This document shows, piece by piece, positions 1-64,000 of a stretch of DNA of 64,000 bases; the stretch's first letter is position 1, and each line of letters begins with the position of its first letter. Source of the DNA: Rhodoferax sp. (lineage in GTDB: Bacteria; Pseudomonadota; Gammaproteobacteria; Burkholderiales; Burkholderiaceae_C); the NCBI GenBank assembly GCA_030682475.1, contig JAUXOA010000028.1:1-64000 (forward strand), given 5' to 3'. Below the pieces are notes generated by a model. The model saw only the letters and a list, made by a program, of their open reading frames with translations, was not told where the DNA came from and searched no databases. The translations under genes were made by a program, and so were the position numbers.

Positions 1-1454
1 CCGACGATCGGCAACGAATCCAGAACGACCAGCCGCTCGGGCGCCTTGTACTGAGCGAGCCCTTGGCCACCCAAATGCTGCCGCAACGTCTCGAGGTCGG
101 GCGGCCGTGTTCCCGGCGGAGGGACTACGCACGCGCATATGCGCTCGCCGAGCACCGAGTCCGGAACACCAATCACTGCAACCTGTGCGACCTCGGGATG
201 GGTGCGCAGCAAAGCCTCGATCTCGGCCGGACTCACTTTGTCTCCGCCCCGCACAATCATTTCCTTTAACCGCCCCACGATGACTACGTTGCCGCTGTCG
301 TCGAGCGACGCCAGGTCTCCCGTATGGAACCAGCCGTCGCGCCATGCCTGACGTCCTTCCTCGCCTAGAAAGCCGTTCACGCAACAGGGGCCGCGCCCGA
401 TCAGCTCGCCCACCTGACCCTGGGGCACGTTGTCGCCCCCGCCGTCTACGATTCTCATCTCGGTACCACCTCGTGGCAGACCAACCGTGCGATGACGCAC
501 TGCCGCGGGGGCGTCCGGATGCGGCGCCGCCCAGCCACCGAAATCGGAGCCGCCGTACGTCGATACGACAATCCCGCGCGTGCGTGCTTCCAAGTCCTCG
601 GCCAGCGTAGGCGGCAGCACCGAACCCGCCGTGTACCAGATCCGTACTGTGGAAGTGTCGCCGCCATGGAGCTTGGCTGCCAGCATGGCGAGTTGCGCCG
701 GCGTTCCGCAAACAATCGTCGCATGCGTGCTTTGAATCAAAGCAAGAGCGGCGTCGGTCCCGAATTGCGGCATTGCGACCACGCATGAGCCGGCCACCGG
801 CGCGGCGAGCCAAGCGGCCCTGGCCGGCCCCGTACCGGGAGACAGCACGAGGATAACGTCATCAGCCGTCAATCCAAGCAGTTGCGCCTGCGCATGGGCG
901 CGCTCGCAAGCTGCCGCAAGTGTATAGATCGCCAGCTTGGGAATCCCTTCGGAGCCCGTTGTCGGCAGTGCATGCACGGGTTCTTCAAGCCGCATCGCAG
1001 CACACGCGTCCGCTTGCGGTCCGTCCAGGCGGAGCAGCCCCTCGTCCGGCACCGTGACGCGCAGCGGTTCGAGACCGAGCTGGCCGCAAATCTCGTCTGC
1101 TTCGGCGCTGTAGTCACGACCCCTGAAGCGCCCTTTTGTCACCAACACGGTCGGCCGCACGCGCCCGGCAATTGATGTCAGCTCGCGCTTTCCCTGGCTC
1201 GCCGACACCGGAACCCAGAACAATCCCGCCTGCTCGCACGCCAGCCGCACCAGATACCACTCAAGGCAATTCGGCAACCACCCGAGGACCGGTGTACCGC
1301 GCGGGAGTCCGCGGCTCAGGAACCAGCCTGCCGCCCGGTCCATCCAGGACTTGACCTCAAGCCAGGTAAGCGCGGTGTGGCCGTCGGTCAGCGCCGTGGC
1401 CGCCGGCCGCTCGCGCGCTTGCCGGGCGACGGCCTCGGTGATGGTTTCGATCAC
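1..1454 (-). CDS. Acyl/aryl-CoA ligase of the AMP-forming family, 3' end outside the window
   Basis: Adenylate-forming (ANL superfamily) ligase expected to activate a carboxylic acid with ATP and join it to CoA in the cytoplasm. The frame is open for 484 codons from a GTG at 1454 to the left edge. Visible motifs are a P-loop variant TTGSEGIPK (residues 165-173; the usual form is SGSTGxPK), an A5 motif YGGSD (300-304), TGDLA (378-382) and the hinge region GRLKEMIVRGGDK (394-406). The C-terminal catalytic lysine lies beyond the window. The GTG overlaps the stop of the 99-aa gene by 4 nt (GTGA), implying translational coupling in one operon with the UbiD decarboxylase. The decarboxylase partner makes an aromatic or unsaturated acid the likely substrate; this is inference. 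The identity of the acid cannot be read from the sequence. Confidence 0.85.
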   Translation of the reverse strand, partial: MIETITEAVARQARERPAATALTDGHTALTWLEVKSWMDRAAGWFLSRGLPRGTPVLGWLPNCLEWYLVRLACEQAGLFWVPVSASQGKRELTSIAGRVRPTVLVTKGRFRGRDYSAEADEICGQLGLEPLRVTVPDEGLLRLDGPQADACAAMRLEEPVHALPTTGSEGIPKLAIYTLAAACERAHAQAQLLGLTADDVILVLSPGTGPARAAWLAAPVAGSCVVAMPQFGTDAALALIQSTHATIVCGTPAQLAMLAAKLHGGDTSTVRIWYTAGSVLPPTLAEDLEARTRGIVVSTYGGSDFGGWAAPHPDAPAAVRHRTVGLPRGGTEMRIVDGGGDNVPQGQVGELIGRGPCCVNGFLGEEGRQAWRDGWFHTGDLASLDDSGNVVIVGRLKEMIVRGGDKVSPAEIEALLRTHPEVAQVAVIGVPDSVLGERICACVVPPPGTRPPDLETLRQHLGGQGLAQYKAPERLVVLDSLPIV

Positions 1455-1750
1455 TCCCGTTCTGCCAGTTCCATCGCATCGAAGAAGTCGCTGTACGGGA
1501 CCGCTTTGAACGTCTCGGGCAACTCCGCGACTATGCGCACGCTGCACGGTTGCGGATCCTTTAACCCGACTACCGAGCGGATCCATAGTACCGGCTCGCC
1601 GGGACGAGGCGGCCGGGACACCACCGCCCGAACGTTCAGGCCGCGGTATTTCTGACGGCCGGGAGTGAGATCGCGCAGCGTCATCACGCACTCACGACCC
1701 GAGAGGACTCGCGCGGCATCCCGTAAAAAAGTTTCGTATTCATTTGCCAT
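1451..1750 (-). CDS. Unknown 99-aa protein between UbiD decarboxylase and CoA ligase
   Basis: I do not recognise this family. The start ATG at 1750 was chosen because AAGGAGA sits about 6 nt upstream; an in-frame start further upstream has no such site. The protein is soluble, acidic at its C-terminus, has no signal peptide or membrane segment, and has a basic and proline-rich centre (VVSRPPRPGEP). It is 17 nt downstream of the UbiD gene and its stop overlaps the ligase start by 4 nt, so it is surely co-translated with them. It does not resemble the small cysteine-rich D subunit (VdcD/ShdD type) of hydroxyarylic acid decarboxylases, since no CxxC pairs are present. A role as accessory subunit or substrate-delivery factor for the decarboxylase is a guess from position. 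Confidence 0.75.
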   Translation of the reverse strand: MANEYETFLRDAARVLSGRECVMTLRDLTPGRQKYRGLNVRAVVSRPPRPGEPVLWIRSVVGLKDPQPCSVRIVAELPETFKAVPYSDFFDAMELAERE

Positions 1751-1767
1751 TCTGTTTCTCCTTGAAG

Positions 1768-3192
1768 TCACAACCCAAGCGATTTATAGCGTTCCAGAAC
1801 GCGCTTTTGCACATCGGGCGAATACATCGCATCGAGCGTCGCGCGTATTGGCGTAGATTCCCGCGGCCATTCCGGGGGCCAGGTCGAGTCAAATGCGACG
1901 GTCGCCCCGGCGCGTGCGACCCTTTCCTCCAGACTGTAGGCCGGTGTCAGCGCATTCGCGCGTCCTTCGTAACGGTGGATGTGCGTGCCACGGTCGGGAT
2001 GACACTTCGTCGCGAATGCGTGGATCACGGCGGACATGTTGAACACGTCGACGTCCTCGTCGACGATGATAATCTTCGACATCAGCGCGCGCCGCGCCGT
2101 CAGGAGCTCAACCACCTGCTGGGCGATCGCTGCCCCGCCGCGACGCACCGAGACGACGGCAAGATGGACCCCGCCCTCGGGGGGAATGTAGACATCGACC
2201 ACCGGCACGCCGTACTTCTCCAGCCGCCGTTTGATCGCGATCGCGCCGGAAATCGAAGTCGTCGTTGCGCTCGAATCCATGAATCCCGTGGTGTCGAGTG
2301 TCAGGATCGGGTTGCGACGATGCGTAATTGCCGTTACACGGGCGCAGATGGCGTTACCCATCTCGCCACTGCGATAGCCCGGGTACTCGCCGTAAGGGCC
2401 TTCCTGTGCGATCCGGTCCCAATAAACCTCGGCTTCGATGACAATTTCGGATGACGCCGGGACGAACAAATCCGATGTCTCGCACTTCACGAGATCGATC
2501 GGGTGCCCACCGAGTCCGCCCGCGAGATCCGCCTCATTACCTGCGATGCGAAATGTAGCAGCCGCCGCAATATGACTCGGCAAATCGGCTCCAATCACGA
2601 TCGCGATCGGCATCGGTTTCCCGCGCGGAACGTAGCCTTCGAGCAGCATCTTGCCCAAATGGCTGGTTGGCCGCGGATACCCGGTTAGCAGCCGCTCGTT
2701 GTGGATCATGAACCGGTACATGCCCCAGTTCACCCAGTCCGTGTTGGCGTCTTTTGAGACGACCAGGTCCCATGTGCCCAGGTAGCGGCCGCCGTCGCCT
2801 TCATGAACCATGGGCACCGGGAGGTCGAAAAGGTTTACCTTGTCTCCGGAAATGATCACTTCCTTGCATGGACCATCCTTGACGAAGACCGGGGGAATCA
2901 TGTTGCCTTCACGCTCGGCGTACGTTTGATAGAGGTCTCGGAGCGGCGTGTCCGCCGGCAGGTTCAGTCCCACCGCCAGGCGTCTCCAGGTCGCGATCGG
3001 GTTGGTTGCGATGCGCCAATGTGGCGTGTAATCCTTGATGTTGTTGAACATGAACGCCGGACCGTTCCGTTCGCAACTGAGGCGACCGATTCCGGACAGC
3101 TCCTGGTCCCAATCAACCTGATCGTCGATCGTGACAAGGTCGCCTGACGACTGAATGGCAGCCAGAAAGCTGCGGAAATCCTTGTGTGCCAT
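1768..3192 (-). CDS. UbiD-family prenyl-FMN-dependent (de)carboxylase
   Basis: A 474-aa protein of the UbiD family, whose members use prenylated FMN to remove or add CO2 on aromatic, heteroaromatic or alpha,beta-unsaturated acids. The catalytic trio is present: R160 in the NWGMYR segment, and E264 and E269 in EGPYGEYPGY. Their spacing (104 and 5 residues) is the same as R173, E277 and E282 of fungal Fdc1. The length is typical. ATG at 3192 has a good AAGGAG site 6 nt upstream. It is the first gene of an operon with a 99-aa protein and a CoA ligase, and is divergent from an IclR regulator. No UbiX prenyltransferase gene is in the window, so the cofactor must come from elsewhere. The substrate could be a hydroxybenzoate, a phthalate or a CoA thioester such as phthaloyl-CoA; the sequence alone does not decide. 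Confidence 0.9.
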   Translation of the reverse strand: MAHKDFRSFLAAIQSSGDLVTIDDQVDWDQELSGIGRLSCERNGPAFMFNNIKDYTPHWRIATNPIATWRRLAVGLNLPADTPLRDLYQTYAEREGNMIPPVFVKDGPCKEVIISGDKVNLFDLPVPMVHEGDGGRYLGTWDLVVSKDANTDWVNWGMYRFMIHNERLLTGYPRPTSHLGKMLLEGYVPRGKPMPIAIVIGADLPSHIAAAATFRIAGNEADLAGGLGGHPIDLVKCETSDLFVPASSEIVIEAEVYWDRIAQEGPYGEYPGYRSGEMGNAICARVTAITHRRNPILTLDTTGFMDSSATTTSISGAIAIKRRLEKYGVPVVDVYIPPEGGVHLAVVSVRRGGAAIAQQVVELLTARRALMSKIIIVDEDVDVFNMSAVIHAFATKCHPDRGTHIHRYEGRANALTPAYSLEERVARAGATVAFDSTWPPEWPRESTPIRATLDAMYSPDVQKRVLERYKSLGL

Positions 3193-3297
3193 GTACTTCT
3201 CCTTGGGTGGTTGTCGATTGGAGGGTTAAAAAAGACCTCCCATAGAAGCCAAAGTCTATGAGCCAGCTCGATCAGCGTCAATGAATTCGTATATATT

Positions 3298-3312
3298 GTG
3301 CGGATACCGAAC
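3298..3312. promoter_or_regulatory. Candidate IclR-type operator
   Basis: GTGCGGATACCGAAC is an imperfect palindrome (GTnCGGnTnCCGnAC). Its complement GTTCGGTATCCGCAC matches 12 of 15 positions of the operator reported for PcaU/PobR-type IclR regulators (GTTCGATAATCGCAC, from memory). It lies in the 161-bp divergent gap between the UbiD operon and the iclR-like gene, about 41 bp before the latter's start, so it could control both directions. The site is inferred; no binding data. Confidence 0.5.
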
Positions 3313-3353
3313 TATTTCGACGTCAGCACACCTGTGTTTGAAAGCGGCCTGCA

Positions 3354-4112
3354 ATGAGCAATGAAGAAAAAGAGTACATCCTGGGCCTGGAAAAGGGGCT
3401 CTCCATCATTGAGGCGTTCGGTCTCAAAAAATCCCCTTTGACGCTCAGCGAGGCGGCAGAGATTACCGGCCATACCAAGGCCGCCACGCGCAGGTGCCTG
3501 CTCACACTGGTCAAGCTGGGCTATGCCACGCAGGAAGGCCGGCATTTTTCCCTCGCACCCCGTGCACTCAGACTGGGGCATGCCTATGTGTTATCCATTC
3601 CTCTGACAAGGGTTGCGCAGCCCATTCTTGAGTTGACGAGCGAGCGCACGCAGGAGTCGTCGTCACTGGCCGTGCTCGACTCGCAAGATGTTGTGTTCGT
3701 CGCCCGCTCCACGCACCGGCGCAGCCTGTCCTTCGGGCTGGGCGTCGGCGCACGCTTGCCGGCCTACTGCAGTGCGACTGGCAGGGTGCTGCTGTCCGCG
3801 CAACCGACTGCAGACGTTGAGTTCATGCTTAATCGCATGTCGCGTTCCGCGCTGACCCCCAAAACGCAGACCAGCGTCATCAATGTGATGAAGGAGATTG
3901 CCAATGCCCGTGAGCGCGGTTTTGCCCAGGTCGATGAAGAGCTTGAAATCGGAGTGCGCTCTATTGCGGTTCCCGTGCGCAACTCGCGTGGCGAGATGAT
4001 TGCTGCGATGAGTTTGTCAGTCGCTACAGCACGCATGACTCACCGCGAGGTCCATGACAAATTGTTGCCTGAACTCGAAGCAGCGCGTCGAACATTTGCG
4101 GCGCTGCTGTGA
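3354..4112 (+). CDS. IclR-family transcriptional regulator
   Basis: A 252-aa protein with the IclR layout: an N-terminal winged helix-turn-helix (about residues 8-65, including LTLSEAAEITGHTKAATRR) and a C-terminal effector-binding domain with the conserved tail region RGFAQVDEELEIGVRSIAVPV. The length is normal. PcaR/PobR-like members respond to aromatic acids and can activate or repress divergent catabolic genes. It faces away from the ligase/99-aa/UbiD operon across 161 bp that hold an IclR-like palindrome, so it most likely controls that operon and itself. The effector is unknown. Confidence 0.9.
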   Translation: MSNEEKEYILGLEKGLSIIEAFGLKKSPLTLSEAAEITGHTKAATRRCLLTLVKLGYATQEGRHFSLAPRALRLGHAYVLSIPLTRVAQPILELTSERTQESSSLAVLDSQDVVFVARSTHRRSLSFGLGVGARLPAYCSATGRVLLSAQPTADVEFMLNRMSRSALTPKTQTSVINVMKEIANARERGFAQVDEELEIGVRSIAVPVRNSRGEMIAAMSLSVATARMTHREVHDKLLPELEAARRTFAALL

Positions 4113-4149
4113 AGATGAAGTCGCCTCACAACTGATTTGAAACGTTGTG

Positions 4150-4187
4150 CCGGGCCTGGCTGCTGCTGCCGCAGAGGCCAGGCCCGG
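4150..4187. terminator. Strong hairpin after iclR-like gene
   Basis: CCGGGCCTGGC (4150-4160) and GCCAGGCCCGG (4177-4187) are perfect 11-bp inverted arms around a 16-nt loop, in the gap between convergent transcripts. No T-run follows on either strand, so it is a stem that may slow polymerase or protect mRNA ends rather than a classical Rho-independent terminator. Confidence 0.45.
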
Positions 4188-4212
4188 GCGCAGAGCTACC
4201 CGGGCAGGCCGC

Positions 4213-4366
4213 CTATTTACCGCTGATCGCCAGCAGCTCGACTTCAAACAGCAGTGTGGCGTTGGGCGGAATCACGCCACCGGCGCCACGTTCGCCATAG
4301 ACTATCAACGCGGGGCAGGGTTGCCAGAGTGGTGGCGAGGGTGGCAACGCGGAGAACTGTTTTCAT
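4213..4366 (-). pseudogene. Remnant of a secreted FKBP-type peptidyl-prolyl isomerase
   Basis: Read on the minus strand, ATG at 4366 starts a signal-peptide-like stretch ([17 protein letters not shown]). The sequence then moves to another frame encoding [19 protein letters not shown] followed by [13 protein letters not shown] and a TAG stop. The second part is the last strand and tail of FKBP-domain PPIases (YGxRGxGGxIPPNATLxFEVELL). The central body of the domain, around 80 or more residues, is missing and the two pieces are out of frame, so this is an internally deleted gene and not expected to be functional. The neighbouring htpG is read in the same direction from the other side. Confidence 0.7.
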
Positions 4367-4398
4367 GAGAGCTTGCTGGGTTGGTTAGTAAGAGCGCT

Positions 4399-6318
4399 TT
4401 AAACCAGCAGCGCATTGACCCGTTTCACATAAGCCGCCGGGTCGGCCGGCAGACCGCCTTCGGCCAGCAGCGCCTGATCAAACAGGATGTGCGCCAGGTC
4501 GTTGAAGTGCACCGAGCCGTCGAGTTTTTTCACCAGCGGGTGTTCGGCATTCACTTCCAGCACCGGTTTGACATCCGGCGCACTCTGTCCGGCCTGCTTG
4601 AGCATGCGCGCCAGTTGCGTGCTCATGCCGTGGTCCTGCACCACCAGGCAGGCGGCGCTGTCCACCAGGCGGGTGGTGACGCGCACGTCTTCGGCCTTGT
4701 CTTTCAACGCTTCCTTGAGCTTGGCCAGCAAGGGTTTGAAGGCCTCGGCGGCTTCTTCGGCAGCTTTTTTCTCGGCCTCGTCCAGCAGGCTGCCCAGGTC
4801 CACAGCGCCTTTGGCTACGGACTGCAACGGCGTGCCGTCAAAGTCGTGCAGGTAGTTCAGTGCCCATTCGTCCACGCGGTCGGTCATCAGCAGCACTTCG
4901 ATGCCTTTTTTCTTGAACACTTCAAGCTGCGGGCTGTTCCTGGCGGCCGTAGACGTGTCGGCGGTGATGTAGTAGATCGACTCCTGGCCTTCCTTCATGC
5001 GCGCCTTGTAGTCGGCAAAACCGACGCTCACGCTGTCGTTCGTGCTGGAAGCAAAGCGCAAGAGCTTGGCCAGCCGTTCCTTGTTGCCAAAGTCCTCGCC
5101 CAAGCCTTCCTTGAACACGGCGCCAAATTCGGCGTAGAAGCTTGCAAACTTTTCCGGTTCGTTGGCGGCCAAGTCTTCGATCATCGACAGCACACGCTTG
5201 GTGCAGCCTTCGCGAATGGCTTTCACGTCGCGGCTTTCCTGCAGCAGTTCCCTGGATACGTTGAGTGGCAGGTCGGCCGAGTCCAGCACGCCTTTGACAA
5301 AGCGCAGGTAGGTGGGAAGGAGCGCCTCGGCGTCGTCCATGATGAAGACGCGTTTGACGTAGAGCTTGACGCCGGCGGATTTCTCGCGGTTGTACAAATC
5401 GACCGGCGCCTTGGACGGGATGTACAGCAATTGCGTGTACTCGGTGCTGCCCTCCACGCGGTTGTGGGTGTAGGCCAGCGGCGCGCCAAAATCGTGGCTG
5501 ATCTGTTTGTAGAACTCGGTGTACTGCTCGGGCGTGATGTCCTTCTTGGCACGGGCCCAGATGGCGTTGCCCTTGTTGACGCTTTCCCACTCGCCGGTCT
5601 TGACCATGGCGCCGGGCTGGCGACCGCCGTTTTCATCGCTCGGGTTGATCAGCTCGCCGTCTTTCCACTCTTCCTTTTCCATCAGGATCGGCAGGCTGAT
5701 GTGGTCGGAATACTTGGCGATGATGCCCTTGACTTTCCAGGCGCTGGCGTAGTCCATCGCGTCTTCGCGCAGGTGCAGGGTAACGCTGGTGCCGCGTGCA
5801 GTGCGCTCAATGGTCTCGACCTCAAAGTCGCCAGCACCGCCGCTGATCCAGCGCACGCCCTCGTCAGCTTTCATGCCGGCGCGGCGCGACTCGACCGTGA
5901 TTTTGTCGGCCACGATGAAGCCGGAATAAAAACCGACGCCAAACTGGCCAATCAGTTGCCCTTGCTCGGAAACATTGGCCTTCTGGTCGCCCGAGAGTCT
6001 GGACATAAAGTCTTTGGTGCCGCTTTTGGCAATCGTTCCCAGGTGCTCGATCGCTTCCTGCTGGCTCATGCCGATGCCGTTGTCAGAAATGGTGAGCGTC
6101 CGGGCGGCCTTGTCGAAAGACACCCGTACTTCAAGGTTGGGCGCGTCTTCATAAAGGGCGCTGTTGTCAAGTGCCTCAAAACGCAGCTTGTCGCAGGCGT
6201 CCGATGCGTTGGAGATCAGCTCGCGCAGGAAAATCTCTTTGTTGGAGTACAGCGAGTGGGTGACAAGGTGCAGCAATTGCGCAACTTCGGCCTGGAAGGA
6301 AAGGGTTTGCTTGGTCAT
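4399..6318 (-). CDS. htpG: Chaperone HtpG (bacterial Hsp90)
   Basis: ATP-dependent cytoplasmic chaperone of the Hsp90 family, 639 aa from ATG 6318. That start gives [12 protein letters not shown], the usual N-terminus; the upstream in-frame ATG at 6357 would add 13 unrelated residues. The GHKL ATPase motifs are present: [11 protein letters not shown] with the catalytic Glu, DNGIGM, and [10 protein letters not shown] middle domain and a C-terminal dimerisation domain follow. The length matches the family. A sigma-32-like promoter lies 60-90 nt upstream, consistent with heat-shock control. A long open frame on the opposite strand is only a codon-bias shadow. Confidence 0.97.
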
Positions 6319-6380
6319 ACTGGTATTGAAGTTTTTGAAAACAGAAGGCCTGCGCATGAAACCGCGACGGGCCAGACCAA

Positions 6381-6407
6381 ATTATGGGCGCATCAGCGCG
6401 TTTCAAG
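6381..6407 (-). promoter_or_regulatory. Candidate sigma-32 (heat shock) promoter of htpG
   Basis: On the minus strand CTTGAAA (6407-6401) is followed 11 nt later by GCCCATAAT (6389-6381), a close match to the RpoH consensus CTTGAAA and CCCCATnT. The position, about 63 nt before the htpG start codon, fits a promoter with a short leader. HtpG is a classical sigma-32 target. Confidence 0.65.
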
Positions 6408-6529
6408 CCCGTAGCGGGTTTTACGGGTGGTTTTATCGCTCGCGGCTCGCGGTTGAGTTATTGGAGGCGGCTGCAATCAGATATATTATTGCGACGGCGT
6501 AAAAGTCATACAAAGAAGGAGGAAACATC

Positions 6530-7246
6530 ATGACGGTTCCCAAACCCGATCCTGCGCTGGTTGAAAAACTGGCCATTGCCAATCGCATTCTTTACGACCA
6601 GGGTGTCGTCGACGGTTTCGGTCACATTAGCGTACGTCACGACAAATCGCCCGCGCATTTCCTGTTGTCATGCAACCGCGCGCCCGGTCTGGTCAGCGCC
6701 GGGGATATCCTGAGCTATGACCTCAATGGCGACCTGGCGGTGGCGTCTGACAAGCGCTCTTACCTTGAGCGCTTCATTCACAGCGAAATCTACAAGGCCC
6801 GCCCCGACGTGGTGGCCGTGGTTCATAGTCACTCGCAAAATGTGATTCCGTTTGGTGCCACGGGCCAGCGCCTGCGGCCGATTTTTCACATGAGCGGCTT
6901 TCTGGGCAGCGGCTCTGCGCTGTTTGAGATCCGTGATGCCGGCGGCAACACCGATATGCTGATTCGCGACAGCGGCCTGGGCAAGGCACTGGCGCAATCA
7001 CTGGGCCAGCACAACTGTGTACTGATGCGCGGCCATGGCTCCACCACCGTGGCGCCCTCCATTGAACTGGCGGTGTACCGGGCTATTTATGCAGAGGTGA
7101 ATGCCAAGCTGCAACTCCAGGCCGCAGCGCTCGGCCCCATCAACTTTTTGAATGAAGAAGAAGCCGCACTGGCCGCCGCCAGCACGGAAGGACAGGTCGT
7201 GAGGGCCTGGGACTTGTGGTGCCAGCGGATTGCACCGATCGAGTAA
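6530..7246 (+). CDS. Class II aldolase/adducin family protein
   Basis: A 238-aa zinc-dependent aldolase-fold enzyme related to L-fuculose-1-phosphate aldolase. The expected metal ligands are present: H99 and H101 in VVHSHS and H169 in MRGHG. A catalytic Glu candidate is E80 in YLERFIH. ATG at 6530 has a very strong AAGGAGG site. It lies 37 nt upstream of a TctC-type receptor gene in the same direction, a pairing that suggests catabolism of the imported carboxylate. Members of this group can act as aldolases, epimerases or decarboxylases of hydroxy-acids, so the reaction is left open. Confidence 0.85.
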   Translation: MTVPKPDPALVEKLAIANRILYDQGVVDGFGHISVRHDKSPAHFLLSCNRAPGLVSAGDILSYDLNGDLAVASDKRSYLERFIHSEIYKARPDVVAVVHSHSQNVIPFGATGQRLRPIFHMSGFLGSGSALFEIRDAGGNTDMLIRDSGLGKALAQSLGQHNCVLMRGHGSTTVAPSIELAVYRAIYAEVNAKLQLQAAALGPINFLNEEEAALAAASTEGQVVRAWDLWCQRIAPIE

Positions 7247-7283
7247 ATCCGGGTACTTGTAGTTAAAGAAATTGGAGACGCTC

Positions 7284-8258
7284 ATGTTGCTACGCACACT
7301 CTTGAGTTTGATCGGCCTGGTCGCTGTCGCCCACCTTGCAGCGCCGCTGGCCTGGGCCGATACCTATCCGTCGCGCTCCGTCAGGATCATTGTTCCTTAC
7401 GGCACCGGGGGTGGCTCCGACGTGCTGGCGCGCCAGATCAGCGCGCGGCTGCAAACCATCTGGGGCCAGGGCATTGCGGTGGAGAACCGGGCCGGGGCCT
7501 CGGGCAATATCGGTACCGAGGCGGTGGTGAGGTCCCCGGCAGACGGCTACACACTGCTGCTGCAAAACAGCACGATGGTGGTCAATCCGGCCGTGGCAGG
7601 CAAGCTCAATTACGACCCTGAAAAAGACCTGACCCCCATCATGCTGCTGGGCCTGACGCCGATTGCACTGGTCGCCCACCAGAGCAGCAACATCAAGACG
7701 CTCAAAGAGCTGGTGGATTACTCCAAAGCCAACCCGGCGGCCCTGAGTTACGGCTCCTGCGGCATAGGCACGCCGCAGCATTTTGTGATGGAGCTGGTCA
7801 AACAGAAGTCGGGCGTGAACGCCACGCACGTGGGCTACAAGGGTTGCGCGCCGGGCCTCACCGACGTCGTGGGCGGGCAGGTTCCGCTGGCCATCCTCAG
7901 CGCCAATCTGGTGGCGCCACACATCAAGACCGGCAAACTCAATGGCATTGGCGTGTCGACGGCCGGGCGTTATCAGCTGATGCCGCAAATCCCCTCGTTT
8001 GAAGAACAGGGGCTGAAGCCTCTGGATTTTTCCATCTGGTTCGCGCTGATGGGGCCGGCTAAATTGCCGCCGGAGACGGTGGCCCGCATTTATGCAGACG
8101 TCCAAAAAGTGCTGGCTGAGCCTGCCATCAAGGAAAATCTCTCCAGTGCGGGGGTTGAACCGTACGCAGGCAATGGCGCCGACCTGGCCAAACTCATCAA
8201 GTCTGATCTTGCACGCTATGCCCATCTGGCCAAATCAGCCAACATCAAGGCGGAGTAA
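7284..8258 (+). CDS. Periplasmic TTT-type solute receptor (Bug/TctC family)
   Basis: Extracytoplasmic receptor of the tripartite tricarboxylate transporter family, 324 aa, with a signal peptide ending near AWA in the first 26 residues. Family signatures are YPSRSVRIIVPYGTGGGSD near the mature N-terminus and ENRAGASGNIGTE. ATG 7284 is preferred over the TTG at 7272 because GGAG lies 6 nt before it. It follows the class II aldolase gene. No TctA/TctB membrane genes are in the window, as is usual for Bug receptors, which occur as large orphan families in Burkholderiales. The ligand is unknown, probably an organic acid. Confidence 0.92.
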   Translation: MLLRTLLSLIGLVAVAHLAAPLAWADTYPSRSVRIIVPYGTGGGSDVLARQISARLQTIWGQGIAVENRAGASGNIGTEAVVRSPADGYTLLLQNSTMVVNPAVAGKLNYDPEKDLTPIMLLGLTPIALVAHQSSNIKTLKELVDYSKANPAALSYGSCGIGTPQHFVMELVKQKSGVNATHVGYKGCAPGLTDVVGGQVPLAILSANLVAPHIKTGKLNGIGVSTAGRYQLMPQIPSFEEQGLKPLDFSIWFALMGPAKLPPETVARIYADVQKVLAEPAIKENLSSAGVEPYAGNGADLAKLIKSDLARYAHLAKSANIKAE

Positions 8259-8310
8259 GCGCAGCGACTTGGGCCGCATCATTTGGCATAGTGGACATCC
8301 GACATCCCGG

Positions 8311-8516
8311 TATCAGTTGGGGACAGAGCTGGCAGACAACCAACATCCCGTTTCAAGTTGAGGACAGAGCTGGTTCGCTTCGCGTAACTGCGGTCTGTCC
8401 CACAATCTGTTCGGCTTGTAGCTGCGGTCTGTCCCACAATGTGACTTCCAACATCCAGGTATCAGTTGAGGACAGAGCTGGTTCGCTTCGCGTAACTGCG
8501 GTCTGTCCCACAATGT
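8311..8516. repeat. REP-like palindromic repeat cluster (GGACAGA...TCTGTCC)
   Basis: Two nearly identical units (about 8356-8406 and 8464-8515) each run from GTTGAGGACAGAGCTGG through TTCGCTTCGCGTAACT to GCGGTCTGTCCCACAAT, with GGACAGA and TCTGTCC as outer arms. A partial unit (8311-8332, GTTGGGGACAGAGCTGG) and an isolated right arm (about 8421-8441) are mixed in. The last copy ends at the stop codon of the RluF-like gene. Related copies occur at 10324 and 63541. Such TTGGGGACAG elements are known as REP sequences linked to RAYT (Y1 HUH) transposases, none of which is in this window. Confidence 0.75.
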
Positions 8517-9440
8517 TTAGAATTTCTCATGCGGCGCCAGGTAGCGCCACTGACCCACTGGCAGATTGCCCAGCATCACATTGCCGATGCGAACGCGTTT
8601 AAGGCCCACCACTTTCAGGCCGACCAGTTCGCACATGCGGCGAATCTGGCGTTTTTTGCCTTCGGTTAACACCACGCGCAGTTGCTCGGGGTTTTGCCAG
8701 CTAACCTTGGCCGGTTTCAGGGCCTGGCCGTCCAGGCTCAGGCCGTGGCGCAAGCGGGCCAGCATCGCCGGTGGAAAGACGGCTTGCACATTGGTGGTGA
8801 TGGGGTCGTCATCGTCGATGCGCTGAAGCTGGCTGGGATGGGGGTCAAGCTGGTTCAAGCCGGTCGGACTCAGACCGAGATACACCACCCGTACCAGGTA
8901 TTCCTTTTCCATCACAGCGTCTTCGCCAATCAGTTGACGCGCCACGCGGCCGTCCTGCGTGAGAACGAGCAGGCCAATCGAATCAATGTCCAGGCGTCCG
9001 GCAGGCACCAGGCTTTGCAGTTGCTTGGGGTGAAAAAAGAAGCGCGCGTTGTCCTCGGCCCAGCGGTTTTGTGGCTGGATCAGGGTGATGGCGGGCAGGT
9101 GACCGTCTTCGGCCTGGCCGCTCACAATCCCGATTGGCTTGTTGAGCAAAATCGTGACCTGGTTGGCCTGCTGGCCTTGGGCCTGCTTGCTCACCTCAAT
9201 GCGCACATCCGGTGTGACCTGCATGCCCATGGTAGCGATTTCGCCATTGACCTTGACCCAGCCCCGGCCAATCCAGTCGTCGGCTTCGCGGCGCGACGCC
9301 ATTCCCAGCTCGGCCATGCGCTTGTTCAGGCGCAGGGTGCCGTTGGCGGTGGCTGTACCCGCACCAGCCGTGGTGGACGGCGTCCGGCCGGGGGGTGCTG
9401 CGGCGCGGCGAAACATGGGAGGGTTGTGGGAGTCTGTCAT
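8517..9440 (-). CDS. 23S rRNA pseudouridine synthase, RluF/RsuA type
   Basis: A 307-aa enzyme that isomerises a uridine to pseudouridine in structured RNA. The order is a Ser/Thr/Ala/Pro-rich N-terminal leader (about residues 1-35), an S4 RNA-binding domain (RLNKRMAELGMASRREAD), then the RsuA-type catalytic domain with GRLDIDSIGLLVLTQDG holding the catalytic Asp, and the conserved GKKRQIRRMCELVG segment. The closest E. coli relative is RluF, judged by the C-terminal GxWRxL motif and general layout; the exact target U is not provable here. The stop codon abuts a REP-like repeat cluster, and the start is 14 nt from the stop of the upstream Crp/Fnr gene in the same direction. Confidence 0.9.
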   Translation of the reverse strand: MTDSHNPPMFRRAAAPPGRTPSTTAGAGTATANGTLRLNKRMAELGMASRREADDWIGRGWVKVNGEIATMGMQVTPDVRIEVSKQAQGQQANQVTILLNKPIGIVSGQAEDGHLPAITLIQPQNRWAEDNARFFFHPKQLQSLVPAGRLDIDSIGLLVLTQDGRVARQLIGEDAVMEKEYLVRVVYLGLSPTGLNQLDPHPSQLQRIDDDDPITTNVQAVFPPAMLARLRHGLSLDGQALKPAKVSWQNPEQLRVVLTEGKKRQIRRMCELVGLKVVGLKRVRIGNVMLGNLPVGQWRYLAPHEKF

Positions 9441-9454
9441 TTGCTATATATTTT

Positions 9455-10207
9455 CTAGCTGCCAAGCGCTATTTTACGTGGGCTATCGGTCAATTTATTG
9501 AAAAAAATCGGGAAACGCAGGGCCTGCAGGTTCAGCACCCGCAGGCCACCATATTCGACCCGGATTGAGCCTTGCTTGGCCAGCGCTGTCAAGGCCTCGT
9601 TCACGCGCTGGCGTGACAAACCCACCAGATAGGCCAGCTCCTGCTGGGTGATGCGCAGCACCTCGCCCACGCCCGGGTACAGCACCGGGTTGAGCAGTGC
9701 GGCCAGGCTGCGCGCCACGCGGATGTCGGGGTTGGTCATGCGGTCGATTTCGCGCCCGGCAATGAACTGGCCGAGCCGTTCGTTGAGCTGGTTCATCACA
9801 AAGCGGTTGAAACCAATCGAGTGGTCCAGCAGCCAGTGAAAGGTGTCCACATGCAGTCCGGCCACTCTGCTTTTGCGCAGGGCCTGGATGTTGTAACGGT
9901 AGGGCTCGCGCTTGAGGGCCGTGCCCTCGCCAAACCAGCCACCGGGCGGCACACCCATAAAAGTAATGGTCACACCCTCGGCGTTGTCGCTGCTCATCTT
10001 GAGCAAGCCGTCCACTACGCCAAACCAGTAGGTCACCGGGCGGCCGATGCGGCACACGTAGTCACCGGGGCCGGCATCGGCAATTTTCAGGTCGTCCTGC
10101 GCGCGCTCGCGTTCAGCCGGCACCAGCAGGTGCAGCCACGGAATGGTGTCAAGCTCGGCCGCAGTCAGGGGTCGGCGACGCTGGTGCAGGGAGGTATCTG
10201 GGACCAT
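9455..10207 (-). CDS. Crp/Fnr-family transcriptional regulator
   Basis: About 250 aa from ATG 10207; an in-frame GTG at 10249 would add 14 residues. The N-terminal cyclic-nucleotide-like beta-roll domain (GDYVCRIGRPVTYWFGVVDGLLKM) is followed by a long dimerisation helix and a C-terminal helix-turn-helix (TQQELAYLVGLSRQRVNEALTAL). No cysteine cluster for an FeS centre as in Fnr is visible. It is divergent from the CoA ligase/Liv transporter operon, and the 178-bp gap holds a perfect TTGTCGT/ACGACAA palindrome that could be its operator. It may therefore control that operon; the effector is unknown. Confidence 0.9.
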   Translation of the reverse strand: MVPDTSLHQRRRPLTAAELDTIPWLHLLVPAERERAQDDLKIADAGPGDYVCRIGRPVTYWFGVVDGLLKMSSDNAEGVTITFMGVPPGGWFGEGTALKREPYRYNIQALRKSRVAGLHVDTFHWLLDHSIGFNRFVMNQLNERLGQFIAGREIDRMTNPDIRVARSLAALLNPVLYPGVGEVLRITQQELAYLVGLSRQRVNEALTALAKQGSIRVEYGGLRVLNLQALRFPIFFNKLTDSPRKIALGS

Positions 10208-10268
10208 GGCGGATGCGCTGTAAGTTGGCGGAAAGCGGAGGGAAAACACCTACCGAGAAAAGTCGCAA

Positions 10269-10286
10269 TTGTCGTCCAAACGACAA
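10269..10286. promoter_or_regulatory. Palindrome, candidate Crp/Fnr-family operator
   Basis: TTGTCGTCCAAACGACAA has two perfect 7-bp arms around a 4-nt centre. It lies in the divergent gap between the Crp/Fnr-type gene and the acyl-CoA ligase gene, 98 bp before the latter's start. Size and symmetry fit a dimeric helix-turn-helix regulator. The link to the adjacent regulator is inference. Confidence 0.55.
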
Positions 10287-10323
10287 CTTGGCGTCAAACG
10301 AATGTCTACTATTCCTTAAATTC

Positions 10324-10354
10324 GTTGGGGACAGAGCTAAGGGCCTGTCCCGCA
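10324..10354. repeat. REP-like element, short variant
   Basis: GTTGGGGACAGAGCTAAG and then GGCCTGTCCCGCAAG give GGGACAG/CTGTCCC arms around a short loop. It belongs to the same family as the cluster at 8311-8516 but has a different loop. It sits between the palindromic operator candidate and the CoA-ligase start, so it would lie in that mRNA leader if the promoter is upstream. Confidence 0.65.
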
Positions 10355-10384
10355 AGTTCATTAGTTTGAAGACAAGGTGCCGGG

Positions 10385-12331
10385 ATGCAGTCCACTTTCC
10401 CTCGACTTCTTTTAAATCACGCCGCCCAGCGCCCGCTTGAGCCCGCCATGCGTGAGAAAGAGTATGGCATCTGGCAGGCACTGTCCTGGGCTGAGCTGGC
10501 CGCGCTGGTCGAGCAGTTGGCTTGTGGCCTGCATCAGGCCGGGCTGCGCCGGGGCGAACACATGGTGGTGGTGGGTGCCAACCGGCCCCGTCTGTACGCC
10601 ACGATGCTGGCGGTTCAATCTCTGGGTGCCATCCCGATCCCCCTGTACCAGGATGCTGCTGCGCTGGAGTGCGTGTTTCCCATCAACAACGCTGACGTGC
10701 GTTTTGCCTTTGCCGAAGACCAGGAGCAGGTCGACAAGTTGCTGGAAATTCGCGCGCAGTGCCCACAGCTCTCCAACATTTACTTCGACGATTCGCGTGG
10801 CCTGCGCAATTACGACGAGCCGGGTCTGGCGTCGGTGGATGAGCTGCTGGCTGCGGGCAAGGCGTTTACTGCCCTGCACGCCGACTTCCTGACAACGGCA
10901 GTGAACCAGCTCAAGCCGGATGATGTGGCGGCCATGTTTTTTACCTCGGGCACCACCGGCAACCCCAAGGGCGTGGTGCATACCCACAACTCGCTGTTGG
11001 ACCGGGCCAAGGCCGGCGCTGACTTTGATAAGTTAACCCACAAGGAAGAGGTGCTGGCCTACCTGCCACCCGCCTGGATTGGGCAGAACATCTTTAGCTA
11101 CGCGCAGTGGCTGGCCTGCGGCTACGTGGTGAATTGCCCCGAGTCGGCCGCCACCGTCACCATCGACCTCAAGGAAGTGGGCCCCACCTATTACTTTGCA
11201 CCGCCCCGGGTGTTTGAAGGGCTGCTCACCAGTGTCATGATCCGCATGGAAGATGCCGGGGCGATCAAGCGCCGCATGTTTCACTATTTCATGGCGGTGG
11301 CGCAACGGGTCGGCCCGGCCAAAATGGACGGCAAGTCACTCTCTTGGGTTGATGGCTTGTTGTATGCGCTGGGCAATGTGTTCGTGTACGGCCCGCTGCG
11401 CAACAACCTCGGTATGAGTCGCGTGCGCGTGGCCTACACCGCAGGCGAGGCGATTGGCCCGGACCTGTTTACGTTTTACCGCTCCATTGGCATCAACCTC
11501 AAGCAGTTGTACGGCTCCACCGAGACCGCCGTGTTTGTCTGCCTGCAGCCGGACCACGAGGCCCGCGCCGACACGGTGGGCATCCCGATCGCCGGGGTCG
11601 AAATCAAGGTCGCCGACAACGGCGAGATTCTGGTCAAGTCGCCGGGCCTGCTCAAGGAATATTTCAAAAACCCGGCAGCTACCGCCGAAGTGCTGACCGC
11701 CGACGGCTGGTACCACACCAGTGACGCAGGCTTTCTGGATGCGCATGGTCATCTCAAGATCATCGACCGCGTGAAAGATGTGGGCCGCATCAAGGGCGGC
11801 GCCAATGACGGTGCCATGTTTGCGCCCAAGTATGTGGAGAACAAGCTCAAGTTTTTCCCGCACATCAAGGAAGTGGTGGCCTATGGCGATGGGCGTGAAA
11901 AAGTCTGCGTCATGGTCAATATCGATTTTGACGCAGTCGGCAACTGGGCCGAGCGGCGCAACCTGCCTTATGCCGGCTACACCGATCTGGCGCAAAAACC
12001 CGAGGTCTACCAGCTCATCAAGGAGTGCGTCGAGAAAGTGAATGCCGACCTGAGCGTCGACGCTTTGCTGGCGGGCTCGCAGATCAGCCGGTTTTTGGTG
12101 CTGCACAAAGAGCTCGACGCTGATGATGGTGAGCTGACGCGGACCAACAAGGTGCGGCGCGGCTTCATCGGCGAGAAATACCAGCCGCTGATTGATGCGC
12201 TGTACAGTGGCAAGACCGCGCAGTTCATTGAAACCATTGTGAAGTTTGAAGACGGCCGCAGCGGCAGCGTCAGTGCCACGCTGAAAATCAGTGACAGCAG
12301 AACTTTTGCCCCGGTGAAGGTTGCCGCATGA
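10385..12331 (+). CDS. Long-chain-type acyl-CoA synthetase (AMP-forming)
   Basis: A 648-aa ANL ligase of the FadD/FAA-like branch that activates a carboxylic acid to its CoA thioester. Motifs are FTSGTTGNPKGVVHTH (P-loop), YGSTE (A5), GWYHTSDAGF (A7) and the hinge DRVKDVGRIKGG. The C-terminal extension is characteristic of the long-chain branch. It is the first gene of a run with LivG, LivH, LivM, LivK, LivF and a PaaK-like ligase, a layout in which the transporter brings in an acid and the ligases trap it as CoA ester. The substrate may be an aryl- or medium-chain fatty acid; not determinable here. A palindrome and a REP-like element lie upstream. Confidence 0.9.
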   Translation: MQSTFPRLLLNHAAQRPLEPAMREKEYGIWQALSWAELAALVEQLACGLHQAGLRRGEHMVVVGANRPRLYATMLAVQSLGAIPIPLYQDAAALECVFPINNADVRFAFAEDQEQVDKLLEIRAQCPQLSNIYFDDSRGLRNYDEPGLASVDELLAAGKAFTALHADFLTTAVNQLKPDDVAAMFFTSGTTGNPKGVVHTHNSLLDRAKAGADFDKLTHKEEVLAYLPPAWIGQNIFSYAQWLACGYVVNCPESAATVTIDLKEVGPTYYFAPPRVFEGLLTSVMIRMEDAGAIKRRMFHYFMAVAQRVGPAKMDGKSLSWVDGLLYALGNVFVYGPLRNNLGMSRVRVAYTAGEAIGPDLFTFYRSIGINLKQLYGSTETAVFVCLQPDHEARADTVGIPIAGVEIKVADNGEILVKSPGLLKEYFKNPAATAEVLTADGWYHTSDAGFLDAHGHLKIIDRVKDVGRIKGGANDGAMFAPKYVENKLKFFPHIKEVVAYGDGREKVCVMVNIDFDAVGNWAERRNLPYAGYTDLAQKPEVYQLIKECVEKVNADLSVDALLAGSQISRFLVLHKELDADDGELTRTNKVRRGFIGEKYQPLIDALYSGKTAQFIETIVKFEDGRSGSVSATLKISDSRTFAPVKVAA

Positions 12332-12339
12332 CCCCTTTC

Positions 12340-12440
12340 ACCGTTCGGGCTGAGCTTGTCGAAGCCCTCCTCACCAACATGGCACCAGCACTTCGACCCT
12401 TCGATAAGCTCAGGACAGGCCAAGCTCAGTGCGAGCGGAA
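12340..12440. repeat. Intergenic inverted repeat (TTCGGGCTGAGCTTGTCGAAG family)
   Basis: CGTTCGGGCTGAGCTTGTCGAAG (first 20 shown by the name) at 12341-12363 pairs with CTTCGACCCTTCGATAAGCT and the following CAGGACAG near 12390-12417; a further partial copy AAGCTCAGTGCGAGCGG ends at 12438. This mobile palindrome is widespread in beta- and gammaproteobacterial intergenic DNA. Here it fills the gap between the CoA ligase and livG, where it could form a hairpin that tunes expression of the downstream genes. Confidence 0.75.
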
Positions 12441-12446
12441 TTTGGT

Positions 12447-13229
12447 ATGAACAAAAAGATAGGCGACGTCATTCTTGATGTCAAAAACATCTCTTTAAGT
12501 TTTGGTGGCGTCAAAGCGCTCGCCGACATCTCTTTCAATGTGAAGGAGCACGAGATCCGCGCCGTCATCGGCCCCAACGGTGCCGGCAAAAGCTCCATGC
12601 TCAACTGCATCAACGGCGTCTACACCCCGCAACACGGTTCGATCACTTTTCGCGGCCAGACCTTCAAGCACATGAACAGCCACCAGGTGGCAGTGATGGG
12701 CGTGGCCCGTACCTTCCAGAATCTGGCGCTGTTCAAGGGCATGAGCGTCCTCGACAACCTTATGTCGGGCCGCAACCTGAAGATCAAAAGCAACCTGCTG
12801 CTGCAGGCGCTAGGCATCGGACCAGCCCAAAAAGAAGAATTCCGGCACCGCGAAGCGGTTGAAAAGATCATCGACTTTCTTGAAATTCAGGCCTACCGTA
12901 AAACGCCGGTGGGGCAACTTCCCTACGGCCTGCAAAAGCGCGTGGACCTCGGTCGGGCTCTGGCCATGGAACCCCAGGTTCTGCTGCTGGACGAGCCGAT
13001 GGCCGGCATGAACGTGGAAGAAAAACAGGACATGTGCCGCTTCGTGCTCGATGTCAACGAAGAGTTCGGCACCACCGTGGTGTTGATCGAGCATGACATG
13101 AGCGTTGTCATGGACATCTCCGACCGCGTGGTGGTGCTCGATTACGGCAAAAAAATTGGCGACGGCACACCCGATGAAGTGCGCAACAACCCGGAAGTAA
13201 TCAAAGCCTATCTGGGCACCTCCCATTGA
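12447..13229 (+). CDS. livG: Branched-chain-type ABC transporter ATPase LivG
   Basis: Cytoplasmic ATPase of a HAAT (Liv) importer, 260 aa from ATG 12447; an earlier in-frame start lies inside the intergenic repeat. Walker A is GPNGAGKS (42-49) and Walker B is LLLDEPMAGM. The signature loop reads LPYGLQKRVDLG rather than LSGGQ, a form usual for this subfamily. The C-terminal extension ending in a YLG motif is LivG-typical. It works with LivF as heterodimer under the LivH/LivM permeases. In this operon the substrate is likely an organic or aromatic acid, not leucine, because two CoA ligases are co-encoded. Confidence 0.93.
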   Translation: MNKKIGDVILDVKNISLSFGGVKALADISFNVKEHEIRAVIGPNGAGKSSMLNCINGVYTPQHGSITFRGQTFKHMNSHQVAVMGVARTFQNLALFKGMSVLDNLMSGRNLKIKSNLLLQALGIGPAQKEEFRHREAVEKIIDFLEIQAYRKTPVGQLPYGLQKRVDLGRALAMEPQVLLLDEPMAGMNVEEKQDMCRFVLDVNEEFGTTVVLIEHDMSVVMDISDRVVVLDYGKKIGDGTPDEVRNNPEVIKAYLGTSH

Positions 13230-13301
13230 TGGAACCCGCAACCATGCAACACCAATTACCAGTAGCGGCAGCGCCGCAAGGATGTTCGTCAGGGATGCCG
13301 T

Positions 13302-13385
13302 GGAACCGGCTCCGCCGGGCCACTGGCATCGCCCCCTTGAGGGGGTATGCGGCTACGCGCAGCGAGCAAGCAACGGGGGGGAGTC
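13302..13385. repeat. Comamonadaceae-type dispersed repeat, copy 1
   Basis: It begins GAACCGGCTCCGCCGGGCCA, has the core GCCCCCTTGAGGGGG and ends GAGCAAGCAACGGGGGGGAG. A second copy at 43924-44008 matches in the same order with roughly 80 percent identity by eye. The core is a short hairpin. It lies directly before livH, so livG and livH are separated by about 160 bp within the operon. Confidence 0.75.
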
Positions 13386-13391
13386 AATAGA

Positions 13392-14321
13392 ATGGCATTT
13401 TTTCTTGAAACACTGCTGGGCGGCCTCATGGCCGGCATGCTGTATTCGCTGGTGGCGTTGGGTTTTGTGCTGATCTACAAGGCGTCCGGCGTGTTCAACT
13501 TTGCCCAAGGCGCCATGGTGCTGTTTGCCGCGCTGGCGATGGCGCGCTTTGCCGAGTGGATTCCGGCCATGACCGGTATCGCCAACCCGATCGTCACCAA
13601 TCTGCTCGCTTTCTTGGTCGCCGGCGTGATTATGTTTGTGGTGGCTTGGCTGATTGAGCGCCTGGTGTTGCGTCACCTGGTGAATCAGGAGGCCACCACC
13701 CTGTTGATGGTCACTTTAGGGATCAGCTACTTTCTGGATGGTATTGGCCAAACCATTTTTGGCAGTGATATTTACAAAATTGATATTGGCATGCCCAAAG
13801 ACCCGGTGTTTGCCTTTGAAAGCGTATTTGAGGGCGGAATTCTGATCAATAAGGAAGATATTTTTTCGGCTTTGATTGCCACCGTGCTGGTGGTTCTGCT
13901 GAGTGTTTTCTTTCAGAAAACTACCACCGGGCGGGCGCTTCGCGCCGTGGCAGACGACCATCAGGCGGCGCAAAGTATTGGCATTCCACTGAACCGCATC
14001 TGGTTCATTGTCTGGTGCGTGGCCGGGGTGGTGGCACTGGTGGCCGGCATGATCTGGGGCAGCAAGCTGGGGGTGCAGTTTTCGCTGACAACGGTGGCGC
14101 TACGTGCCCTGCCAGTGGTGATTTTGGGCGGGCTGACATCGGTGCCGGGCGCCATCATCGGCGGACTCATCATTGGCGTGGGTGAAAAGCTGTCAGAAGT
14201 ATTTTTGGGGCCTTATGTGGGCGGCGGGATCGAAATCTGGTTTGCCTATGTGCTGGCCCTGTTGTTTTTGTTGTTCAGACCGCAAGGGCTGTTTGGTGAA
14301 AAGATCATCGATCGTGTGTAA
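13392..14321 (+). CDS. livH: Branched-chain-type ABC transporter permease LivH
   Basis: Inner-membrane permease of the HAAT family, 309 aa from ATG 13392. An earlier in-frame start at 13347 is inside the dispersed repeat and is rejected. There are about eight hydrophobic segments. Family motifs are LGFVLIYKASGVFNFAQGAM near the N-terminus, the EAA-like loop GRALRAVADDHQAAQSIGI, and the C-terminal LLFRPQGLFGEKI. It is followed after 87 nt by livM. It forms the membrane channel with LivM. Confidence 0.94.
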   Translation: MAFFLETLLGGLMAGMLYSLVALGFVLIYKASGVFNFAQGAMVLFAALAMARFAEWIPAMTGIANPIVTNLLAFLVAGVIMFVVAWLIERLVLRHLVNQEATTLLMVTLGISYFLDGIGQTIFGSDIYKIDIGMPKDPVFAFESVFEGGILINKEDIFSALIATVLVVLLSVFFQKTTTGRALRAVADDHQAAQSIGIPLNRIWFIVWCVAGVVALVAGMIWGSKLGVQFSLTTVALRALPVVILGGLTSVPGAIIGGLIIGVGEKLSEVFLGPYVGGGIEIWFAYVLALLFLLFRPQGLFGEKIIDRV

Positions 14322-14408
14322 CACGAACGATGATCTTTCAGCGAAGACTCGACGAGCGAAGCAAAGTTAAGCGCAGCGTGTCGCAGCTAAAAAAGTATTG
14401 AGATAAAA

Positions 14409-15485
14409 ATGCTCTACAGAGAAAACGGTCAGTTCAAGACCAGCTATCGCGCCGATCAACAGATATTTCCCATTGCGCAGGATCGCTGGGTGGTGTTGCT
14501 GCTCATCGCCGCCGCGTTTATTGTTGTGCCCATGTTGAGCAGCGGCTACATGTTTCGGGCGATCTTCATTCCCTTTTTGATCATGTCGCTGGCGGCGCTA
14601 GGGGTCAATATTCTGGTCGGCTACTGCGGGCAGATTTCATTGGGTTCCGGGGCCTTCATGGCCGTTGGCGCCTATGCTGCCTTTAATTTTTTTGTGCGGG
14701 TACCGGGCATGCCGCTGCTGGCGGCACTGATCTTGGGGGGCTTGTGCTCGGCCGCCTTCGGCATCCTGTTTGGTTTGCCCAGTTTGCGTGTCAAGGGGCT
14801 GTATCTGGCGGTGGCGACGCTGGCCGCGCAGTTTTTCAGTGACTGGATGTTCCTGCGCATCAAGTGGTTTACCAATGACTCGCCGTCGGGATCGGTGTCG
14901 GTGTCGGGTCTCCAGGTTTTCGGCATGCCAATTGAAAGCCCGACCTCCAAATACTTGCTGTGCCTGTCGATTCTGGTGGTGCTGGCGCTGCTCGCCAAGA
15001 ACCTGGTGCGCAGCGCCATTGGCCGTGAATGGATGGCCATCCGCGACATGGACGTCGCCGCCGCAGTGATTGGCATCCGGCCGATGTATGCCAAGCTCAC
15101 CGCTTTTGCCGTGAGCTCTTTCATTATCGGTGTGGCCGGTGCGCTGTGGGGCTTTATTTATCTGGGTGCCTGGGAGCCGGCCGCGTTTTCGGTGGACCTG
15201 TCATTCAAACTGCTGTTCATGGTCATCATTGGCGGCATGGGCTCCATCATGGGTAGTTTTTTTGGCGCCGCCTTCATTGTGATTTTGCCAATCGCCCTGA
15301 ACCAGTTCCTGCCCTTGCTGACCGGGCTGGTTGGGGTCGAGATTTCAACTTCTGGTATCTCGCACGCCGAATTCGTGATTTTTGGGGCGCTGATCATCTG
15401 GTTCCTGATTGTGGAGCCGCATGGCCTGGCCAAATTGTGGTCCATCGGCAAGCAGAAAATGCGGCTGTGGCCGTTCCCGCATTGA
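14409..15485 (+). CDS. livM: Branched-chain-type ABC transporter permease LivM
   Basis: Second HAAT permease, 358 aa, with about ten hydrophobic segments after a polar N-terminus of 25 residues. Motifs are NILVGYCGQISLGSGAFMAV and the cytoplasmic loop GREWMAIRDMDVAAAVIGI, which contacts the ATPases. It lies in the same operon as livG, livH, livK and livF. The C-terminal WFLIVEPHGLAKLW is the usual end of LivM proteins. Confidence 0.94.
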   Translation: MLYRENGQFKTSYRADQQIFPIAQDRWVVLLLIAAAFIVVPMLSSGYMFRAIFIPFLIMSLAALGVNILVGYCGQISLGSGAFMAVGAYAAFNFFVRVPGMPLLAALILGGLCSAAFGILFGLPSLRVKGLYLAVATLAAQFFSDWMFLRIKWFTNDSPSGSVSVSGLQVFGMPIESPTSKYLLCLSILVVLALLAKNLVRSAIGREWMAIRDMDVAAAVIGIRPMYAKLTAFAVSSFIIGVAGALWGFIYLGAWEPAAFSVDLSFKLLFMVIIGGMGSIMGSFFGAAFIVILPIALNQFLPLLTGLVGVEISTSGISHAEFVIFGALIIWFLIVEPHGLAKLWSIGKQKMRLWPFPH

Positions 15486-15609
15486 GTTTTTGATGGACTG
15501 TTTTTTCAGCCGCGCTATAACTTGGGCCGAAGTCAGGTTTTGCTGAAATTTTGTTTTCGTTCGTTCGTTAACCACGGGCACGCAAGTGCCCCTACTTTAG
15601 GAGACATTC

Positions 15610-16926
15610 ATGAAAATTCGTCACATCGTTTTGGCTGGCGTGCTGGCTGCGGTCAGTGCCGGTGCCATTGCCCAGGCCAAGGAACAATTCTTTCCCGGTT
15701 TGCCCTATCGCACCGGTCCCTATGCGCCCAACGGCGTGCCCTGGGCCAACGGATATGCCGACTACCTCAAGCTGACCAACGCGCGCGGCGGCATCAACGG
15801 CGTGAAGATCATTTACGAAGAGTGCGAAACCGGCTATGACACGGCACGCGGCGTGGAGTGTTATGAGCGGCTCAAGGGCAAGCATGGCGGTGCCACGGTA
15901 TTCCAGCCGCTGTCGACCGGCATTACCTTTGCGTTGACCGAGAAGGTGCCTAATGACAAGATTCCACTGATCACTGCAGGCTATGGCCGCAGCGAGAGCC
16001 AGGATGGAACCGTCTTCAAGTGGAACTTCCCGTTGGCCGGTACCTATTGGTTGGCGGCCGATGTCCTGGTGCAGGCGATTGCCAAAAAAGAGGGTGGCCT
16101 GGACAAGCTCAAGGGCAAGAAGGTAGCGCTGGTCTATCACGACTCACCCTACGGCAAGGAGCCAATTGCCCTGTTGCAGGAGCGCGCGGCCATGCATGGT
16201 TTCAGCTTGCAGTTGCTGCCGGTAGCGCACCCCGGTGTTGAACAGAAGGCAACGTGGCTCCAAGTTCGCCAGGCCAAACCGGACTATGTGTTGCTTTGGG
16301 GTTGGGGTGTCATGAACTCCACCTCCCTCAAGGAGGCGCAAGCCACCGGCTACCCACGGGAAAAAATGTACGGTGTCTGGTGGTCAGGTGCCGAGCCCGA
16401 TGTGAAGGACGTGGGTGAAGGTGCCAAAGGCTACAACGCCGTCACCATGCAACACGGGGCGGAACCCAACTCCAAAGTGGTCAAGGACATTTTGGCGATG
16501 GTGCATGACAAAGGCCAGGGCACCGGACCCAAGGAAGAGGTGGGTCAGGTGTTGTACATGCGTGGCGCCATGAGTGCCATGCTGGCGGTCGAAGGCGTGC
16601 GCCGGGCACAGGATCGCTACGGCAAAGGCAAGTGGGTCACCGGCGAGCAGGCACGCTGGGGCTATGAAAATCTGGCGCTCGATCAAAAGAAGCTTGATGC
16701 GCTGGGATTTGCCGGCGTGATGCGTCCGATCAGCACCTCGTGTGTTGACCACATGGGCTCTAACTGGGCACGCCTTCACACCTGGGATGGCAAGAAATGG
16801 GCATTCTCGTCCGACTGGATGCAGGCCGACGAGCAAATTCTCAAGCCGCTGGTCAAAACCACGGCCGCCAAGTACGCCGCCGACAAGAAGCTGACTCCCC
16901 GCACACCTGCGGACTGCCAGTCCTGA
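15610..16926 (+). CDS. Periplasmic substrate-binding protein of the Liv-type transporter
   Basis: A 438-aa secreted binding protein of type I fold, with a signal peptide cleaved near AIAQA (residues about 1-22). ATG 15610 has AGGAGA 6 nt before it. It belongs to the HAAT group of receptors with the YDTARGVECYERLK segment, often near aromatic-acid or acyl-CoA ligase genes rather than amino-acid genes. Four Cys residues in the mature part (in EECETG, VECY, TSCVDH and ADCQS) could form disulfides. It delivers the ligand to LivH/LivM. The ligand is unknown. Confidence 0.92.
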   Translation: MKIRHIVLAGVLAAVSAGAIAQAKEQFFPGLPYRTGPYAPNGVPWANGYADYLKLTNARGGINGVKIIYEECETGYDTARGVECYERLKGKHGGATVFQPLSTGITFALTEKVPNDKIPLITAGYGRSESQDGTVFKWNFPLAGTYWLAADVLVQAIAKKEGGLDKLKGKKVALVYHDSPYGKEPIALLQERAAMHGFSLQLLPVAHPGVEQKATWLQVRQAKPDYVLLWGWGVMNSTSLKEAQATGYPREKMYGVWWSGAEPDVKDVGEGAKGYNAVTMQHGAEPNSKVVKDILAMVHDKGQGTGPKEEVGQVLYMRGAMSAMLAVEGVRRAQDRYGKGKWVTGEQARWGYENLALDQKKLDALGFAGVMRPISTSCVDHMGSNWARLHTWDGKKWAFSSDWMQADEQILKPLVKTTAAKYAADKKLTPRTPADCQS

Positions 16927-16955
16927 TTTAGGGCTGTCATCGTGAGGTAGTAGCT

Positions 16956-17043
16956 TTGTCATCCCGGGCTTGATCCGGGATCCATGACTTTTGCACAACA
17001 GGGTGCGGGGTCATGGATTGCGGGTCAAGCCCGCAATGACAGA
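16956..17043. repeat. Intergenic inverted repeat (GTCATCCCGGGCTTGATCC family)
   Basis: The left arm TTGTCATCCCGGGCTTGATC (16956-16975) continues CGGGATCCATGA. The right arm GGTCATGGATTGCGGGTCAA continues GCCCGCAATGACA to 17042. The arms are complementary over about 30 bp with mismatches, giving a long hairpin between livK and livF. Repeats of this sequence are common in alpha- and betaproteobacteria. Confidence 0.75.
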
Positions 17044-17118
17044 CATCATCATGACAGCGCAATTGGCAGCATTGCGTGCAGCGCTGCCAATTGTGCGCAA
17101 GGGTAAAGGCAAAAATTT

Positions 17119-17928
17119 ATGGACCCAAAAAACATCGTTCTCAACGTCAATGGCATCGAGGTCATCTACAACCACGTCATCCTGGTGCTCAAGGGGGTTT
17201 CCCTGAATGTGCCTGAAGGAAAGATTGTGACTATTCTGGGCGGCAACGGCGCCGGCAAAACCACGACCTTGCGCGCCGTCTCCAACTTGCTTAAAGGTGA
17301 GCGCGGCGAGGTCACCAAGGGCTCGATCGAGCTGCGCGGCGAGCGCATTGAGAACCTCACGACCGCCGATCTGGTGCAGCGTGGCGTGGTGCAGGTGATG
17401 GAAGGACGCCACTGTTTTGCCCACCTGACCATCGAAGAAAACCTGCTGACAGGCGGCTACACCCGCAAGAACAAGGCGGAGGTAGCGGCCAATCTGGAAA
17501 AGGTCTACGCCTACTTTCCGCGCTTGAAGATACGGCGCACCAGCCAGGCGGCCTACACATCAGGCGGTGAGCAGCAGATGTGTGCGATTGGCCGGGCCCT
17601 GATGGCCAGCCCGACCCTGCTGCTGCTGGACGAACCCTCGATGGGTCTGGCGCCGCAGATCGTTGAAGAGGTATTCGAAATCGTCAAAGACCTCAACCAG
17701 AAGGAAAAAGTCACCTTCTTGCTGGCGGAGCAAAACACCAATATGGCCTTGAAGTACGCCGACTATGGCTACATCATGGAGTCTGGCCGCGTGGTGATGG
17801 ACGGCGTGGCCAGCGACCTGGCCAACAACGAAGACGTCAAGGAGTTCTACCTGGGCATGGGCGGTGGCGAGCGCAAGAGCTTCAAGGATGTGAAGAGTTA
17901 CAAGCGGCGCAAGCGCTGGCTGGCTTAA
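17119..17928 (+). CDS. livF: Branched-chain-type ABC transporter ATPase LivF
   Basis: Second ATPase of the Liv-type importer, 269 aa. Walker A is GGNGAGKTT (41-49), the signature is TSGGEQQMCAIGRAL and Walker B is LLLDEPSMGLAPQIVEEVF. A C-terminal extension of about 25 residues is basic (KSFKDVKSYKRRKRWLA), longer than in classical LivF. It is followed 10 nt later by a PaaK-like ligase gene, which implies co-translation. Confidence 0.93.
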   Translation: MDPKNIVLNVNGIEVIYNHVILVLKGVSLNVPEGKIVTILGGNGAGKTTTLRAVSNLLKGERGEVTKGSIELRGERIENLTTADLVQRGVVQVMEGRHCFAHLTIEENLLTGGYTRKNKAEVAANLEKVYAYFPRLKIRRTSQAAYTSGGEQQMCAIGRALMASPTLLLLDEPSMGLAPQIVEEVFEIVKDLNQKEKVTFLLAEQNTNMALKYADYGYIMESGRVVMDGVASDLANNEDVKEFYLGMGGGERKSFKDVKSYKRRKRWLA

Positions 17929-17938
17929 GGACAATGAC

Positions 17939-19279
17939 ATGAATAAACATTTCGACGCCGGGCCGCCCCAAGACGAAATAGCCCCCAAGGGGGGCAGCGT
18001 AGTACACCCTGTGACAAGCGTGGGGGCCCAGTTCTTTGATGCGCTGGAAACGCGCGATCCCGTTGCGCGCGAAGCCGCGCTGATGGCGGTCTTGCCGGGC
18101 CAGGTGGCCCATGCCAAAACTTGGTCGGCGGCGCTTAAGCAGATTTTGAAAGACGTCAACCCTGCGGGGGTGACAAGCCGCGAGGCCTTGGCGCGCCTGC
18201 CCGTAACCCGCAAGCATGAACTGCAGGAGCGCCAGCAGGCCAGCCGGAGCGTCGGCGTCGATGTGTTTGGCGGTTTCAGCACGGTGGCTTACGGCCGCCA
18301 GATGCCGCGCATTTTTTCCAGCCCCGGCCCGATCTACGAACCGGAAGGCTTGGCACGTGACTATTGGCGCATGGCGCGCGCCCTGTTTGCCGCCGGCTTT
18401 CGCCCCGGCGATCTGATTCACAACTGCTTCAGCTACCACTTTGTGCCGGCCGGCTCGATGATGGAGTCTGGCGCCCATGCGCTGGGCTGCACGGTGTTTG
18501 CGGGCGGTACCGGCCAGACCGAGCAGCAGGTACAAGCCATGGCTCAGTTGCAGCCGGCGGGCTATATCGGTACGCCCAGTTTTTTAAAAATCATTGTCGA
18601 CAAGGCGGCTTCGATGGGCGTGCCACTGCCCAGCCTGAAGAGAGCCATGCTGGGCGGCGAAGCCTTTCCGCCGTCGCTGCGCGACTGGTTTGCCGAGCGC
18701 GGCATCGCCGGTTACCAGTGCTACGCCACCGCCGATGTGGGCTCAATTGCCTATGAGACCGAGGCTAGAGAAGGCCTGGTGCTCGATGAGGGTGTGATTG
18801 TCGAGATTGTGCGACCCGGCACCGGCGACCCGGTCACCCCAGGTGAAGTGGGCGAAGTCGTGGTGACCACGCTGAACCCAGTCTATCCTCTGATCCGTTT
18901 TGGAACCGGCGATCTGTCGGCGGTGCTGGCCGGGCCCTGCCCGACCGGGCGCAGCAACACCCGTATCAAGGGCTGGATGGGGCGGGCCGACCAGACCACC
19001 AAAATCCGGGGCATGTTTGTACACCCGGGCCAGGTCGCTGATATCGTCCGGCGATTCCCTGAAGTGGCGCGCGCCCGCCTGGTGGTGACCGGTGAGATGG
19101 CCAATGACATCATGACGCTCAAGGTCGAGACCGCGTGCAGTGGTCCGGATGCGCTTGCCACCAAGATTGGCGAGGCGATTCGCGATGTGACCAAGTTGCG
19201 TGCTCAGGTTGAACTGGTCTTGCCCGGCAGCCTGCCCAATGATGGCAAGGTGATCGAAGATGCACGCAGTTACAAGTGA
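17939..19279 (+). CDS. Phenylacetate-CoA ligase-like (PaaK family) protein
   Basis: A 446-aa AMP-forming ligase of the PaaK branch. Motifs are an A5-like YATADVGSIAYE, RFGTGDLSAVL and the C-terminal domain KIRGMFVHPGQVADIV. The C-terminal Lys candidate lies in LPNDGKVIEDARSYK. It is 10 nt after livF, so transport and CoA activation are coupled. Residues about 6-31 (DAGPPQDEIAPKGGS and on) are encoded by a dispersed repeat with core GCCCCCAAGGGGGGC (17956-18032), so the N-terminus is an add-on; the family domain begins near FFDALETRDP. Substrates of the family are phenylacetate and related aryl acids; which one applies here is open. Confidence 0.88.
   Translation: MNKHFDAGPPQDEIAPKGGSVVHPVTSVGAQFFDALETRDPVAREAALMAVLPGQVAHAKTWSAALKQILKDVNPAGVTSREALARLPVTRKHELQERQQASRSVGVDVFGGFSTVAYGRQMPRIFSSPGPIYEPEGLARDYWRMARALFAAGFRPGDLIHNCFSYHFVPAGSMMESGAHALGCTVFAGGTGQTEQQVQAMAQLQPAGYIGTPSFLKIIVDKAASMGVPLPSLKRAMLGGEAFPPSLRDWFAERGIAGYQCYATADVGSIAYETEAREGLVLDEGVIVEIVRPGTGDPVTPGEVGEVVVTTLNPVYPLIRFGTGDLSAVLAGPCPTGRSNTRIKGWMGRADQTTKIRGMFVHPGQVADIVRRFPEVARARLVVTGEMANDIMTLKVETACSGPDALATKIGEAIRDVTKLRAQVELVLPGSLPNDGKVIEDARSYK
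17956..18032. repeat. Dispersed repeat read as protein N-terminus
   Basis: CCGGGCCGCCCCAAGACG, then the core GCCCCCAAGGGGGGC and AAGCGTGGGGG, match the architecture of the Comamonadaceae-type repeats at 13302 and 43924, although as a more divergent relative. It lies inside the 5' end of the PaaK-like gene, in frame. Confidence 0.6.
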
Positions 19280-19386
19280 GATTTGTCAACAAGTCTTCGA
19301 ATCGGCGTTTTTCTAGGTAGTTTCCGTATTGCACAGCGGGCTTCAATGCCCTACGCTTACGGCACTTATTCATTAGGAGTTGAGAT

Positions 19387-20382
19387 ATGAAACGTTTACT
19401 GGTTCTGGCCACCGCTGTGACCGCACTGTTTGCCAATGCCCAGGGTTACCCTGGAGCGAAACCGATTTCCTTTGTGGTTCCATTTGCGGCCGGCGGACCG
19501 ACTGACCGGGTGGCGCGCGATCTGGCCGAGGCCATGCGCAAAACCATGCCCGGCGGCAATTTCGTGGTTGAAAATACCGCCGGCGCGGGTGGCACGATCG
19601 CTGCGACCAAGGTCGCCAAGGCCAACCCGGATGGGCACACGCTGCTGCTCTGGCATATCGGCATGGCTGCCACCGCTGGCCTGTACCGCAATCTACAGTA
19701 CAAGCCACTGGAAGATTTTGAATACCTGGGCATGGTCAACGATGTCCCGATGACCCTGATTGGCAAGCCGCAACTACCAGCCAACACCTACCGTGATTTT
19801 GAAAATTACATCCGTGCCAACAGTGGCAAGTTGAACCTTGCCCACGCCGGCCTGGGTTCTGCCTCGCACCTGTGTGGCCTCATGTGGCAGTCGGCGATCA
19901 ACGCCAAGGAGCCCATGAAGGAAGCCATGACCACCATCCCGTATGGTGGCACGGGGCCGGCCATGATCGCCCTGATCGGCGGCCAGGTTGACTTGATGTG
20001 TGACCAAACCACCAGCACCACGGCCCAGATTGAGTCCGGTCGGGTCAGGGCCTTTGCCGTCACCACCGCCGACCGTCTCTCAAGTCACAAATTGCTCAAG
20101 GACTACCCGTCCTTGAAGGAGATGGGTCTAAAAGGTTTCAACCTGACGATCTGGCACGGTTTGTACGCACCCAAGGGCACCCCGGCACCGGTGCTCAAGC
20201 AACTCAATGATGCCTTGAAGCTGGCCTTGAAAGACCCGGAATTCATCAAGAAACAGGAAGGTCTGGGCGCGATCGTCGTCACTGACAAACGCATGGAACC
20301 CGCCGGTCACAAGGCTTTCGTTGCGGCCGAAATAGCCAAACTCAAGCCGCTGATAGAAGCCGCAGGCAAGTTCGCGGATTGA
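19387..20382 (+). CDS. Periplasmic TTT-type solute receptor (Bug/TctC family)
   Basis: A 331-aa TctC/Bug receptor with a signal peptide ending near ANAQ (residues 1-19). Typical segments are KPISFVVPFAAGGPTDRVARDLA and VENTAGAGGTIAATKVAK. ATG 19387 follows TAGGAGTTGAGAT. It lies 107 nt after the PaaK-like gene and is followed 3 nt later by another receptor gene. Two receptors in a row suggest two ligands or a recent expansion. Its identity to the next protein is low by eye, so it is not a fresh duplication. Confidence 0.92.
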   Translation: MKRLLVLATAVTALFANAQGYPGAKPISFVVPFAAGGPTDRVARDLAEAMRKTMPGGNFVVENTAGAGGTIAATKVAKANPDGHTLLLWHIGMAATAGLYRNLQYKPLEDFEYLGMVNDVPMTLIGKPQLPANTYRDFENYIRANSGKLNLAHAGLGSASHLCGLMWQSAINAKEPMKEAMTTIPYGGTGPAMIALIGGQVDLMCDQTTSTTAQIESGRVRAFAVTTADRLSSHKLLKDYPSLKEMGLKGFNLTIWHGLYAPKGTPAPVLKQLNDALKLALKDPEFIKKQEGLGAIVVTDKRMEPAGHKAFVAAEIAKLKPLIEAAGKFAD

Positions 20383-20385
20383 TCC

Positions 20386-21396
20386 ATGTCCGCAAACTTC
20401 AATATTTTTCGGCAACTGGTCCTCACCCTTGGTGCGGGAGTAGCTATTATTTCAATAGCAATACCAGCCTGGGCGCAGGCCCCATGGCCGTCCAAGCCGG
20501 TAAAAATCGTGGTGCCGTTCGCGCCCGGTGGTACCACCGACATCCTGGCGCGTGCTGTCGCACCCGAGTTGTCGAAGGCGTTCGGTCAGCCCTTCATTGT
20601 GGACAACCGGGCCGGTGCCGGGGGCAACGTGGGGGCAGACATCGTGGCCAAGGCGCCGGCAGACGGCTACACGCTGTTGATGGGCACGGTGGGCACCCAC
20701 GGCATCAACAAGTCGCTTTACAGCAAACTGCCGTACGACCCGCAAAAAGACTTTGCCCCCGTTACGCTGGTGGCCGGTGTTCCCAATGTGATGGTGATGA
20801 ACGCCGACAAGGCCAAGGCAATGGGCATCAATAACGTGCCGGATTTCATCCAGTACGCCAAAGCCCATCCGGGTCAACTCAACATGGCCTCCAGTGGCAA
20901 TGGCACTTCCATTCATCTGGCCGGCGAACTGTTCAAGTCCATGACGGGCATATTCATGACGCACATTCCCTACACCGGCTCGGGCCCCGCCATGATGGGC
21001 ATGGTCTCCGGCACTGTGGATGTGATGTTTGACAACCTGCCGTCCGCCATGCCGCAGATCAAGGGTGGCAAGCTCAAGGCGTTTGCGGTGACGAGTGGGC
21101 AGCGTTCTGCCGCCATGCCCGAGCTGCCCACGATTGAAGAGGCGGGCAAGCTCAAGGGTTTTGAAGCCAGTAGCTGGTTTGGTTTGCTGGCGCCGGCGGG
21201 CACCCCGGCCGATGTGGTGTTGAAACTTCAGCAGGAAACCGCCAAGGCACTCAATTCTCCTGCCATCAAGGAAAAGCTGCTGGCCCAGGGCGCCATTCCG
21301 AGCGGCAACACACCGCAGGAATTCGCCCGCTTCATCGATGCTGAAATCAGGAAATGGGCGTCGGTGGTGAAGGCGTCCGGGGCCAAGGTTGATTGA
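20386..21396 (+). CDS. Periplasmic TTT-type solute receptor (Bug/TctC family)
   Basis: A 336-aa TctC/Bug receptor with a longer signal peptide (residues 1-29, ending IPAWAQ). Family motifs are [19 protein letters not shown] and [16 protein letters not shown], followed by [11 protein letters not shown]. It starts 3 nt after the previous receptor gene. It is close to the consensus Bug pattern, in contrast to the previous gene. The end of the plus-strand operon seems to be here, as the next gene is convergent. The ligand is unknown, likely a carboxylate. Confidence 0.92.
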
Positions 21397-21410
21397 CCTG
21401 AATTTGCCGC

Positions 21411-21746
21411 TTACACGCCCCAGACGATTTCGCAGCCGGCCTTTTCGCAGCGGCGCAGCATTTCGATAAAGGGCAGAGCGCGCTGGCGCAGGGACACCGC
21501 CTCAAAGCGGGGCGGCGGCTCAAAGCGGGCCAGCGCATCGGCCACGGCGGTTTCTTTGTCGGCCTCCTCTCTGACGATGGCCGCCGCCAGGGCCGCGATG
21601 GCCGCAGGCATCTGTTCGGGCAGGATGATGCCCTTGTCGCCCGTACCGGACTGGGTGTCTTTACCGATGATCTCCAGCACGCGCCGTCCATTGGGCTGCA
21701 ACATGATGACATCACCCGTAATTTTGGATTTGAATTTGTAGAGCAT
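21411..21746 (-). CDS. DUF1840 family protein
   Basis: A 111-aa soluble protein of the DUF1840 type, recognised by its start MLYKFKSKITGDVIMLQPNG and the segment GIILPEQMPAAIAALAAAI. It has no signal peptide or membrane segment, and two Cys near the C-terminus. Function is unknown. It lies convergent to the TTT receptor genes, with 14 nt between stops, and 68 nt from the acyl-CoA-binding protein gene upstream on its strand. Confidence 0.8.
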   Translation of the reverse strand: MLYKFKSKITGDVIMLQPNGRRVLEIIGKDTQSGTGDKGIILPEQMPAAIAALAAAIVREEADKETAVADALARFEPPPRFEAVSLRQRALPFIEMLRRCEKAGCEIVWGV

Positions 21747-21814
21747 GGATGCAGATCGTAAACTACGGCCCGATGCGCATTGTCCTACTGTTGCCTTTAA
21801 ATGGGCCAGAAGAT

Positions 21815-22069
21815 TCAGCTCAGTGACTTAATCAGGTCCACGTACTGCTGTATGGCATCGTCTTGTGATGTGCCTTTGACACCATTCCAAGCGTCCCACT
21901 TGGCCCGTGCCACCATGTCGCTGAAGCCGGGCTTCTTGTCCGTGTTGTCGCCTACGCTGGCCTGCTTGTACAGCGCGTAAAGTTTGAGCAATGTGGCGTT
22001 GTCGGGGCGCTCGCTCAGGTTTTTTGAATCGGCAACGGCGGCTTCAAATTTTATTTGTCGGTCAGACAT
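21815..22069 (-). CDS. Acyl-CoA-binding protein
   Basis: An 84-aa ACBP: the four-helix fold that binds long-chain acyl-CoA in the cytoplasm. Family residues are FEAAVADSKNL, LLKLYALYKQASVGDN (with the YxLYKQ motif) and AKWDAWNGVKG. The length is typical. It is 20 nt downstream of a TetR regulator in the same direction and near a phasin, which suggests a lipid or PHA storage setting. Confidence 0.93.
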   Translation of the reverse strand: MSDRQIKFEAAVADSKNLSERPDNATLLKLYALYKQASVGDNTDKKPGFSDMVARAKWDAWNGVKGTSQDDAIQQYVDLIKSLS

Positions 22070-22089
22070 GGTTTTCTCCGGGTAATTTG

Positions 22090-22752
22090 TTATTTGTCGG
22101 CGTGCTTGTAGGCACCCGCCAGCGTCAGAAAATGCATGCGTTGGCCCTGTTCCAGATAGGGCGCCAGCAGGTTCAATACATGTTGCGCGCCGCGCAGCAG
22201 GGCTGCTTGCGCGTTTTCAGGTTCCAGTGCCTTGCGTGGGTCGCGCACATACTCAAAACTCAGCCAGTAGGTCAGTACCACCACCATGCTGGTGGCGGTG
22301 GCCTCAACCTCACGCGAATCAATATGAACCGCCCCTGCGCGGCTCATGCCGTTCAGCAATGCTTTCACGGCATGGGTCTTGTTTTTCAGGACCGACTGGA
22401 AATGCGTTTCCAGGCGCCGGTTTTTACTCAGCAGGTCGTTCAGGTCACGGTACAAAAACCGGTATTGCCAGATCAGTTCAAACAGGGCGTGCATGAAGAA
22501 CCAGGCGTCTTCCACGTTGCGCACGCCATCGCTGGCATTGAGCAACTCGTTCAGCCCCCGTTCATAGCGGTCAAACAGCGAGTTGATGAGCTCGTCTTTG
22601 GCCGGGTAATGGTAGTAAAGATTGCCCGGGCTGATACCCAGTTCGGCCGATATCAAGGTGGTGGACACATTGGGCTCGCCAAAGCGATTGAATAATTCCA
22701 GCGTGACTTCCAGAATCCGCTCGGCCGTGCGCCGGGGCGCCTTTTTCACCAT
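22090..22752 (-). CDS. TetR-family transcriptional regulator
   Basis: 220 aa from ATG 22752 (MVKKAPRRTAERILEVT); a start further upstream would overlap the phasin gene region and add non-family sequence. The N-terminal TetR helix-turn-helix is clear (STTLISAELGISPGNLYYHYPAKDEL). The C-terminal ligand domain is family-poor. It lies 28 nt after the phasin stop and before the ACBP gene, so it may sense an acyl-CoA or fatty acid and control these genes. Confidence 0.9.
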   Translation of the reverse strand: MVKKAPRRTAERILEVTLELFNRFGEPNVSTTLISAELGISPGNLYYHYPAKDELINSLFDRYERGLNELLNASDGVRNVEDAWFFMHALFELIWQYRFLYRDLNDLLSKNRRLETHFQSVLKNKTHAVKALLNGMSRAGAVHIDSREVEATATSMVVVLTYWLSFEYVRDPRKALEPENAQAALLRGAQHVLNLLAPYLEQGQRMHFLTLAGAYKHADK

Positions 22753-22780
22753 GCTGCGTTTTCCTTGTGCGCCGCTGACG

Positions 22781-23296
22781 TCACGACGTGACCCGCTTGG
22801 CGGCTGGCTTTGCCACTTTAACAGGTGCCTTCTTGGCCGCCGCTTTGGGCGCAGATTTAGCAGCAGTTTTGGGCGCAACGCTTTTGGCCGACAGTTTCTG
22901 AACGTTTTTGTTCAGCTCGTCGATGCGGGCGATCAGGGCATTGACATCCTTGGCCGAGGGCACACCCAGTTTGTTCAGGGCTTTGGCAACGCGGTCTTCG
23001 AAAATGCTCTCCAGCCTGTCCCACTGACCCGACGCCTTGGATGAAATGTCGCTGGCCATACTGGACATTTTGCTGGTGGCTTCCGAGAGTTTCTCTTCGG
23101 CAAGCGATTTCGTTTGACGCTGGAAGCTCACACCTTCCTTGACCAGCGCTTCAAAGGCCTTGCTGCCTTCGGCCTGGGCCTTGTTGAAAGCGCCCAAGCC
23201 CGCTTGCCAGATGAGCTGGGCCGAGTCTTTGACCGAGCCCGTCAAAGGCATGCCGGTTTTCTTCGAAGGATTGATTTTTTGCAGCTTTTTGACCAT
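22781..23296 (-). CDS. Phasin (PHA-granule-associated protein, PhaI/PhaF type)
   Basis: A 171-aa protein with an amphipathic helical body (about residues 20-125, LIWQAGLGAFNKAQAEGSKAF typical of the polyhydroxyalkanoate granule-associated family) and a Lys/Ala/Pro-rich tail (from about 140) similar to the histone-like tail of PhaF, which can bind DNA. A leucine-heptad stretch (LNALIARIDELNKNVQKL type) precedes the tail. It would coat PHA granules. TetR and ACBP genes follow. Confidence 0.85.
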   Translation of the reverse strand: MVKKLQKINPSKKTGMPLTGSVKDSAQLIWQAGLGAFNKAQAEGSKAFEALVKEGVSFQRQTKSLAEEKLSEATSKMSSMASDISSKASGQWDRLESIFEDRVAKALNKLGVPSAKDVNALIARIDELNKNVQKLSAKSVAPKTAAKSAPKAAAKKAPVKVAKPAAKRVTS

Positions 23297-23495
23297 GGGA
23301 CACTCCTGAGTAAGTTACAGAAAATTGGACACTGTTGCACCACGCAAGCCAGTTCATGAGTGCACTGTAAGCGGCTGCCGAATCGCTGTGTAGGTGGCGC
23401 ATCCTAAATCGCTACAGGGTGGTGACGCGACAAGGACCGTCACTGCACCCTGCCTGCACCTACAATTCGTTCAATTCATGAGCATATACATAGCA

Positions 23496-23650
23496 ATGTC
23501 AACAATGCCTCCTCAAGACTTGCCTTGTTACCTGCTACGCCAGCTCACCCACGAGCCAGCAGCCAGTCAGCGCGGCTTGGCTGAGCGTTTTGAAGTGAGT
23601 GCTACTTCCGCCCCACCGAAGTCGAAGCCCTGCTCAAACAGCGGCTATAA
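23496..23650 (+). pseudogene. Remnants: EPS-type MarR regulator start and gmd scrap
   Basis: From ATG 23496 the first 35 codons give YLLRQLTHEPAASQRGLAE and ERFEVS, which resembles the N-terminal helix-turn-helix of the MarR-like EPS-associated regulators that often head exopolysaccharide loci. The wing and C-terminus are missing. Shifted one frame, 23603-23650 reads [15 protein letters not shown] then [13 protein letters not shown] is the C-terminal motif of GDP-mannose 4,6-dehydratase, found intact in the gmd gene 900 bp downstream. So this looks like two gene ends joined by a deletion. About 200 bp before it (23297-23495) hold nothing I can name. Confidence 0.55.
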
Positions 23651-23679
23651 CGTCAATGTAAGTGTTGAATAATCAAACC

Positions 23680-23979
23680 ATGCGTCTAAACACCGAACAA
23701 GTCCAAGCCATCCACCGCGCCACACAGCGCGTGTTGGGTGTCGGCGCAAGAGTAAGCGTGTTTGGCTCCAGGGCGCTGGATGATCAAAAAGGTGGCGATA
23801 TTGATCTGTTTTTCGAGACCGATGCCCAGCTTGACAACCGAGCCAAAGTGATTTGCCAATTGACCGGGGCTCTAACACTGGCGCTGGGTGAGCGCAAGAT
23901 TGACATCTTGCTCAAAGACGCCAATACACCACCCGCCCGGGTCTTTGACATCGCCAAACGTACAGGGGTGCCGCTATGA
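23680..23979 (+). CDS. MNT-type nucleotidyltransferase, antitoxin of MNT/HEPN pair
   Basis: A 99-aa minimal nucleotidyltransferase. The catalytic pattern GS-x9-DxD is intact (G29, S30, D40, D42 in FGSRALDDQKGGDIDLFFE). Start ATG 23680 was chosen over 23662 because it gives the usual short N-terminus. Its last 4 nt overlap the start of the HEPN gene (ATGA). MntA antitoxins add AMP to their HEPN partner and silence it (type VII systems). Function as antitoxin is inferred from the pairing. Confidence 0.8.
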   Translation: MRLNTEQVQAIHRATQRVLGVGARVSVFGSRALDDQKGGDIDLFFETDAQLDNRAKVICQLTGALTLALGERKIDILLKDANTPPARVFDIAKRTGVPL

Positions 23980-24470
23980 GCCTTCTTTATTTGCCAGAAC
24001 ACACCGAAAACGCCTTGCTGGCACTGGAACTTGCCCACAAAGAGACTGCACATCTACGCTACAGCCACCGAACGCTTTTTGCGCAATCCATCGACACCAT
24101 TTGGGTACAGCAACTGAGTCAGCGTGACGATCTCGCAGAAAAGGTAGAAGCTTTTGTGAGTCGCTTTGGGCGACTGCAAGACCATCTTGGTGAAAAATTG
24201 ATCCCGCGTTTTGCCGCCCTGTTGGGCGAATCACCCAAGACCCTGCTTGACGTGCTTGCCTACGCCGAAAAGATGCAATGGATTGAAAGTGCAGAAATCT
24301 TTATCGGTGCCAGAAGACTTCGAAACCTGCTGGTACACGAATACTTGTCTGATACGCAACTGTTCCTGCAAGCCCTGTTAACGGCCCGCGAAGCCACAGA
24401 AATGCTTTTCCACACCGTCAACGCCATTGAAGCTAAAGCAGCCGAAATAGGTCTGCGCAACACCCCATGA
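23976..24470 (+). CDS. HEPN-domain protein, probable RNase toxin of MNT/HEPN pair
   Basis: A 164-aa all-helical protein with the HEPN RNase motif R-x4-H (R116 to H121 in RNLLVHEY). It overlaps the nucleotidyltransferase gene by 4 nt and the gmd start by 4 nt, so it is translationally linked with both. It is longer than the ordinary ~140-aa HepT proteins. Expected activity is RNA cleavage that is blocked by AMPylation from the MNT partner. It sits at the upstream border of a glycan locus, a place where addiction modules may stabilise exchanged DNA. It could also be a non-toxic HEPN substrate-binding partner. Confidence 0.75.
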
Positions 24471-25558
24471 CAAACCAAAAAACCGCCCTAATCACCGGCA
24501 TCACTGGCCAAGACGGCGCCTATCTTGCAGAGCTGTTGTTGGCTAAGGGCTACATCGTCCACGGCATCAAGCGACGGGCCTCCTCGTTCAACACGGCGAG
24601 GATTGATCACCTCTACCATGACCCCCATGAAAAGGGAGTTCGCTTTTTCCTGCATCATGGTGATCTGACCGATTCTTCCAATCTGATCCGGATTATTCAG
24701 CAAACTCAGCCAGACGAAATTTACAACCTGGCGGCTATGAGCCATGTGGCGGTCAGCTTTGAGTCACCCGAGTACACCGCAGACGTAGATGCTATAGGTC
24801 CGTTGCGCATGCTTGAGGCCATTCGTATCCTGGGGCTTGAAAAGAAAACGCGTTTTTACCAAGCCTCTACCTCTGAGCTATATGGCTTGGTACAAGAAAC
24901 CCCGCAAAAGGAGACAACCCCTTTTTACCCTCGCAGTCCGTATGCCGTAGCCAAGCTGTACGCCTACTGGATCACCGTGAATTACCGTGAAGCCTATGGC
25001 ATGTACGCGTGCAACGGTATTCTCTTTAATCACGAGTCACCTGTTCGCGGTGAAAACTTTGTTACCCGAAAAATCACCCGTGCTTTAGCGCGAATCAAGC
25101 TGGGCCTGCAAGAGCGCCTTTACCTGGGAAACCTCAATGCATTGCGCGACTGGGGGCATGCCAAAGATTACGTAGAAATGCAGTGGCTCATGCTACAGCA
25201 AGAGCAGCCAGAAGACTTTGTCATTGCCACCGGGGTGCAGTACAGCGTGCGGGACTTTGTCAATATTGCTGCAAAAGAGCTGGGTATTGCTATGCGTTGG
25301 GACGGCGAAGGTCTGACCGAAAAGGGTTTTGACGACACTGGCAAATGCATCGTCTCCGTTGACCCGCGCTATTTTCGCCCTACTGAGGTTGAAACGCTCC
25401 TTGGTGATCCGTCCAAAGCCAAGGCGAAACTTGGTTGGGAGCCCAAAATCACCTTTGGCGAGTTGGTCAAGCAAATGGTGCGGGAAGACCTCAAATCAGC
25501 CGAACGCGATGAGTTGGTGAAGCGGCATGGGTACTACACGAACGTTTACCATGAGTAA
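24467..25558 (+). CDS. gmd: GDP-mannose 4,6-dehydratase
   Basis: A 363-aa SDR enzyme that makes GDP-4-keto-6-deoxy-D-mannose from GDP-mannose. The Rossmann motif is [12 protein letters not shown] (residues about 10-21). The active site has a Ser/Thr and Glu in QASTSELYG and YxxxK in [27 protein letters not shown] and [14 protein letters not shown] are GMD hallmarks. The length is normal. No dedicated reductase (rmd, fcl) or aminotransferase (per) follows, but a C-methyltransferase gene does, so the product may be methylated. Confidence 0.95.
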
Positions 25559-25564
25559 GTTTAC

Positions 25565-27052
25565 GTGACGCCAGGTCGCAATCTGCTGGCAGGCTTAACT
25601 AATTCGATCTGGTCCGCACTGATCGGGTTGGCGGTTGTTCCGTTTTACCTAAAGTATCTTGGTATAGAAGCCTATGGATTAATAGGTTTTTTTGTAACGA
25701 CACAAGCGGTGCTGAGTCTGCTAGATATGGGGATGGCGCCAACCATTAACCGTGAAGTCGCGCGTTGTTCGGCACTGGGGAATTTGAAAGAAGCGGGCAA
25801 GCTGTTGCACACCCTTGCCGTTGTCTATTGGTGTATGGCTGGGGCGATCGCTTTATTGATCATGGCGCTTGCGCCATTGATTGCGGGATACTGGCTGCAA
25901 TCCAAACAACTCTCACCGCAAACTATTTCGCATGCCGTGATGATGATGGGGTTAGTGGTGGCTTGCCGCTGGCCAATCGGCTTGTATCAGGGGGCATTGA
26001 TTGGGGCGCAACGGTTGGCGATATCGAGCGGTATCAATATGGCCATGGTAACCATTGGCAGCTTGGGTGCCGTGGCGGTGCTTGCCTTTGTATCGCCCAC
26101 TATTGAGGCCTTCTTCATCTGGCAGGCCTGCGTAGGTCTTGTCTATGCGATCACCATACGCTCGGCTGCTTGGCGAATTATTGGGAAATTAAATCAGATT
26201 AGATTCGATGTTGATAAGTTGAAAAGTGTATGGCGCTTTTCTGCGGGTATGAGTGGAGTTGCAATTTCGGCAATCATCCTGATGCAGTTGGACAAGGTGC
26301 TGTTGAGCAAGATGCTTAGCCTGGAAGATTTTGGACGTTATGCGCTTGCTGGGGTGGTTGCAAGTGGTTTATATATCGTGCTTACACCAACTTTTAATGT
26401 GATATATCCGCGTTTGTCAGCGCTGGTTGTGACTGGGGAATTGGAAAAGCTAATCGATTTATATCGAACGGGGACTCGTCTGCTTTTGTCAGTCCTATTT
26501 CCAATAGCAACTGTTGCTGCAATTTTTTCAGAAGCAATACTTTTCTTGTGGACTGGAAATCCCTCACTTGCGTCAAGCACCGCACCTGTAGTCGCGCTGT
26601 TCTTGATTGGCACAGCACTGAACGGTGCTATGCATTTCCCTTATGCGTTGCAATTGGCTTATGGAATGACGCGCTTGCCTCTTACGATTAATACCATATT
26701 GGTTATTATTATGATACCAACGACAATTCTACTTTCGTTGCAGTATGGAGCCGTTGGGGGTGCTGCGGCTTGGGCGATATTGAATGGTATTTACCTATTA
26801 ATTGGTACATTACTTACGCACCGGTCACTACTTAAAGGGGTTGGTTTGAAGTGGGTAATATGCGACGTTGGAATGCCGCTTGGTTTATCGCTGTTGGTGG
26901 TAGGTGTTGTGGGAAGCGAGGTTCGTGATCTGGGATATTCATATTTTGTGGAATTATCTATCGGCGGTGGATTAGCGATGTTTGCCTTTCTGTTGGTTAT
27001 TTTATTGTCGCCGCGTCTAAGGTTTGCCGCGCAAACAGTTTTGGCCAGATAA
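25565..27052 (+). CDS. Wzx-type polysaccharide flippase
   Basis: A 495-aa inner-membrane protein of the MATE/MOP superfamily with about 12-14 hydrophobic segments and a typical N-terminus (TNSIWSALIGLAVVPFYLKYLG). It flips undecaprenyl-linked sugar units. The start is a GTG 6 nt after the gmd stop, so co-translation is likely. Base composition drops toward AT in this gene relative to those before it, which fits transfer of the glycan locus. No dedicated polymerase is nearby. Confidence 0.88.
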   Translation: MTPGRNLLAGLTNSIWSALIGLAVVPFYLKYLGIEAYGLIGFFVTTQAVLSLLDMGMAPTINREVARCSALGNLKEAGKLLHTLAVVYWCMAGAIALLIMALAPLIAGYWLQSKQLSPQTISHAVMMMGLVVACRWPIGLYQGALIGAQRLAISSGINMAMVTIGSLGAVAVLAFVSPTIEAFFIWQACVGLVYAITIRSAAWRIIGKLNQIRFDVDKLKSVWRFSAGMSGVAISAIILMQLDKVLLSKMLSLEDFGRYALAGVVASGLYIVLTPTFNVIYPRLSALVVTGELEKLIDLYRTGTRLLLSVLFPIATVAAIFSEAILFLWTGNPSLASSTAPVVALFLIGTALNGAMHFPYALQLAYGMTRLPLTINTILVIIMIPTTILLSLQYGAVGGAAAWAILNGIYLLIGTLLTHRSLLKGVGLKWVICDVGMPLGLSLLVVGVVGSEVRDLGYSYFVELSIGGGLAMFAFLLVILLSPRLRFAAQTVLAR

Positions 27053-27108
27053 GAAAGAATCTCAATTTTTGAGACGAAATTTTTGAATTAATTAGCAAGG
27101 AGAATCTG

Positions 27109-27822
27109 ATGACTATGGAAGTTCTGCAAAATAAGTTACAAATAGGCAAGGCACGACAAGAATTGATAAACAAAGGGGCGTCTTTTATCGATTCTCCCCT
27201 ACGATCGGTAATGAGGAAATTAGGGTTAATAAGCGGTGTGAAAATGGGGGACATGGTGAAGAGCTGGGATGTACTCGCCACGATAAATTTCCTTGATGGT
27301 CATGTAAAGAAAAATGAACCGATACTGGATATTGGCTGCTATGCATCTGAGGTGATCGTTGCGCTGAGCAAATTAGGCTATTCAAATTTGACAGGTGCGG
27401 ATTTGAACCCTGATCTGAAACAAATGCCATGTCAGGGCATTATCCGTTATGAAACCACCAACTTCATGCAGACTCCGTTTGCGGATGCTTCATTTAAAGC
27501 AATCACCTCCATTTCAGTTATTGAGCACGGATTTGATGGGCAGGCATTGCTGAAAGAAATGTCGCGTCTTTTGCAGCCAAGTGGCTATTTTATTGCCTCA
27601 TTTGATTATTGGCCGGAGAAAATTAATACAACGGGTACCCAATTTTTTGGGATGGACTGGAAGATTTTCTCAAAAGATGAAGTGACTAATTTTGTTAATG
27701 AAGCTGCAGAATATGGATTGTTCCCTGCCGGTGAAATGAAATATGGTGGCAAAGATAAGCCGATTGATTGTACAGGAAAGCAATATACTTTCGGATGGCT
27801 TGCGCTTACAAAGTCCGCCTGA
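27109..27822 (+). CDS. SAM-dependent methyltransferase
   Basis: A 237-aa class I methyltransferase: the SAM-binding motif ILDIGCYASE (about 72-81) differs from DxGxGxG by a Tyr-Ala, followed by the acidic loop GADLNPD and the ISVIEHGF motif of Methyltransf_11 proteins. It has no membrane segment. It is AT-rich and sits within the glycan locus, so it may cap or modify a sugar. ATG 27109 follows AAGGAG; 2 nt separate its stop from the next start. Confidence 0.85.
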   Translation: MTMEVLQNKLQIGKARQELINKGASFIDSPLRSVMRKLGLISGVKMGDMVKSWDVLATINFLDGHVKKNEPILDIGCYASEVIVALSKLGYSNLTGADLNPDLKQMPCQGIIRYETTNFMQTPFADASFKAITSISVIEHGFDGQALLKEMSRLLQPSGYFIASFDYWPEKINTTGTQFFGMDWKIFSKDEVTNFVNEAAEYGLFPAGEMKYGGKDKPIDCTGKQYTFGWLALTKSA

Positions 27823-27824
27823 AT

Positions 27825-28916
27825 ATGCGAGTGTTGTTGGTCACAGGCTCCTTTCCACCAATGAGATGCGGCGTTGGTGATTATAGCCAAAATTTGGCTG
27901 AAGCACTCGCAGCTGCCCACGAGCTTCATGTTGGCATACTGACAAGTATTTCTGGTACAGGTAAGAATAAGGCAGATAGGATTGAAATATTTCCTGTCAT
28001 TAAAAAGTGGAGTCTTACAGAAGCACTGAGGGCCATAAAAATCATCCGGCATTGGTCGCCAGACATTGTGCACATTCAATATCCAACTCAGGACTATGGC
28101 AAGGGTTTATTGCCCTGGGTGTTGCCGATGATTGCTTTCTTGATGAAAAAAAAGGTTGTGCAGACTTGGCACGAAAGTTATAGCTTGGGTGGTGTGTTGA
28201 AGCTTTTTTTAATATCAATTATTCCCAGTGAATTGGTTTTTGTGCGCCCTCGGTATAAGGAAAATTTACATCCCATGTTACTTTGGGCTTTCTGGAAGAA
28301 AAAGTCTGCATTCATACCAAACGCATCAACTATTCCTAGAATTGATTTAGACGAACCGAAAAAGATTGCATTAAAAGGTCTGTATTTAAAGCGTCAGAAA
28401 CGGTTGATTGTTTTCTTCGGTTTTGTGTATCCCAGCAAAGGTGTTGAATTGTTGTTTGAAATTGCCGATCCTGTTTCAGACCAGATTGTGATCGCTGGAG
28501 AAATTGACAGGGAAGGGGGTTATTCGCACGAAATCATGAGGCATGCTTCGGCTGAGTCGTGGCTCGGAAAGGTAACCATCACGGGTTTTCTTCCCGTGGA
28601 TGAAGTGGCGGCATTATTGACGGTTGCGGATGCGGTGATTCTGCCTTTCCGGATGGGGGGAGGGGAATGGAATACCTCAATTCATGGAGCTGTGTTAAAT
28701 GGGGCGTTTGTAATAACAACATCGCTCACCCAAAGCGGGTATGACAAAAAGCGTAATGTGTATTTCGCAAAAGTTGATAGCATTCAAGAAATGCGGTCGG
28801 CTCTCAGCGTCTATGCTGGAGTGCGGAGGGAATATGATGCTGATATTGATAGAGATGAATGGCAGCAAATCGCTGACGAGCACCGTTCGTTATATGAGCG
28901 TGTTTTGTCCGAATGA
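27825..28916 (+). CDS. Glycosyltransferase family 4-like
   Basis: A 363-aa GT-B fold enzyme. ATG 27825 gives MRVLLVTGSFPPMRCGVGDY, the standard GT4 N-terminus with the GG-equivalent loop; the longer frame from 27768 is not needed. An FFGFVYPSKGVELLFEIAD segment and the LTVADAVILPFRMGGGEW motif with the donor-binding Glu are in the C-terminal half. The predicted role is adding a sugar to the lipid-linked glycan on the cytoplasmic side. AT-rich. Confidence 0.85.
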   Translation: MRVLLVTGSFPPMRCGVGDYSQNLAEALAAAHELHVGILTSISGTGKNKADRIEIFPVIKKWSLTEALRAIKIIRHWSPDIVHIQYPTQDYGKGLLPWVLPMIAFLMKKKVVQTWHESYSLGGVLKLFLISIIPSELVFVRPRYKENLHPMLLWAFWKKKSAFIPNASTIPRIDLDEPKKIALKGLYLKRQKRLIVFFGFVYPSKGVELLFEIADPVSDQIVIAGEIDREGGYSHEIMRHASAESWLGKVTITGFLPVDEVAALLTVADAVILPFRMGGGEWNTSIHGAVLNGAFVITTSLTQSGYDKKRNVYFAKVDSIQEMRSALSVYAGVRREYDADIDRDEWQQIADEHRSLYERVLSE

Positions 28917-29997
28917 CGTGGCGCGTAAGAACAATGGAAAATAAATTTGAACAGCCTGACGACATGGCAGCTCCAAAATTATCCATCTGCATTGCGACAT
29001 ACAATAGAGCGGAATTTATTGGGGAAACGCTAGGGTCGATTCTAAGTCAGATGGGGCCGGGCGTTGAACTTGTCGTCGTGGACGGTGCTTCGCCAGACTA
29101 CACCCCAAAGGTGATGGCGGAATATACGTTGCGATATCCGGCGCTTCGCTATTACCGTGAAACGGAAAACTCTGGGATAGACGGCGATTATGACAAGGCC
29201 ATAGGCTACGCAACGGGCGAGTACTGTTGGCTTATGACAGATGATGATCTATTGCGACCTGGAGCCGTTAGGCGGGTGCTGGACAAGCTTGATGGCGTTT
29301 ACGATTTAGTTGTGGTTAATGCAGAGATCAGGAATGTTGATTTCTCTAGGGTGCTGGACGAAAAATTAATTAAGCTTGAATTTGACAAAGAATACCGGGC
29401 TGGTGACGAAGAAAGCTTGTTTTTGGAAGCGACACAGGGCCTATCATTCATAGGATGTGTAGTAATTAGGCGTGATGTGTGGCTTGCTCGCGATCGTCGG
29501 TCGTATTTTGGTTCATTGTTTGTTCACGTGGGGGTCATTTTCCAGCATTTGCCGATTACTCACGCTGCGCTAATAGCTGAGCCGCTAATAACTATCCGGT
29601 ACGGCAATGCAATGTGGACTCCTCGCGGCTTGGAGATTTGGATAGTTAAATGGCCGGAGTTGGTTTGGTCGTTTGTGGATTTTTCTGATAAAGCTAAATC
29701 AGCCGTGTGCCCACGTGGGGGCTGGCACCTTTTTAAAAGGCTGGTGTTTTATCGTGCAACCGGGGCTTATAGCACTAAAGAATATAACGAAATTTTGTGT
29801 GCAAAGATTTCCGGATTGACACGCATTGCATCAAAATTTGTGGCAGTGGTACCGGTGGTATTAGCTGGTTTTTTTGCGTGTATATACTCTGTAATTCTGG
29901 GTGGACGTGGTTCGAGGATGGTTATGTACAGCCTAAATAGCGGGCAACATAAAAATGCAATCACTCGTTGGGCAGCAAGAAGCGTGGGTGCTTGCTG

Positions 29998-29998
<1 letters not shown>
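28913..29998 (+). CDS. Glycosyltransferase family 2
   Basis: A 361-aa GT-A enzyme: SICIATYNRAEFIGETLGSI, the nucleotide loop VVDGASPDYT, and the metal-binding MTDDDLL (DxD type). A C-terminal hydrophobic segment (VVPVVLAGFFACIYSVIL) suggests a membrane anchor. The start overlaps the GT4 stop by 4 nt (ATGA); a second start at 28934 (MENKF) is possible. Its stop overlaps the ATG of the deleted gmd-like gene. Confidence 0.85.
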
Positions 29999-30724
<726 letters not shown>

Positions 30725-30738
30725 TGAGAGAAGTGGCG

Positions 30739-31992
30739 ATGTACAAAAAAGTTGAAAAATGCAGAATTTGTGGCAATACGCATCTGGAGCGTGTGCTGGA
30801 TTTGGGCGAGCAAATGCTCACTGGAATCTTTCCGCGCGAGAAGGACGCTAAGGTTACGACGGGTCCGCTGCGCTTGGTGAAGTGCATGGGGGGGGATGAG
30901 GTATGCGGGTTATTGCAACTGGAGCATTCCTACGACCTAGGCGAGATGTACGGCGAAAACTATGGTTATCGTTCCGGCCTGAATGCCAGCATGGTGGCGC
31001 ATCTCAACAACAAGGTGAAGCGAATTCTTGGCCTGGTTGAGTTGCGCACAGGGGATCTGGTTATCGATATTGGCAGTAATGACAGCACCACGTTGCAAGC
31101 CTATCCCTCCTCAGGCCCCGTGCTGGTGGGGGTTGATCCGACGGGCGTTAAATTTCACAGCTATTACCCGCCACACATTCAACTGATCCCCGATTTCTTT
31201 TCTGCTGCGCTGGTGAAAGCGCGCTTTCCCGGGCAGAAGGCAAAAGTCGTCACATCATTTTCCATGTTCTACGATTTGGAAGACCCGATGGATTTTATGC
31301 GCCAAGTGTATGACGTGCTGGCAGACGATGGGGTATGGGTATTTGAGCAAAGCTACATGCCGACCATGCTGGATACGAATTCATACGACACGGTGTGCCA
31401 TGAGCACCTGGAGTTTTATGCGCTGCGCCAGATCAAATGGATGGCAGATCGGGTGGGCTTCAAGATTCTCGATGTGAAGTTCAACGACATTAATGGGGGC
31501 AGTTTCTCGGTCACGGTATCGAAGTCGCTAGGAGATTTGACCGTCGTTCCTTCGGTACAGAAGAGCCTTGACGATGAGCGTGCTAAGGGGCTGGATACGT
31601 TGACGCCTTACCAGGAATTTGCGGAACGCGTGGTTCAAACCAAGCGTGATTTATTGAAATTCATTGAGACAGCGCGCGCTGAAGGTAAGTCTGTGGCGGT
31701 TCTCGGTGCATCAACCAAGGGCAATGTGCTGTTGCAATACTGCGGGTTGACCACAGAAGATATTGAATTTGTGGGTGAGGTCCACCCTGAAAAATTCGGC
31801 TGCTTCACCCCGGGAACATGGATTCCGATCATTCCAGAACAAGAACTGCTCACCAAGAAGCCGGATTATATGATCGTGCTGCCGTGGCATTTCAGGACGT
31901 TTTTTACAACGAACAAGAAGTTTGCAGGTATGAAACTGGTTTTTCCATTGCCTGAAGTCGAGGTGGTAATAGTTGGAAAGGTTTCGGTATGA
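30739..31992 (+). CDS. NDP-sugar C-methyltransferase (TylC3/NovU type)
   Basis: A 417-aa SAM enzyme with the three-part family layout: an N-terminal zinc-binding region (C8 and C11 in CRICG, plus Cys in VKCMGGDEVCG), a SAM domain with VIDIGSNDST, and the C-terminal Methyltransf_14 domain (VLGASTKGNVLLQYCGL). Family members methylate C3 or C5 of keto-deoxysugar nucleotides. ATG 30739 is preferred because GAGAAG lies 6-11 nt before it; an ATG at 30724 has no such site. With gmd in the same cluster the likely acceptor is GDP-4-keto-6-deoxymannose. Confidence 0.85.
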   Translation: MYKKVEKCRICGNTHLERVLDLGEQMLTGIFPREKDAKVTTGPLRLVKCMGGDEVCGLLQLEHSYDLGEMYGENYGYRSGLNASMVAHLNNKVKRILGLVELRTGDLVIDIGSNDSTTLQAYPSSGPVLVGVDPTGVKFHSYYPPHIQLIPDFFSAALVKARFPGQKAKVVTSFSMFYDLEDPMDFMRQVYDVLADDGVWVFEQSYMPTMLDTNSYDTVCHEHLEFYALRQIKWMADRVGFKILDVKFNDINGGSFSVTVSKSLGDLTVVPSVQKSLDDERAKGLDTLTPYQEFAERVVQTKRDLLKFIETARAEGKSVAVLGASTKGNVLLQYCGLTTEDIEFVGEVHPEKFGCFTPGTWIPIIPEQELLTKKPDYMIVLPWHFRTFFTTNKKFAGMKLVFPLPEVEVVIVGKVSV

Positions 31993-32025
31993 ACTGCAAC
32001 TCTGAACGCAGAGAAAGGGGGCGAC

Positions 32026-33057
32026 ATGGATAAAAATCAACAGCTGACGTGGTGCGAGATGCCCAGGAAGGTTGACGACAATAACCGAGTCTCGGTGATT
32101 GTCGTCAACTGGAATGGCAAGCAGTTTCTTGAGCGATGCCTGGCTGCATTGATGGCTCAGACGGTCAAGCCACACGAGATCATTGTGGTGGATAACGCGA
32201 GCTCTGATGGTTCAGTCGAAATCGTTCAACGGTTTCCTGCCATGCGCCTAATGCTGCCGGGTCAGAACACCGGGTTTGCGCGGGGTAACAATCTGGCAAT
32301 TGAGGGGGCCTCTTTGGAGTCGGCATGGGTTGCGCTAATTAACCCCGACGCGTTTGCTGAACCGCGCTGGTTGGAGGCATTGCTGCTGGCGGCAGAATCA
32401 AACCCTGAGTTCGACGTGTTCGGTAGCAAGCTCGTCAACGCGGCTGACCCGACAATGCTGGATGGCATTGGCGATGCCTATCACTTGAGCGGTCGTGTCT
32501 GGCGCATGGCCCATGGCGCACCTGTGCCGACTCCTATAGAAAATGAACGGGAAGTGTTCTCGCCGTGCGCTGCAGCAGCGCTATATCGGCGTAAGGCATT
32601 GTGCGAAATAGGTGGATTTGACGAGAACTACTTTTGCTACATGGAGGATGTAGATCTGGGTTTCCGTTTGCGGCTGGCGGGATACCGTTGCCTTTATGTA
32701 CCACAATCCATCGCGCATCATGTGGGCTCAGGCACAACTGGTGGGCAACACAGTGATTTCTCTACATATCACGGGCACCGTAATCTAGTATGGACCTTTG
32801 TAAAGAATATGCCGGGCCTGTTGTTCTGGGTGCTGTTGCCGCTGCATGTGTCGCTGAATCTGGCGAGCATCATCTGGTTCGCGCTGCGCGGGCGGGGCGG
32901 GGTAATTCTACGAGCCAAGCGCGATGCCTTGTTGGGTTTGCCGAAAATGTGGCGCAAGCGTCAACATATTCAAAAAACTCGCGTTGCATCAATCGGTGAA
33001 GTTTGGCGGCAGTTGAACAAGCTAGTGCTACCAACAAAGGCAGGAAGAAAAGAATGA
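32026..33057 (+). CDS. Glycosyltransferase family 2 (rhamnosyltransferase-like)
   Basis: A 343-aa GT2 of the WbbL/RfbF branch: VSVIVVNWNGKQFLERCLAA, VVDNASSDGS, and the C-terminal CYMEDVDLGFRLRLAGYRC motif (ED and the metal site). A C-terminal membrane stretch (LLFWVLLPLHVSLNLASIIW) anchors it. Members commonly transfer rhamnose or related deoxysugars. ATG 32026 follows AAAGGGGGCGAC. It is in the glycan locus, with more GC than the genes before 30 kb. Confidence 0.88.
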   Translation: MDKNQQLTWCEMPRKVDDNNRVSVIVVNWNGKQFLERCLAALMAQTVKPHEIIVVDNASSDGSVEIVQRFPAMRLMLPGQNTGFARGNNLAIEGASLESAWVALINPDAFAEPRWLEALLLAAESNPEFDVFGSKLVNAADPTMLDGIGDAYHLSGRVWRMAHGAPVPTPIENEREVFSPCAAAALYRRKALCEIGGFDENYFCYMEDVDLGFRLRLAGYRCLYVPQSIAHHVGSGTTGGQHSDFSTYHGHRNLVWTFVKNMPGLLFWVLLPLHVSLNLASIIWFALRGRGGVILRAKRDALLGLPKMWRKRQHIQKTRVASIGEVWRQLNKLVLPTKAGRKE

Positions 33058-33155
33058 GTGCCCAAACTTTCCGCAGTAGACCTGTACTTCTGTGTGGTGC
33101 TAGGTCATGTTCTGTGGCATGTGCGTAGACTGCTCATCTATTGGGGTCATTTGCG

Positions 33156-33953
33156 ATGGAAAAATTAGCTGATCGGTGCACGACAGGTATTTCAATTTCT
33201 GTTGTCAGCCACTCACAGATTGGCCTGGTTGCCCAGCTACTGGGAGATCTGGATGCGCGTTGCAGGGATTCAAGCTTCGAATTGATTCTCACCCTGAATC
33301 TGGATGAAGCCTTGCCTTTTGCCTTGGACAGCTTTTCGTACCCTGTAAAGCTTGTCCGCAACGCTATGCCTATTGGTTTTGCCGCTAACCATAATCAGGC
33401 ATTCACCCATGCGACTGGACGATATTTTTGTGTGATGAACCCGGATATCCGCCTGAGCAGTAACCCGTTGAACGCTTTGCTTGCGTGCTTTCAGGATTCA
33501 TCTGTTGGTGTGGTGGCGCCGCTTGTACTGGGTGAAGATGGTGAAGTTGAGGACAGTGCCCGCCATTTCCCGAGTCCGTTCAAAATACTGTGCAAGGTCT
33601 TTGGTAGATGCGGGGGTCCCGACTATGCGATAAACGATGCGCCAATCTACCCTGATTGGGTGGGCGGGATGTTCATGCTGTTTCCTCGCGCTGTTTTTGA
33701 AAGCCTAGGCGGATTTGACCAGCGTTATTTTCTTTATTACGAAGATGTGGACATTTGTGCCCGGTTGCGCTTGCTTGGCTATGGGGTGGTCTTATGCCCA
33801 CAGGCCAAAGTCATTCACCACGCGCGGCGCACCAGTCATCGCAGCGTCCGGTATTTGCGCTGGCATTTGACTAGCATGCTGCGTTTTTTTCTCTCGCCTG
33901 TTTACTGGCGATTGCAGTTTCGCAAAGTCTCTGCGAAACCCGAGGCTGGATAA
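33156..33953 (+). CDS. Glycosyltransferase family 2
   Basis: A 265-aa GT2 with a reduced N-terminal motif (ISISVVSHSQIGLVAQL), NPDIRLSSNPLNALL and the C-terminal YYEDVDICARLRLLGYG. It belongs to the same branch as the previous gene but with low identity. ATG 33156 was chosen over the TTG at 33141. A 98-bp gap separates it from the upstream transferase gene; nothing distinctive was seen in the gap. Confidence 0.85.
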   Translation: MEKLADRCTTGISISVVSHSQIGLVAQLLGDLDARCRDSSFELILTLNLDEALPFALDSFSYPVKLVRNAMPIGFAANHNQAFTHATGRYFCVMNPDIRLSSNPLNALLACFQDSSVGVVAPLVLGEDGEVEDSARHFPSPFKILCKVFGRCGGPDYAINDAPIYPDWVGGMFMLFPRAVFESLGGFDQRYFLYYEDVDICARLRLLGYGVVLCPQAKVIHHARRTSHRSVRYLRWHLTSMLRFFLSPVYWRLQFRKVSAKPEAG

Positions 33954-33962
33954 AGGGTGACT

Positions 33963-34910
33963 ATGCGGGTCTTGGTAACAGGCGCAAGCGGTTTTGTGGG
34001 CAGGCCGCTTTGCGCGGCCTTGTTCAAGCGAGGGCATGAAGTAGTTGCCGTAATGCGTTCTGTTGACGCAGCGCTTCACGGTTTTTCTCCTGCCGTGGTT
34101 GGCGCAATCGATCAGGGAACAAATTGGGCTGCTGCCCTGGATAAAGTGACGGTGGTCATTCACCTCGCCGCCCGCGTGCATGTCATGCACGACACGGCGG
34201 TCGACCCATTGGCTGCGTTTCGTGCCGTCAATGTGCAGGGCACCCTGAACCTGGCCCGCCAGGCTGCCGCAGCAGGCGTGAAGCGTTTTGTGTTTGTGAG
34301 TTCGGTCAAGGTCAACGGCGAATACACGCAACTTGGGCGGGCGTTCACCGAAGCGGATGCGCCCGACCCGCAGGACGCCTATGGCCTGAGCAAGCACGAG
34401 GCCGAGCAGGGCTTGCGCGAAATTGCGGCTGAAACCGGCATGGAGGTGGTCATCATCCGCCCGCCTCTGGTGTATGGCCCGGGAGTGAAGGCTAACTTTG
34501 CCACTCTTATGCGGGCCGTGCAGCGTGGCTGGCCCCTGCCGCTGGGCGCGGTGCACAACCAGCGCAGCCTGGTGGCGCTGGACAATCTGGTGGATTTCAT
34601 CGTCACCTGCTTGTCCCATCCGCAGGCCGCCAACCAGACTTTTCTGGTGAGTGACGGGCACGACCTGTCCACCGCCGAGCTGGTACGGGGCCTGGCGCGT
34701 GCCGCCGGGGTACCTGCACGTCTGCTGCCGGTGCCAGTTTGGGCCCTGCAAGCCGGCGCAGCCTTGCTGGGCAAGGGCGACGCGGTGCAGCGCCTGTGCG
34801 GCAATTTGCAGGTGGATATTTCAAAAGCGCGCAGCCTGCTGGGCTGGACTCCGCCCATTTCGGTAGAAGAGGGCTTGCGGCAGGCAGTTGCTGGTGCGCA
34901 AAAACCATGA
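33963..34910 (+). CDS. NAD-dependent sugar epimerase/dehydratase
   Basis: A 315-aa extended SDR: GASGFVG (7-13) and the YxxxK pair Y140/K144 in DAYGLSKHEAE with S113/S114. The family includes UDP-glucose 4-epimerase-like and WbpK-type enzymes that act on undecaprenyl- or nucleotide-linked GlcNAc-derived sugars. ATG 33963 has AAAGGG 5-9 nt before it. Its stop overlaps the PglC-like start by 4 nt. It pairs with the following WbpM-type dehydratase in the 6-deoxy-aminosugar branch, which suggests an early step on the initiating sugar. Confidence 0.85.
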   Translation: MRVLVTGASGFVGRPLCAALFKRGHEVVAVMRSVDAALHGFSPAVVGAIDQGTNWAAALDKVTVVIHLAARVHVMHDTAVDPLAAFRAVNVQGTLNLARQAAAAGVKRFVFVSSVKVNGEYTQLGRAFTEADAPDPQDAYGLSKHEAEQGLREIAAETGMEVVIIRPPLVYGPGVKANFATLMRAVQRGWPLPLGAVHNQRSLVALDNLVDFIVTCLSHPQAANQTFLVSDGHDLSTAELVRGLARAAGVPARLLPVPVWALQAGAALLGKGDAVQRLCGNLQVDISKARSLLGWTPPISVEEGLRQAVAGAQKP

Positions 34911-35467
34911 AAAGACTATTCGACCTGGTACTGGCGGCCTTGGCAGGCATTCTTTTATGGGTGCCCGTGCTGCTGGTCGCGCTATGGGTGCGCTTGACCT
35001 CCAAGGGCCCGGTGCTGTATTGGTCCGACCGGGTGGGGCGCAACAACACCATTTTCAAAATGCCCAAGTTTCGGACCATGCGAGTGGGCACTCCTTCGGT
35101 TGCAACCGATTTGCTGGGCGATGCCGATGGTTACCTCACACCGATCGGCAGTTTTCTGCGCAAAAGTAGTCTGGATGAATTGCCCCAGTTGTGGAGCATT
35201 ATCAAAGGCGACATGAGTTTTGTGGGGCCCCGACCGGCCTTGTTCAATCAAAACGATTTGATTGCACTGCGAACGCAGCAGGGGGTGCATGCGTTGGTGC
35301 CTGGTTTAACCGGATGGGCGCAGGTGAATGGGCGGGACGAGTTGCTACTGCCACAGAAAGTGGCGCTGGATGTGGAATATTTGCAACAAAAGTCGTTTTG
35401 CTTTGATGTGAAAATAGTGTTTTTAACTTTCACAAAAGTAATCAGGCGTGATAATGTGAGCCATTAG
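34907..35467 (+). CDS. Undecaprenyl-phosphate sugar-1-phosphate transferase, PglC type
   Basis: A 186-aa monotopic phosphoglycosyl transferase (PF02397): one re-entrant hydrophobic segment (LVLAALAGILLWVPVLLVAL), KMPKFRTMR, and the catalytic region LDELPQLWSIIKGDMSFVGP with the D-E dyad. It lacks the N-terminal four-helix and CoA-like parts of WcaJ/WbaP. It links the first sugar phosphate to the lipid carrier to start unit assembly. ATGA overlap with the epimerase. Followed by an H-NS-like gene after 52 bp. Confidence 0.9.
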   Translation: MKRLFDLVLAALAGILLWVPVLLVALWVRLTSKGPVLYWSDRVGRNNTIFKMPKFRTMRVGTPSVATDLLGDADGYLTPIGSFLRKSSLDELPQLWSIIKGDMSFVGPRPALFNQNDLIALRTQQGVHALVPGLTGWAQVNGRDELLLPQKVALDVEYLQQKSFCFDVKIVFLTFTKVIRRDNVSH

Positions 35468-35519
35468 AATAATTGAAAATAGCCAGGGATTTTTATTTTT
35501 TATACCAGAGAAACAAATC

Positions 35520-35885
35520 ATGAGTAATTTAATTGATATTCAAAGCCAGATTCAGAAGCTGCAAAAACAAGCGGGTGAAATCAGAGTCAAAGAGTTTGCC
35601 AAAACGGTGCAGGAGATTCTGGTCAAAATGCAGGCGTTTGGCATCACTTTCAAAGATTTACAGCCCGGCAAGGTGCGTGGTGCTAAAGCCAAAGCCAAAT
35701 CCAAAACTGCGGCAACAGCAAAAAGCGCTGGCAGCAAGGGGAAAAAGAAAGGCGCTACGGTGGTGGCTCCCAAATACCGCGGCCCCAATGGCGAAGCATG
35801 GAGCGGCCGTGGTTTGATGCCGCGCTGGCTGGTGGCGCTGGTGGCACAAGGGCAGGCCAGGGAGGACTTCGCCATCAAGAGCTGA
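35520..35885 (+). CDS. H-NS family DNA-binding protein
   Basis: A 121-aa H-NS-like protein: an N-terminal coiled-coil for oligomerisation (residues 5-45), a Lys/Ala-rich linker (about 55-80), and the C-terminal DNA-binding core YRGPNGEAWSGRGLMPRW, the typical betaproteobacterial form of the H-NS motif. These proteins bind AT-rich DNA and silence transferred genes. It lies between the initiating transferase and the WbpM-type gene, in a gap that is AT-rich (35468-35519). It may dampen its own locus; this is inference. Confidence 0.93.
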   Translation: MSNLIDIQSQIQKLQKQAGEIRVKEFAKTVQEILVKMQAFGITFKDLQPGKVRGAKAKAKSKTAATAKSAGSKGKKKGATVVAPKYRGPNGEAWSGRGLMPRWLVALVAQGQAREDFAIKS

Positions 35886-35904
35886 ATTGAATCAAGGGTG
35901 CTGG

Positions 35905-38707
<2,803 letters not shown>

Positions 38708-38711
38708 TTCA

Positions 38712-39308
38712 TTGCACACCCTCCACGCCACCCCCAGCAAAGAACAGATCGCGCTGCTCCCGGAATTCGACCGTCTGGGGCCAGACCGCATTGCGCTCGT
38801 CGCCACCGCCGCACAAGCGCAGCAGGCGCAGGCCGAGCTCAGGCTCACGACGGTCTGGGGCTTTGATACCGAATCCAAACCGACCTTTGTCAAAGACCAG
38901 GTGTCCGATGGGCCGCACATTGTGCAACTGGCTACGCTGGACAAGGCCTGGGTGTTTCAGTTGCACGACCCGGCGTGCCGCGTGGTGGTGGCGCAACTGC
39001 TGGCCCTGCCGGGTTTCACCAAGGCCGGCTTTGGCCTGGGTGATGACCGCAAGCGTATCCAGTCCAAGCTGGCCGTGGAGGCGGTGGATGTGCTGGAACT
39101 CAACACCGTGTTTCGCCAGCGCGGCTACCGCAAAGACATGGGTGTCAAAGGGGCCGTGGCGGTGCTGTTCAACCAGCGCTTCATCAAATCAAAGAAGGCG
39201 GCCACGTCCAACTGGTCCCTGCCCAGCCTGAGTCAGGCCCAACTGGTTTATGCAGCCAATGACGCCTACGCTGCCATTCGCGTGTTCCACGCGCTGGGGC
39301 TGGCCTGA
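38712..39308 (+). CDS. 3'-5' exonuclease (DEDDy, DnaQ-like)
   Basis: A 198-aa RNase D-like nuclease. The acidic residues are in GFDTES and the C-terminal pair is Y...D (LVYAANDAYAA). It starts with TTG 4 nt after argB, which suggests coupling; no ATG start would keep the first beta strand. It acts on DNA or RNA 3' ends; targets are unknown. The group is a single-domain form without HRDC. Confidence 0.85.
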   Translation: MHTLHATPSKEQIALLPEFDRLGPDRIALVATAAQAQQAQAELRLTTVWGFDTESKPTFVKDQVSDGPHIVQLATLDKAWVFQLHDPACRVVVAQLLALPGFTKAGFGLGDDRKRIQSKLAVEAVDVLELNTVFRQRGYRKDMGVKGAVAVLFNQRFIKSKKAATSNWSLPSLSQAQLVYAANDAYAAIRVFHALGLA

Positions 39309-39366
39309 CAGCGCGCTTGAATAGATTCGGGTTGTGCTGCCATTCTTAAACCCTGGCCATCGTCAA

Positions 39367-39750
39367 TCAAACACGTTGCGATATGAAAAACATAGCCGTC
39401 CTGATGCCCGCTACCGTTAACAGCAGCGAACCAAACAGGTGCAGCGCGGCGGTGCCAAAGGCCAGCGCATAGCGCTGCTGCCCCAACAGGCCAACCACTT
39501 CCGCCGAGAAGCTCGAAAACGTGGTGAGGCCGCCCAGAAGACCCGTCACCAGCGCCAGGCGCCAGACCGGGTCCAGATGGGGCAGAGCCTGAAACACGGC
39601 GACGCACAGGCCCACCAGGTAGCCGCCGATGAGGTTGGCGGCGAGGGTGCCAAAGGGAATGACGGCGCCCGGGTTAAGCCACAGGCCCAAACCCCAGCGC
39701 GCCAGGGCGCCGATGCTGGCACCGATACAAATGGCGAGGACAGAGATCAT
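39367..39750 (-). CDS. crcB: Fluoride exporter CrcB/Fluc
   Basis: A 127-aa dual-topology membrane protein with four hydrophobic segments. The conserved GASIGALARW, GTLAANLIGGYLVG, and TTFSSFSAEV motifs are present (the TFSSF element lines the fluoride pore). It exports fluoride. I saw no fluoride-riboswitch pattern upstream, and the start codon is close to a hairpin. Confidence 0.95.
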   Translation of the reverse strand: MISVLAICIGASIGALARWGLGLWLNPGAVIPFGTLAANLIGGYLVGLCVAVFQALPHLDPVWRLALVTGLLGGLTTFSSFSAEVVGLLGQQRYALAFGTAALHLFGSLLLTVAGIRTAMFFISQRV

Positions 39751-39753
39751 GAG

Positions 39754-39780
39754 GCCACCATCATAAGGGGTGGCTTTTCT
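39754..39780 (+). terminator. Hairpin with T-run at crcB start
   Basis: GCCACC (39754-39759) and GGTGGC (39769-39774) form a stem around 9 nt followed by TTTTCT on the plus strand, the form of a weak Rho-independent terminator. It would end plus-strand read-through from argB/exonuclease. On the minus strand the same stem ends 3 nt before the crcB ATG and may cover its ribosome site. Confidence 0.4.
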
Positions 39781-39856
39781 CTACATCTTGACCGGCAACC
39801 AGGTGACGATACCGGGGAGGACTTAGATCAGAGCCACGGCGGCGCACATCAAGAAG

Positions 39857-40562
39857 TAAAGTGGACCCCTGAGTCAAGACAATTTTGAACTCAGTTTAAG
39901 TTGCACTCGATTGCACACACAGCTGGACGGCGCTGCCCCGGTTTTTTGCATTCGGTACTCCTGATATTTCCAATCTATCTTCCTCGAACGCAGTCCCTGT
40001 GGAGCGCAGCGCAATTGGGAGTCCCTGTACGGTGCGGTATTTGTCCACTCAAGTTCGACACTTCCGGCGCGCAAGTCCTTGATTTCATTAGAAACGGGCT
40101 TAACGAGGTCTGAGGGTGTCGGTGGTGTCAATTCCAGGGCGGCAAACAGCGACTTCTGGGCGGGCGTCATCTCGGTCAACCTGATCAAAGTTTTACCGTC
40201 CGTTATTTGTACCGCCTCGATTTTTTTTGAGCCAGTCGAGCTCCATTTTTAGGCGCCCGATTTCGCCATACAGTCGATCCGGTTCGCTATGAGCAGCCAC
40301 CGGTTGGGGCCCCCGTTTGCCCTCAAACAGCGACTTGGCCTGTTCCTGGCTTTCCTTCTTCCACTGGCTGACCTGCACCGGATGGACACCGTACTCCTGA
40401 GCAATCTCATTGATCGTCTTGACTCCCCGCAAGGCTTCCAGTCCGACCTTCGCCTTGAACTCCGGCAGGTGAACTTTGCGTTTCTTCGTTTCACTCATGA
40501 TTCCCCATTTCTTGCGACAGTGTCCTGCTTAAACTGCTGTCTCAAATCTGGGGTCCACTTTA
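39857..40562. mobile_element. IS3-family element that has lost orfB
   Basis: The terminal inverted repeats are TAAAGTGGACCCC (39857-39869) and GGGGTCCACTTTA (40550-40562). Their similarity goes on inward for about 27 bp with mismatches. The right part holds an intact orfA on the minus strand with an A-run at its end, the place for programmed frameshifting. Where orfB should be, about 300 bp (39890-40192) carry no transposase sequence; read on the minus strand they hold LTEMTPAQKSLFAALELTP, which I cannot assign. No clear target duplication is visible. It is an immobile remnant unless a related copy supplies the transposase in trans. Confidence 0.75.
40193..40498 (-). CDS. IS3-family transposase OrfA
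   Basis: A 101-aa OrfA with an N-terminal helix-turn-helix (FKAKVGLEALRGVKTINEIA) and a C-terminal leucine-zipper part (LYGEIGRLKMELDWLKK). The codons near LKK are an A8 run, the slippery site in which the ribosome would shift to orfB. Because orfB is missing, the protein can only bind the ends or act as an inhibitor. Confidence 0.85.
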   Translation of the reverse strand: MSETKKRKVHLPEFKAKVGLEALRGVKTINEIAQEYGVHPVQVSQWKKESQEQAKSLFEGKRGPQPVAAHSEPDRLYGEIGRLKMELDWLKKNRGGTNNGR

Positions 40563-40700
40563 GTTCGAGATTTGCACGCCGGGCGGGGGTGGCTTCGGCG
40601 GGTAAGGTAAACTGGCACGCTGGCGGGCGATGTGTACCCTCGCTGAGCCGGGTGCATCAGGGCATCGAGTTGTCAAGTTATCTGGATTTTGGAGAAGGCC

Positions 40701-41549
40701 ATGTCGGCGCTTGGAGATCAGCCAAAATATCTGAATCGACCTCAGCGGTACTGGCTGGTGTTCAGCGTCATGCTGGTGCTGGGCCTTGGCTCTTACGCCT
40801 GGATCAATCATGTGCTGGCCGAGCCAGCCATGGCCGCACTGCTGGCGGTCTGCGCGATGGTGCTGGTCGGTATGCCTATCGTGTTGAGTGTCCGACTGCA
40901 GCTTGTACGCGAGCAACGAGACCGCGCGTTGGCGCGGTCCAGTGCGACAGAGCGGCAGATGTCGGACCTGCAGCGAAACTATGATCTCCGAGTGGATCAG
41001 CGTGTGGCGCGGCGGACGCAAGAGTTACAAAACGAGATTGCAGACCTTCACGCCAGAGAGAAGTTGCTGGAGGTTGAGGCCCATCACGATAGCCTGACAG
41101 GCTTGGCCAATCGCAACCTGCTGGCAGACCGCTTCCATTTTGCGGTGGAGCGGTCCAAGCGTAGCGGCAAGTCGCTTGCCATTTTGATGATTTTTTTGAA
41201 TGATTTCAAGACGGTCAAAGATAACTACGGCCGTGCTGCCGAAGACACGGTTCTAATTACCATGGCCAGACGCCTGGTCGGTGCGGTAAGGGGTACCGAT
41301 ACGGTTGCCCGGCTGGGCGCGGACCAGTTCGTACTGATGATTGAATCCATCGAAGATCCGCAAGTACTCGTTCATATTGGCCAAAAACTGATTGACAAGG
41401 TATCCGCTACGATCGTTTTGGAAAATGGTGTGGTTGTGAATAACGGTGTCAGTGTAGGTCTGGCTGTGTACCCGGATGATGGTGCCGATATGAATGACTT
41501 GCTGAGCATCGCCGATCAAGCCCTGTATGAGTGCAAGTCACCAGAGTAA
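40701..41549 (+). CDS. Membrane GGDEF-domain protein, degenerate active site
   Basis: 282 aa from ATG 40701; GGAG lies 6 nt before it. Two membrane segments (about 19-37 and 45-66), a coiled-coil linker (about 70-125), and a GGDEF domain (125-280). The signature GGDEF is GADQF (206-210), and the nucleotide-binding FxxxNDxxGHxxGD region reads DFKTVKDNYGRAAEDTVL, so synthase activity is doubtful. It may instead sense c-di-GMP or act as a protein scaffold. It follows the IS remnant and is convergent with the comEA-like gene. Confidence 0.85.
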   Translation: MSALGDQPKYLNRPQRYWLVFSVMLVLGLGSYAWINHVLAEPAMAALLAVCAMVLVGMPIVLSVRLQLVREQRDRALARSSATERQMSDLQRNYDLRVDQRVARRTQELQNEIADLHAREKLLEVEAHHDSLTGLANRNLLADRFHFAVERSKRSGKSLAILMIFLNDFKTVKDNYGRAAEDTVLITMARRLVGAVRGTDTVARLGADQFVLMIESIEDPQVLVHIGQKLIDKVSATIVLENGVVVNNGVSVGLAVYPDDGADMNDLLSIADQALYECKSPE

Positions 41550-41594
41550 TGAATCTGCATCAGGGATGCTTGAATTGGAGCTGAAGTTGCCTTG

Positions 41595-41891
41595 TTACTT
41601 CTTGGCAGCCGGTGCCGCTGCTGCGCCCTTGTAGGCGGCGCCGTTCACGGTCATGCCTTCGGCGGAAAACTTGGCTGCATTGGCTTCGCCCACGCCCTTG
41701 ACGCGCGCCACGAAGTCATTCCAGTCCTTGAAGTTGCCTCGTCTGCGCTCGTCCAGAATCTTGCTGGACATGGCCGGGCCGATGCCCTTGATGCTGTCCA
41801 GTTCGGCAGCGCCTGCCTGGTTCACGTCCACTGCGGCAAAGCAGGCGGCAGCGTACAACAGGGTCACCAGGGCCAGGATTTTTTTCAACAT
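41595..41891 (-). CDS. ComEA-like helix-hairpin-helix protein
   Basis: A 98-aa secreted DNA-binding protein. It has an N-terminal signal peptide (about 1-20, ending CFAA), then the HhH pair VNQAGAAELDSIKGIGPAMS and VARVKGVGEANAAKF. ComEA binds incoming DNA in the periplasm in natural transformation. The single HhH-pair form without membrane anchor is usual in betaproteobacteria. It lies 35 nt after hldD on the same strand. Confidence 0.9.
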   Translation of the reverse strand: MLKKILALVTLLYAAACFAAVDVNQAGAAELDSIKGIGPAMSSKILDERRRGNFKDWNDFVARVKGVGEANAAKFSAEGMTVNGAAYKGAAAAPAAKK

Positions 41892-41926
41892 GAATCAACT
41901 CCTGAAGGTTAATAGTACAAGAACGC

Positions 41927-42946
41927 TCAGGCCTGGCTGGCCATCCACTGTACATATTTCGACACGCCGGCCTGTACATCGGCAAACCGGTGGTCGCAGC
42001 CGGTGGTACGCAAGGCGGTCAAGTCGGCCTGGGTGTAACACTGGTACTTGCCGCGCAGGGCATCCGGGAAGGGGATGTACTCAATCAGGCCGGCTGTGGT
42101 GATGGCTTCCAGCGACAATGCGGCCTCACCCCGGAGGCTCCGCATGGCGTTCACCACGGCACTGGCCACGTCGTTGAAGGGCTGAGCACGGCCGCTGCCC
42201 AGATTGAAAATGCCGGAGTGTCCGGGATGGTCATAGAACCAGAGGTTGACCGCCACCACGTCGTCAATAAAAATGAAATCGCGCATTTGCGCACCCGGGC
42301 CATAGCCGCCGTAATCACCAAACAGTTTGACCCTCCCATCGACTGCAAACTGCTTGAACTGGTGAAAGGCGACGCTGGCCATGCGGCCTTTGTGCTGCTC
42401 GCGCGGCCCATACACATTGAAGTAGCGAAAGCCCACCACCTGGCCAGTTTTTCCGGCGACCGAGCGCTGAAAATCAACGCCACACTCGCGGCGCATACGC
42501 TGGTCAAACAGCAGCTTGGAGTAGCCATACACATTGAGCGGTCGCTCAAACGCCGGGTCTTCCCTGAACGTGTCGGCGCCGCCGTAGGTCGCAGCGCTGG
42601 AGGCGTACAAGAGTCGCGCCCCGTGTTTCTGGCAAGCGTGGAACAAGCTCATGGAAGTGGCGTAGTTGTTGTCCATCATGTACTTGCCATTGGATTCCAT
42701 GGTGTCGCTGCAGGCGCCTTCGTGAAACACGGCCTCGACCTGGCCGAAGGAGCCCTGGGCGAACAGCTCATAGAACACGCCGGCATCCACGTAGTCCAAA
42801 ATTTGTCGATCAGCGAGGTTGCGAAACTTGTCACCTTGCGTCAGGTCATCCACCGCGATGATGTCGTCAATGCCGCGCGCATTCAGTCCTTTGATGAGGT
42901 TGCTGCCAATAAAACCCGCAGCCCCGGTGACGACGATTCGGGTCAT
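41927..42946 (-). CDS. hldD: ADP-L-glycero-D-manno-heptose 6-epimerase
   Basis: A 339-aa SDR enzyme that makes ADP-L,D-heptose for the LPS inner core. Motifs are [10 protein letters not shown] (NADP site), [12 protein letters not shown] and YxxxK in YGYSKLLFD. The length is normal. It overlaps the upstream kinase gene by 4 nt. The order lapA-lapB-kinase-hldD-comEA is conserved in related genera. Confidence 0.96.
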
Positions 42947-43875
42947 GAAAATAACTCCTCGTAAGAAACGGTGGCCGTGCCAAATTTACCGACCACCAGC
43001 CCGCCGGCCCGATTCGCCAAGGGCAGGGCCTCGCGCAGGCTCATGCCGGCCGCCACCAACGCGGCCATGGTGGCAATGACGGTATCGCCGGCCCCGGTCA
43101 CGTCAAACACCTCACGCGCCTGGGCACTGACGTGCAGTTGTCCCTGGGCATCAAACAGCGTCATGCCTTCTTCGCTGCGGGTCAGCAGCACGGCGTCCAG
43201 CCCAAGCTGCTGGCGCAGATGATGGACTTTAGTCTGCAGCTCAGACTCGTCCAGCCAGGGACCAATGACCTGCTGCAACTCGGCCCGGTTGGGGGTGATG
43301 AGGCTGGCATTTTGGTAGCGTGAATAGTCGGCTCCCTTGGGGTCGATCAGGATCGGCTTGCCCGCTGCGCGGGCGCGCGCGATCATGTCGCTGACATGGG
43401 CCAGGCCACCCTTGCCGTAATCTGAAAACAGGACCGCATCGTGTTCCGGCAGCAACTTGGCAAAGGCGGCGCTTTGCGAGGCCAGCACCTCAGTCTTGGG
43501 CGTGTTTTCGAAATCAAGGCGCAGCAATTGTTGCTGGCGGCCAATCACCCGCAGTTTGACGGTGGTCTTCAGTTCAGCGTCACGGCCAAAGTGTGTGCGG
43601 ATGCCGGTCCCAACGAGCAGCGCCTCCAGTTTATGGCTGGCTTCATCCTCACCCACCACGGTGAGCAGCGAGGCTTGTGCCCCCAGCGTCACCACGTTGT
43701 AGGCCACGTTGGCAGCTCCGCCATTGCGCTCTTCTTCGCGCGTGATACGCACAATTGGCACCGGTGCTTCTGGCGAGATGCGGTCCACGGCACCGTACCA
43801 GTAGCGGTCCAGCATCACGTCGCCGACCACCAATACGCGGGCGGCTGCCATTTTTTCTTTGGAAATATTCATCAT
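42943..43875 (-). CDS. D-glycero-beta-D-manno-heptose-7-phosphate kinase (HldE domain I)
   Basis: A ribokinase-type kinase for LPS heptose; 310 aa from ATG 43875 (starts at 43872 and 43884 are near, and the choice is uncertain). Features are [13 protein letters not shown] at the N-terminus, RNGGAANVA, and the C-terminal [14 protein letters not shown] with the catalytic Asp. The adenylyltransferase domain II is missing from this protein, as in other betaproteobacteria where it is a separate gene. The longer frame upstream would read through a dispersed repeat. Confidence 0.92.
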
Positions 43876-43923
43876 CTCTGGCATGTTAGTTGTATCCCAC
43901 GAGGTGGCCGATACGAGGAACGC

Positions 43924-44008
43924 CGAGGAACCGGCTTTGCCGGGCCACTGGCGTTGCCCCCTTGAGGGGGGAGGCGGCCACACGAAGTGGGCAAGCAACG
44001 GGGGGGAG
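43924..44008. repeat. Comamonadaceae-type dispersed repeat, copy 2
   Basis: It runs from GAGGAACCGGCTTTGCCGGG through the core GCCCCCTTGAGGGGGG to GGCAAGCAACGGGGGGGAGT. It is the second copy of the element at 13302. It lies between lapB and the heptose kinase on the minus strand, in the leader of the kinase mRNA. Confidence 0.75.
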
Positions 44009-44015
44009 TGTCATC

Positions 44016-45173
44016 CTATAGCTCCTCCACCCGCCGGGCTGGGTAACTGTCCCACGCCTGGCAGCCGGGGCAGTGCCAGAAGTGTTGCTTGGCTTCGAAG
44101 CCGCAAGCCGCGCAGCGGTAGCGTGTCAGTGGTTTGACGGCATGGTCCAGCGCCCGTTGTACTTGCGGATGAAATTGCTCGTGTTCGAGCTTTTCGCCGG
44201 CAATCCATTTGGCGGCGGCGACCAGCGACGGCTCACGTTCCAGATGTCGTACGTACCAGTCGCGCGCCGTGGGAGAGGGGCCCGTCACGCTGGCTTCCAG
44301 GGTCACGATGGCCTCCAGAACATCCAGTGAGGGGGAAAGTTCGTAATTTGTTTTGAGCAGTTCCAGTGCGTCGGGCGCGTGCCCTGAGTGAACAGCGAAC
44401 TCGACCAAAGGTCCGGCGATCAGGGGTATGGCAGCGGGCGAAAATTGAAGAGATTGCGCAAGTGTTGTGTAGGCGTCTTCTGGTTTGCCCTGGCTGGCCA
44501 GCAAGCGGGCGAGATCGAGGCGTGCACGTGGCGCAGCAGGTGCCGTGGCTATCGCCTCTTGCAGCAAGGACCGGGCTGGTTCAGTTTCTTGTAGGACCAG
44601 GCACGCAGCAGCCTGTTCGCACAGGTAATGCGCCAGACGGCCATCGAAGTTGCCCTGGTTGGCATGGGCCAGTTTTTGGGCGATCTGCGCGGCCTGCGTC
44701 CAGTCACGGCTGCGTTCATAGTTGGCCAACAGGGCCAGTCGCGCCTGCGCCTCAAAAGGCGTCCCTTCAAGCTTGCGCAAAGCTTCTTCAGCACGGTCGA
44801 GCAGGCCGGCTTTGAGATAGTCCAGCGCCAGTGCATGCTGCGCGCGCTGACGGTCGGCCAGGCTCAAGTCGCCACGTGACAGCAGGTGTTCGTGGATGCG
44901 CACTGCACGTTCATATTCGCCACGACGGCGAAACAGGTTGCCCAGCGCGAAGTGCAATTCCGACGTATCCGGGTCGCTCTGTACCGCTTCAATAAAAGCG
45001 TCAATCGCCTGGTCCTGCTGCTCATTGAGCAAAAAGTTCAAACCCCTGAAATAAGCTTTCGGGGCTTGCTGATTTTCAATGCGCAACTGACGAAGATCCA
45101 GACGCGAGGCAAGCCAGCCCAGCACAAATGCCAGCGGCAGGCCCAGCAGTATCCAGCTCAGGTCAAAGTCCAT
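44016..45173 (-). CDS. lapB: LPS assembly protein LapB (YciM)
   Basis: A 385-aa inner-membrane-anchored protein with one N-terminal membrane segment (LSWILLGLPLAFVLGWL), a row of TPR repeats (about 40-330) and a C-terminal rubredoxin-like zinc site (CAACGFE and CPGCQAW). LapB steers LpxC degradation by FtsH and so sets LPS level. ATG 45173 was chosen because it overlaps lapA by 11 nt in a conserved order. Confidence 0.93.
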   Translation of the reverse strand: MDFDLSWILLGLPLAFVLGWLASRLDLRQLRIENQQAPKAYFRGLNFLLNEQQDQAIDAFIEAVQSDPDTSELHFALGNLFRRRGEYERAVRIHEHLLSRGDLSLADRQRAQHALALDYLKAGLLDRAEEALRKLEGTPFEAQARLALLANYERSRDWTQAAQIAQKLAHANQGNFDGRLAHYLCEQAAACLVLQETEPARSLLQEAIATAPAAPRARLDLARLLASQGKPEDAYTTLAQSLQFSPAAIPLIAGPLVEFAVHSGHAPDALELLKTNYELSPSLDVLEAIVTLEASVTGPSPTARDWYVRHLEREPSLVAAAKWIAGEKLEHEQFHPQVQRALDHAVKPLTRYRCAACGFEAKQHFWHCPGCQAWDSYPARRVEEL

Positions 45174-45471
45174 GTGGCGCGGGCGGTGACGTGGCTTGCG
45201 ATGGGGCAGCATCTGACGTGGTCAAGGTCGTCAAGCCGGCCTGGCTGGCGGCGCGGCGCTGCTTCCACCAACGCGGCACCATGCCCAGGACGCCGACGGC
45301 GACCCCGACCGCAAAAGTGCTCAGCACGACCAACACCTGCGGCGCGCGCCACTGGGTGCCAAAGAAAAAATGCACAGTGGTGTCCTGTTGGTTGTTCAGA
45401 GCGAAGGCAAACAGGGTAAAAAAAATGGCTGCCTTAAGTACCCACTTAAGCAGCCACATGAGGTGTTTCAT
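45163..45471 (-). CDS. lapA: LapA domain-containing inner-membrane protein
   Basis: 102 aa from ATG 45471; the longer frame up to 45555 is not supported. Two membrane segments, an N-terminal one (LKAAIFFTLFAFAL) and a second (VLVVLSTFAVGVAVGVLGM), joined by the LapA loop NNQQDTTVHFFFG. Its C-terminus overlaps lapB. It works with LapB in LPS assembly. Confidence 0.9.
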   Translation of the reverse strand: MKHLMWLLKWVLKAAIFFTLFAFALNNQQDTTVHFFFGTQWRAPQVLVVLSTFAVGVAVGVLGMVPRWWKQRRAASQAGLTTLTTSDAAPSQATSPPAPHGL

Positions 45472-45502
45472 CTTGTCTCCCCAGTGACGCACCGATTCTA
45501 AG

Positions 45503-45814
45503 TCAGGCCTTGTTCTGCTGCTCAAGCTCGGCGGTGCGTTGATCCACCGCTTCACGCAGGGCTTTGCCGGGTTTGAAGTGGGTCACACGCTTCTCGGGAA
45601 TAGCCACACTTTCGCCACTGCGTGGATTACGTCCCATGCGGGGGGGTCTGCGGTTGATCGAAAAACTGCCAAAACCCCGAATCTCAATGCGGTGTCCGCG
45701 CACCAGGGCGTTGTTCACCGCGTCAAGAATGGCCTTGACGGCAAATTCGGCATCGCGGTGGGTGAGCTGGCCAAAGCGGGCGGCCAGTTCTGCGACAAGG
45801 TCGGAGCGCGTCAT
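45503..45814 (-). CDS. ihfB: Integration host factor subunit beta
   Basis: A 103-aa HU/IHF-family DNA-bending protein from ATG 45814. The beta-arm segment [18 protein letters not shown] and the RGFGSF motif are typical of IhfB. It forms a heterodimer with IhfA. It lies between rpsA and lapA, a layout conserved from gammaproteobacteria on. The C-terminal tail ([14 protein letters not shown]) is slightly longer than in E. coli. Confidence 0.95.
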
Positions 45815-45953
45815 GGCAGGAAGTACTCGATAACCGTAGCGAAAAGCCCTAGGCCTAGGCGCCCCGCAGCGAGCCACCGGAATGGACTTGTGGTCCATCA
45901 GGATGGCGAGCGAGGAGTAACAAGGGCATAGGGCTTTGCAGTAGGTTGGGCGT

Positions 45954-47639
45954 TTACTTTTCGTTGTTGTCCAGCTTGGCGCGCAGCAGGGCGCCCAGAC
46001 TGGTGGTGCCCGCATTTTCACGGGCCGACGACTGGCTCAAAGTGGCCATGGCCTCGTTCTGGTCGGCAGCATCTTTGGCCTTGATGGACAACTGGATGTT
46101 GCGCGTCTTGCGATCCACATTGACCACCACAGCGGTGACTTCGTCGCCTTCCTTGAGCACGTTGCGGGCATCTTCCACGCGGTCGCGGGAGATCTCAGAG
46201 GCGCGCAGGTAGCCGATGATGTCATCGCCCAGATCGATCTCAGCGCCTTTGGCGTCAACCGTCTTGACCTTGCCGGTGACAACCTGGCCCTTGTCGTTGA
46301 GCGTCGCAAAGGTCGTGAATGGATCGGAATCGAGCTGCTTGATACCCAGGGAGATACGCTCGCGGTCCACGTCCACCGCCAACACCAGGGCTTCAACTTC
46401 CTGGCCCTTTTTGTATTCGCGCACAGCGACCTCACCCGTCTCGTTCCACGACAGGTCGGAGAGATGCACCAGGCCGTCGATACCGGCTGCCAGACCGACA
46501 AACACGCCGAAGTCGGTGATCGACTTGATCGGACCCTTGACGCGGTCGCCGCGCTTGGTATTTTGCGCAAACTCTTGCCATGGGTTGGCTTTGCACTGCT
46601 TCATGCCCAGTGAAATGCGGCGTTTGTCTTCGTCGATTTCCAGCACCATGACTTCGACTTCGTCACCCAAAGCAACGATTTTGGAAGGTGCCACGTTCTT
46701 GTTGGTCCAGTCCATTTCGGACACGTGCACCAGGCCTTCGATGCCGGGTTCGAGTTCCACAAATGCGCCGTAGTCGGCGATGTTGGTGATTTTGCCGAAC
46801 ATGCGGGTGCCTTGCGGGTAGCGGCGGTTGACGCCCATCCAGGGATCGTCGCCCATTTGTTTTAGACCCAGTGACACGCGGTTTTTCTCGGTGTCGAATT
46901 TCAGGATCTTGGCGGTGATCTCTTGTCCCGCTGTCACCACTTCGGAAGGGTGACGGACACGACGCCATGCCATGTCGGTGATGTGCAGCAGACCGTCGAT
47001 GCCGCCTAGGTCGACGAAGGCGCCGTATTCGGTGATGTTCTTGACCACACCATGTACCACGGAGCCTTCTTTGAGGGTTTGCATCAGCTTGGCGCGTTCT
47101 TCGCCCATGCTGGCTTCGACCACAGCACGGCGTGACAACACGACGTTGTTGCGCTTGCGGTCGAGCTTGATGACCTTGAATTCGAGGGTCTTGTTCTCGT
47201 ACGGAGACAGGTCTTTGGTAGGACGGGTGTCAACCAGGGAGCCGGGCAGGAAAGCGCGGATGCCATTGACCAACACGGTCAGGCCGCCCTTGACCTTGCC
47301 GCTGGTGGTGCCGGTGACGAACTCGCCGGTTTCCAGGGCTTTTTCCAGGCTCATCCACGAAGCCAGACGCTTGGCGGTGTCGCGCGACAGAATGGTGTCG
47401 CCGTAGCCGTTTTCGATAGAGCCAATGGCCACCGACACAAAGTCGCCAACCTGGACTTCGATTTCGCCCTTGTCACTCTTGAATTCTTCGAGCGGCACAT
47501 AGGCTTCAGACTTGAGGCCAGCGTTGACAACGACAAAGCTGTGCTCGATACGTACCACTTCAGCAGTGATAACTTCGCCCGTGCGCATTTCGGTGCGTTG
47601 CAAGGACTCTTCAAACAGGTCGGCAAAAGATTCTGACAT
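45954..47639 (-). CDS. rpsA: 30S ribosomal protein S1
   Basis: A 561-aa protein with six S1 RNA-binding repeats, which bind mRNA upstream of the start codon. ATG 47639 gives the usual [13 protein letters not shown] start; the track-long frame up to 47720 is not. Repeats 3-6 show the GxVxxITDFGxFV pattern ([20 protein letters not shown] and [19 protein letters not shown]). The length fits the family. 139 bp separate it from ihfB and 147 bp from the aroA-cmk stop. Confidence 0.97.
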
Positions 47640-47786
47640 TTTTTGATGCGGCATTAAGCGCAGGTTAGTTTGCGGTTTTATCCGCGGGTTAGTTGGTTGA
47701 ACCACACAAGCGGTGCGCAATGTGCTGCGCGATAGGACTTGTGTGGACCGGTGCGCAAAAGCGTTCAGCTTTTGCTTTGCAGCCTT

Positions 47787-49805
47787 TCAGATTGCGCTGA
47801 AAGGCTGTTTGCCCTGCCACCAGGACAACACCAGATCGACTGATTTTTCAACGGTCAAATCCGAGTTGTCCAGCAACCGGGCGTCTGCGGCTGGCCTGAG
47901 AGGCGCGACGCTACGGGACGAATCCCTGGCATCGCGTGCTTCCAAATCGGCGCGAAGAGAGGGGAGTGTAGTCGAAATTCCCTTTGAAATCAATTGTTTA
48001 TAGCGTCTTTGTGCCCGTCTCTTTGGGCTGGCGGTCAAAAACACCTTGAGAGGAGCGTCGGGGAAGATCACGGTTCCCATGTCGCGCCCGTCGGCGACCA
48101 GGCCTGGCAACTGGCGAAAACCGTGTTGCAGGTCAACCAGTGCCAATCGAACCTTGGGCAAGGTCGAAACCCTGGAAGCGTTCATGCCCGCCTCTTCGGT
48201 GCGGATGGCCTCGCTGACATCGGTGCCGTTGAGCAATACCCGGCCTTGGGTAAACTGGATGGACAGAAGTTGTACCAAGTCCGCGATAGCTTGCTCATCT
48301 GAGGCCTCCAGCGCCAGATCGGCCTGCATGGCGGCCAGGGCCGTGATGCGATAGAGCGAGCCGGAGTCCAGAAAATGGTAGCCCAGCGTTTTGGCCAACA
48401 TCGCCGCCAGCGTGCCCTTGCCGGATGCGGTCGGGCCATCGATACAAATCACGGGAATGGCCTTAGCAGGCGTCTGCGCCAGGGAAAACAGCGCTTCGAA
48501 ATAGTCGGGGAAAGTCTTGGCCACGCACTTCGGGTCTTCAATGCGCACAGGAAGACCGGCCGGGTTGAAGGCGGCCAGCGAAAAACACATGGCCACCCGG
48601 TGGTCGTCGTAGGTATGGATGCTGGCGGCTTTCCAGTCGGCGGGGGAGGCCGGTGGTGTGATACGAATGCTGTCCGCACCTTCTTCCACCGTGGCACCCA
48701 GCTTGCGCAACTCGGTGGCCATGGCAGCAATGCGGTCGGTTTCCTTGACGCGCCAGCTGGCGATGTTGCGCAGGGTGCTGCTGCCCTGGGCGTACAAGGC
48801 CATCACGGCGAGCGTCATCGCCGCATCGGGAATGTGGTTGCAGTCCAGGTCGATCGCCTTGAGTGGCCAACTGCCGCGTGAAACCTCAAGCCAGTTGGGG
48901 CCGCTCAGCACCCGTGCGCCCATCATTTGCGCGGCGTCGATGAAGCGGATGTCGCCCTGGATGGAGTCCGCGCCTACGCCCTCAATCCTGAAGCCATTTT
49001 GGTCGCTAGTCACCGCAGCTAGGGCGCCAAGAGCTATGAAATAGCTGGCTGACGAAGCATCGGCTTCGACATGCAGTGTGCCAGGGGATCGGAACCGGCT
49101 GCCCGCTGGAATGGTGAAACGCTGCCAGCGATCTTCACCCGTTGGGTGCAGCACCTGAATGCCAAAGCGGGCCAGCAGGTTCAGCGTGATTTCAATGTAA
49201 GGGCGTGAGATCAGTTCGCCCACCACCTCAATGACGATGTCCTGCCGGGCTACCAAGGGCAGCGCCATCAAGAGCGCAGTGAGGAACTGGCTTGATACAT
49301 CGCCGCGCACCTGAATTGGAGTGTCCAGTTTCAGGGTGGGTTCGCCGATTTTCAGCGGCGGGTAGCCATCTTGTCCGAGATAATCGATACGGCAGCCGAG
49401 TTGGCGCAGCGCATCAACCAAATCGCCAATTGGGCGCTCGTGCATGCGCGGCACGCCGCGCAGTTCATAGTCGCCCCCCATCACCGCCAGCGCGGCAGTG
49501 AGCGGACGAATCGCCGTGCCGGCATTGCCCATGAACAGATCGGCTTTTCTGTTGCTGAGGTGGCCGCCCAGACCGTCGATTTCTACGCTGGTGCCGCGTT
49601 GCCGCACGCCGCAACCGAGTTGCCGCAAAGCGTCGAGCATCACGCGCGTGTCGTCGGAGTCCAGCAGATCGTGCAGGGTGGTCGTGCCCTGGCTCAGGGC
49701 GGATAACAGCAGTACCCGGTTGGAAATGCTTTTGGAGCCGGGAAGAACGACAGTGCCGCCCGCTCTGTTGAGGGGCGGGATATCAAGAAACGCGGTGGAA
49801 AACAT
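47787..49805 (-). CDS. aroA-cmk: Fused 3-phosphoshikimate 1-carboxyvinyltransferase / cytidylate kinase
   Basis: A 672-aa bifunctional protein. Residues about 1-440 are EPSP synthase ([44 protein letters not shown]); residues about 445-672 are CMP kinase (P-loop [11 protein letters not shown], the [13 protein letters not shown] motif). The two are normally separate adjacent genes in this order; here one reading frame covers both with a short linker ([11 protein letters not shown]). Fusions of this type are annotated in some Comamonadaceae. It links aromatic amino-acid synthesis with nucleotide supply in one polypeptide. The start overlaps the tyrA stop by 1 nt. Confidence 0.95.
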
Positions 49806-50677
49806 TATTTCTGGTGCTGGGCCATGCGCCAGTGGGCACGGGCGAGGCTGGCCTGTTCAATCAGCCCTTCAAGGGCTTCGCCGTTGCCACTGGAGATCAT
49901 GAGTTCGAGCGCCTGGAGGTTGCGCTGGAAAATTTTGGACTGGGCCAGCAGCTCTTCGCGGTTGGACAGCATGATGTCACGCCACACTTTGGCGTCACTG
50001 GCGGCAATGCGGGTGAAGTCGCGAAAGCCGGGACCGGCCAGTGACAGGTAGTCTTTGCCCTGGGGCTGGCCCGCGATGGCATTCATGAGGGCGAATGAAA
50101 TCAGATGCGGCAGGTGACTGACGGCAGCAAACGCCGCATCATGCGCCTCGGGCGACATTTGGACCACGCGGCAACCCAGCGCGGTCCAGACATCAACCGC
50201 CTTTTGCAATTGGACCGTCAAGGTGCGTTCAATCGGCGTGAGGATCACCTGCTTGCCGTGGTACAGGTCGGCATCTGCATGTTCCACCCCCGAAACTTCC
50301 CGGCCTGCGATCGGGTGGACCGGGACGAACGAGCCGATTTGCTCGCGCAGGGTCCGGCGGCCAGCATCAATTACGTCGCGCTTGGTCGAGCCGACGTCCA
50401 TGATCAGCATCTGCGGGGTCACCAGGTGTTTGATGGCCTTGAAGGTGGCTTCGGTGGCCGCCACGGGGACTGCGATCAGGACAATGTCGGCGTCCGACAC
50501 CGCCAGCAAGGCAGAAGGAGCCGCGACATCAATGACGCCCATCTGACAGGCACGCTCCGTGGTGGAGGGAGATTTGCTGTAGCCGACCACCCGTTTGACC
50601 AGCCCGGCGCGCCTGAGCGCGAGAGCGAACGAGCCGCCCATCAAACCACAACCAATGAGGCCCAGTTGTTCAAACAT
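49805..50677 (-). CDS. tyrA: Prephenate dehydrogenase
   Basis: A 290-aa NAD-linked enzyme of tyrosine synthesis. The Rossmann motif is [20 protein letters not shown] at the N-terminus, [15 protein letters not shown] in the active site with the catalytic His, and an all-helical C-terminal domain. It overlaps the pheA stop and the aroA start by 1 nt each, so the three are translationally coupled. No fused chorismate mutase and no ACT domain is present. Confidence 0.95.
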
Positions 50678-51777
50678 TATGCACCCACGGGGTAGGTGCC
50701 AAGCACTTTATAGAACGCACAAAGTCCCTGCAGCTCCTTGAGCGCTAGAGCGACATGAGGCTGCGAAGGGTGGCCCTGAAGGTCGATGTAAAAATAATAT
50801 TCCCACTGACCCGTGCGCGCCGGCCGCGATTCGAACCGCGTCATCGACACACCATGCGTTTTGAGGGGCACCAGAAGGTCGTGTACAGCGCCCGGACGGT
50901 TGGGCACGGACACAATCAGGCTGGTGCAGTCGTTGCCGGACGGGGGCGGGGTTTCCAGGGTTTGCGGTAGACATATGATGGCGAAGCGGGTGCGGTTGTA
51001 GGCTTCGTCCTGGATGGCATGCGCGGCGATGTGCAAGCCAAACTGGCTTGCCGCACGCTCACTCGCCAAGCCCGCCCATGCGGGGTTGGTCGTGGCCAGC
51101 CTGGCGCCTTCGGCGTTGCTGGAGACGGGGCGACGTTCGACATGCGGCAGGTGCTTGGTCAACCAGGCTTGGCACTGGGACAGCGCCAGAGGATGGGCCA
51201 GCACGGCTTCTATTCCTTCGAGCGAATTCTCCAGTCGCAGGAGGTTGTGACGAACCAGCAGCGTGACTTCGCCGATCACCTTGGTGGGGGAGTGCAAAAA
51301 CAGGTCGAGCGAGCGAGTCACCATGCCCTCGGTCGAGTTTTCCACCCCCACGACGCCGAATTGCACGCTGCCCGCCGCCGTGGAATGAAACACTTCATCA
51401 AAGTTGGCGCAGTAGATCAGGTCGGCGGCGCCACCAAAAAACTCAATCGCGGCTTGCTCACAAAATGTGCCAGCCGGCCCCAACACGGCTACCCGCTGCG
51501 GCGCTTCAAGTGCCAGGCAGGCCGACATGATTTCGCGCCAGATGGCCGCTACATGGGGGCTCTTGAGCGGTCCGGGATTGGTCAACTGGATTTTCTCAAT
51601 CACCTGAGCGACGCGATCAGGCCGGAAAAATGCCGTACCTTCGCGCTTCTTGACTTCACCCACCTTTTCAGCAACCAGAGCGCGGTTATTGAGAAGCAAC
51701 AGCAATTGCTGGTCAATGGCGTCAATCTGGACGCGCAAGTCAGACAGACTGGACAGGGGGAGGGCGGAATTTGTCAT
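50677..51777 (-). CDS. pheA: Chorismate mutase / prephenate dehydratase (P-protein)
   Basis: A 366-aa bifunctional protein of phenylalanine synthesis: an AroQ-type chorismate mutase domain (about 10-95, LRVQIDAIDQQLLLLLNNRA), the dehydratase domain (about 96-275, GPAGTFCEQAA), and a C-terminal ACT domain (about 285-360, SLIVSVPNRPGAVHDLL) with the ESRP motif for feedback control by phenylalanine. Immediately downstream of gyrA; serC, often found between gyrA and pheA in relatives, is missing. Confidence 0.96.
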   Translation of the reverse strand: MTNSALPLSSLSDLRVQIDAIDQQLLLLLNNRALVAEKVGEVKKREGTAFFRPDRVAQVIEKIQLTNPGPLKSPHVAAIWREIMSACLALEAPQRVAVLGPAGTFCEQAAIEFFGGAADLIYCANFDEVFHSTAAGSVQFGVVGVENSTEGMVTRSLDLFLHSPTKVIGEVTLLVRHNLLRLENSLEGIEAVLAHPLALSQCQAWLTKHLPHVERRPVSSNAEGARLATTNPAWAGLASERAASQFGLHIAAHAIQDEAYNRTRFAIICLPQTLETPPPSGNDCTSLIVSVPNRPGAVHDLLVPLKTHGVSMTRFESRPARTGQWEYYFYIDLQGHPSQPHVALALKELQGLCAFYKVLGTYPVGA

Positions 51778-51824
51778 GTTTCAGGCCTGGGTTCGGCTGG
51801 CAGGCGGTCGGTCCGCCGGAGTCG

Positions 51825-54461
51825 TTAAAGGGTCGGTTCATCAGGCGTTTCACCCGTGCTGTCATCGGCTACCGGGTTCGCGTCATTCTCGACGATGCGC
51901 TGCAGACCGCTCAACTGGGAGCCTTCGTCCAGACCAATCAGAGTGACGCCTTGCGTGGCGCGACCGAGTTCGCGAATCTCGCTGACCCGGGTGCGTACCA
52001 ACACGCCCTTGTCGGTGATCAGCATGATTTCGTCGTCGACATGCACCAGTGTGGCGGCCACCACTTTGCCATTGCGTTCACTCTGCTGGATGGCGATCAT
52101 GCCCTTGGTACCGCGTCCGTGGCGCGTGTACTCGGTGATGCTGGTGCGCTTGCCGTAGCCATTCTGGGTCGCCGTCAATACACTTTGCTGTTCGTCCTCG
52201 GCCACCAGCATGGCAATCACGCTCTGGCTGTCGTCGAGCATCATGCCGCGCACGCCGCGTGCCTGGCGACCCATCGGGCGCACGTCGTTTTCGTCAAAGC
52301 GCACGGCTTTGCCACCGTCGCTGAACAGCATGACATCGTGCTGACCGTCGGTGAGCGAGGCGCCAATCAGGAAATCGCCCTCGTCCAGGTCAACGGCAAT
52401 GATGCCGGCCTTGCGCGGGTTGCTGAATTCATCAAGCGCCGTTTTCTTGACCGTGCCCATGCGGGTGGCCATGAACACATACTGGTTGGCCGGAAAGCTG
52501 CGTTTCTCGCCCGTCAGTGGCAGCACCACGGTGATCTTTTCGCCCTCGGCCAGCGGGAACATATTGACGATCGGGCGCCCACGCGAACCGCGCGAGCCCT
52601 GCGGCACTTCCCAGACCTTGAGCCAGTAGAGGCGGCCGCGGTTACTGAAGCACAGGATGTAATCGTGCGTGTTGGCAATGAAGAGCTGATCGACCCAGTC
52701 ATCTTCTTTGGTGGCGGTGGCTTGCTTGCCACGGCCGCCGCGCTTTTGCGCCCGGTATTCACCCAAGGGCTGGCTCTTGATGTAACCGCTGTGCGAGAGC
52801 GTCACCACCATGTCGGTCGGGGTGATCAAGTCTTCCGTGCTGAGGTCAAACGAGCTGTGCTCCACCAGGCTGCGGCGTGCGCCCAGCTTGGTTAGGCCGA
52901 ACTCAGTCTTGATGAGCGTGAGCTCTTCGCTGATGATGGTGGAGACCCGTTCCGGCGTGGCCAAAATGTCGAGCAGGTTGTCGATCTCGGTCATTACCTC
53001 TTTGTATTCCGCCACGATCTTGTCCTGCTCCAGCCCGGTCAGGCGCTGCAGACGCATTTGCAGGATTTCCTGGGCCTGCGTGTCGGACAGGCGGTATAGG
53101 CCATCGCTGCCCATGCCGTACATCCTCTCCAGACCGTCCGGGCGGTAGGCGTCCGCGTTGACCATGGCGCCATCGGCGCGGGTGCGGGTGAGCATTTCGC
53201 GCACCAATTTGCTGTCCCACGGCTTGGCCATCAGTTCGACCTTGGCCACGGGGGGTGTCGGGGCGTTGCGGATGATGGCAATGAATGCGTCAATATTGGC
53301 CAAGGCGACTGCCAGACCTTCGAGCACATGACCACGCTCACGCGCCTTGCGCAGGTTGAACACCGTGCGCCGCGTCACCACTTCGCGGCGGTGCTGCAAA
53401 AAGACTTCAATCAGGTCTTTCAGGTTGCACAGTTTGGGCTGGCCGTTGATCAGCGCCACCATGTTCATGCCAAAGGTGTCCTGCAACTGCGTCTGCTTGT
53501 ACAGATTGTTGAGCACCACTTCGGGCACTTCGCCGCGCTTGAGTTCAATCACCAGCCGCATGCCGGACTTGTCGGACTCGTCCTGGATGTGGCTGATGCC
53601 CTCGATTTTCTTCTCGTGTACCAACTCGGCCATGCGCTCCTGTAGCGTTTTTTTGTTGACCTGGTAGGGCAGTTCATCGACGATGATGGATTGGCGCTGG
53701 CCTTTGTCGATGTCCTCGAAATGGCATTTGGCACGCATCACCACCTTGCCGCGGCCGGTGCGGTAGCCGTCCTTGACGCCATTGATGCCATAAATGATGC
53801 CGGCGGTGGGGAAGTCGGGCGCCGGGATGATTTCCATCAACTCGTCAATTGATGCTTCCGGATGGCGCAGCAGGTGCAGACAGGCATCGACCACTTCATT
53901 CAGGTTGTGTGGCGGAATGTTGGTGGCCATGCCCACCGCAATGCCGCCCGAACCGTTGATCAGCAGATTGGGCAGCCGGGTCGGCATGACCAGCGGCTCT
54001 TTTTCCGAACCGTCGTAATTGGGGCCGAAATCAACGGTTTCCTTGTCCAGATCCGCCAGCAGTTCGTGCGCGATCTTGGACAGGCGGATTTCGGTGTAAC
54101 GCATGGCCGCCGCGTTGTCGCCGTCCACCGATCCGAAGTTGCCTTGACCGTCCACCAGCATGTGGCGCATCGAGAAATCCTGCGCCATGCGAACGATGGT
54201 GTCATAGACCGACTGGTCGCCGTGCGGGTGGTACTTGCCGATGACGTCGCCGACGATACGGGCCGATTTCTTGTACGGCTTGTTCCAGTCGTTATTGAGC
54301 TCATGCATGGCAAACAGCACGCGCCGGTGGACTGGTTTCAGGCCGTCCCGGGCATCGGGCAGGGCGCGGCCCACAATCACGCTCATGGCGTAATCGAGGT
54401 AGCTGCGCCGCATTTCCTCTTCAAGGCTGATGGGCAGGGTTTCTTTGGCGAATTGGGTCAT
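51825..54461 (-). CDS. gyrA: DNA gyrase subunit A
   Basis: An 878-aa type II topoisomerase subunit from ATG 54461 ([20 protein letters not shown]). The catalytic Tyr lies in [10 protein letters not shown]. The quinolone-determining region is [24 protein letters not shown] (given in part), with the typical Ser replaced by Asp-Gln in PHGDQS: the usual PHGDSAVYD has Ser83. The C-terminal beta-pinwheel has the GyrA box QRRGGRGK (here QKRGGRGKQ). The length is typical. Its 5' end faces ompA across 261 bp. Confidence 0.97.
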
Positions 54462-54682
54462 AGGGCAGTCGTATCTGGCTTGTGTCAAAGGCAAGCTCTA
54501 ATTCTAATGGGCGTCCAGCAAGCTGGCCGTGTGGCTTCTCGGCAACATCGAGGCGTATTTATGCCGTACTTTTGTAGGCAGACATGCCGATGGCTCTTTT
54601 CCGGGTTTAGCGTCGAATGGGGCTGTGGCACAATGGTATCTACGCTTTAGGTGATGGGCACTTAGAGCGTCTCACAAATATA

Positions 54683-54706
54683 CGCAGCGCTGCTGCGGCT
54701 TTTTTT
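54683..54706 (+). terminator. Terminator-like stem in the ompA leader
   Basis: CGCAGC (54683-54688), loop GCT and GCTGCG (54692-54697) form a perfect 6-bp stem followed by GC and a T7 run (54700-54706). It lies only 16 nt before the ompA start codon and upstream of the AAGGAG site. It can act as an attenuator for ompA or terminate read-through from the upstream gap. Confidence 0.6.
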
Positions 54707-54722
54707 CCCCATAAGGAGAACC

Positions 54723-55388
54723 ATGAAGAAATTAAATAAAGTGGCAATGCTGATTGCTACCGCAGCACTCGCAACTGTTGCTGGCGCACAATCGATTGAC
54801 AACTGGCGCAGTTCCGATGGCACGACGTGGAAAAACGGCACCAACGAACTGTGCTGGCGCAATGCCTTCTGGACGCCCGCCACTGCGGCCGTCGGCTGCG
54901 ACGGTGCCATCGTGGCGCCCAAGCCTGCTCCTGCCCCGGTAGCTGCACCTGCACCTGCTCCCGTGGCGCCCAAGCCTGCTCCCGCCCCGGTAGCAGCCAA
55001 GCCGGTACCGGTACCCCCGCCACCCGCAGCCACCAAGGTGACCTACGCGGCTGATGCGTTCTTTGATTTCGACAAGTCCGTACTCAAGCCCGAAGGCAAA
55101 GCCAAACTGGATGACCTGGTTGGCAAGGTCAAGGGCATCAACCTGGAAGTCATCATTGCTGTGGGTCATACCGACGCGGTGGGCGGTGATCCATACAACC
55201 AGAAGTTGTCGGTCCGCCGCTCGGAAGCCGTGAAGGCTTACTTGGTGTCCAAGGGCATCGAGAAAAACCGGGTTTACACCGAAGGCAAGGGCGAGAAGCA
55301 GCCGGTGGCTGACAACAAGACCAAAGAAGGTCGCTCCAAAAACCGTCGTGTGGAAATCGAAGTGGTGGGTACCCGCGCCAACAAGTAG
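54723..55388 (+). CDS. ompA: OmpA-family outer-membrane protein
   Basis: A 221-aa protein with a signal peptide (about 1-23, ending AGAQ), a short N-terminal part with two Cys (LCWRNAF and VGCDGA), a Pro/Ala repeat linker ([12 protein letters not shown] type, about 65-105) and a C-terminal OmpA domain that binds peptidoglycan ([30 protein letters not shown]). It lacks the eight-strand beta barrel of E. coli OmpA, so it is the short betaproteobacterial type. AAGGAG is 5-10 nt before ATG 54723. Confidence 0.93.
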
Positions 55389-55430
55389 CTGGCCTCTGCG
55401 CCAGAAAGCGGTCTGCCCAGACTGCTTCAA

Positions 55431-55457
55431 AAAACCCCGCCGCGGCGGGGTTTTTTT
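55431..55457 (+). terminator. Rho-independent terminator of ompA
   Basis: CCCCGCCGCGGCGGGG (55435-55450) is a perfect GC stem followed by T7 (55451-55457) and preceded by A4, so it can work in both directions. It ends ompA, 42 bp after the stop codon. Confidence 0.92.
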
Positions 55458-55521
55458 GTTTCTGTCGATCTGGTTCTGCCTCTGTGCGCAATGTGCTTTG
55501 TATTTTGTCGATAATCTCCCC

Positions 55522-56244
55522 ATGACTTCAACATTGAACGCTGACCCAGCCGAGTTGGCCAAGTTTTCAGATCTCGCGCACCGTTGGTGGGACAAAGACA
55601 GCGAGTTCCGACCGCTGCATGACATCAATCCCTTGCGCCTGGATTGGATCAACGGTCTTTGCCCCCTGGTCGGCAAGCAGGTGCTCGATGTCGGCTGTGG
55701 CGGCGGTATTCTGGCCGATTCCATCGCACGCAAGGGGGCGCAGGTGCTGGGTATCGACCTTGCAACCAAGGCCTTGCGGGTGGCGCAACTGCACGCACTG
55801 GAGGCGCAAACCCCCAACGTCCAGTACCAGGAAGTCAGCGCCGAGGGTCTCGCAGCACAGGTGCCCGCAAGTTTTGACGTGATCACCTGCATGGAAATGC
55901 TCGAGCACGTGCCTGATCCTGCGTCGGTCGTGCAAGCCTGTGCAACGCTGGTCAAGCCGGGGGGGTGGGTATTTTTTTCGACACTGAACCGCAGTCCAAA
56001 ATCGTTTTTGTTGGCCATTGTGGGTGCCGAGTACATGCTTAATCTGCTGCCGCGTGGCACCCATGAGTACGCCAGGATGATCCGGCCCAGCGAGCTGGCC
56101 AGTTACTGCCGAGCCGCCGACCTTGATCTGCGGCACACGCGGGGCATGGCGTACAACCCGCTCACCCGACGCTACTGGTTGAACGCCGACACCAGCGTGA
56201 ACTATCTGTTTGCAAGCCAAAAGCCGGCAGGTGAGATTCTGTGA
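55522..56244 (+). CDS. ubiG: Ubiquinone biosynthesis O-methyltransferase UbiG
   Basis: A 240-aa SAM enzyme of ubiquinone synthesis that carries out both O-methylations. ATG 55522 gives [24 protein letters not shown], the standard start. SAM motif [13 protein letters not shown], and the C-terminal [13 protein letters not shown]. Its stop overlaps the next GTG start by 4 nt. A strong terminator stands between it and ompA, so its promoter must lie in 55458-55521. Confidence 0.95.
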
Positions 56245-56930
56245 CGGGGAGCACTGGACTGTTTGCGGATGTGCAGGCTGTGCTGTTCGATCTGGACGGC
56301 ACCCTGATTGACAGCGCGCCAGACCTGGGCGCGGCGGCCGACATAATGCGGGTGCATCGGGGTCTGCCTTCCTTGCCACTGGCGTGCTACCGCCCGATGG
56401 CTGGCGCAGGCGCACGCGGGATGATTGGCGTGGCGTTTGGCCTGACGCCCGAGCACGCCGATTTTGCCGCCTTGCGTGAAGAATTTTTTGCGAATTACGA
56501 GCGTTGCTTGACAGAAAGCACCTATGCCTTTGAGGGTGTACCTGAATTAATTGCCGATTTGAGGGCACTTGATCTTCCCTGGGGTGTCGTGACCAATAAA
56601 GCGGCCCGCTTTACCGATCCCTTGACGCGCGCCATGCCCTTGTTTGTATCGGCACGGACCGTGATCAGTGGTGACACCACGCCCCACGCCAAGCCGCACC
56701 CAGAGCCCCTGCTTGAAGCTGCCAGGCGGCTTGCCATTGCACCGGAGCGTTGCCTCTATGTGGGCGATGACGAACGCGATATCGTGGCCGGCCTTGCCGC
56801 CGGCATGGGTACCGTGGTCGCCACTTATGGTTACCTTGGCCAAAAATCCGATCCATCCCGGTGGGGCGCACATGCCACTATTAATTCTCCGGGGGACCTA
56901 TTGCAATTGCTTGCCCATGGCTTAAAATAA
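56241..56930 (+). CDS. HAD-family phosphatase, Gph or MupP type
   Basis: A 229-aa haloacid-dehalogenase phosphatase: [14 protein letters not shown] (DxD nucleophile), TNKAAR (motif II), KPHPEPLL and [16 protein letters not shown] (motif IV). A GTG start overlaps the ubiG stop. The family holds phosphoglycolate phosphatase and the MurNAc-6-phosphate phosphatase MupP, whose gene neighbours ubiG in pseudomonads. The position favours MupP, the length and motifs do not decide. It ends 7 bp before ssrA. Confidence 0.85.
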
Positions 56931-56937
56931 CAGGCTT

Positions 56938-57324
56938 GGGGCTGCACTGGTTTCGACGTGGGTACGGAATCGCTGTGGTGCATGTCGAGCTGAATGCGCT
57001 CGTAAAACAGATTCAAACAAACTAACTGCAAACGACGAACGTTTCGCACTCGCTGCTTAAACACCAGTGAGCCTTACAACAGCAGGCCGATGGGCTGGGC
57101 AAGGGGTTTTTAACGCAAGTTAAGGGCTCCCGGCTGTAAGGTCATACACATCGGCTGGCTCCGGGCTGGGTACCTTAACCTGGGGCGAGACAATAGGGTG
57201 CTGGCGTCCTGTGTAGCGTGTGGCTGCGCGACACAGGTGGCGAGACTCAAATCAGACCACTAAACATGTAGATCTGCTCGAAGAAGGCTTGCGGACGCGG
57301 GTTCAAATCCCGCCAGCTCCACCA
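56938..57324 (+). ncRNA. ssrA: Transfer-messenger RNA
   Basis: A 387-nt tmRNA: 5' end GGGGCTGCACTGGTTTCGAC, 3' end GGTTCAAATCCCGCCAGCTC followed by encoded CCA. The resume codon is GCA at 57028 and the tag reading frame is ANDERFALAA with TAA at 57058-57060. The tRNA-like ends pair (GGGGCTG with CAGCTCC). It rescues stalled ribosomes together with SmpB. Its 5' end is 7 nt after the preceding gene's stop. Confidence 0.97.
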
Positions 57325-57331
57325 TACCCCT

Positions 57332-57358
57332 ATAAGTCATTGATTTTCAATGACTTAT
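57332..57358. terminator. Perfect 12-bp palindrome after ssrA
   Basis: ATAAGTCATTGA, loop TTT, TCAATGACTTAT: perfect arms 8 nt downstream of the tmRNA 3' end. It can terminate ssrA (and the convergent RND operon), although no long T-run follows. The next 110 bp up to the RND stop hold nothing that I can name. Confidence 0.55.
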
Positions 57359-57469
57359 TTCAGCGGCAACGCTGTTTTGAGAAGAATTCCACCAAAGCGG
57401 CGCGTGTCGGTAAAAAAGGCGGGGGCGATTGACTTATGCGAACAATTCACATTGATCGTGCCTGAACCT

Positions 57470-60400
57470 TTAGTTGTTGCCCATGCGATGCTTGCCCCAA
57501 AGCACCGTAGTCTTCAGCGTCCGGTAGCCCCAGCGCAACAGCAGTAAAGCCAGCACCGCCTCCACCAGTGTCAGCACAAAGGCCACGAAGGGATTGCGAC
57601 GCGCTGAACGCGCATGGAACTTGGCGATAGCCCGGTCCCGGGTGATTTCGATGCTGTCGTAGAAAGTAGGTACCACCAAAAGGGTCAACAGCGTCGAGGT
57701 GATGGTGCCGCCGATGATGGCAATGGCCAGCGGGCGATAGAACTCGCCGCCCTCGCCGTGCCCAATCGCCACCGGCAACATGCCGGCGATCAGGGCAAAG
57801 GTGGTCATCAGGATCGGGCGCAAACGCAAGCGCCCGGCGTGCATCAGCGCCGCCTCGCGCTCGGTCCCTTGCGCCTCTTCCTTGCGTGCGCAATCCAGCA
57901 ACAAGATAGCGTTTTTGGCGACCAAACCCATCAGCATGATGACGCCAATAAAACTCATCAGATTCAGCGTGCCGCCAGTAAGTAGCAGACTGATGACGAC
58001 ACCAATCAGGCTCAGGGGCAAGGACAGCATCACCGCCAGCGGTGCCGTGAAGGAGCCGAACTGCATGACCAGAATCAGGTACATCAGACCAATGCCCATC
58101 ACCAGTGCAGTGGCCATCTCGGTGAACAACTCCTTTTGATCACGCGCCGTGCCCCCCAGTTCAATGCCGTAACCGCTGGGGAACTCGATCATTTTGGCAA
58201 TTTTCATGGCATCTGCAGTCACTTCGCCGGCCGAGCGCCCCTGCACGTTGGCCGACACAGCGATCATGCGTTTGCCGTCCTGGTGCTGAATCTGCGCCGG
58301 GCCCTTGCCCATGGTCACGGTCGCTATCTGACTCAAGGGCACCATCAGGCCAGTGCCACCACTGACGGCAATCGGCAGATGTTCGATATTGGCGGCACTA
58401 ACGCGGTCATCCGGGTGCAGGCGCACGGCCACGTCGCGCGCTTCACCGGTGGGGTCAACCCAGTCGCCGACCTCGATGCCGGCAAAAGCCACCCGCAGCG
58501 CCTGGGCTGCATCGGCCACCGAGATACCCAGCGAATTGGCCAGTCCGCGGTTGAGTTCAATTCGGAGCTCGTCTTTAGGGTCCCGCTCTGACAGCCCCAC
58601 GTCCACTGCACCTGGAACCTGGCGCAGTTGTTCCATGAAGGCGCTGGTGATGGCCATGAGGCGGCGTGAATCGGGACCGGAGAACTGGATCTGCACCGGC
58701 TTGCGTACGCCATTATTCAGATCGTCCAGCACCACGAATTCGGCCCCCACGAGCCGCGCCAACTCGCGCCGCAAATCCACGGCAATGTCAGCCGCCGAGC
58801 GCTGGCGCTGGGTGCTCTTGCCGATGTCGACAAAGATGCGACCGCCACCCGCCGTGACATTGCTGTTGGTGGCCACGGTCTCGGGCAGCGTGCGGGCCAG
58901 TTCGGCGGCGCTTTCCACCTTGAGACGGGCGTATTCCAGGCTGGCGCTCGACGGCGTGCGCACCTCGATCGCTAGCGTGCCGCCGTCCGACGCCGGCAGA
59001 AAACTTGAGCCGCCAAATTTGAGGTGCAAGGCGATCGCAGCCACCAGACTGAGAACCGCAATCGCGGCCATCCAGCGGCGGTGCTGCAAGGCCCAGGCAA
59101 TGACTCGGCCGTAGCGGTCGGCCTGATGATCGAACCAGGTGTTGAAGCGCGCCAGCCACAAGCCCAATCCCCGGCGGGGCTGTTGCTGCTGGGCCACCGG
59201 GTCACCCCAGTAGGCCGACAGCATCGGGTCCAGCGTAAAGGAAATAAACAGGCTGACCAGCACCGAGCTGGCAACCGTCAGCGCGAACGGCCGGAACCAC
59301 TCACCGGCGCCGCCACCCATGAAGGCCACCGGAATGAACACAGCGATGATGGAGAAGGTGGTGGCAGCCACGGCCAGACCGATTTCGCGGGTGCCCTCTC
59401 TGGCCGCCGTAAGCCGGTCTGAACCCATGGCCATGTGCCGCACGATGTTTTCGCGCACCACAATGGCGTCGTCGATCAGCACACCAATCGCCAGCGACAG
59501 GCCCAAGAGGGTCATGAAGTTCAGGGTGAAACCACTCAGCCAGACCGCGATGAAGGCGGCGATCACCGAGGTCGGCAGACTCAGGGCCGTGATCAGGGTG
59601 GAGCGCCAGGAGTTTAAAAAAGCGTACACCACAAAGATCGTCAGCAGCGCGCCAAACAGCAGCGCTTCGATCACGTTGTTGAGGTTGCTTTGCGCCTCTT
59701 TGCCGCCGTCGCGTGTCACCTCCAGCGTCGTGCCCGGTGGCAGCGTCTTGTTGATTTCAGTCATCAGACTGCGCACCTTGTTGGCCACCGTGACGGTGCT
59801 GGCTTCGCGCGAACGCACGACGGACAGCCCCACATTCGGATTGCCGTTGCGCACGCTCAAGCTCGAGAGCTCGGCAAAGCCGTCAGCGATGCTGGCGACC
59901 TGACCGAGGCGAACCACCTCGGGCCCGCGGCGGCGAATCACTATCTGCTCGAACTCGGCTGGTGACTCGATGCGCCCGATCAGGCGGATGCTTTGCTCCT
60001 GTAGCGCGCCGGTGACGCGCCCCACCGGCGAGGTGGTGTTCTGGCTGCGCAGCGCCGCCACCACGTCGATCACGGCAATGTTGTACTCGCGCAATTTCTC
60101 GGAGCGCAACAATACGCTCAACTCGCGGCGCAGCGCGCCCGAGACGTTGACCACCGCAACCCCCTCGATGGCGCGCAGGCGGTTGGCCAGATCATCCTCG
60201 GCCAGCCGCGAAATAGCGGCATGGCTGAGGGTTTTGGATGACAGGGCGAGCTGCATGATGGGCTGCGCCGACGGGTCGGCCCGGCGCAATATGGGCTCGC
60301 GCATTTCCACCGGCAGCTTGTAGCGCACCGAGGCAATCGCGTTGCGCACCTCATCGGAGGCCTCGATCATGTTCTTCTTGAAGTTGAACAAAATGACAAT

Positions 60401-60670
60401 GCTGGCGATGCTTTCGCTGGCGGTGGCGCGGATTTGATAAACGCCCGAGATGCTTTGCAGCGATTTCTCGACGCGGTTGATGATTTCGCGCTCCACTGTC
60501 TCCGGCGAGGCCCCGGGGTAGGGTATGTTGATGACCAGCACCGGGTTCTGGACATCGGGAATTTCATTGACGCGCAGCTTCTTGAGTGCCAGCAAACCCA
60601 ACAACATCAACGCAATGATGATGACCACCATCGCGACCGGCCGGCGGATGCTGAAGTCGGAAAGAAACAT
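57470..60670 (-). CDS. RND-type efflux pump, inner-membrane subunit
   Basis: A 1066-aa AcrB/MexB-superfamily transporter: start SDFSIRRPVAMVVIIIA, 12 membrane segments with two large periplasmic loops, the proton-relay Asp pair in GVLIDDAIVVREN, and GAGEWFRPFALT. The sequence is nearer to the MdtB/VexF-type of proton antiporters than to heavy-metal (CusA) pumps, since no Met triplet is visible. It works with the adaptor gene 2 nt upstream. No outer-membrane TolC-like gene is in the window. The substrate is unknown, probably drugs or lipophiles. A C-terminal tail of about 35 residues holds one extra hydrophobic segment. Confidence 0.92.
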   Translation of the reverse strand: MFLSDFSIRRPVAMVVIIIALMLLGLLALKKLRVNEIPDVQNPVLVINIPYPGASPETVEREIINRVEKSLQSISGVYQIRATASESIASIVILFNFKKNMIEASDEVRNAIASVRYKLPVEMREPILRRADPSAQPIMQLALSSKTLSHAAISRLAEDDLANRLRAIEGVAVVNVSGALRRELSVLLRSEKLREYNIAVIDVVAALRSQNTTSPVGRVTGALQEQSIRLIGRIESPAEFEQIVIRRRGPEVVRLGQVASIADGFAELSSLSVRNGNPNVGLSVVRSREASTVTVANKVRSLMTEINKTLPPGTTLEVTRDGGKEAQSNLNNVIEALLFGALLTIFVVYAFLNSWRSTLITALSLPTSVIAAFIAVWLSGFTLNFMTLLGLSLAIGVLIDDAIVVRENIVRHMAMGSDRLTAAREGTREIGLAVAATTFSIIAVFIPVAFMGGGAGEWFRPFALTVASSVLVSLFISFTLDPMLSAYWGDPVAQQQQPRRGLGLWLARFNTWFDHQADRYGRVIAWALQHRRWMAAIAVLSLVAAIALHLKFGGSSFLPASDGGTLAIEVRTPSSASLEYARLKVESAAELARTLPETVATNSNVTAGGGRIFVDIGKSTQRQRSAADIAVDLRRELARLVGAEFVVLDDLNNGVRKPVQIQFSGPDSRRLMAITSAFMEQLRQVPGAVDVGLSERDPKDELRIELNRGLANSLGISVADAAQALRVAFAGIEVGDWVDPTGEARDVAVRLHPDDRVSAANIEHLPIAVSGGTGLMVPLSQIATVTMGKGPAQIQHQDGKRMIAVSANVQGRSAGEVTADAMKIAKMIEFPSGYGIELGGTARDQKELFTEMATALVMGIGLMYLILVMQFGSFTAPLAVMLSLPLSLIGVVISLLLTGGTLNLMSFIGVIMLMGLVAKNAILLLDCARKEEAQGTEREAALMHAGRLRLRPILMTTFALIAGMLPVAIGHGEGGEFYRPLAIAIIGGTITSTLLTLLVVPTFYDSIEITRDRAIAKFHARSARRNPFVAFVLTLVEAVLALLLLRWGYRTLKTTVLWGKHRMGNN

Positions 60671-60672
60671 GC

Positions 60673-61797
60673 TTACTTGCCCGTTCCAGAGGCGGCCGGC
60701 TGAACGCCGGGTGCAGCAGATTGGAATTGCACTTTCTGGCCGTCCTTGAGGGCAGAAGTGGGGTTGCGAATCAATTTGTCACCTTCATTCAATCCGCTGC
60801 GCAGCACAAAATCGCCTTGGCGAGGATCGCGTTCGCCCAGCTCCAGCACGACCTTTTGCACGCTGCTGTCCTTGACGCGCCAGGCAATAGCCTGGTCGCC
60901 TTCGCGGACCACGGCCATGGCCGGAACCATCAGGCCGGATTTGCTCACCGCCTCAATCCGGCCTTCCGCATAAAGACCAGCCAGTTGCGGCTGCTTGTCA
61001 TTGGCAAATTCCACCAGCACTTCGACCTGGCGCGTGTTCGCATTGGCCGACGGATTGATGCGTTTGACAGTCCCTGCGAACTCCTGTGGCCCGTAACCAT
61101 TGACCCGAAAAATCACTGCCTGGTCGATCAGGACTGAACCAATGGCATCGGCCGACACCAGCCCTTCAAAGCGCAGGCTGGCCGGGTCGATCACCTTGAG
61201 CAGTTCCTTGCCCGTCTGGGCGGTGTCACCCGCCGACACCTTGCGCTCGCTCACGACGCCGTCAAACGGTGCCCGCGAGAGCGTGCGCTCCAGTTGCTGG
61301 CGCGCCTGTGCGGCACGCGTTCTGGCCGCAGACAGGTCGCTCTGGGCGTTGTTGCGGCGGATTTCTGCATCTTCGAGTTGCTGGGTTGAGGCCATGCCGG
61401 ACTCGCGCAAGGTCTTCTGCCGCTGCAACTGCCGCTCGGTTTGCTCAAAAGACTGGCCGACGGCGCGTACCGCCTCTTCGGCGGAGGCCAGACTGTCGCG
61501 GATCACGCTGTCATCCAGGCGCACCAACAGCTCGCCGCGGCGGACACGATCGCCATTGTCTTTCAAAACCTGCAATACCACTGCGGATACTTCAGCCCGC
61601 AAGTCGGCACGGCGCTGGGGTTGAATCGAGCCGGTGATGAGCGGGCCTGATGAAAGAGCGCCGCTCTGCACTGTGACCAGGTCTTCCGGACTGATCAGAA
61701 GCGTCTGTTGGGCGGTGGCAGGAGTTGCGGATTCCGGCGCCTTGGAGCAGGCCTGCAAGAGCAGGGCCACGGCCAACGCAGCAGTCAATCGGTTCAT
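60673..61797 (-). CDS. RND efflux pump periplasmic adaptor (membrane fusion) lipoprotein
   Basis: 374 aa from ATG 61797. Lipobox LLLQAC in the signal peptide gives an acylated Cys near residue 16. The order is a beta-barrel half, lipoyl half (VLQVLKDNGDRVRRGELLVRLDD), a helical hairpin rich in Gln/Arg (85-155), the second lipoyl half (SRAPFDGVVSERKVSAGDTA) and the membrane-proximal region. It bridges the RND pump to an outer channel. 2 nt separate its stop from the pump gene. Confidence 0.92.
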   Translation of the reverse strand: MNRLTAALAVALLLQACSKAPESATPATAQQTLLISPEDLVTVQSGALSSGPLITGSIQPQRRADLRAEVSAVVLQVLKDNGDRVRRGELLVRLDDSVIRDSLASAEEAVRAVGQSFEQTERQLQRQKTLRESGMASTQQLEDAEIRRNNAQSDLSAARTRAAQARQQLERTLSRAPFDGVVSERKVSAGDTAQTGKELLKVIDPASLRFEGLVSADAIGSVLIDQAVIFRVNGYGPQEFAGTVKRINPSANANTRQVEVLVEFANDKQPQLAGLYAEGRIEAVSKSGLMVPAMAVVREGDQAIAWRVKDSSVQKVVLELGERDPRQGDFVLRSGLNEGDKLIRNPTSALKDGQKVQFQSAAPGVQPAASGTGK

Positions 61798-61849
61798 GCT
61801 GAAGCCTCCTTGGGGCACGATGTATTTTTTATTCCACTGGCCTGATGAC

Positions 61850-63526
61850 TCAAGCGGATGCAGCGAAGCCGCGTGGAATGGCACTCAGCAACTGCTGTGT
61901 ATAGGGGTGTTGTGGCCGGGCATAGATTTCTTCGGCGCTGCCGCGTTCGACAATTTCGCCCTGGTTCATCACCAAAATCTCGTCGGCCATGTACTTCACC
62001 ACCGCCAGGTCGTGGCTGATGAAGACATAGGTCAGGCCGAATTCTTCCTGCAAGTCCAGCAGCAGATTCAGCACGGTGGCCTGCACGCTCACGTCCAGCG
62101 CGCTCACGCTTTCGTCGCAGACGATGATCTCGGGCTGCATCGTCAAGCAGCGCGCAATCGCGATACGCTGACGCTGGCCGCCGGAGAACTCATGCGGGTA
62201 TTTGCCAAACGCATCACGGGTCAAGCCTACTTTTTCGATCAGGGCCAGTGCTTTGCGCGCGCGCTCGTTCTCGTCCTTGCCGATGCCGTGAATGCGCATC
62301 GGCTCAATCAGGATCTGAGCGACGGTGAAGCGCGGGTTCAGGCTGGCGTAGGGGTTCTGGAAAATAATCTGGATGCGGCTGCGGTAGACCCGCATCTGGG
62401 CGGCGCTCAGTGTTGCCAGGTCAATGCCCTCGAAAATGATGCTGCCGGCGGTGGCGTCGGTCAGGCGCGTCAGCATCATGCCCACGGTCGTCTTGCCGGA
62501 GCCCGATTCGCCCACCACGCCCAGCGTGCGACCCTTGTGCAGGAAGAAGTCGGCCTGCTTGACGGCACTGAACACGCGGCGCTTGAACAGGCCGGTCTTG
62601 AGCGTGTAGTCTTTGCGCAGGCCCTTGACCTCGATCAGAGCCGGGCCGCTGATGGGTGCGCAAACGCGTTGCTCGGTGATCGGGGGGCGCTTGTTCACGA
62701 TGTCGTCAATCACCGCCAGCCGACGCGGACGCGAGTCCAGCCGCGGCCGACAAGCCAGCAGCGCCTGGGTGTAGGCATCAAGCGGGGCATTGAAGATACG
62801 GGCCACGTCGCCCGCTTCGCGCACTTCACCGCTGCGCATCACAACCACCTGGCTGGAGATTTCACCGACCAGGCCGAGGTCATGGCTGATGAACAAAATG
62901 CTCATCTTCTGGCGCTCCTGCAGGCGCGCCAGCAGTTCCATGATCTGCCGTTGCACCGTCACATCAAGGGCTGTGGTGGGCTCATCGGCAATCAGCAGCT
63001 TGGGCTCGCAGGCAATCGCCATCGCAATCATCACGCGCTGCTGCTGTCCGCCCGAGAGTTCGTGCGGGTAGGATTTCAGCCGTTCCCTGGGGTTGGGGAT
63101 GCCGACCTCGGTCATCAACTCCAGCGTGCGGTCCAGCGCCTGGCGGGCGTTCAATTTCAGGTGAATACGCAGCACCTCGGCGATCTGCTCGCCCACCGTG
63201 AACACCGGGTTGAGCGAGCTCATGGGCTCCTGAAACACCACCGAGATGTCCTTACCGCGCAAACGACGCATGTCCTCAATAGGAACCCCCAACAGGTCAA
63301 TCCCGTTGTAGAGTACTTTGCTGCGGGCATCAACGATGGCATTTTCGGGCAGCAGGCGCACGATGCTCATGGCACTCACAGTCTTGCCGCTGCCGGACTC
63401 ACCGACCAAGGCGACCGTCGTGTTGGCCGGGATATCAAAGCTCACGCCCCTGACCGCCTCGGTGGTGTCGGTCTTGCTCATGCGAAAGGACACGCGCAGG
63501 TCCTGTACGCTAATCAATGGACTCAT
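61850..63526 (-). CDS. Fused two-domain ATPase of a peptide-type ABC importer (DppD-DppF like)
   Basis: A 558-aa protein holding two complete ATP-binding cassettes: residues about 1-265 (Walker A GESGSGKTV at 42-50, signature LSGGQQQRV) and 305-550 (GESGSGKTTVG, FSGGQRQRIAIARCL, an SALDVSVQ motif). DppD and DppF are normally separate; the fused form is seen in YejF/GsiA-like systems. It powers import of oligopeptides, nickel or glutathione-like solutes. Its start lies 39 bp after the permease gene's stop, across a short REP-like element. It is on the minus strand and ends 53 bp before the adaptor lipoprotein. Confidence 0.93.
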   Translation of the reverse strand: MSPLISVQDLRVSFRMSKTDTTEAVRGVSFDIPANTTVALVGESGSGKTVSAMSIVRLLPENAIVDARSKVLYNGIDLLGVPIEDMRRLRGKDISVVFQEPMSSLNPVFTVGEQIAEVLRIHLKLNARQALDRTLELMTEVGIPNPRERLKSYPHELSGGQQQRVMIAMAIACEPKLLIADEPTTALDVTVQRQIMELLARLQERQKMSILFISHDLGLVGEISSQVVVMRSGEVREAGDVARIFNAPLDAYTQALLACRPRLDSRPRRLAVIDDIVNKRPPITEQRVCAPISGPALIEVKGLRKDYTLKTGLFKRRVFSAVKQADFFLHKGRTLGVVGESGSGKTTVGMMLTRLTDATAGSIIFEGIDLATLSAAQMRVYRSRIQIIFQNPYASLNPRFTVAQILIEPMRIHGIGKDENERARKALALIEKVGLTRDAFGKYPHEFSGGQRQRIAIARCLTMQPEIIVCDESVSALDVSVQATVLNLLLDLQEEFGLTYVFISHDLAVVKYMADEILVMNQGEIVERGSAEEIYARPQHPYTQQLLSAIPRGFAASA

Positions 63527-63540
63527 GGTCGGTTTCCTAT

Positions 63541-63566
63541 TCAGTTGGGGACAGAGCTGGTTCGCC
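63541..63566. repeat. REP-like half element between permease and ATPase genes
   Basis: TCAGTTGGGGACAGAGCTGG followed by TTCGCC matches the left half of the units at 8311-8516. It ends where the permease stop codon (63566-63568) begins, so the element abuts or overlaps the gene's 3' end. No right half was found. Confidence 0.7.
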
Positions 63567-64000
63567 TAGCGTAGTTTGGGGTCGAGCGCATCGCGCAAGG
63601 CATCGGTCAGCAGCGCGAAAGCGGTGACGAAGGCGGCCATGAAGGTGGTGGCAGCCACCAGTTGCCACCACTTGCCCAGGACCAGTTCGGTCTGGGCCTC
63701 TGACAGCATGGTGCCCCAACTGACCATGTCAATTGGAACGCCCAAGCCAAGAAAGGACAGAATCACCTCGGCCTTGATGAAGCCGACCACGTGCAGGCTC
63801 AACTGGACCAGCACCACGTGGCTGATGTTGGGCAGGATGTGGGTGAACATGCGCGAAGCGTGCGAAGCGCCGATGGCCTCAGCCGCCCGCACGTACTCGC
63901 GCGAGCGGTGCTTCATGTATTCGGCGCGCACCAGCCGGTAAATGCCGGTCCAGCCGACCAGGCTCAGGATGATGACCACGGTCCAGACGCCGCTGCCCAG
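63566..64000 (-). CDS. Peptide-type ABC transporter permease (DppC/YejE-like), 5' end outside
   Basis: 145 codons open to the right edge. Hydrophobic segments and the EAA loop EYVRAAEAIGASHASRMFTHILPN of the BPD permease family identify it; FLGLGVPIDMVSWGTML is the DppC-type mark. It forms the inner-membrane channel together with a DppB-like partner further upstream. The last codons and the stop run into the REP-like element. Confidence 0.9.
   Translation of the reverse strand: MGSGVWTVVIILSLVGWTGIYRLVRAEYMKHRSREYVRAAEAIGASHASRMFTHILPNISHVVLVQLSLHVVGFIKAEVILSFLGLGVPIDMVSWGTMLSEAQTELVLGKWWQLVAATTFMAAFVTAFALLTDALRDALDPKLR

Follow-up and report, generated by a model that had tools for sequence, protein, structure and literature searches.

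The window, the 64,000-nucleotide stretch of Rhodoferax sp. DNA analyzed here, begins within a group of minus-strand genes. The most upstream of these (1768..3192, minus strand) encodes a PpcA-like UbiD (de)carboxylase of 474 aa, which matches the domains PF01977, PF20695, and PF20696 and carries the motifs NWGMYR, VKCE, and EGPYGE. A 17-nt gap separates its stop codon from the start of a small gene (1451..1750, minus strand; ATG start, TGA stop) encoding a 99-aa protein of the phenylphosphate carboxylase gamma superfamily. We call this subunit gamma here, though letters vary between papers (ppcG in Azoarcus sp. KH32C; the Thauera gene order is given as ppcBCAX, PMC2988823). Two signals claimed for this gene in the original prediction can be read directly from the sequence. 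A clear AAGGAGA (1757..1763, minus strand) lies 6 nt 5′ of the gamma ATG and probably acts as a ribosome-binding site, and the gamma stop codon shares a GTGA (1451..1454, minus strand), a 4-nt overlap that may couple translation, with the GTG start of an AMP-forming acyl-CoA ligase gene (3..1454, minus strand). The ligase reads in frame from 1454 to 3, with its 3′ end past the window and contig edge. Divergent to the UbiD gene is an IclR regulator of the PcaR/PcaU/PobR subfamily (3354..4112, plus strand), relatives of which also lie divergently at three other loci with this gene pair (G412, L017, and L018). The UbiD–IclR intergenic region (3193..3353, no strand assigned) is presumed from its position to contain the promoter or operator. 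An Rfam search of window positions 1-9000 gave no matches. Beyond the regulator, positions ~4200-4370 on the minus strand resemble by eye what we take to be the remnant of an FKBP-type isomerase gene, with three stops in the single frame tried. At 8383-8511, a GTGGGACAGACCGCAG repeat occurs three times, where none is expected by chance; it is perhaps a dispersed repeat of the window's genome, and a similar peptide motif is found in L030.

The 99-aa open reading frame is a real gene, as had been proposed. A scan of genome contigs identified five relatives with 66-81% identity to the window copy, in metagenome-assembled genomes titled Actinobacteria, Planctomycetota, Betaproteobacteria, Rhodospirillales, and Zoogloeaceae, and a whole-genome search added a sixth in genome G412 (62% identity); each of the six follows the same type of UbiD. 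The seven window-type copies align end to end except at their tails and share the same ATG start, which is why we assign a length of 99 aa in place of the start seven codons earlier, at a GTG, in the mechanical list of reading frames. Relative to the window copy, the homologs show pN/pS values of 0.19-0.34, indicating that the protein is under purifying selection.

Gamma is rare across overlapping samples of genomes drawn at several taxonomic levels. Gamma queries matched 2 of 399 genomes from the order (the window's own genome and one false match), 4 of 369 from the class (its own genome, G412, and two false matches), 2 of 150 from the family (its own genome and G855, which has a ppc-operon gamma), and only its own genome among 398 from the phylum; among 185 relatives of G412, only G412 itself was matched. 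The false matches, in G094, G049, and G564, are in-frame segments of long reading frames of other kinds, named by eye as GGDEF-type, peptidase-like, and phosphoglucomutase-like. In the plasmid collection, the window gamma had no matches at E ≤ 0.01, and the ppc-operon gamma of G412 matched a single record, from Azoarcus KH32C.

Gamma had been described as unassigned and possibly new. This is only partly right, because the protein is a remote match to models of a known family, and it is new only as a diverged branch of that family. Phenylphosphate carboxylase is an enzyme through which some bacteria break down phenol anaerobically. It matches TIGR02725 (phenylphosphate carboxylase gamma) with an E-value of 2.2e-5 (24.4 bits, under the curated cut-off of 135.55) and PF09662 with an E-value of 0.0026 (18.3 bits, under the curated cut-off of 25), and a Pfam search returned nothing besides PF09662. 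Both models are matched at E ≤ 1 by all seven window-type gammas, with best E-values of 4.4e-8 for TIGR02725 and 7.5e-6 for PF09662. Two ppc-operon gammas, from G412 and G855, likewise score under the TIGR02725 cut-off (122.8 and 120.7 bits). Aligning the seven window-type gammas to four ppc-operon gammas with hhalign gave a probability of 96.9% over 77 columns, and nine positions are invariant across all 11 proteins (F8, R26, L28, G31, K34, V44, L55, G62, and P78). The window type differs from the phenylphosphate carboxylase subunit in its low identity (26-29%), in a C-terminal extension of 15-27 residues that the ppc-operon gammas lack, and in having no beta or delta gene found alongside. 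At the level of sequence, membership in the phenylphosphate carboxylase gamma family in a broad sense is well supported; by both cut-off and operon context, gamma would fall outside the TIGR02725 equivalog.

Strand positions in predicted structures were compared as well. The AlphaFold models of the window gamma (pLDDT 76.6; strands 4-8, 20-27, 37-45, 54-58, and 69-76) and the G412 ppc-operon gamma (pLDDT 88.7; strands 3-8, 19-26, 36-44, 52-58, and 68-76) contain five strands in equal order and at matching alignment places, compared without superposition; this agreement is weak evidence because the two predictions used common alignment rows. The window-type model adds a low-confidence C-terminal helix at 89-98. 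A search of PDB folds with either model found no matches at E ≤ 0.001. The best Foldseek candidates, sortases (E-values of 1.2 and 2.6, TM < 0.3), were rejected as relatives, as were the other fold-search candidates (VIA Z ≤ 2.5), and a sequence search of the PDB returned only ribosomal L15 (E 0.15 or worse), which we took as chance.

The constant companion of gamma is its UbiD. In all seven window-type loci gamma lies directly 3′ of a UbiD gene, the other six UbiDs being 76-86% identical to that of the window, and in each of the four ppc operons examined (those of G412, G855, G1257, and, by public annotation, Azoarcus KH32C) it directly follows PpcA; the order UbiD then gamma thus holds at 11 of 11 loci. 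The seven genomes searched for both contain 48 UbiD matches, 2 to 11 each, and nine gamma copies, every one of which adjoins a UbiD by coordinates. These counts support the suggestion that gamma is an accessory subunit, and homologs away from UbiD genes, named in the original prediction as the observation that would refute it, were absent among the genomes searched.

The strongest evidence for the partnership comes from a UbiD tree of 51 rows (54 minus the three weak matches L039, L059, and L060). The 11 gamma-bearing UbiDs form a single clade (support 100/99) that includes none of the 40 other rows, and this clade splits into two sisters, the window type (100/100) and PpcA (100/100). That gamma belongs to one UbiD lineage is therefore well supported by sequence comparison. 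Mirror-distance correlation between UbiD and gamma reaches an r of 0.96 over the 11 pairs; because it is only 0.38 among the seven window-type pairs, we do not count it as support. As a counterweight to a strict alpha-gamma rule, PpcA-type alphas lacking gamma have been reported: Desulfatiglans anilini is described as having ppc alpha with no obvious gamma homolog (PMC6114531), and a NaphS2 cluster is likened to ppcA and ppcB and not to the remaining subunits (PMC2988823). In the same tree, the UbiDs of L014 and L015, from records titled Actinobacteria and Planctomycetota, nest among proteobacterial window-type UbiDs, reflecting either horizontal transfer or mis-binning.

The catalytic motifs of the window-type UbiDs are largely intact. 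All seven carry NWGMYR and EGPYGE, and six, all but L018, carry VKCE. In an alignment to ferulic acid decarboxylase, the three motifs NWGMYR, VKCE, and EGPYGE stand opposite NWSIAR, VKCD, and EGPFGE, and we take their residues to serve as the E-R-E triad and metal ligands. E282, R173, and E277 are named as E-R-E residues in PMC8379154. Phthaloyl-CoA decarboxylase (PDB 8oz5 and 8pmk) is likewise a UbiD, one that acts on an aryl-CoA; the window UbiD was rejected as this enzyme, being only remotely similar: the two entries, at ~56 bits, rank lowest of 40 listed PDB sequences with E ≤ 1e-5.

The ligase is a looser neighbor. Coupling to both UbiD and ligase had been claimed, and the first part stands at all seven loci. 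A ligase of the window's family directly follows gamma at four of the seven, the three others being 67-73% identical to the window ligase. In the remaining three clusters the ligase is of PaaK type; it adjoins gamma in L018 and is separated from it by other genes in G412 and L017. Because ligase type varies among loci while UbiD type does not, we regard the ligase as the less constant neighbor. Tight junctions would nevertheless suit a role for gamma with the CoA ligase, or in passing substrate, as the acid or the CoA thioester, between the ligase and UbiD: the gamma and ligase genes overlap by 4 nt in the window and L014, abut with a 0-nt gap in L015, and would again overlap by 4 nt in L016 if a candidate start is the true one. 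We consider such a role very improbable, as the UbiD upstream stays the same where the ligase is of the other type, and the gene after gamma in all four ppc operons examined is a UbiD, not a ligase.

The remaining genes vary from locus to locus. Some would fit the uptake of acids. G412 has a TAXI-TRAP subunit and L016 a TctC-like protein; L018 encodes an MFS protein whose nearest model is the aromatic acid/H+ symporters, under that model's cut-off. Downstream of gamma in G412 (L011, 3640-8203, minus strand) lie the TAXI-TRAP subunit, a gene that by eye is likely to encode a TRAP membrane protein, and the PaaK-type ligase. In L014, the ligase is followed by the large subunit of a molybdenum hydroxylase (3457-5766, plus strand), with glyceraldehyde dehydrogenase alpha as its best model and a further match to 4-hydroxybenzoyl-CoA reductase alpha, all under cut-off. 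BoxB occurs in six of the seven gamma-pair genomes versus 9 of 185 in the class sample, a biased comparison since the seven were not randomly drawn (the sample includes two of them), and BcrC scores above cut-off in five of the seven.

The first 141 nt of the window, at the start of contig C70 and inside the ligase gene, exactly match positions 1-141 of contig C18 (L032) in the same genome (G000). On C18 the shared stretch is followed by the end of a ligase and then by a gene of a second UbiD lineage, UbiD2 (TIGR00148/VdcC-like), and further along by a TctC-like protein, ring-hydroxylating dioxygenase subunits, a PdxA-like dehydrogenase, and a reductase. This gene set recalls aerobic terephthalate-type operons. 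Joining the two contigs is supported by the 84% identity of the C18 UbiD2 to the UbiD2 beside the pair in L017, though the shared end may be an assembly branch rather than a true join. UbiD2 is found in four of the seven gamma-pair genomes (L017, 8392-9933, minus strand; L032, 293-1759, plus strand; L053; and L046), with close copies only in G000, the genome of L017, and G1255 (L053); the copy in G1253 (L046) is more distant. It adjoins the pair in L017, and likewise in the window's genome if the contig join is correct. As an obligate partner it was rejected, with none in G412, G1254, or G1257.

A published route offers a guide to the pathway. In the isophthalate and terephthalate modules of Syntrophorhabdus and Pelotomaculum, as outlined in PMC9516798, a PaaK-like CoA ligase and a UbiD decarboxylase lead from isophthalate to benzoyl-CoA, and terephthalate-induced candidates are reported to be PpcA-like and UbiD-like; the comparison is by description only, and the passages concerned make no mention of a gamma subunit. 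From this ligase and UbiD route, the terephthalate-induced candidates, and the neighboring genes, we guess at conversion of an aromatic acid or dicarboxylate to an aryl-CoA, the substrate being, with low confidence, either a benzoate with a para substituent or an aromatic dicarboxylate.

The same neighborhoods bear on whether gamma could be a true phenylphosphate carboxylase gamma in a degenerate phenol pathway. The TIGR02725 and PF09662 matches and the sister relationship of the window-type UbiDs to PpcA are what such an origin would produce. Yet G412 and G1257 hold a full beta-delta-alpha-gamma operon as well as the window-type pair, and the other five genomes have one gamma each and no UbiD in the PpcB clade, an absence that is provisional because the genomes are drafts. 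The acid transporters among the neighbors (the TAXI-TRAP subunit and the symporter-like MFS protein) also argue against it. A tblastn search found neither beta nor delta in the window and six other neighborhoods, the window and L014 being cut by contig ends, and no phenylphosphate synthase was seen by eye in the reading-frame lists of these neighborhoods, some cut by contig ends. We give a degenerate phenol pathway hardly any credence.

Small proteins that serve other UbiDs provide further points of comparison. VdcD, of the vanillate/4-hydroxybenzoate decarboxylase VdcCD, is similarly small and has an aromatic-acid UbiD as its partner, and is described in PMC8379154 as essential for VdcC, acting allosterically within a tight complex and touching the E-R-E loops. 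It differs in being a zinc ribbon with two CXXC motifs (PMC8379154), whereas the window gamma has two cysteines (C21 and C69), no CXXC, and no histidine; this agrees with the original prediction that gamma is not the Cys-rich D subunit. With no PDB fold match for the gamma models, a structural hint of a VdcD-like site is absent. The same account states that VdcD, PpcGamma, and LpdD lack sequence similarity to one another (PMC8379154). LpdD has a metal site formed by H35-H61-D63, with the metal said to be non-essential (PMC10865409), and gamma, lacking this site, was rejected as an LpdD. For PhdC, an HpaC-like flavin reductase fold was sought, and neither the fold search (E ≤ 0.001) nor Pfam, with PF09662 alone, returned it.

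The main rival to a structural subunit follows from these helpers. Gamma could be a cofactor chaperone or maturase that carries prFMNH2 from UbiX or aids oxidative maturation and then leaves the active enzyme, as comparable helpers are described for other UbiDs (LpdD, PMC10865409; PhdC, PMC13040415). Residues R26, L28, G31, and K34, invariant in all 11 gammas, together with the nearly invariant Y35, could bind phosphate. This role seems unlikely to us, with the LpdD metal site missing and with gamma tied to one UbiD clade in genomes where a carrier could serve several UbiDs. In addition, the gamma of phenylphosphate carboxylase is reported within the alpha-beta-gamma core, whose CO2 exchange is the joint work of all three subunits (PMC6114531).

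We favor, with a probability of about 0.65, a gamma-type small subunit of a two-component prFMN (de)carboxylase, in which a stand-alone PpcA-like UbiD is joined by a distant phenylphosphate carboxylase gamma homolog, without beta and delta, in a VdcD-like role on a pathway to aryl-CoA. Homology, adjacency within a single clade, and the UbiD motifs are observed; mechanism and substrate are inferred. Gamma would bind UbiD stoichiometrically as a permanent activating subunit and, by analogy with VdcD and VdcC, might hold the loops of the E-R-E catalytic triad or domain closure, with no chemistry of its own. An imported aromatic acid would undergo CoA ligation and ring (de)carboxylation, in either order, and the resulting aryl-CoA would feed benzoyl-CoA pathways.

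An arrangement resembling this two-component enzyme has been described for the putative anaerobic benzene carboxylase, where a PpcA-like UbiD (AbcA), a second subunit (AbcD), a CoA ligase (BzlA), and UbiX are reported to cluster (PMC5852087, PMC13101534). That cluster has a MarR regulator in place of the IclR at the window, and AbcD and gamma are compared by description only. Judged from these cluster descriptions, AbcA-AbcD may be an already-described stand-alone PpcA-gamma pair; the listing of AbcD under 'ppcC' does not establish that it is gamma, because papers differ on ppcC (Thauera ppcBCAX, PMC2988823). Our searches of an open-licence paper collection brought up no other account of a PpcA-gamma pair standing alone.

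More tentatively, and at somewhat less than even odds, the alpha-gamma pair may be a self-sufficient, unnamed type of prFMN (de)carboxylase. It would combine a PpcA-like catalytic chain with a mainly-beta small subunit for which no PDB relative was found, freed from phosphorylation and from beta and delta, and would act on an aryl acid or aryl-CoA feeding benzoyl-CoA oxidation (BoxB) or reduction. If so, gamma would not be specific to phenol but would activate one UbiD lineage in general, and the pair, having no kinase step, beta, or delta, would be a minimal system for measuring the role of gamma directly. For annotation, 'hypothetical' 99-aa genes of this kind that follow UbiD are probably part of the enzyme, which matters for the heterologous expression of UbiD biocatalysts.
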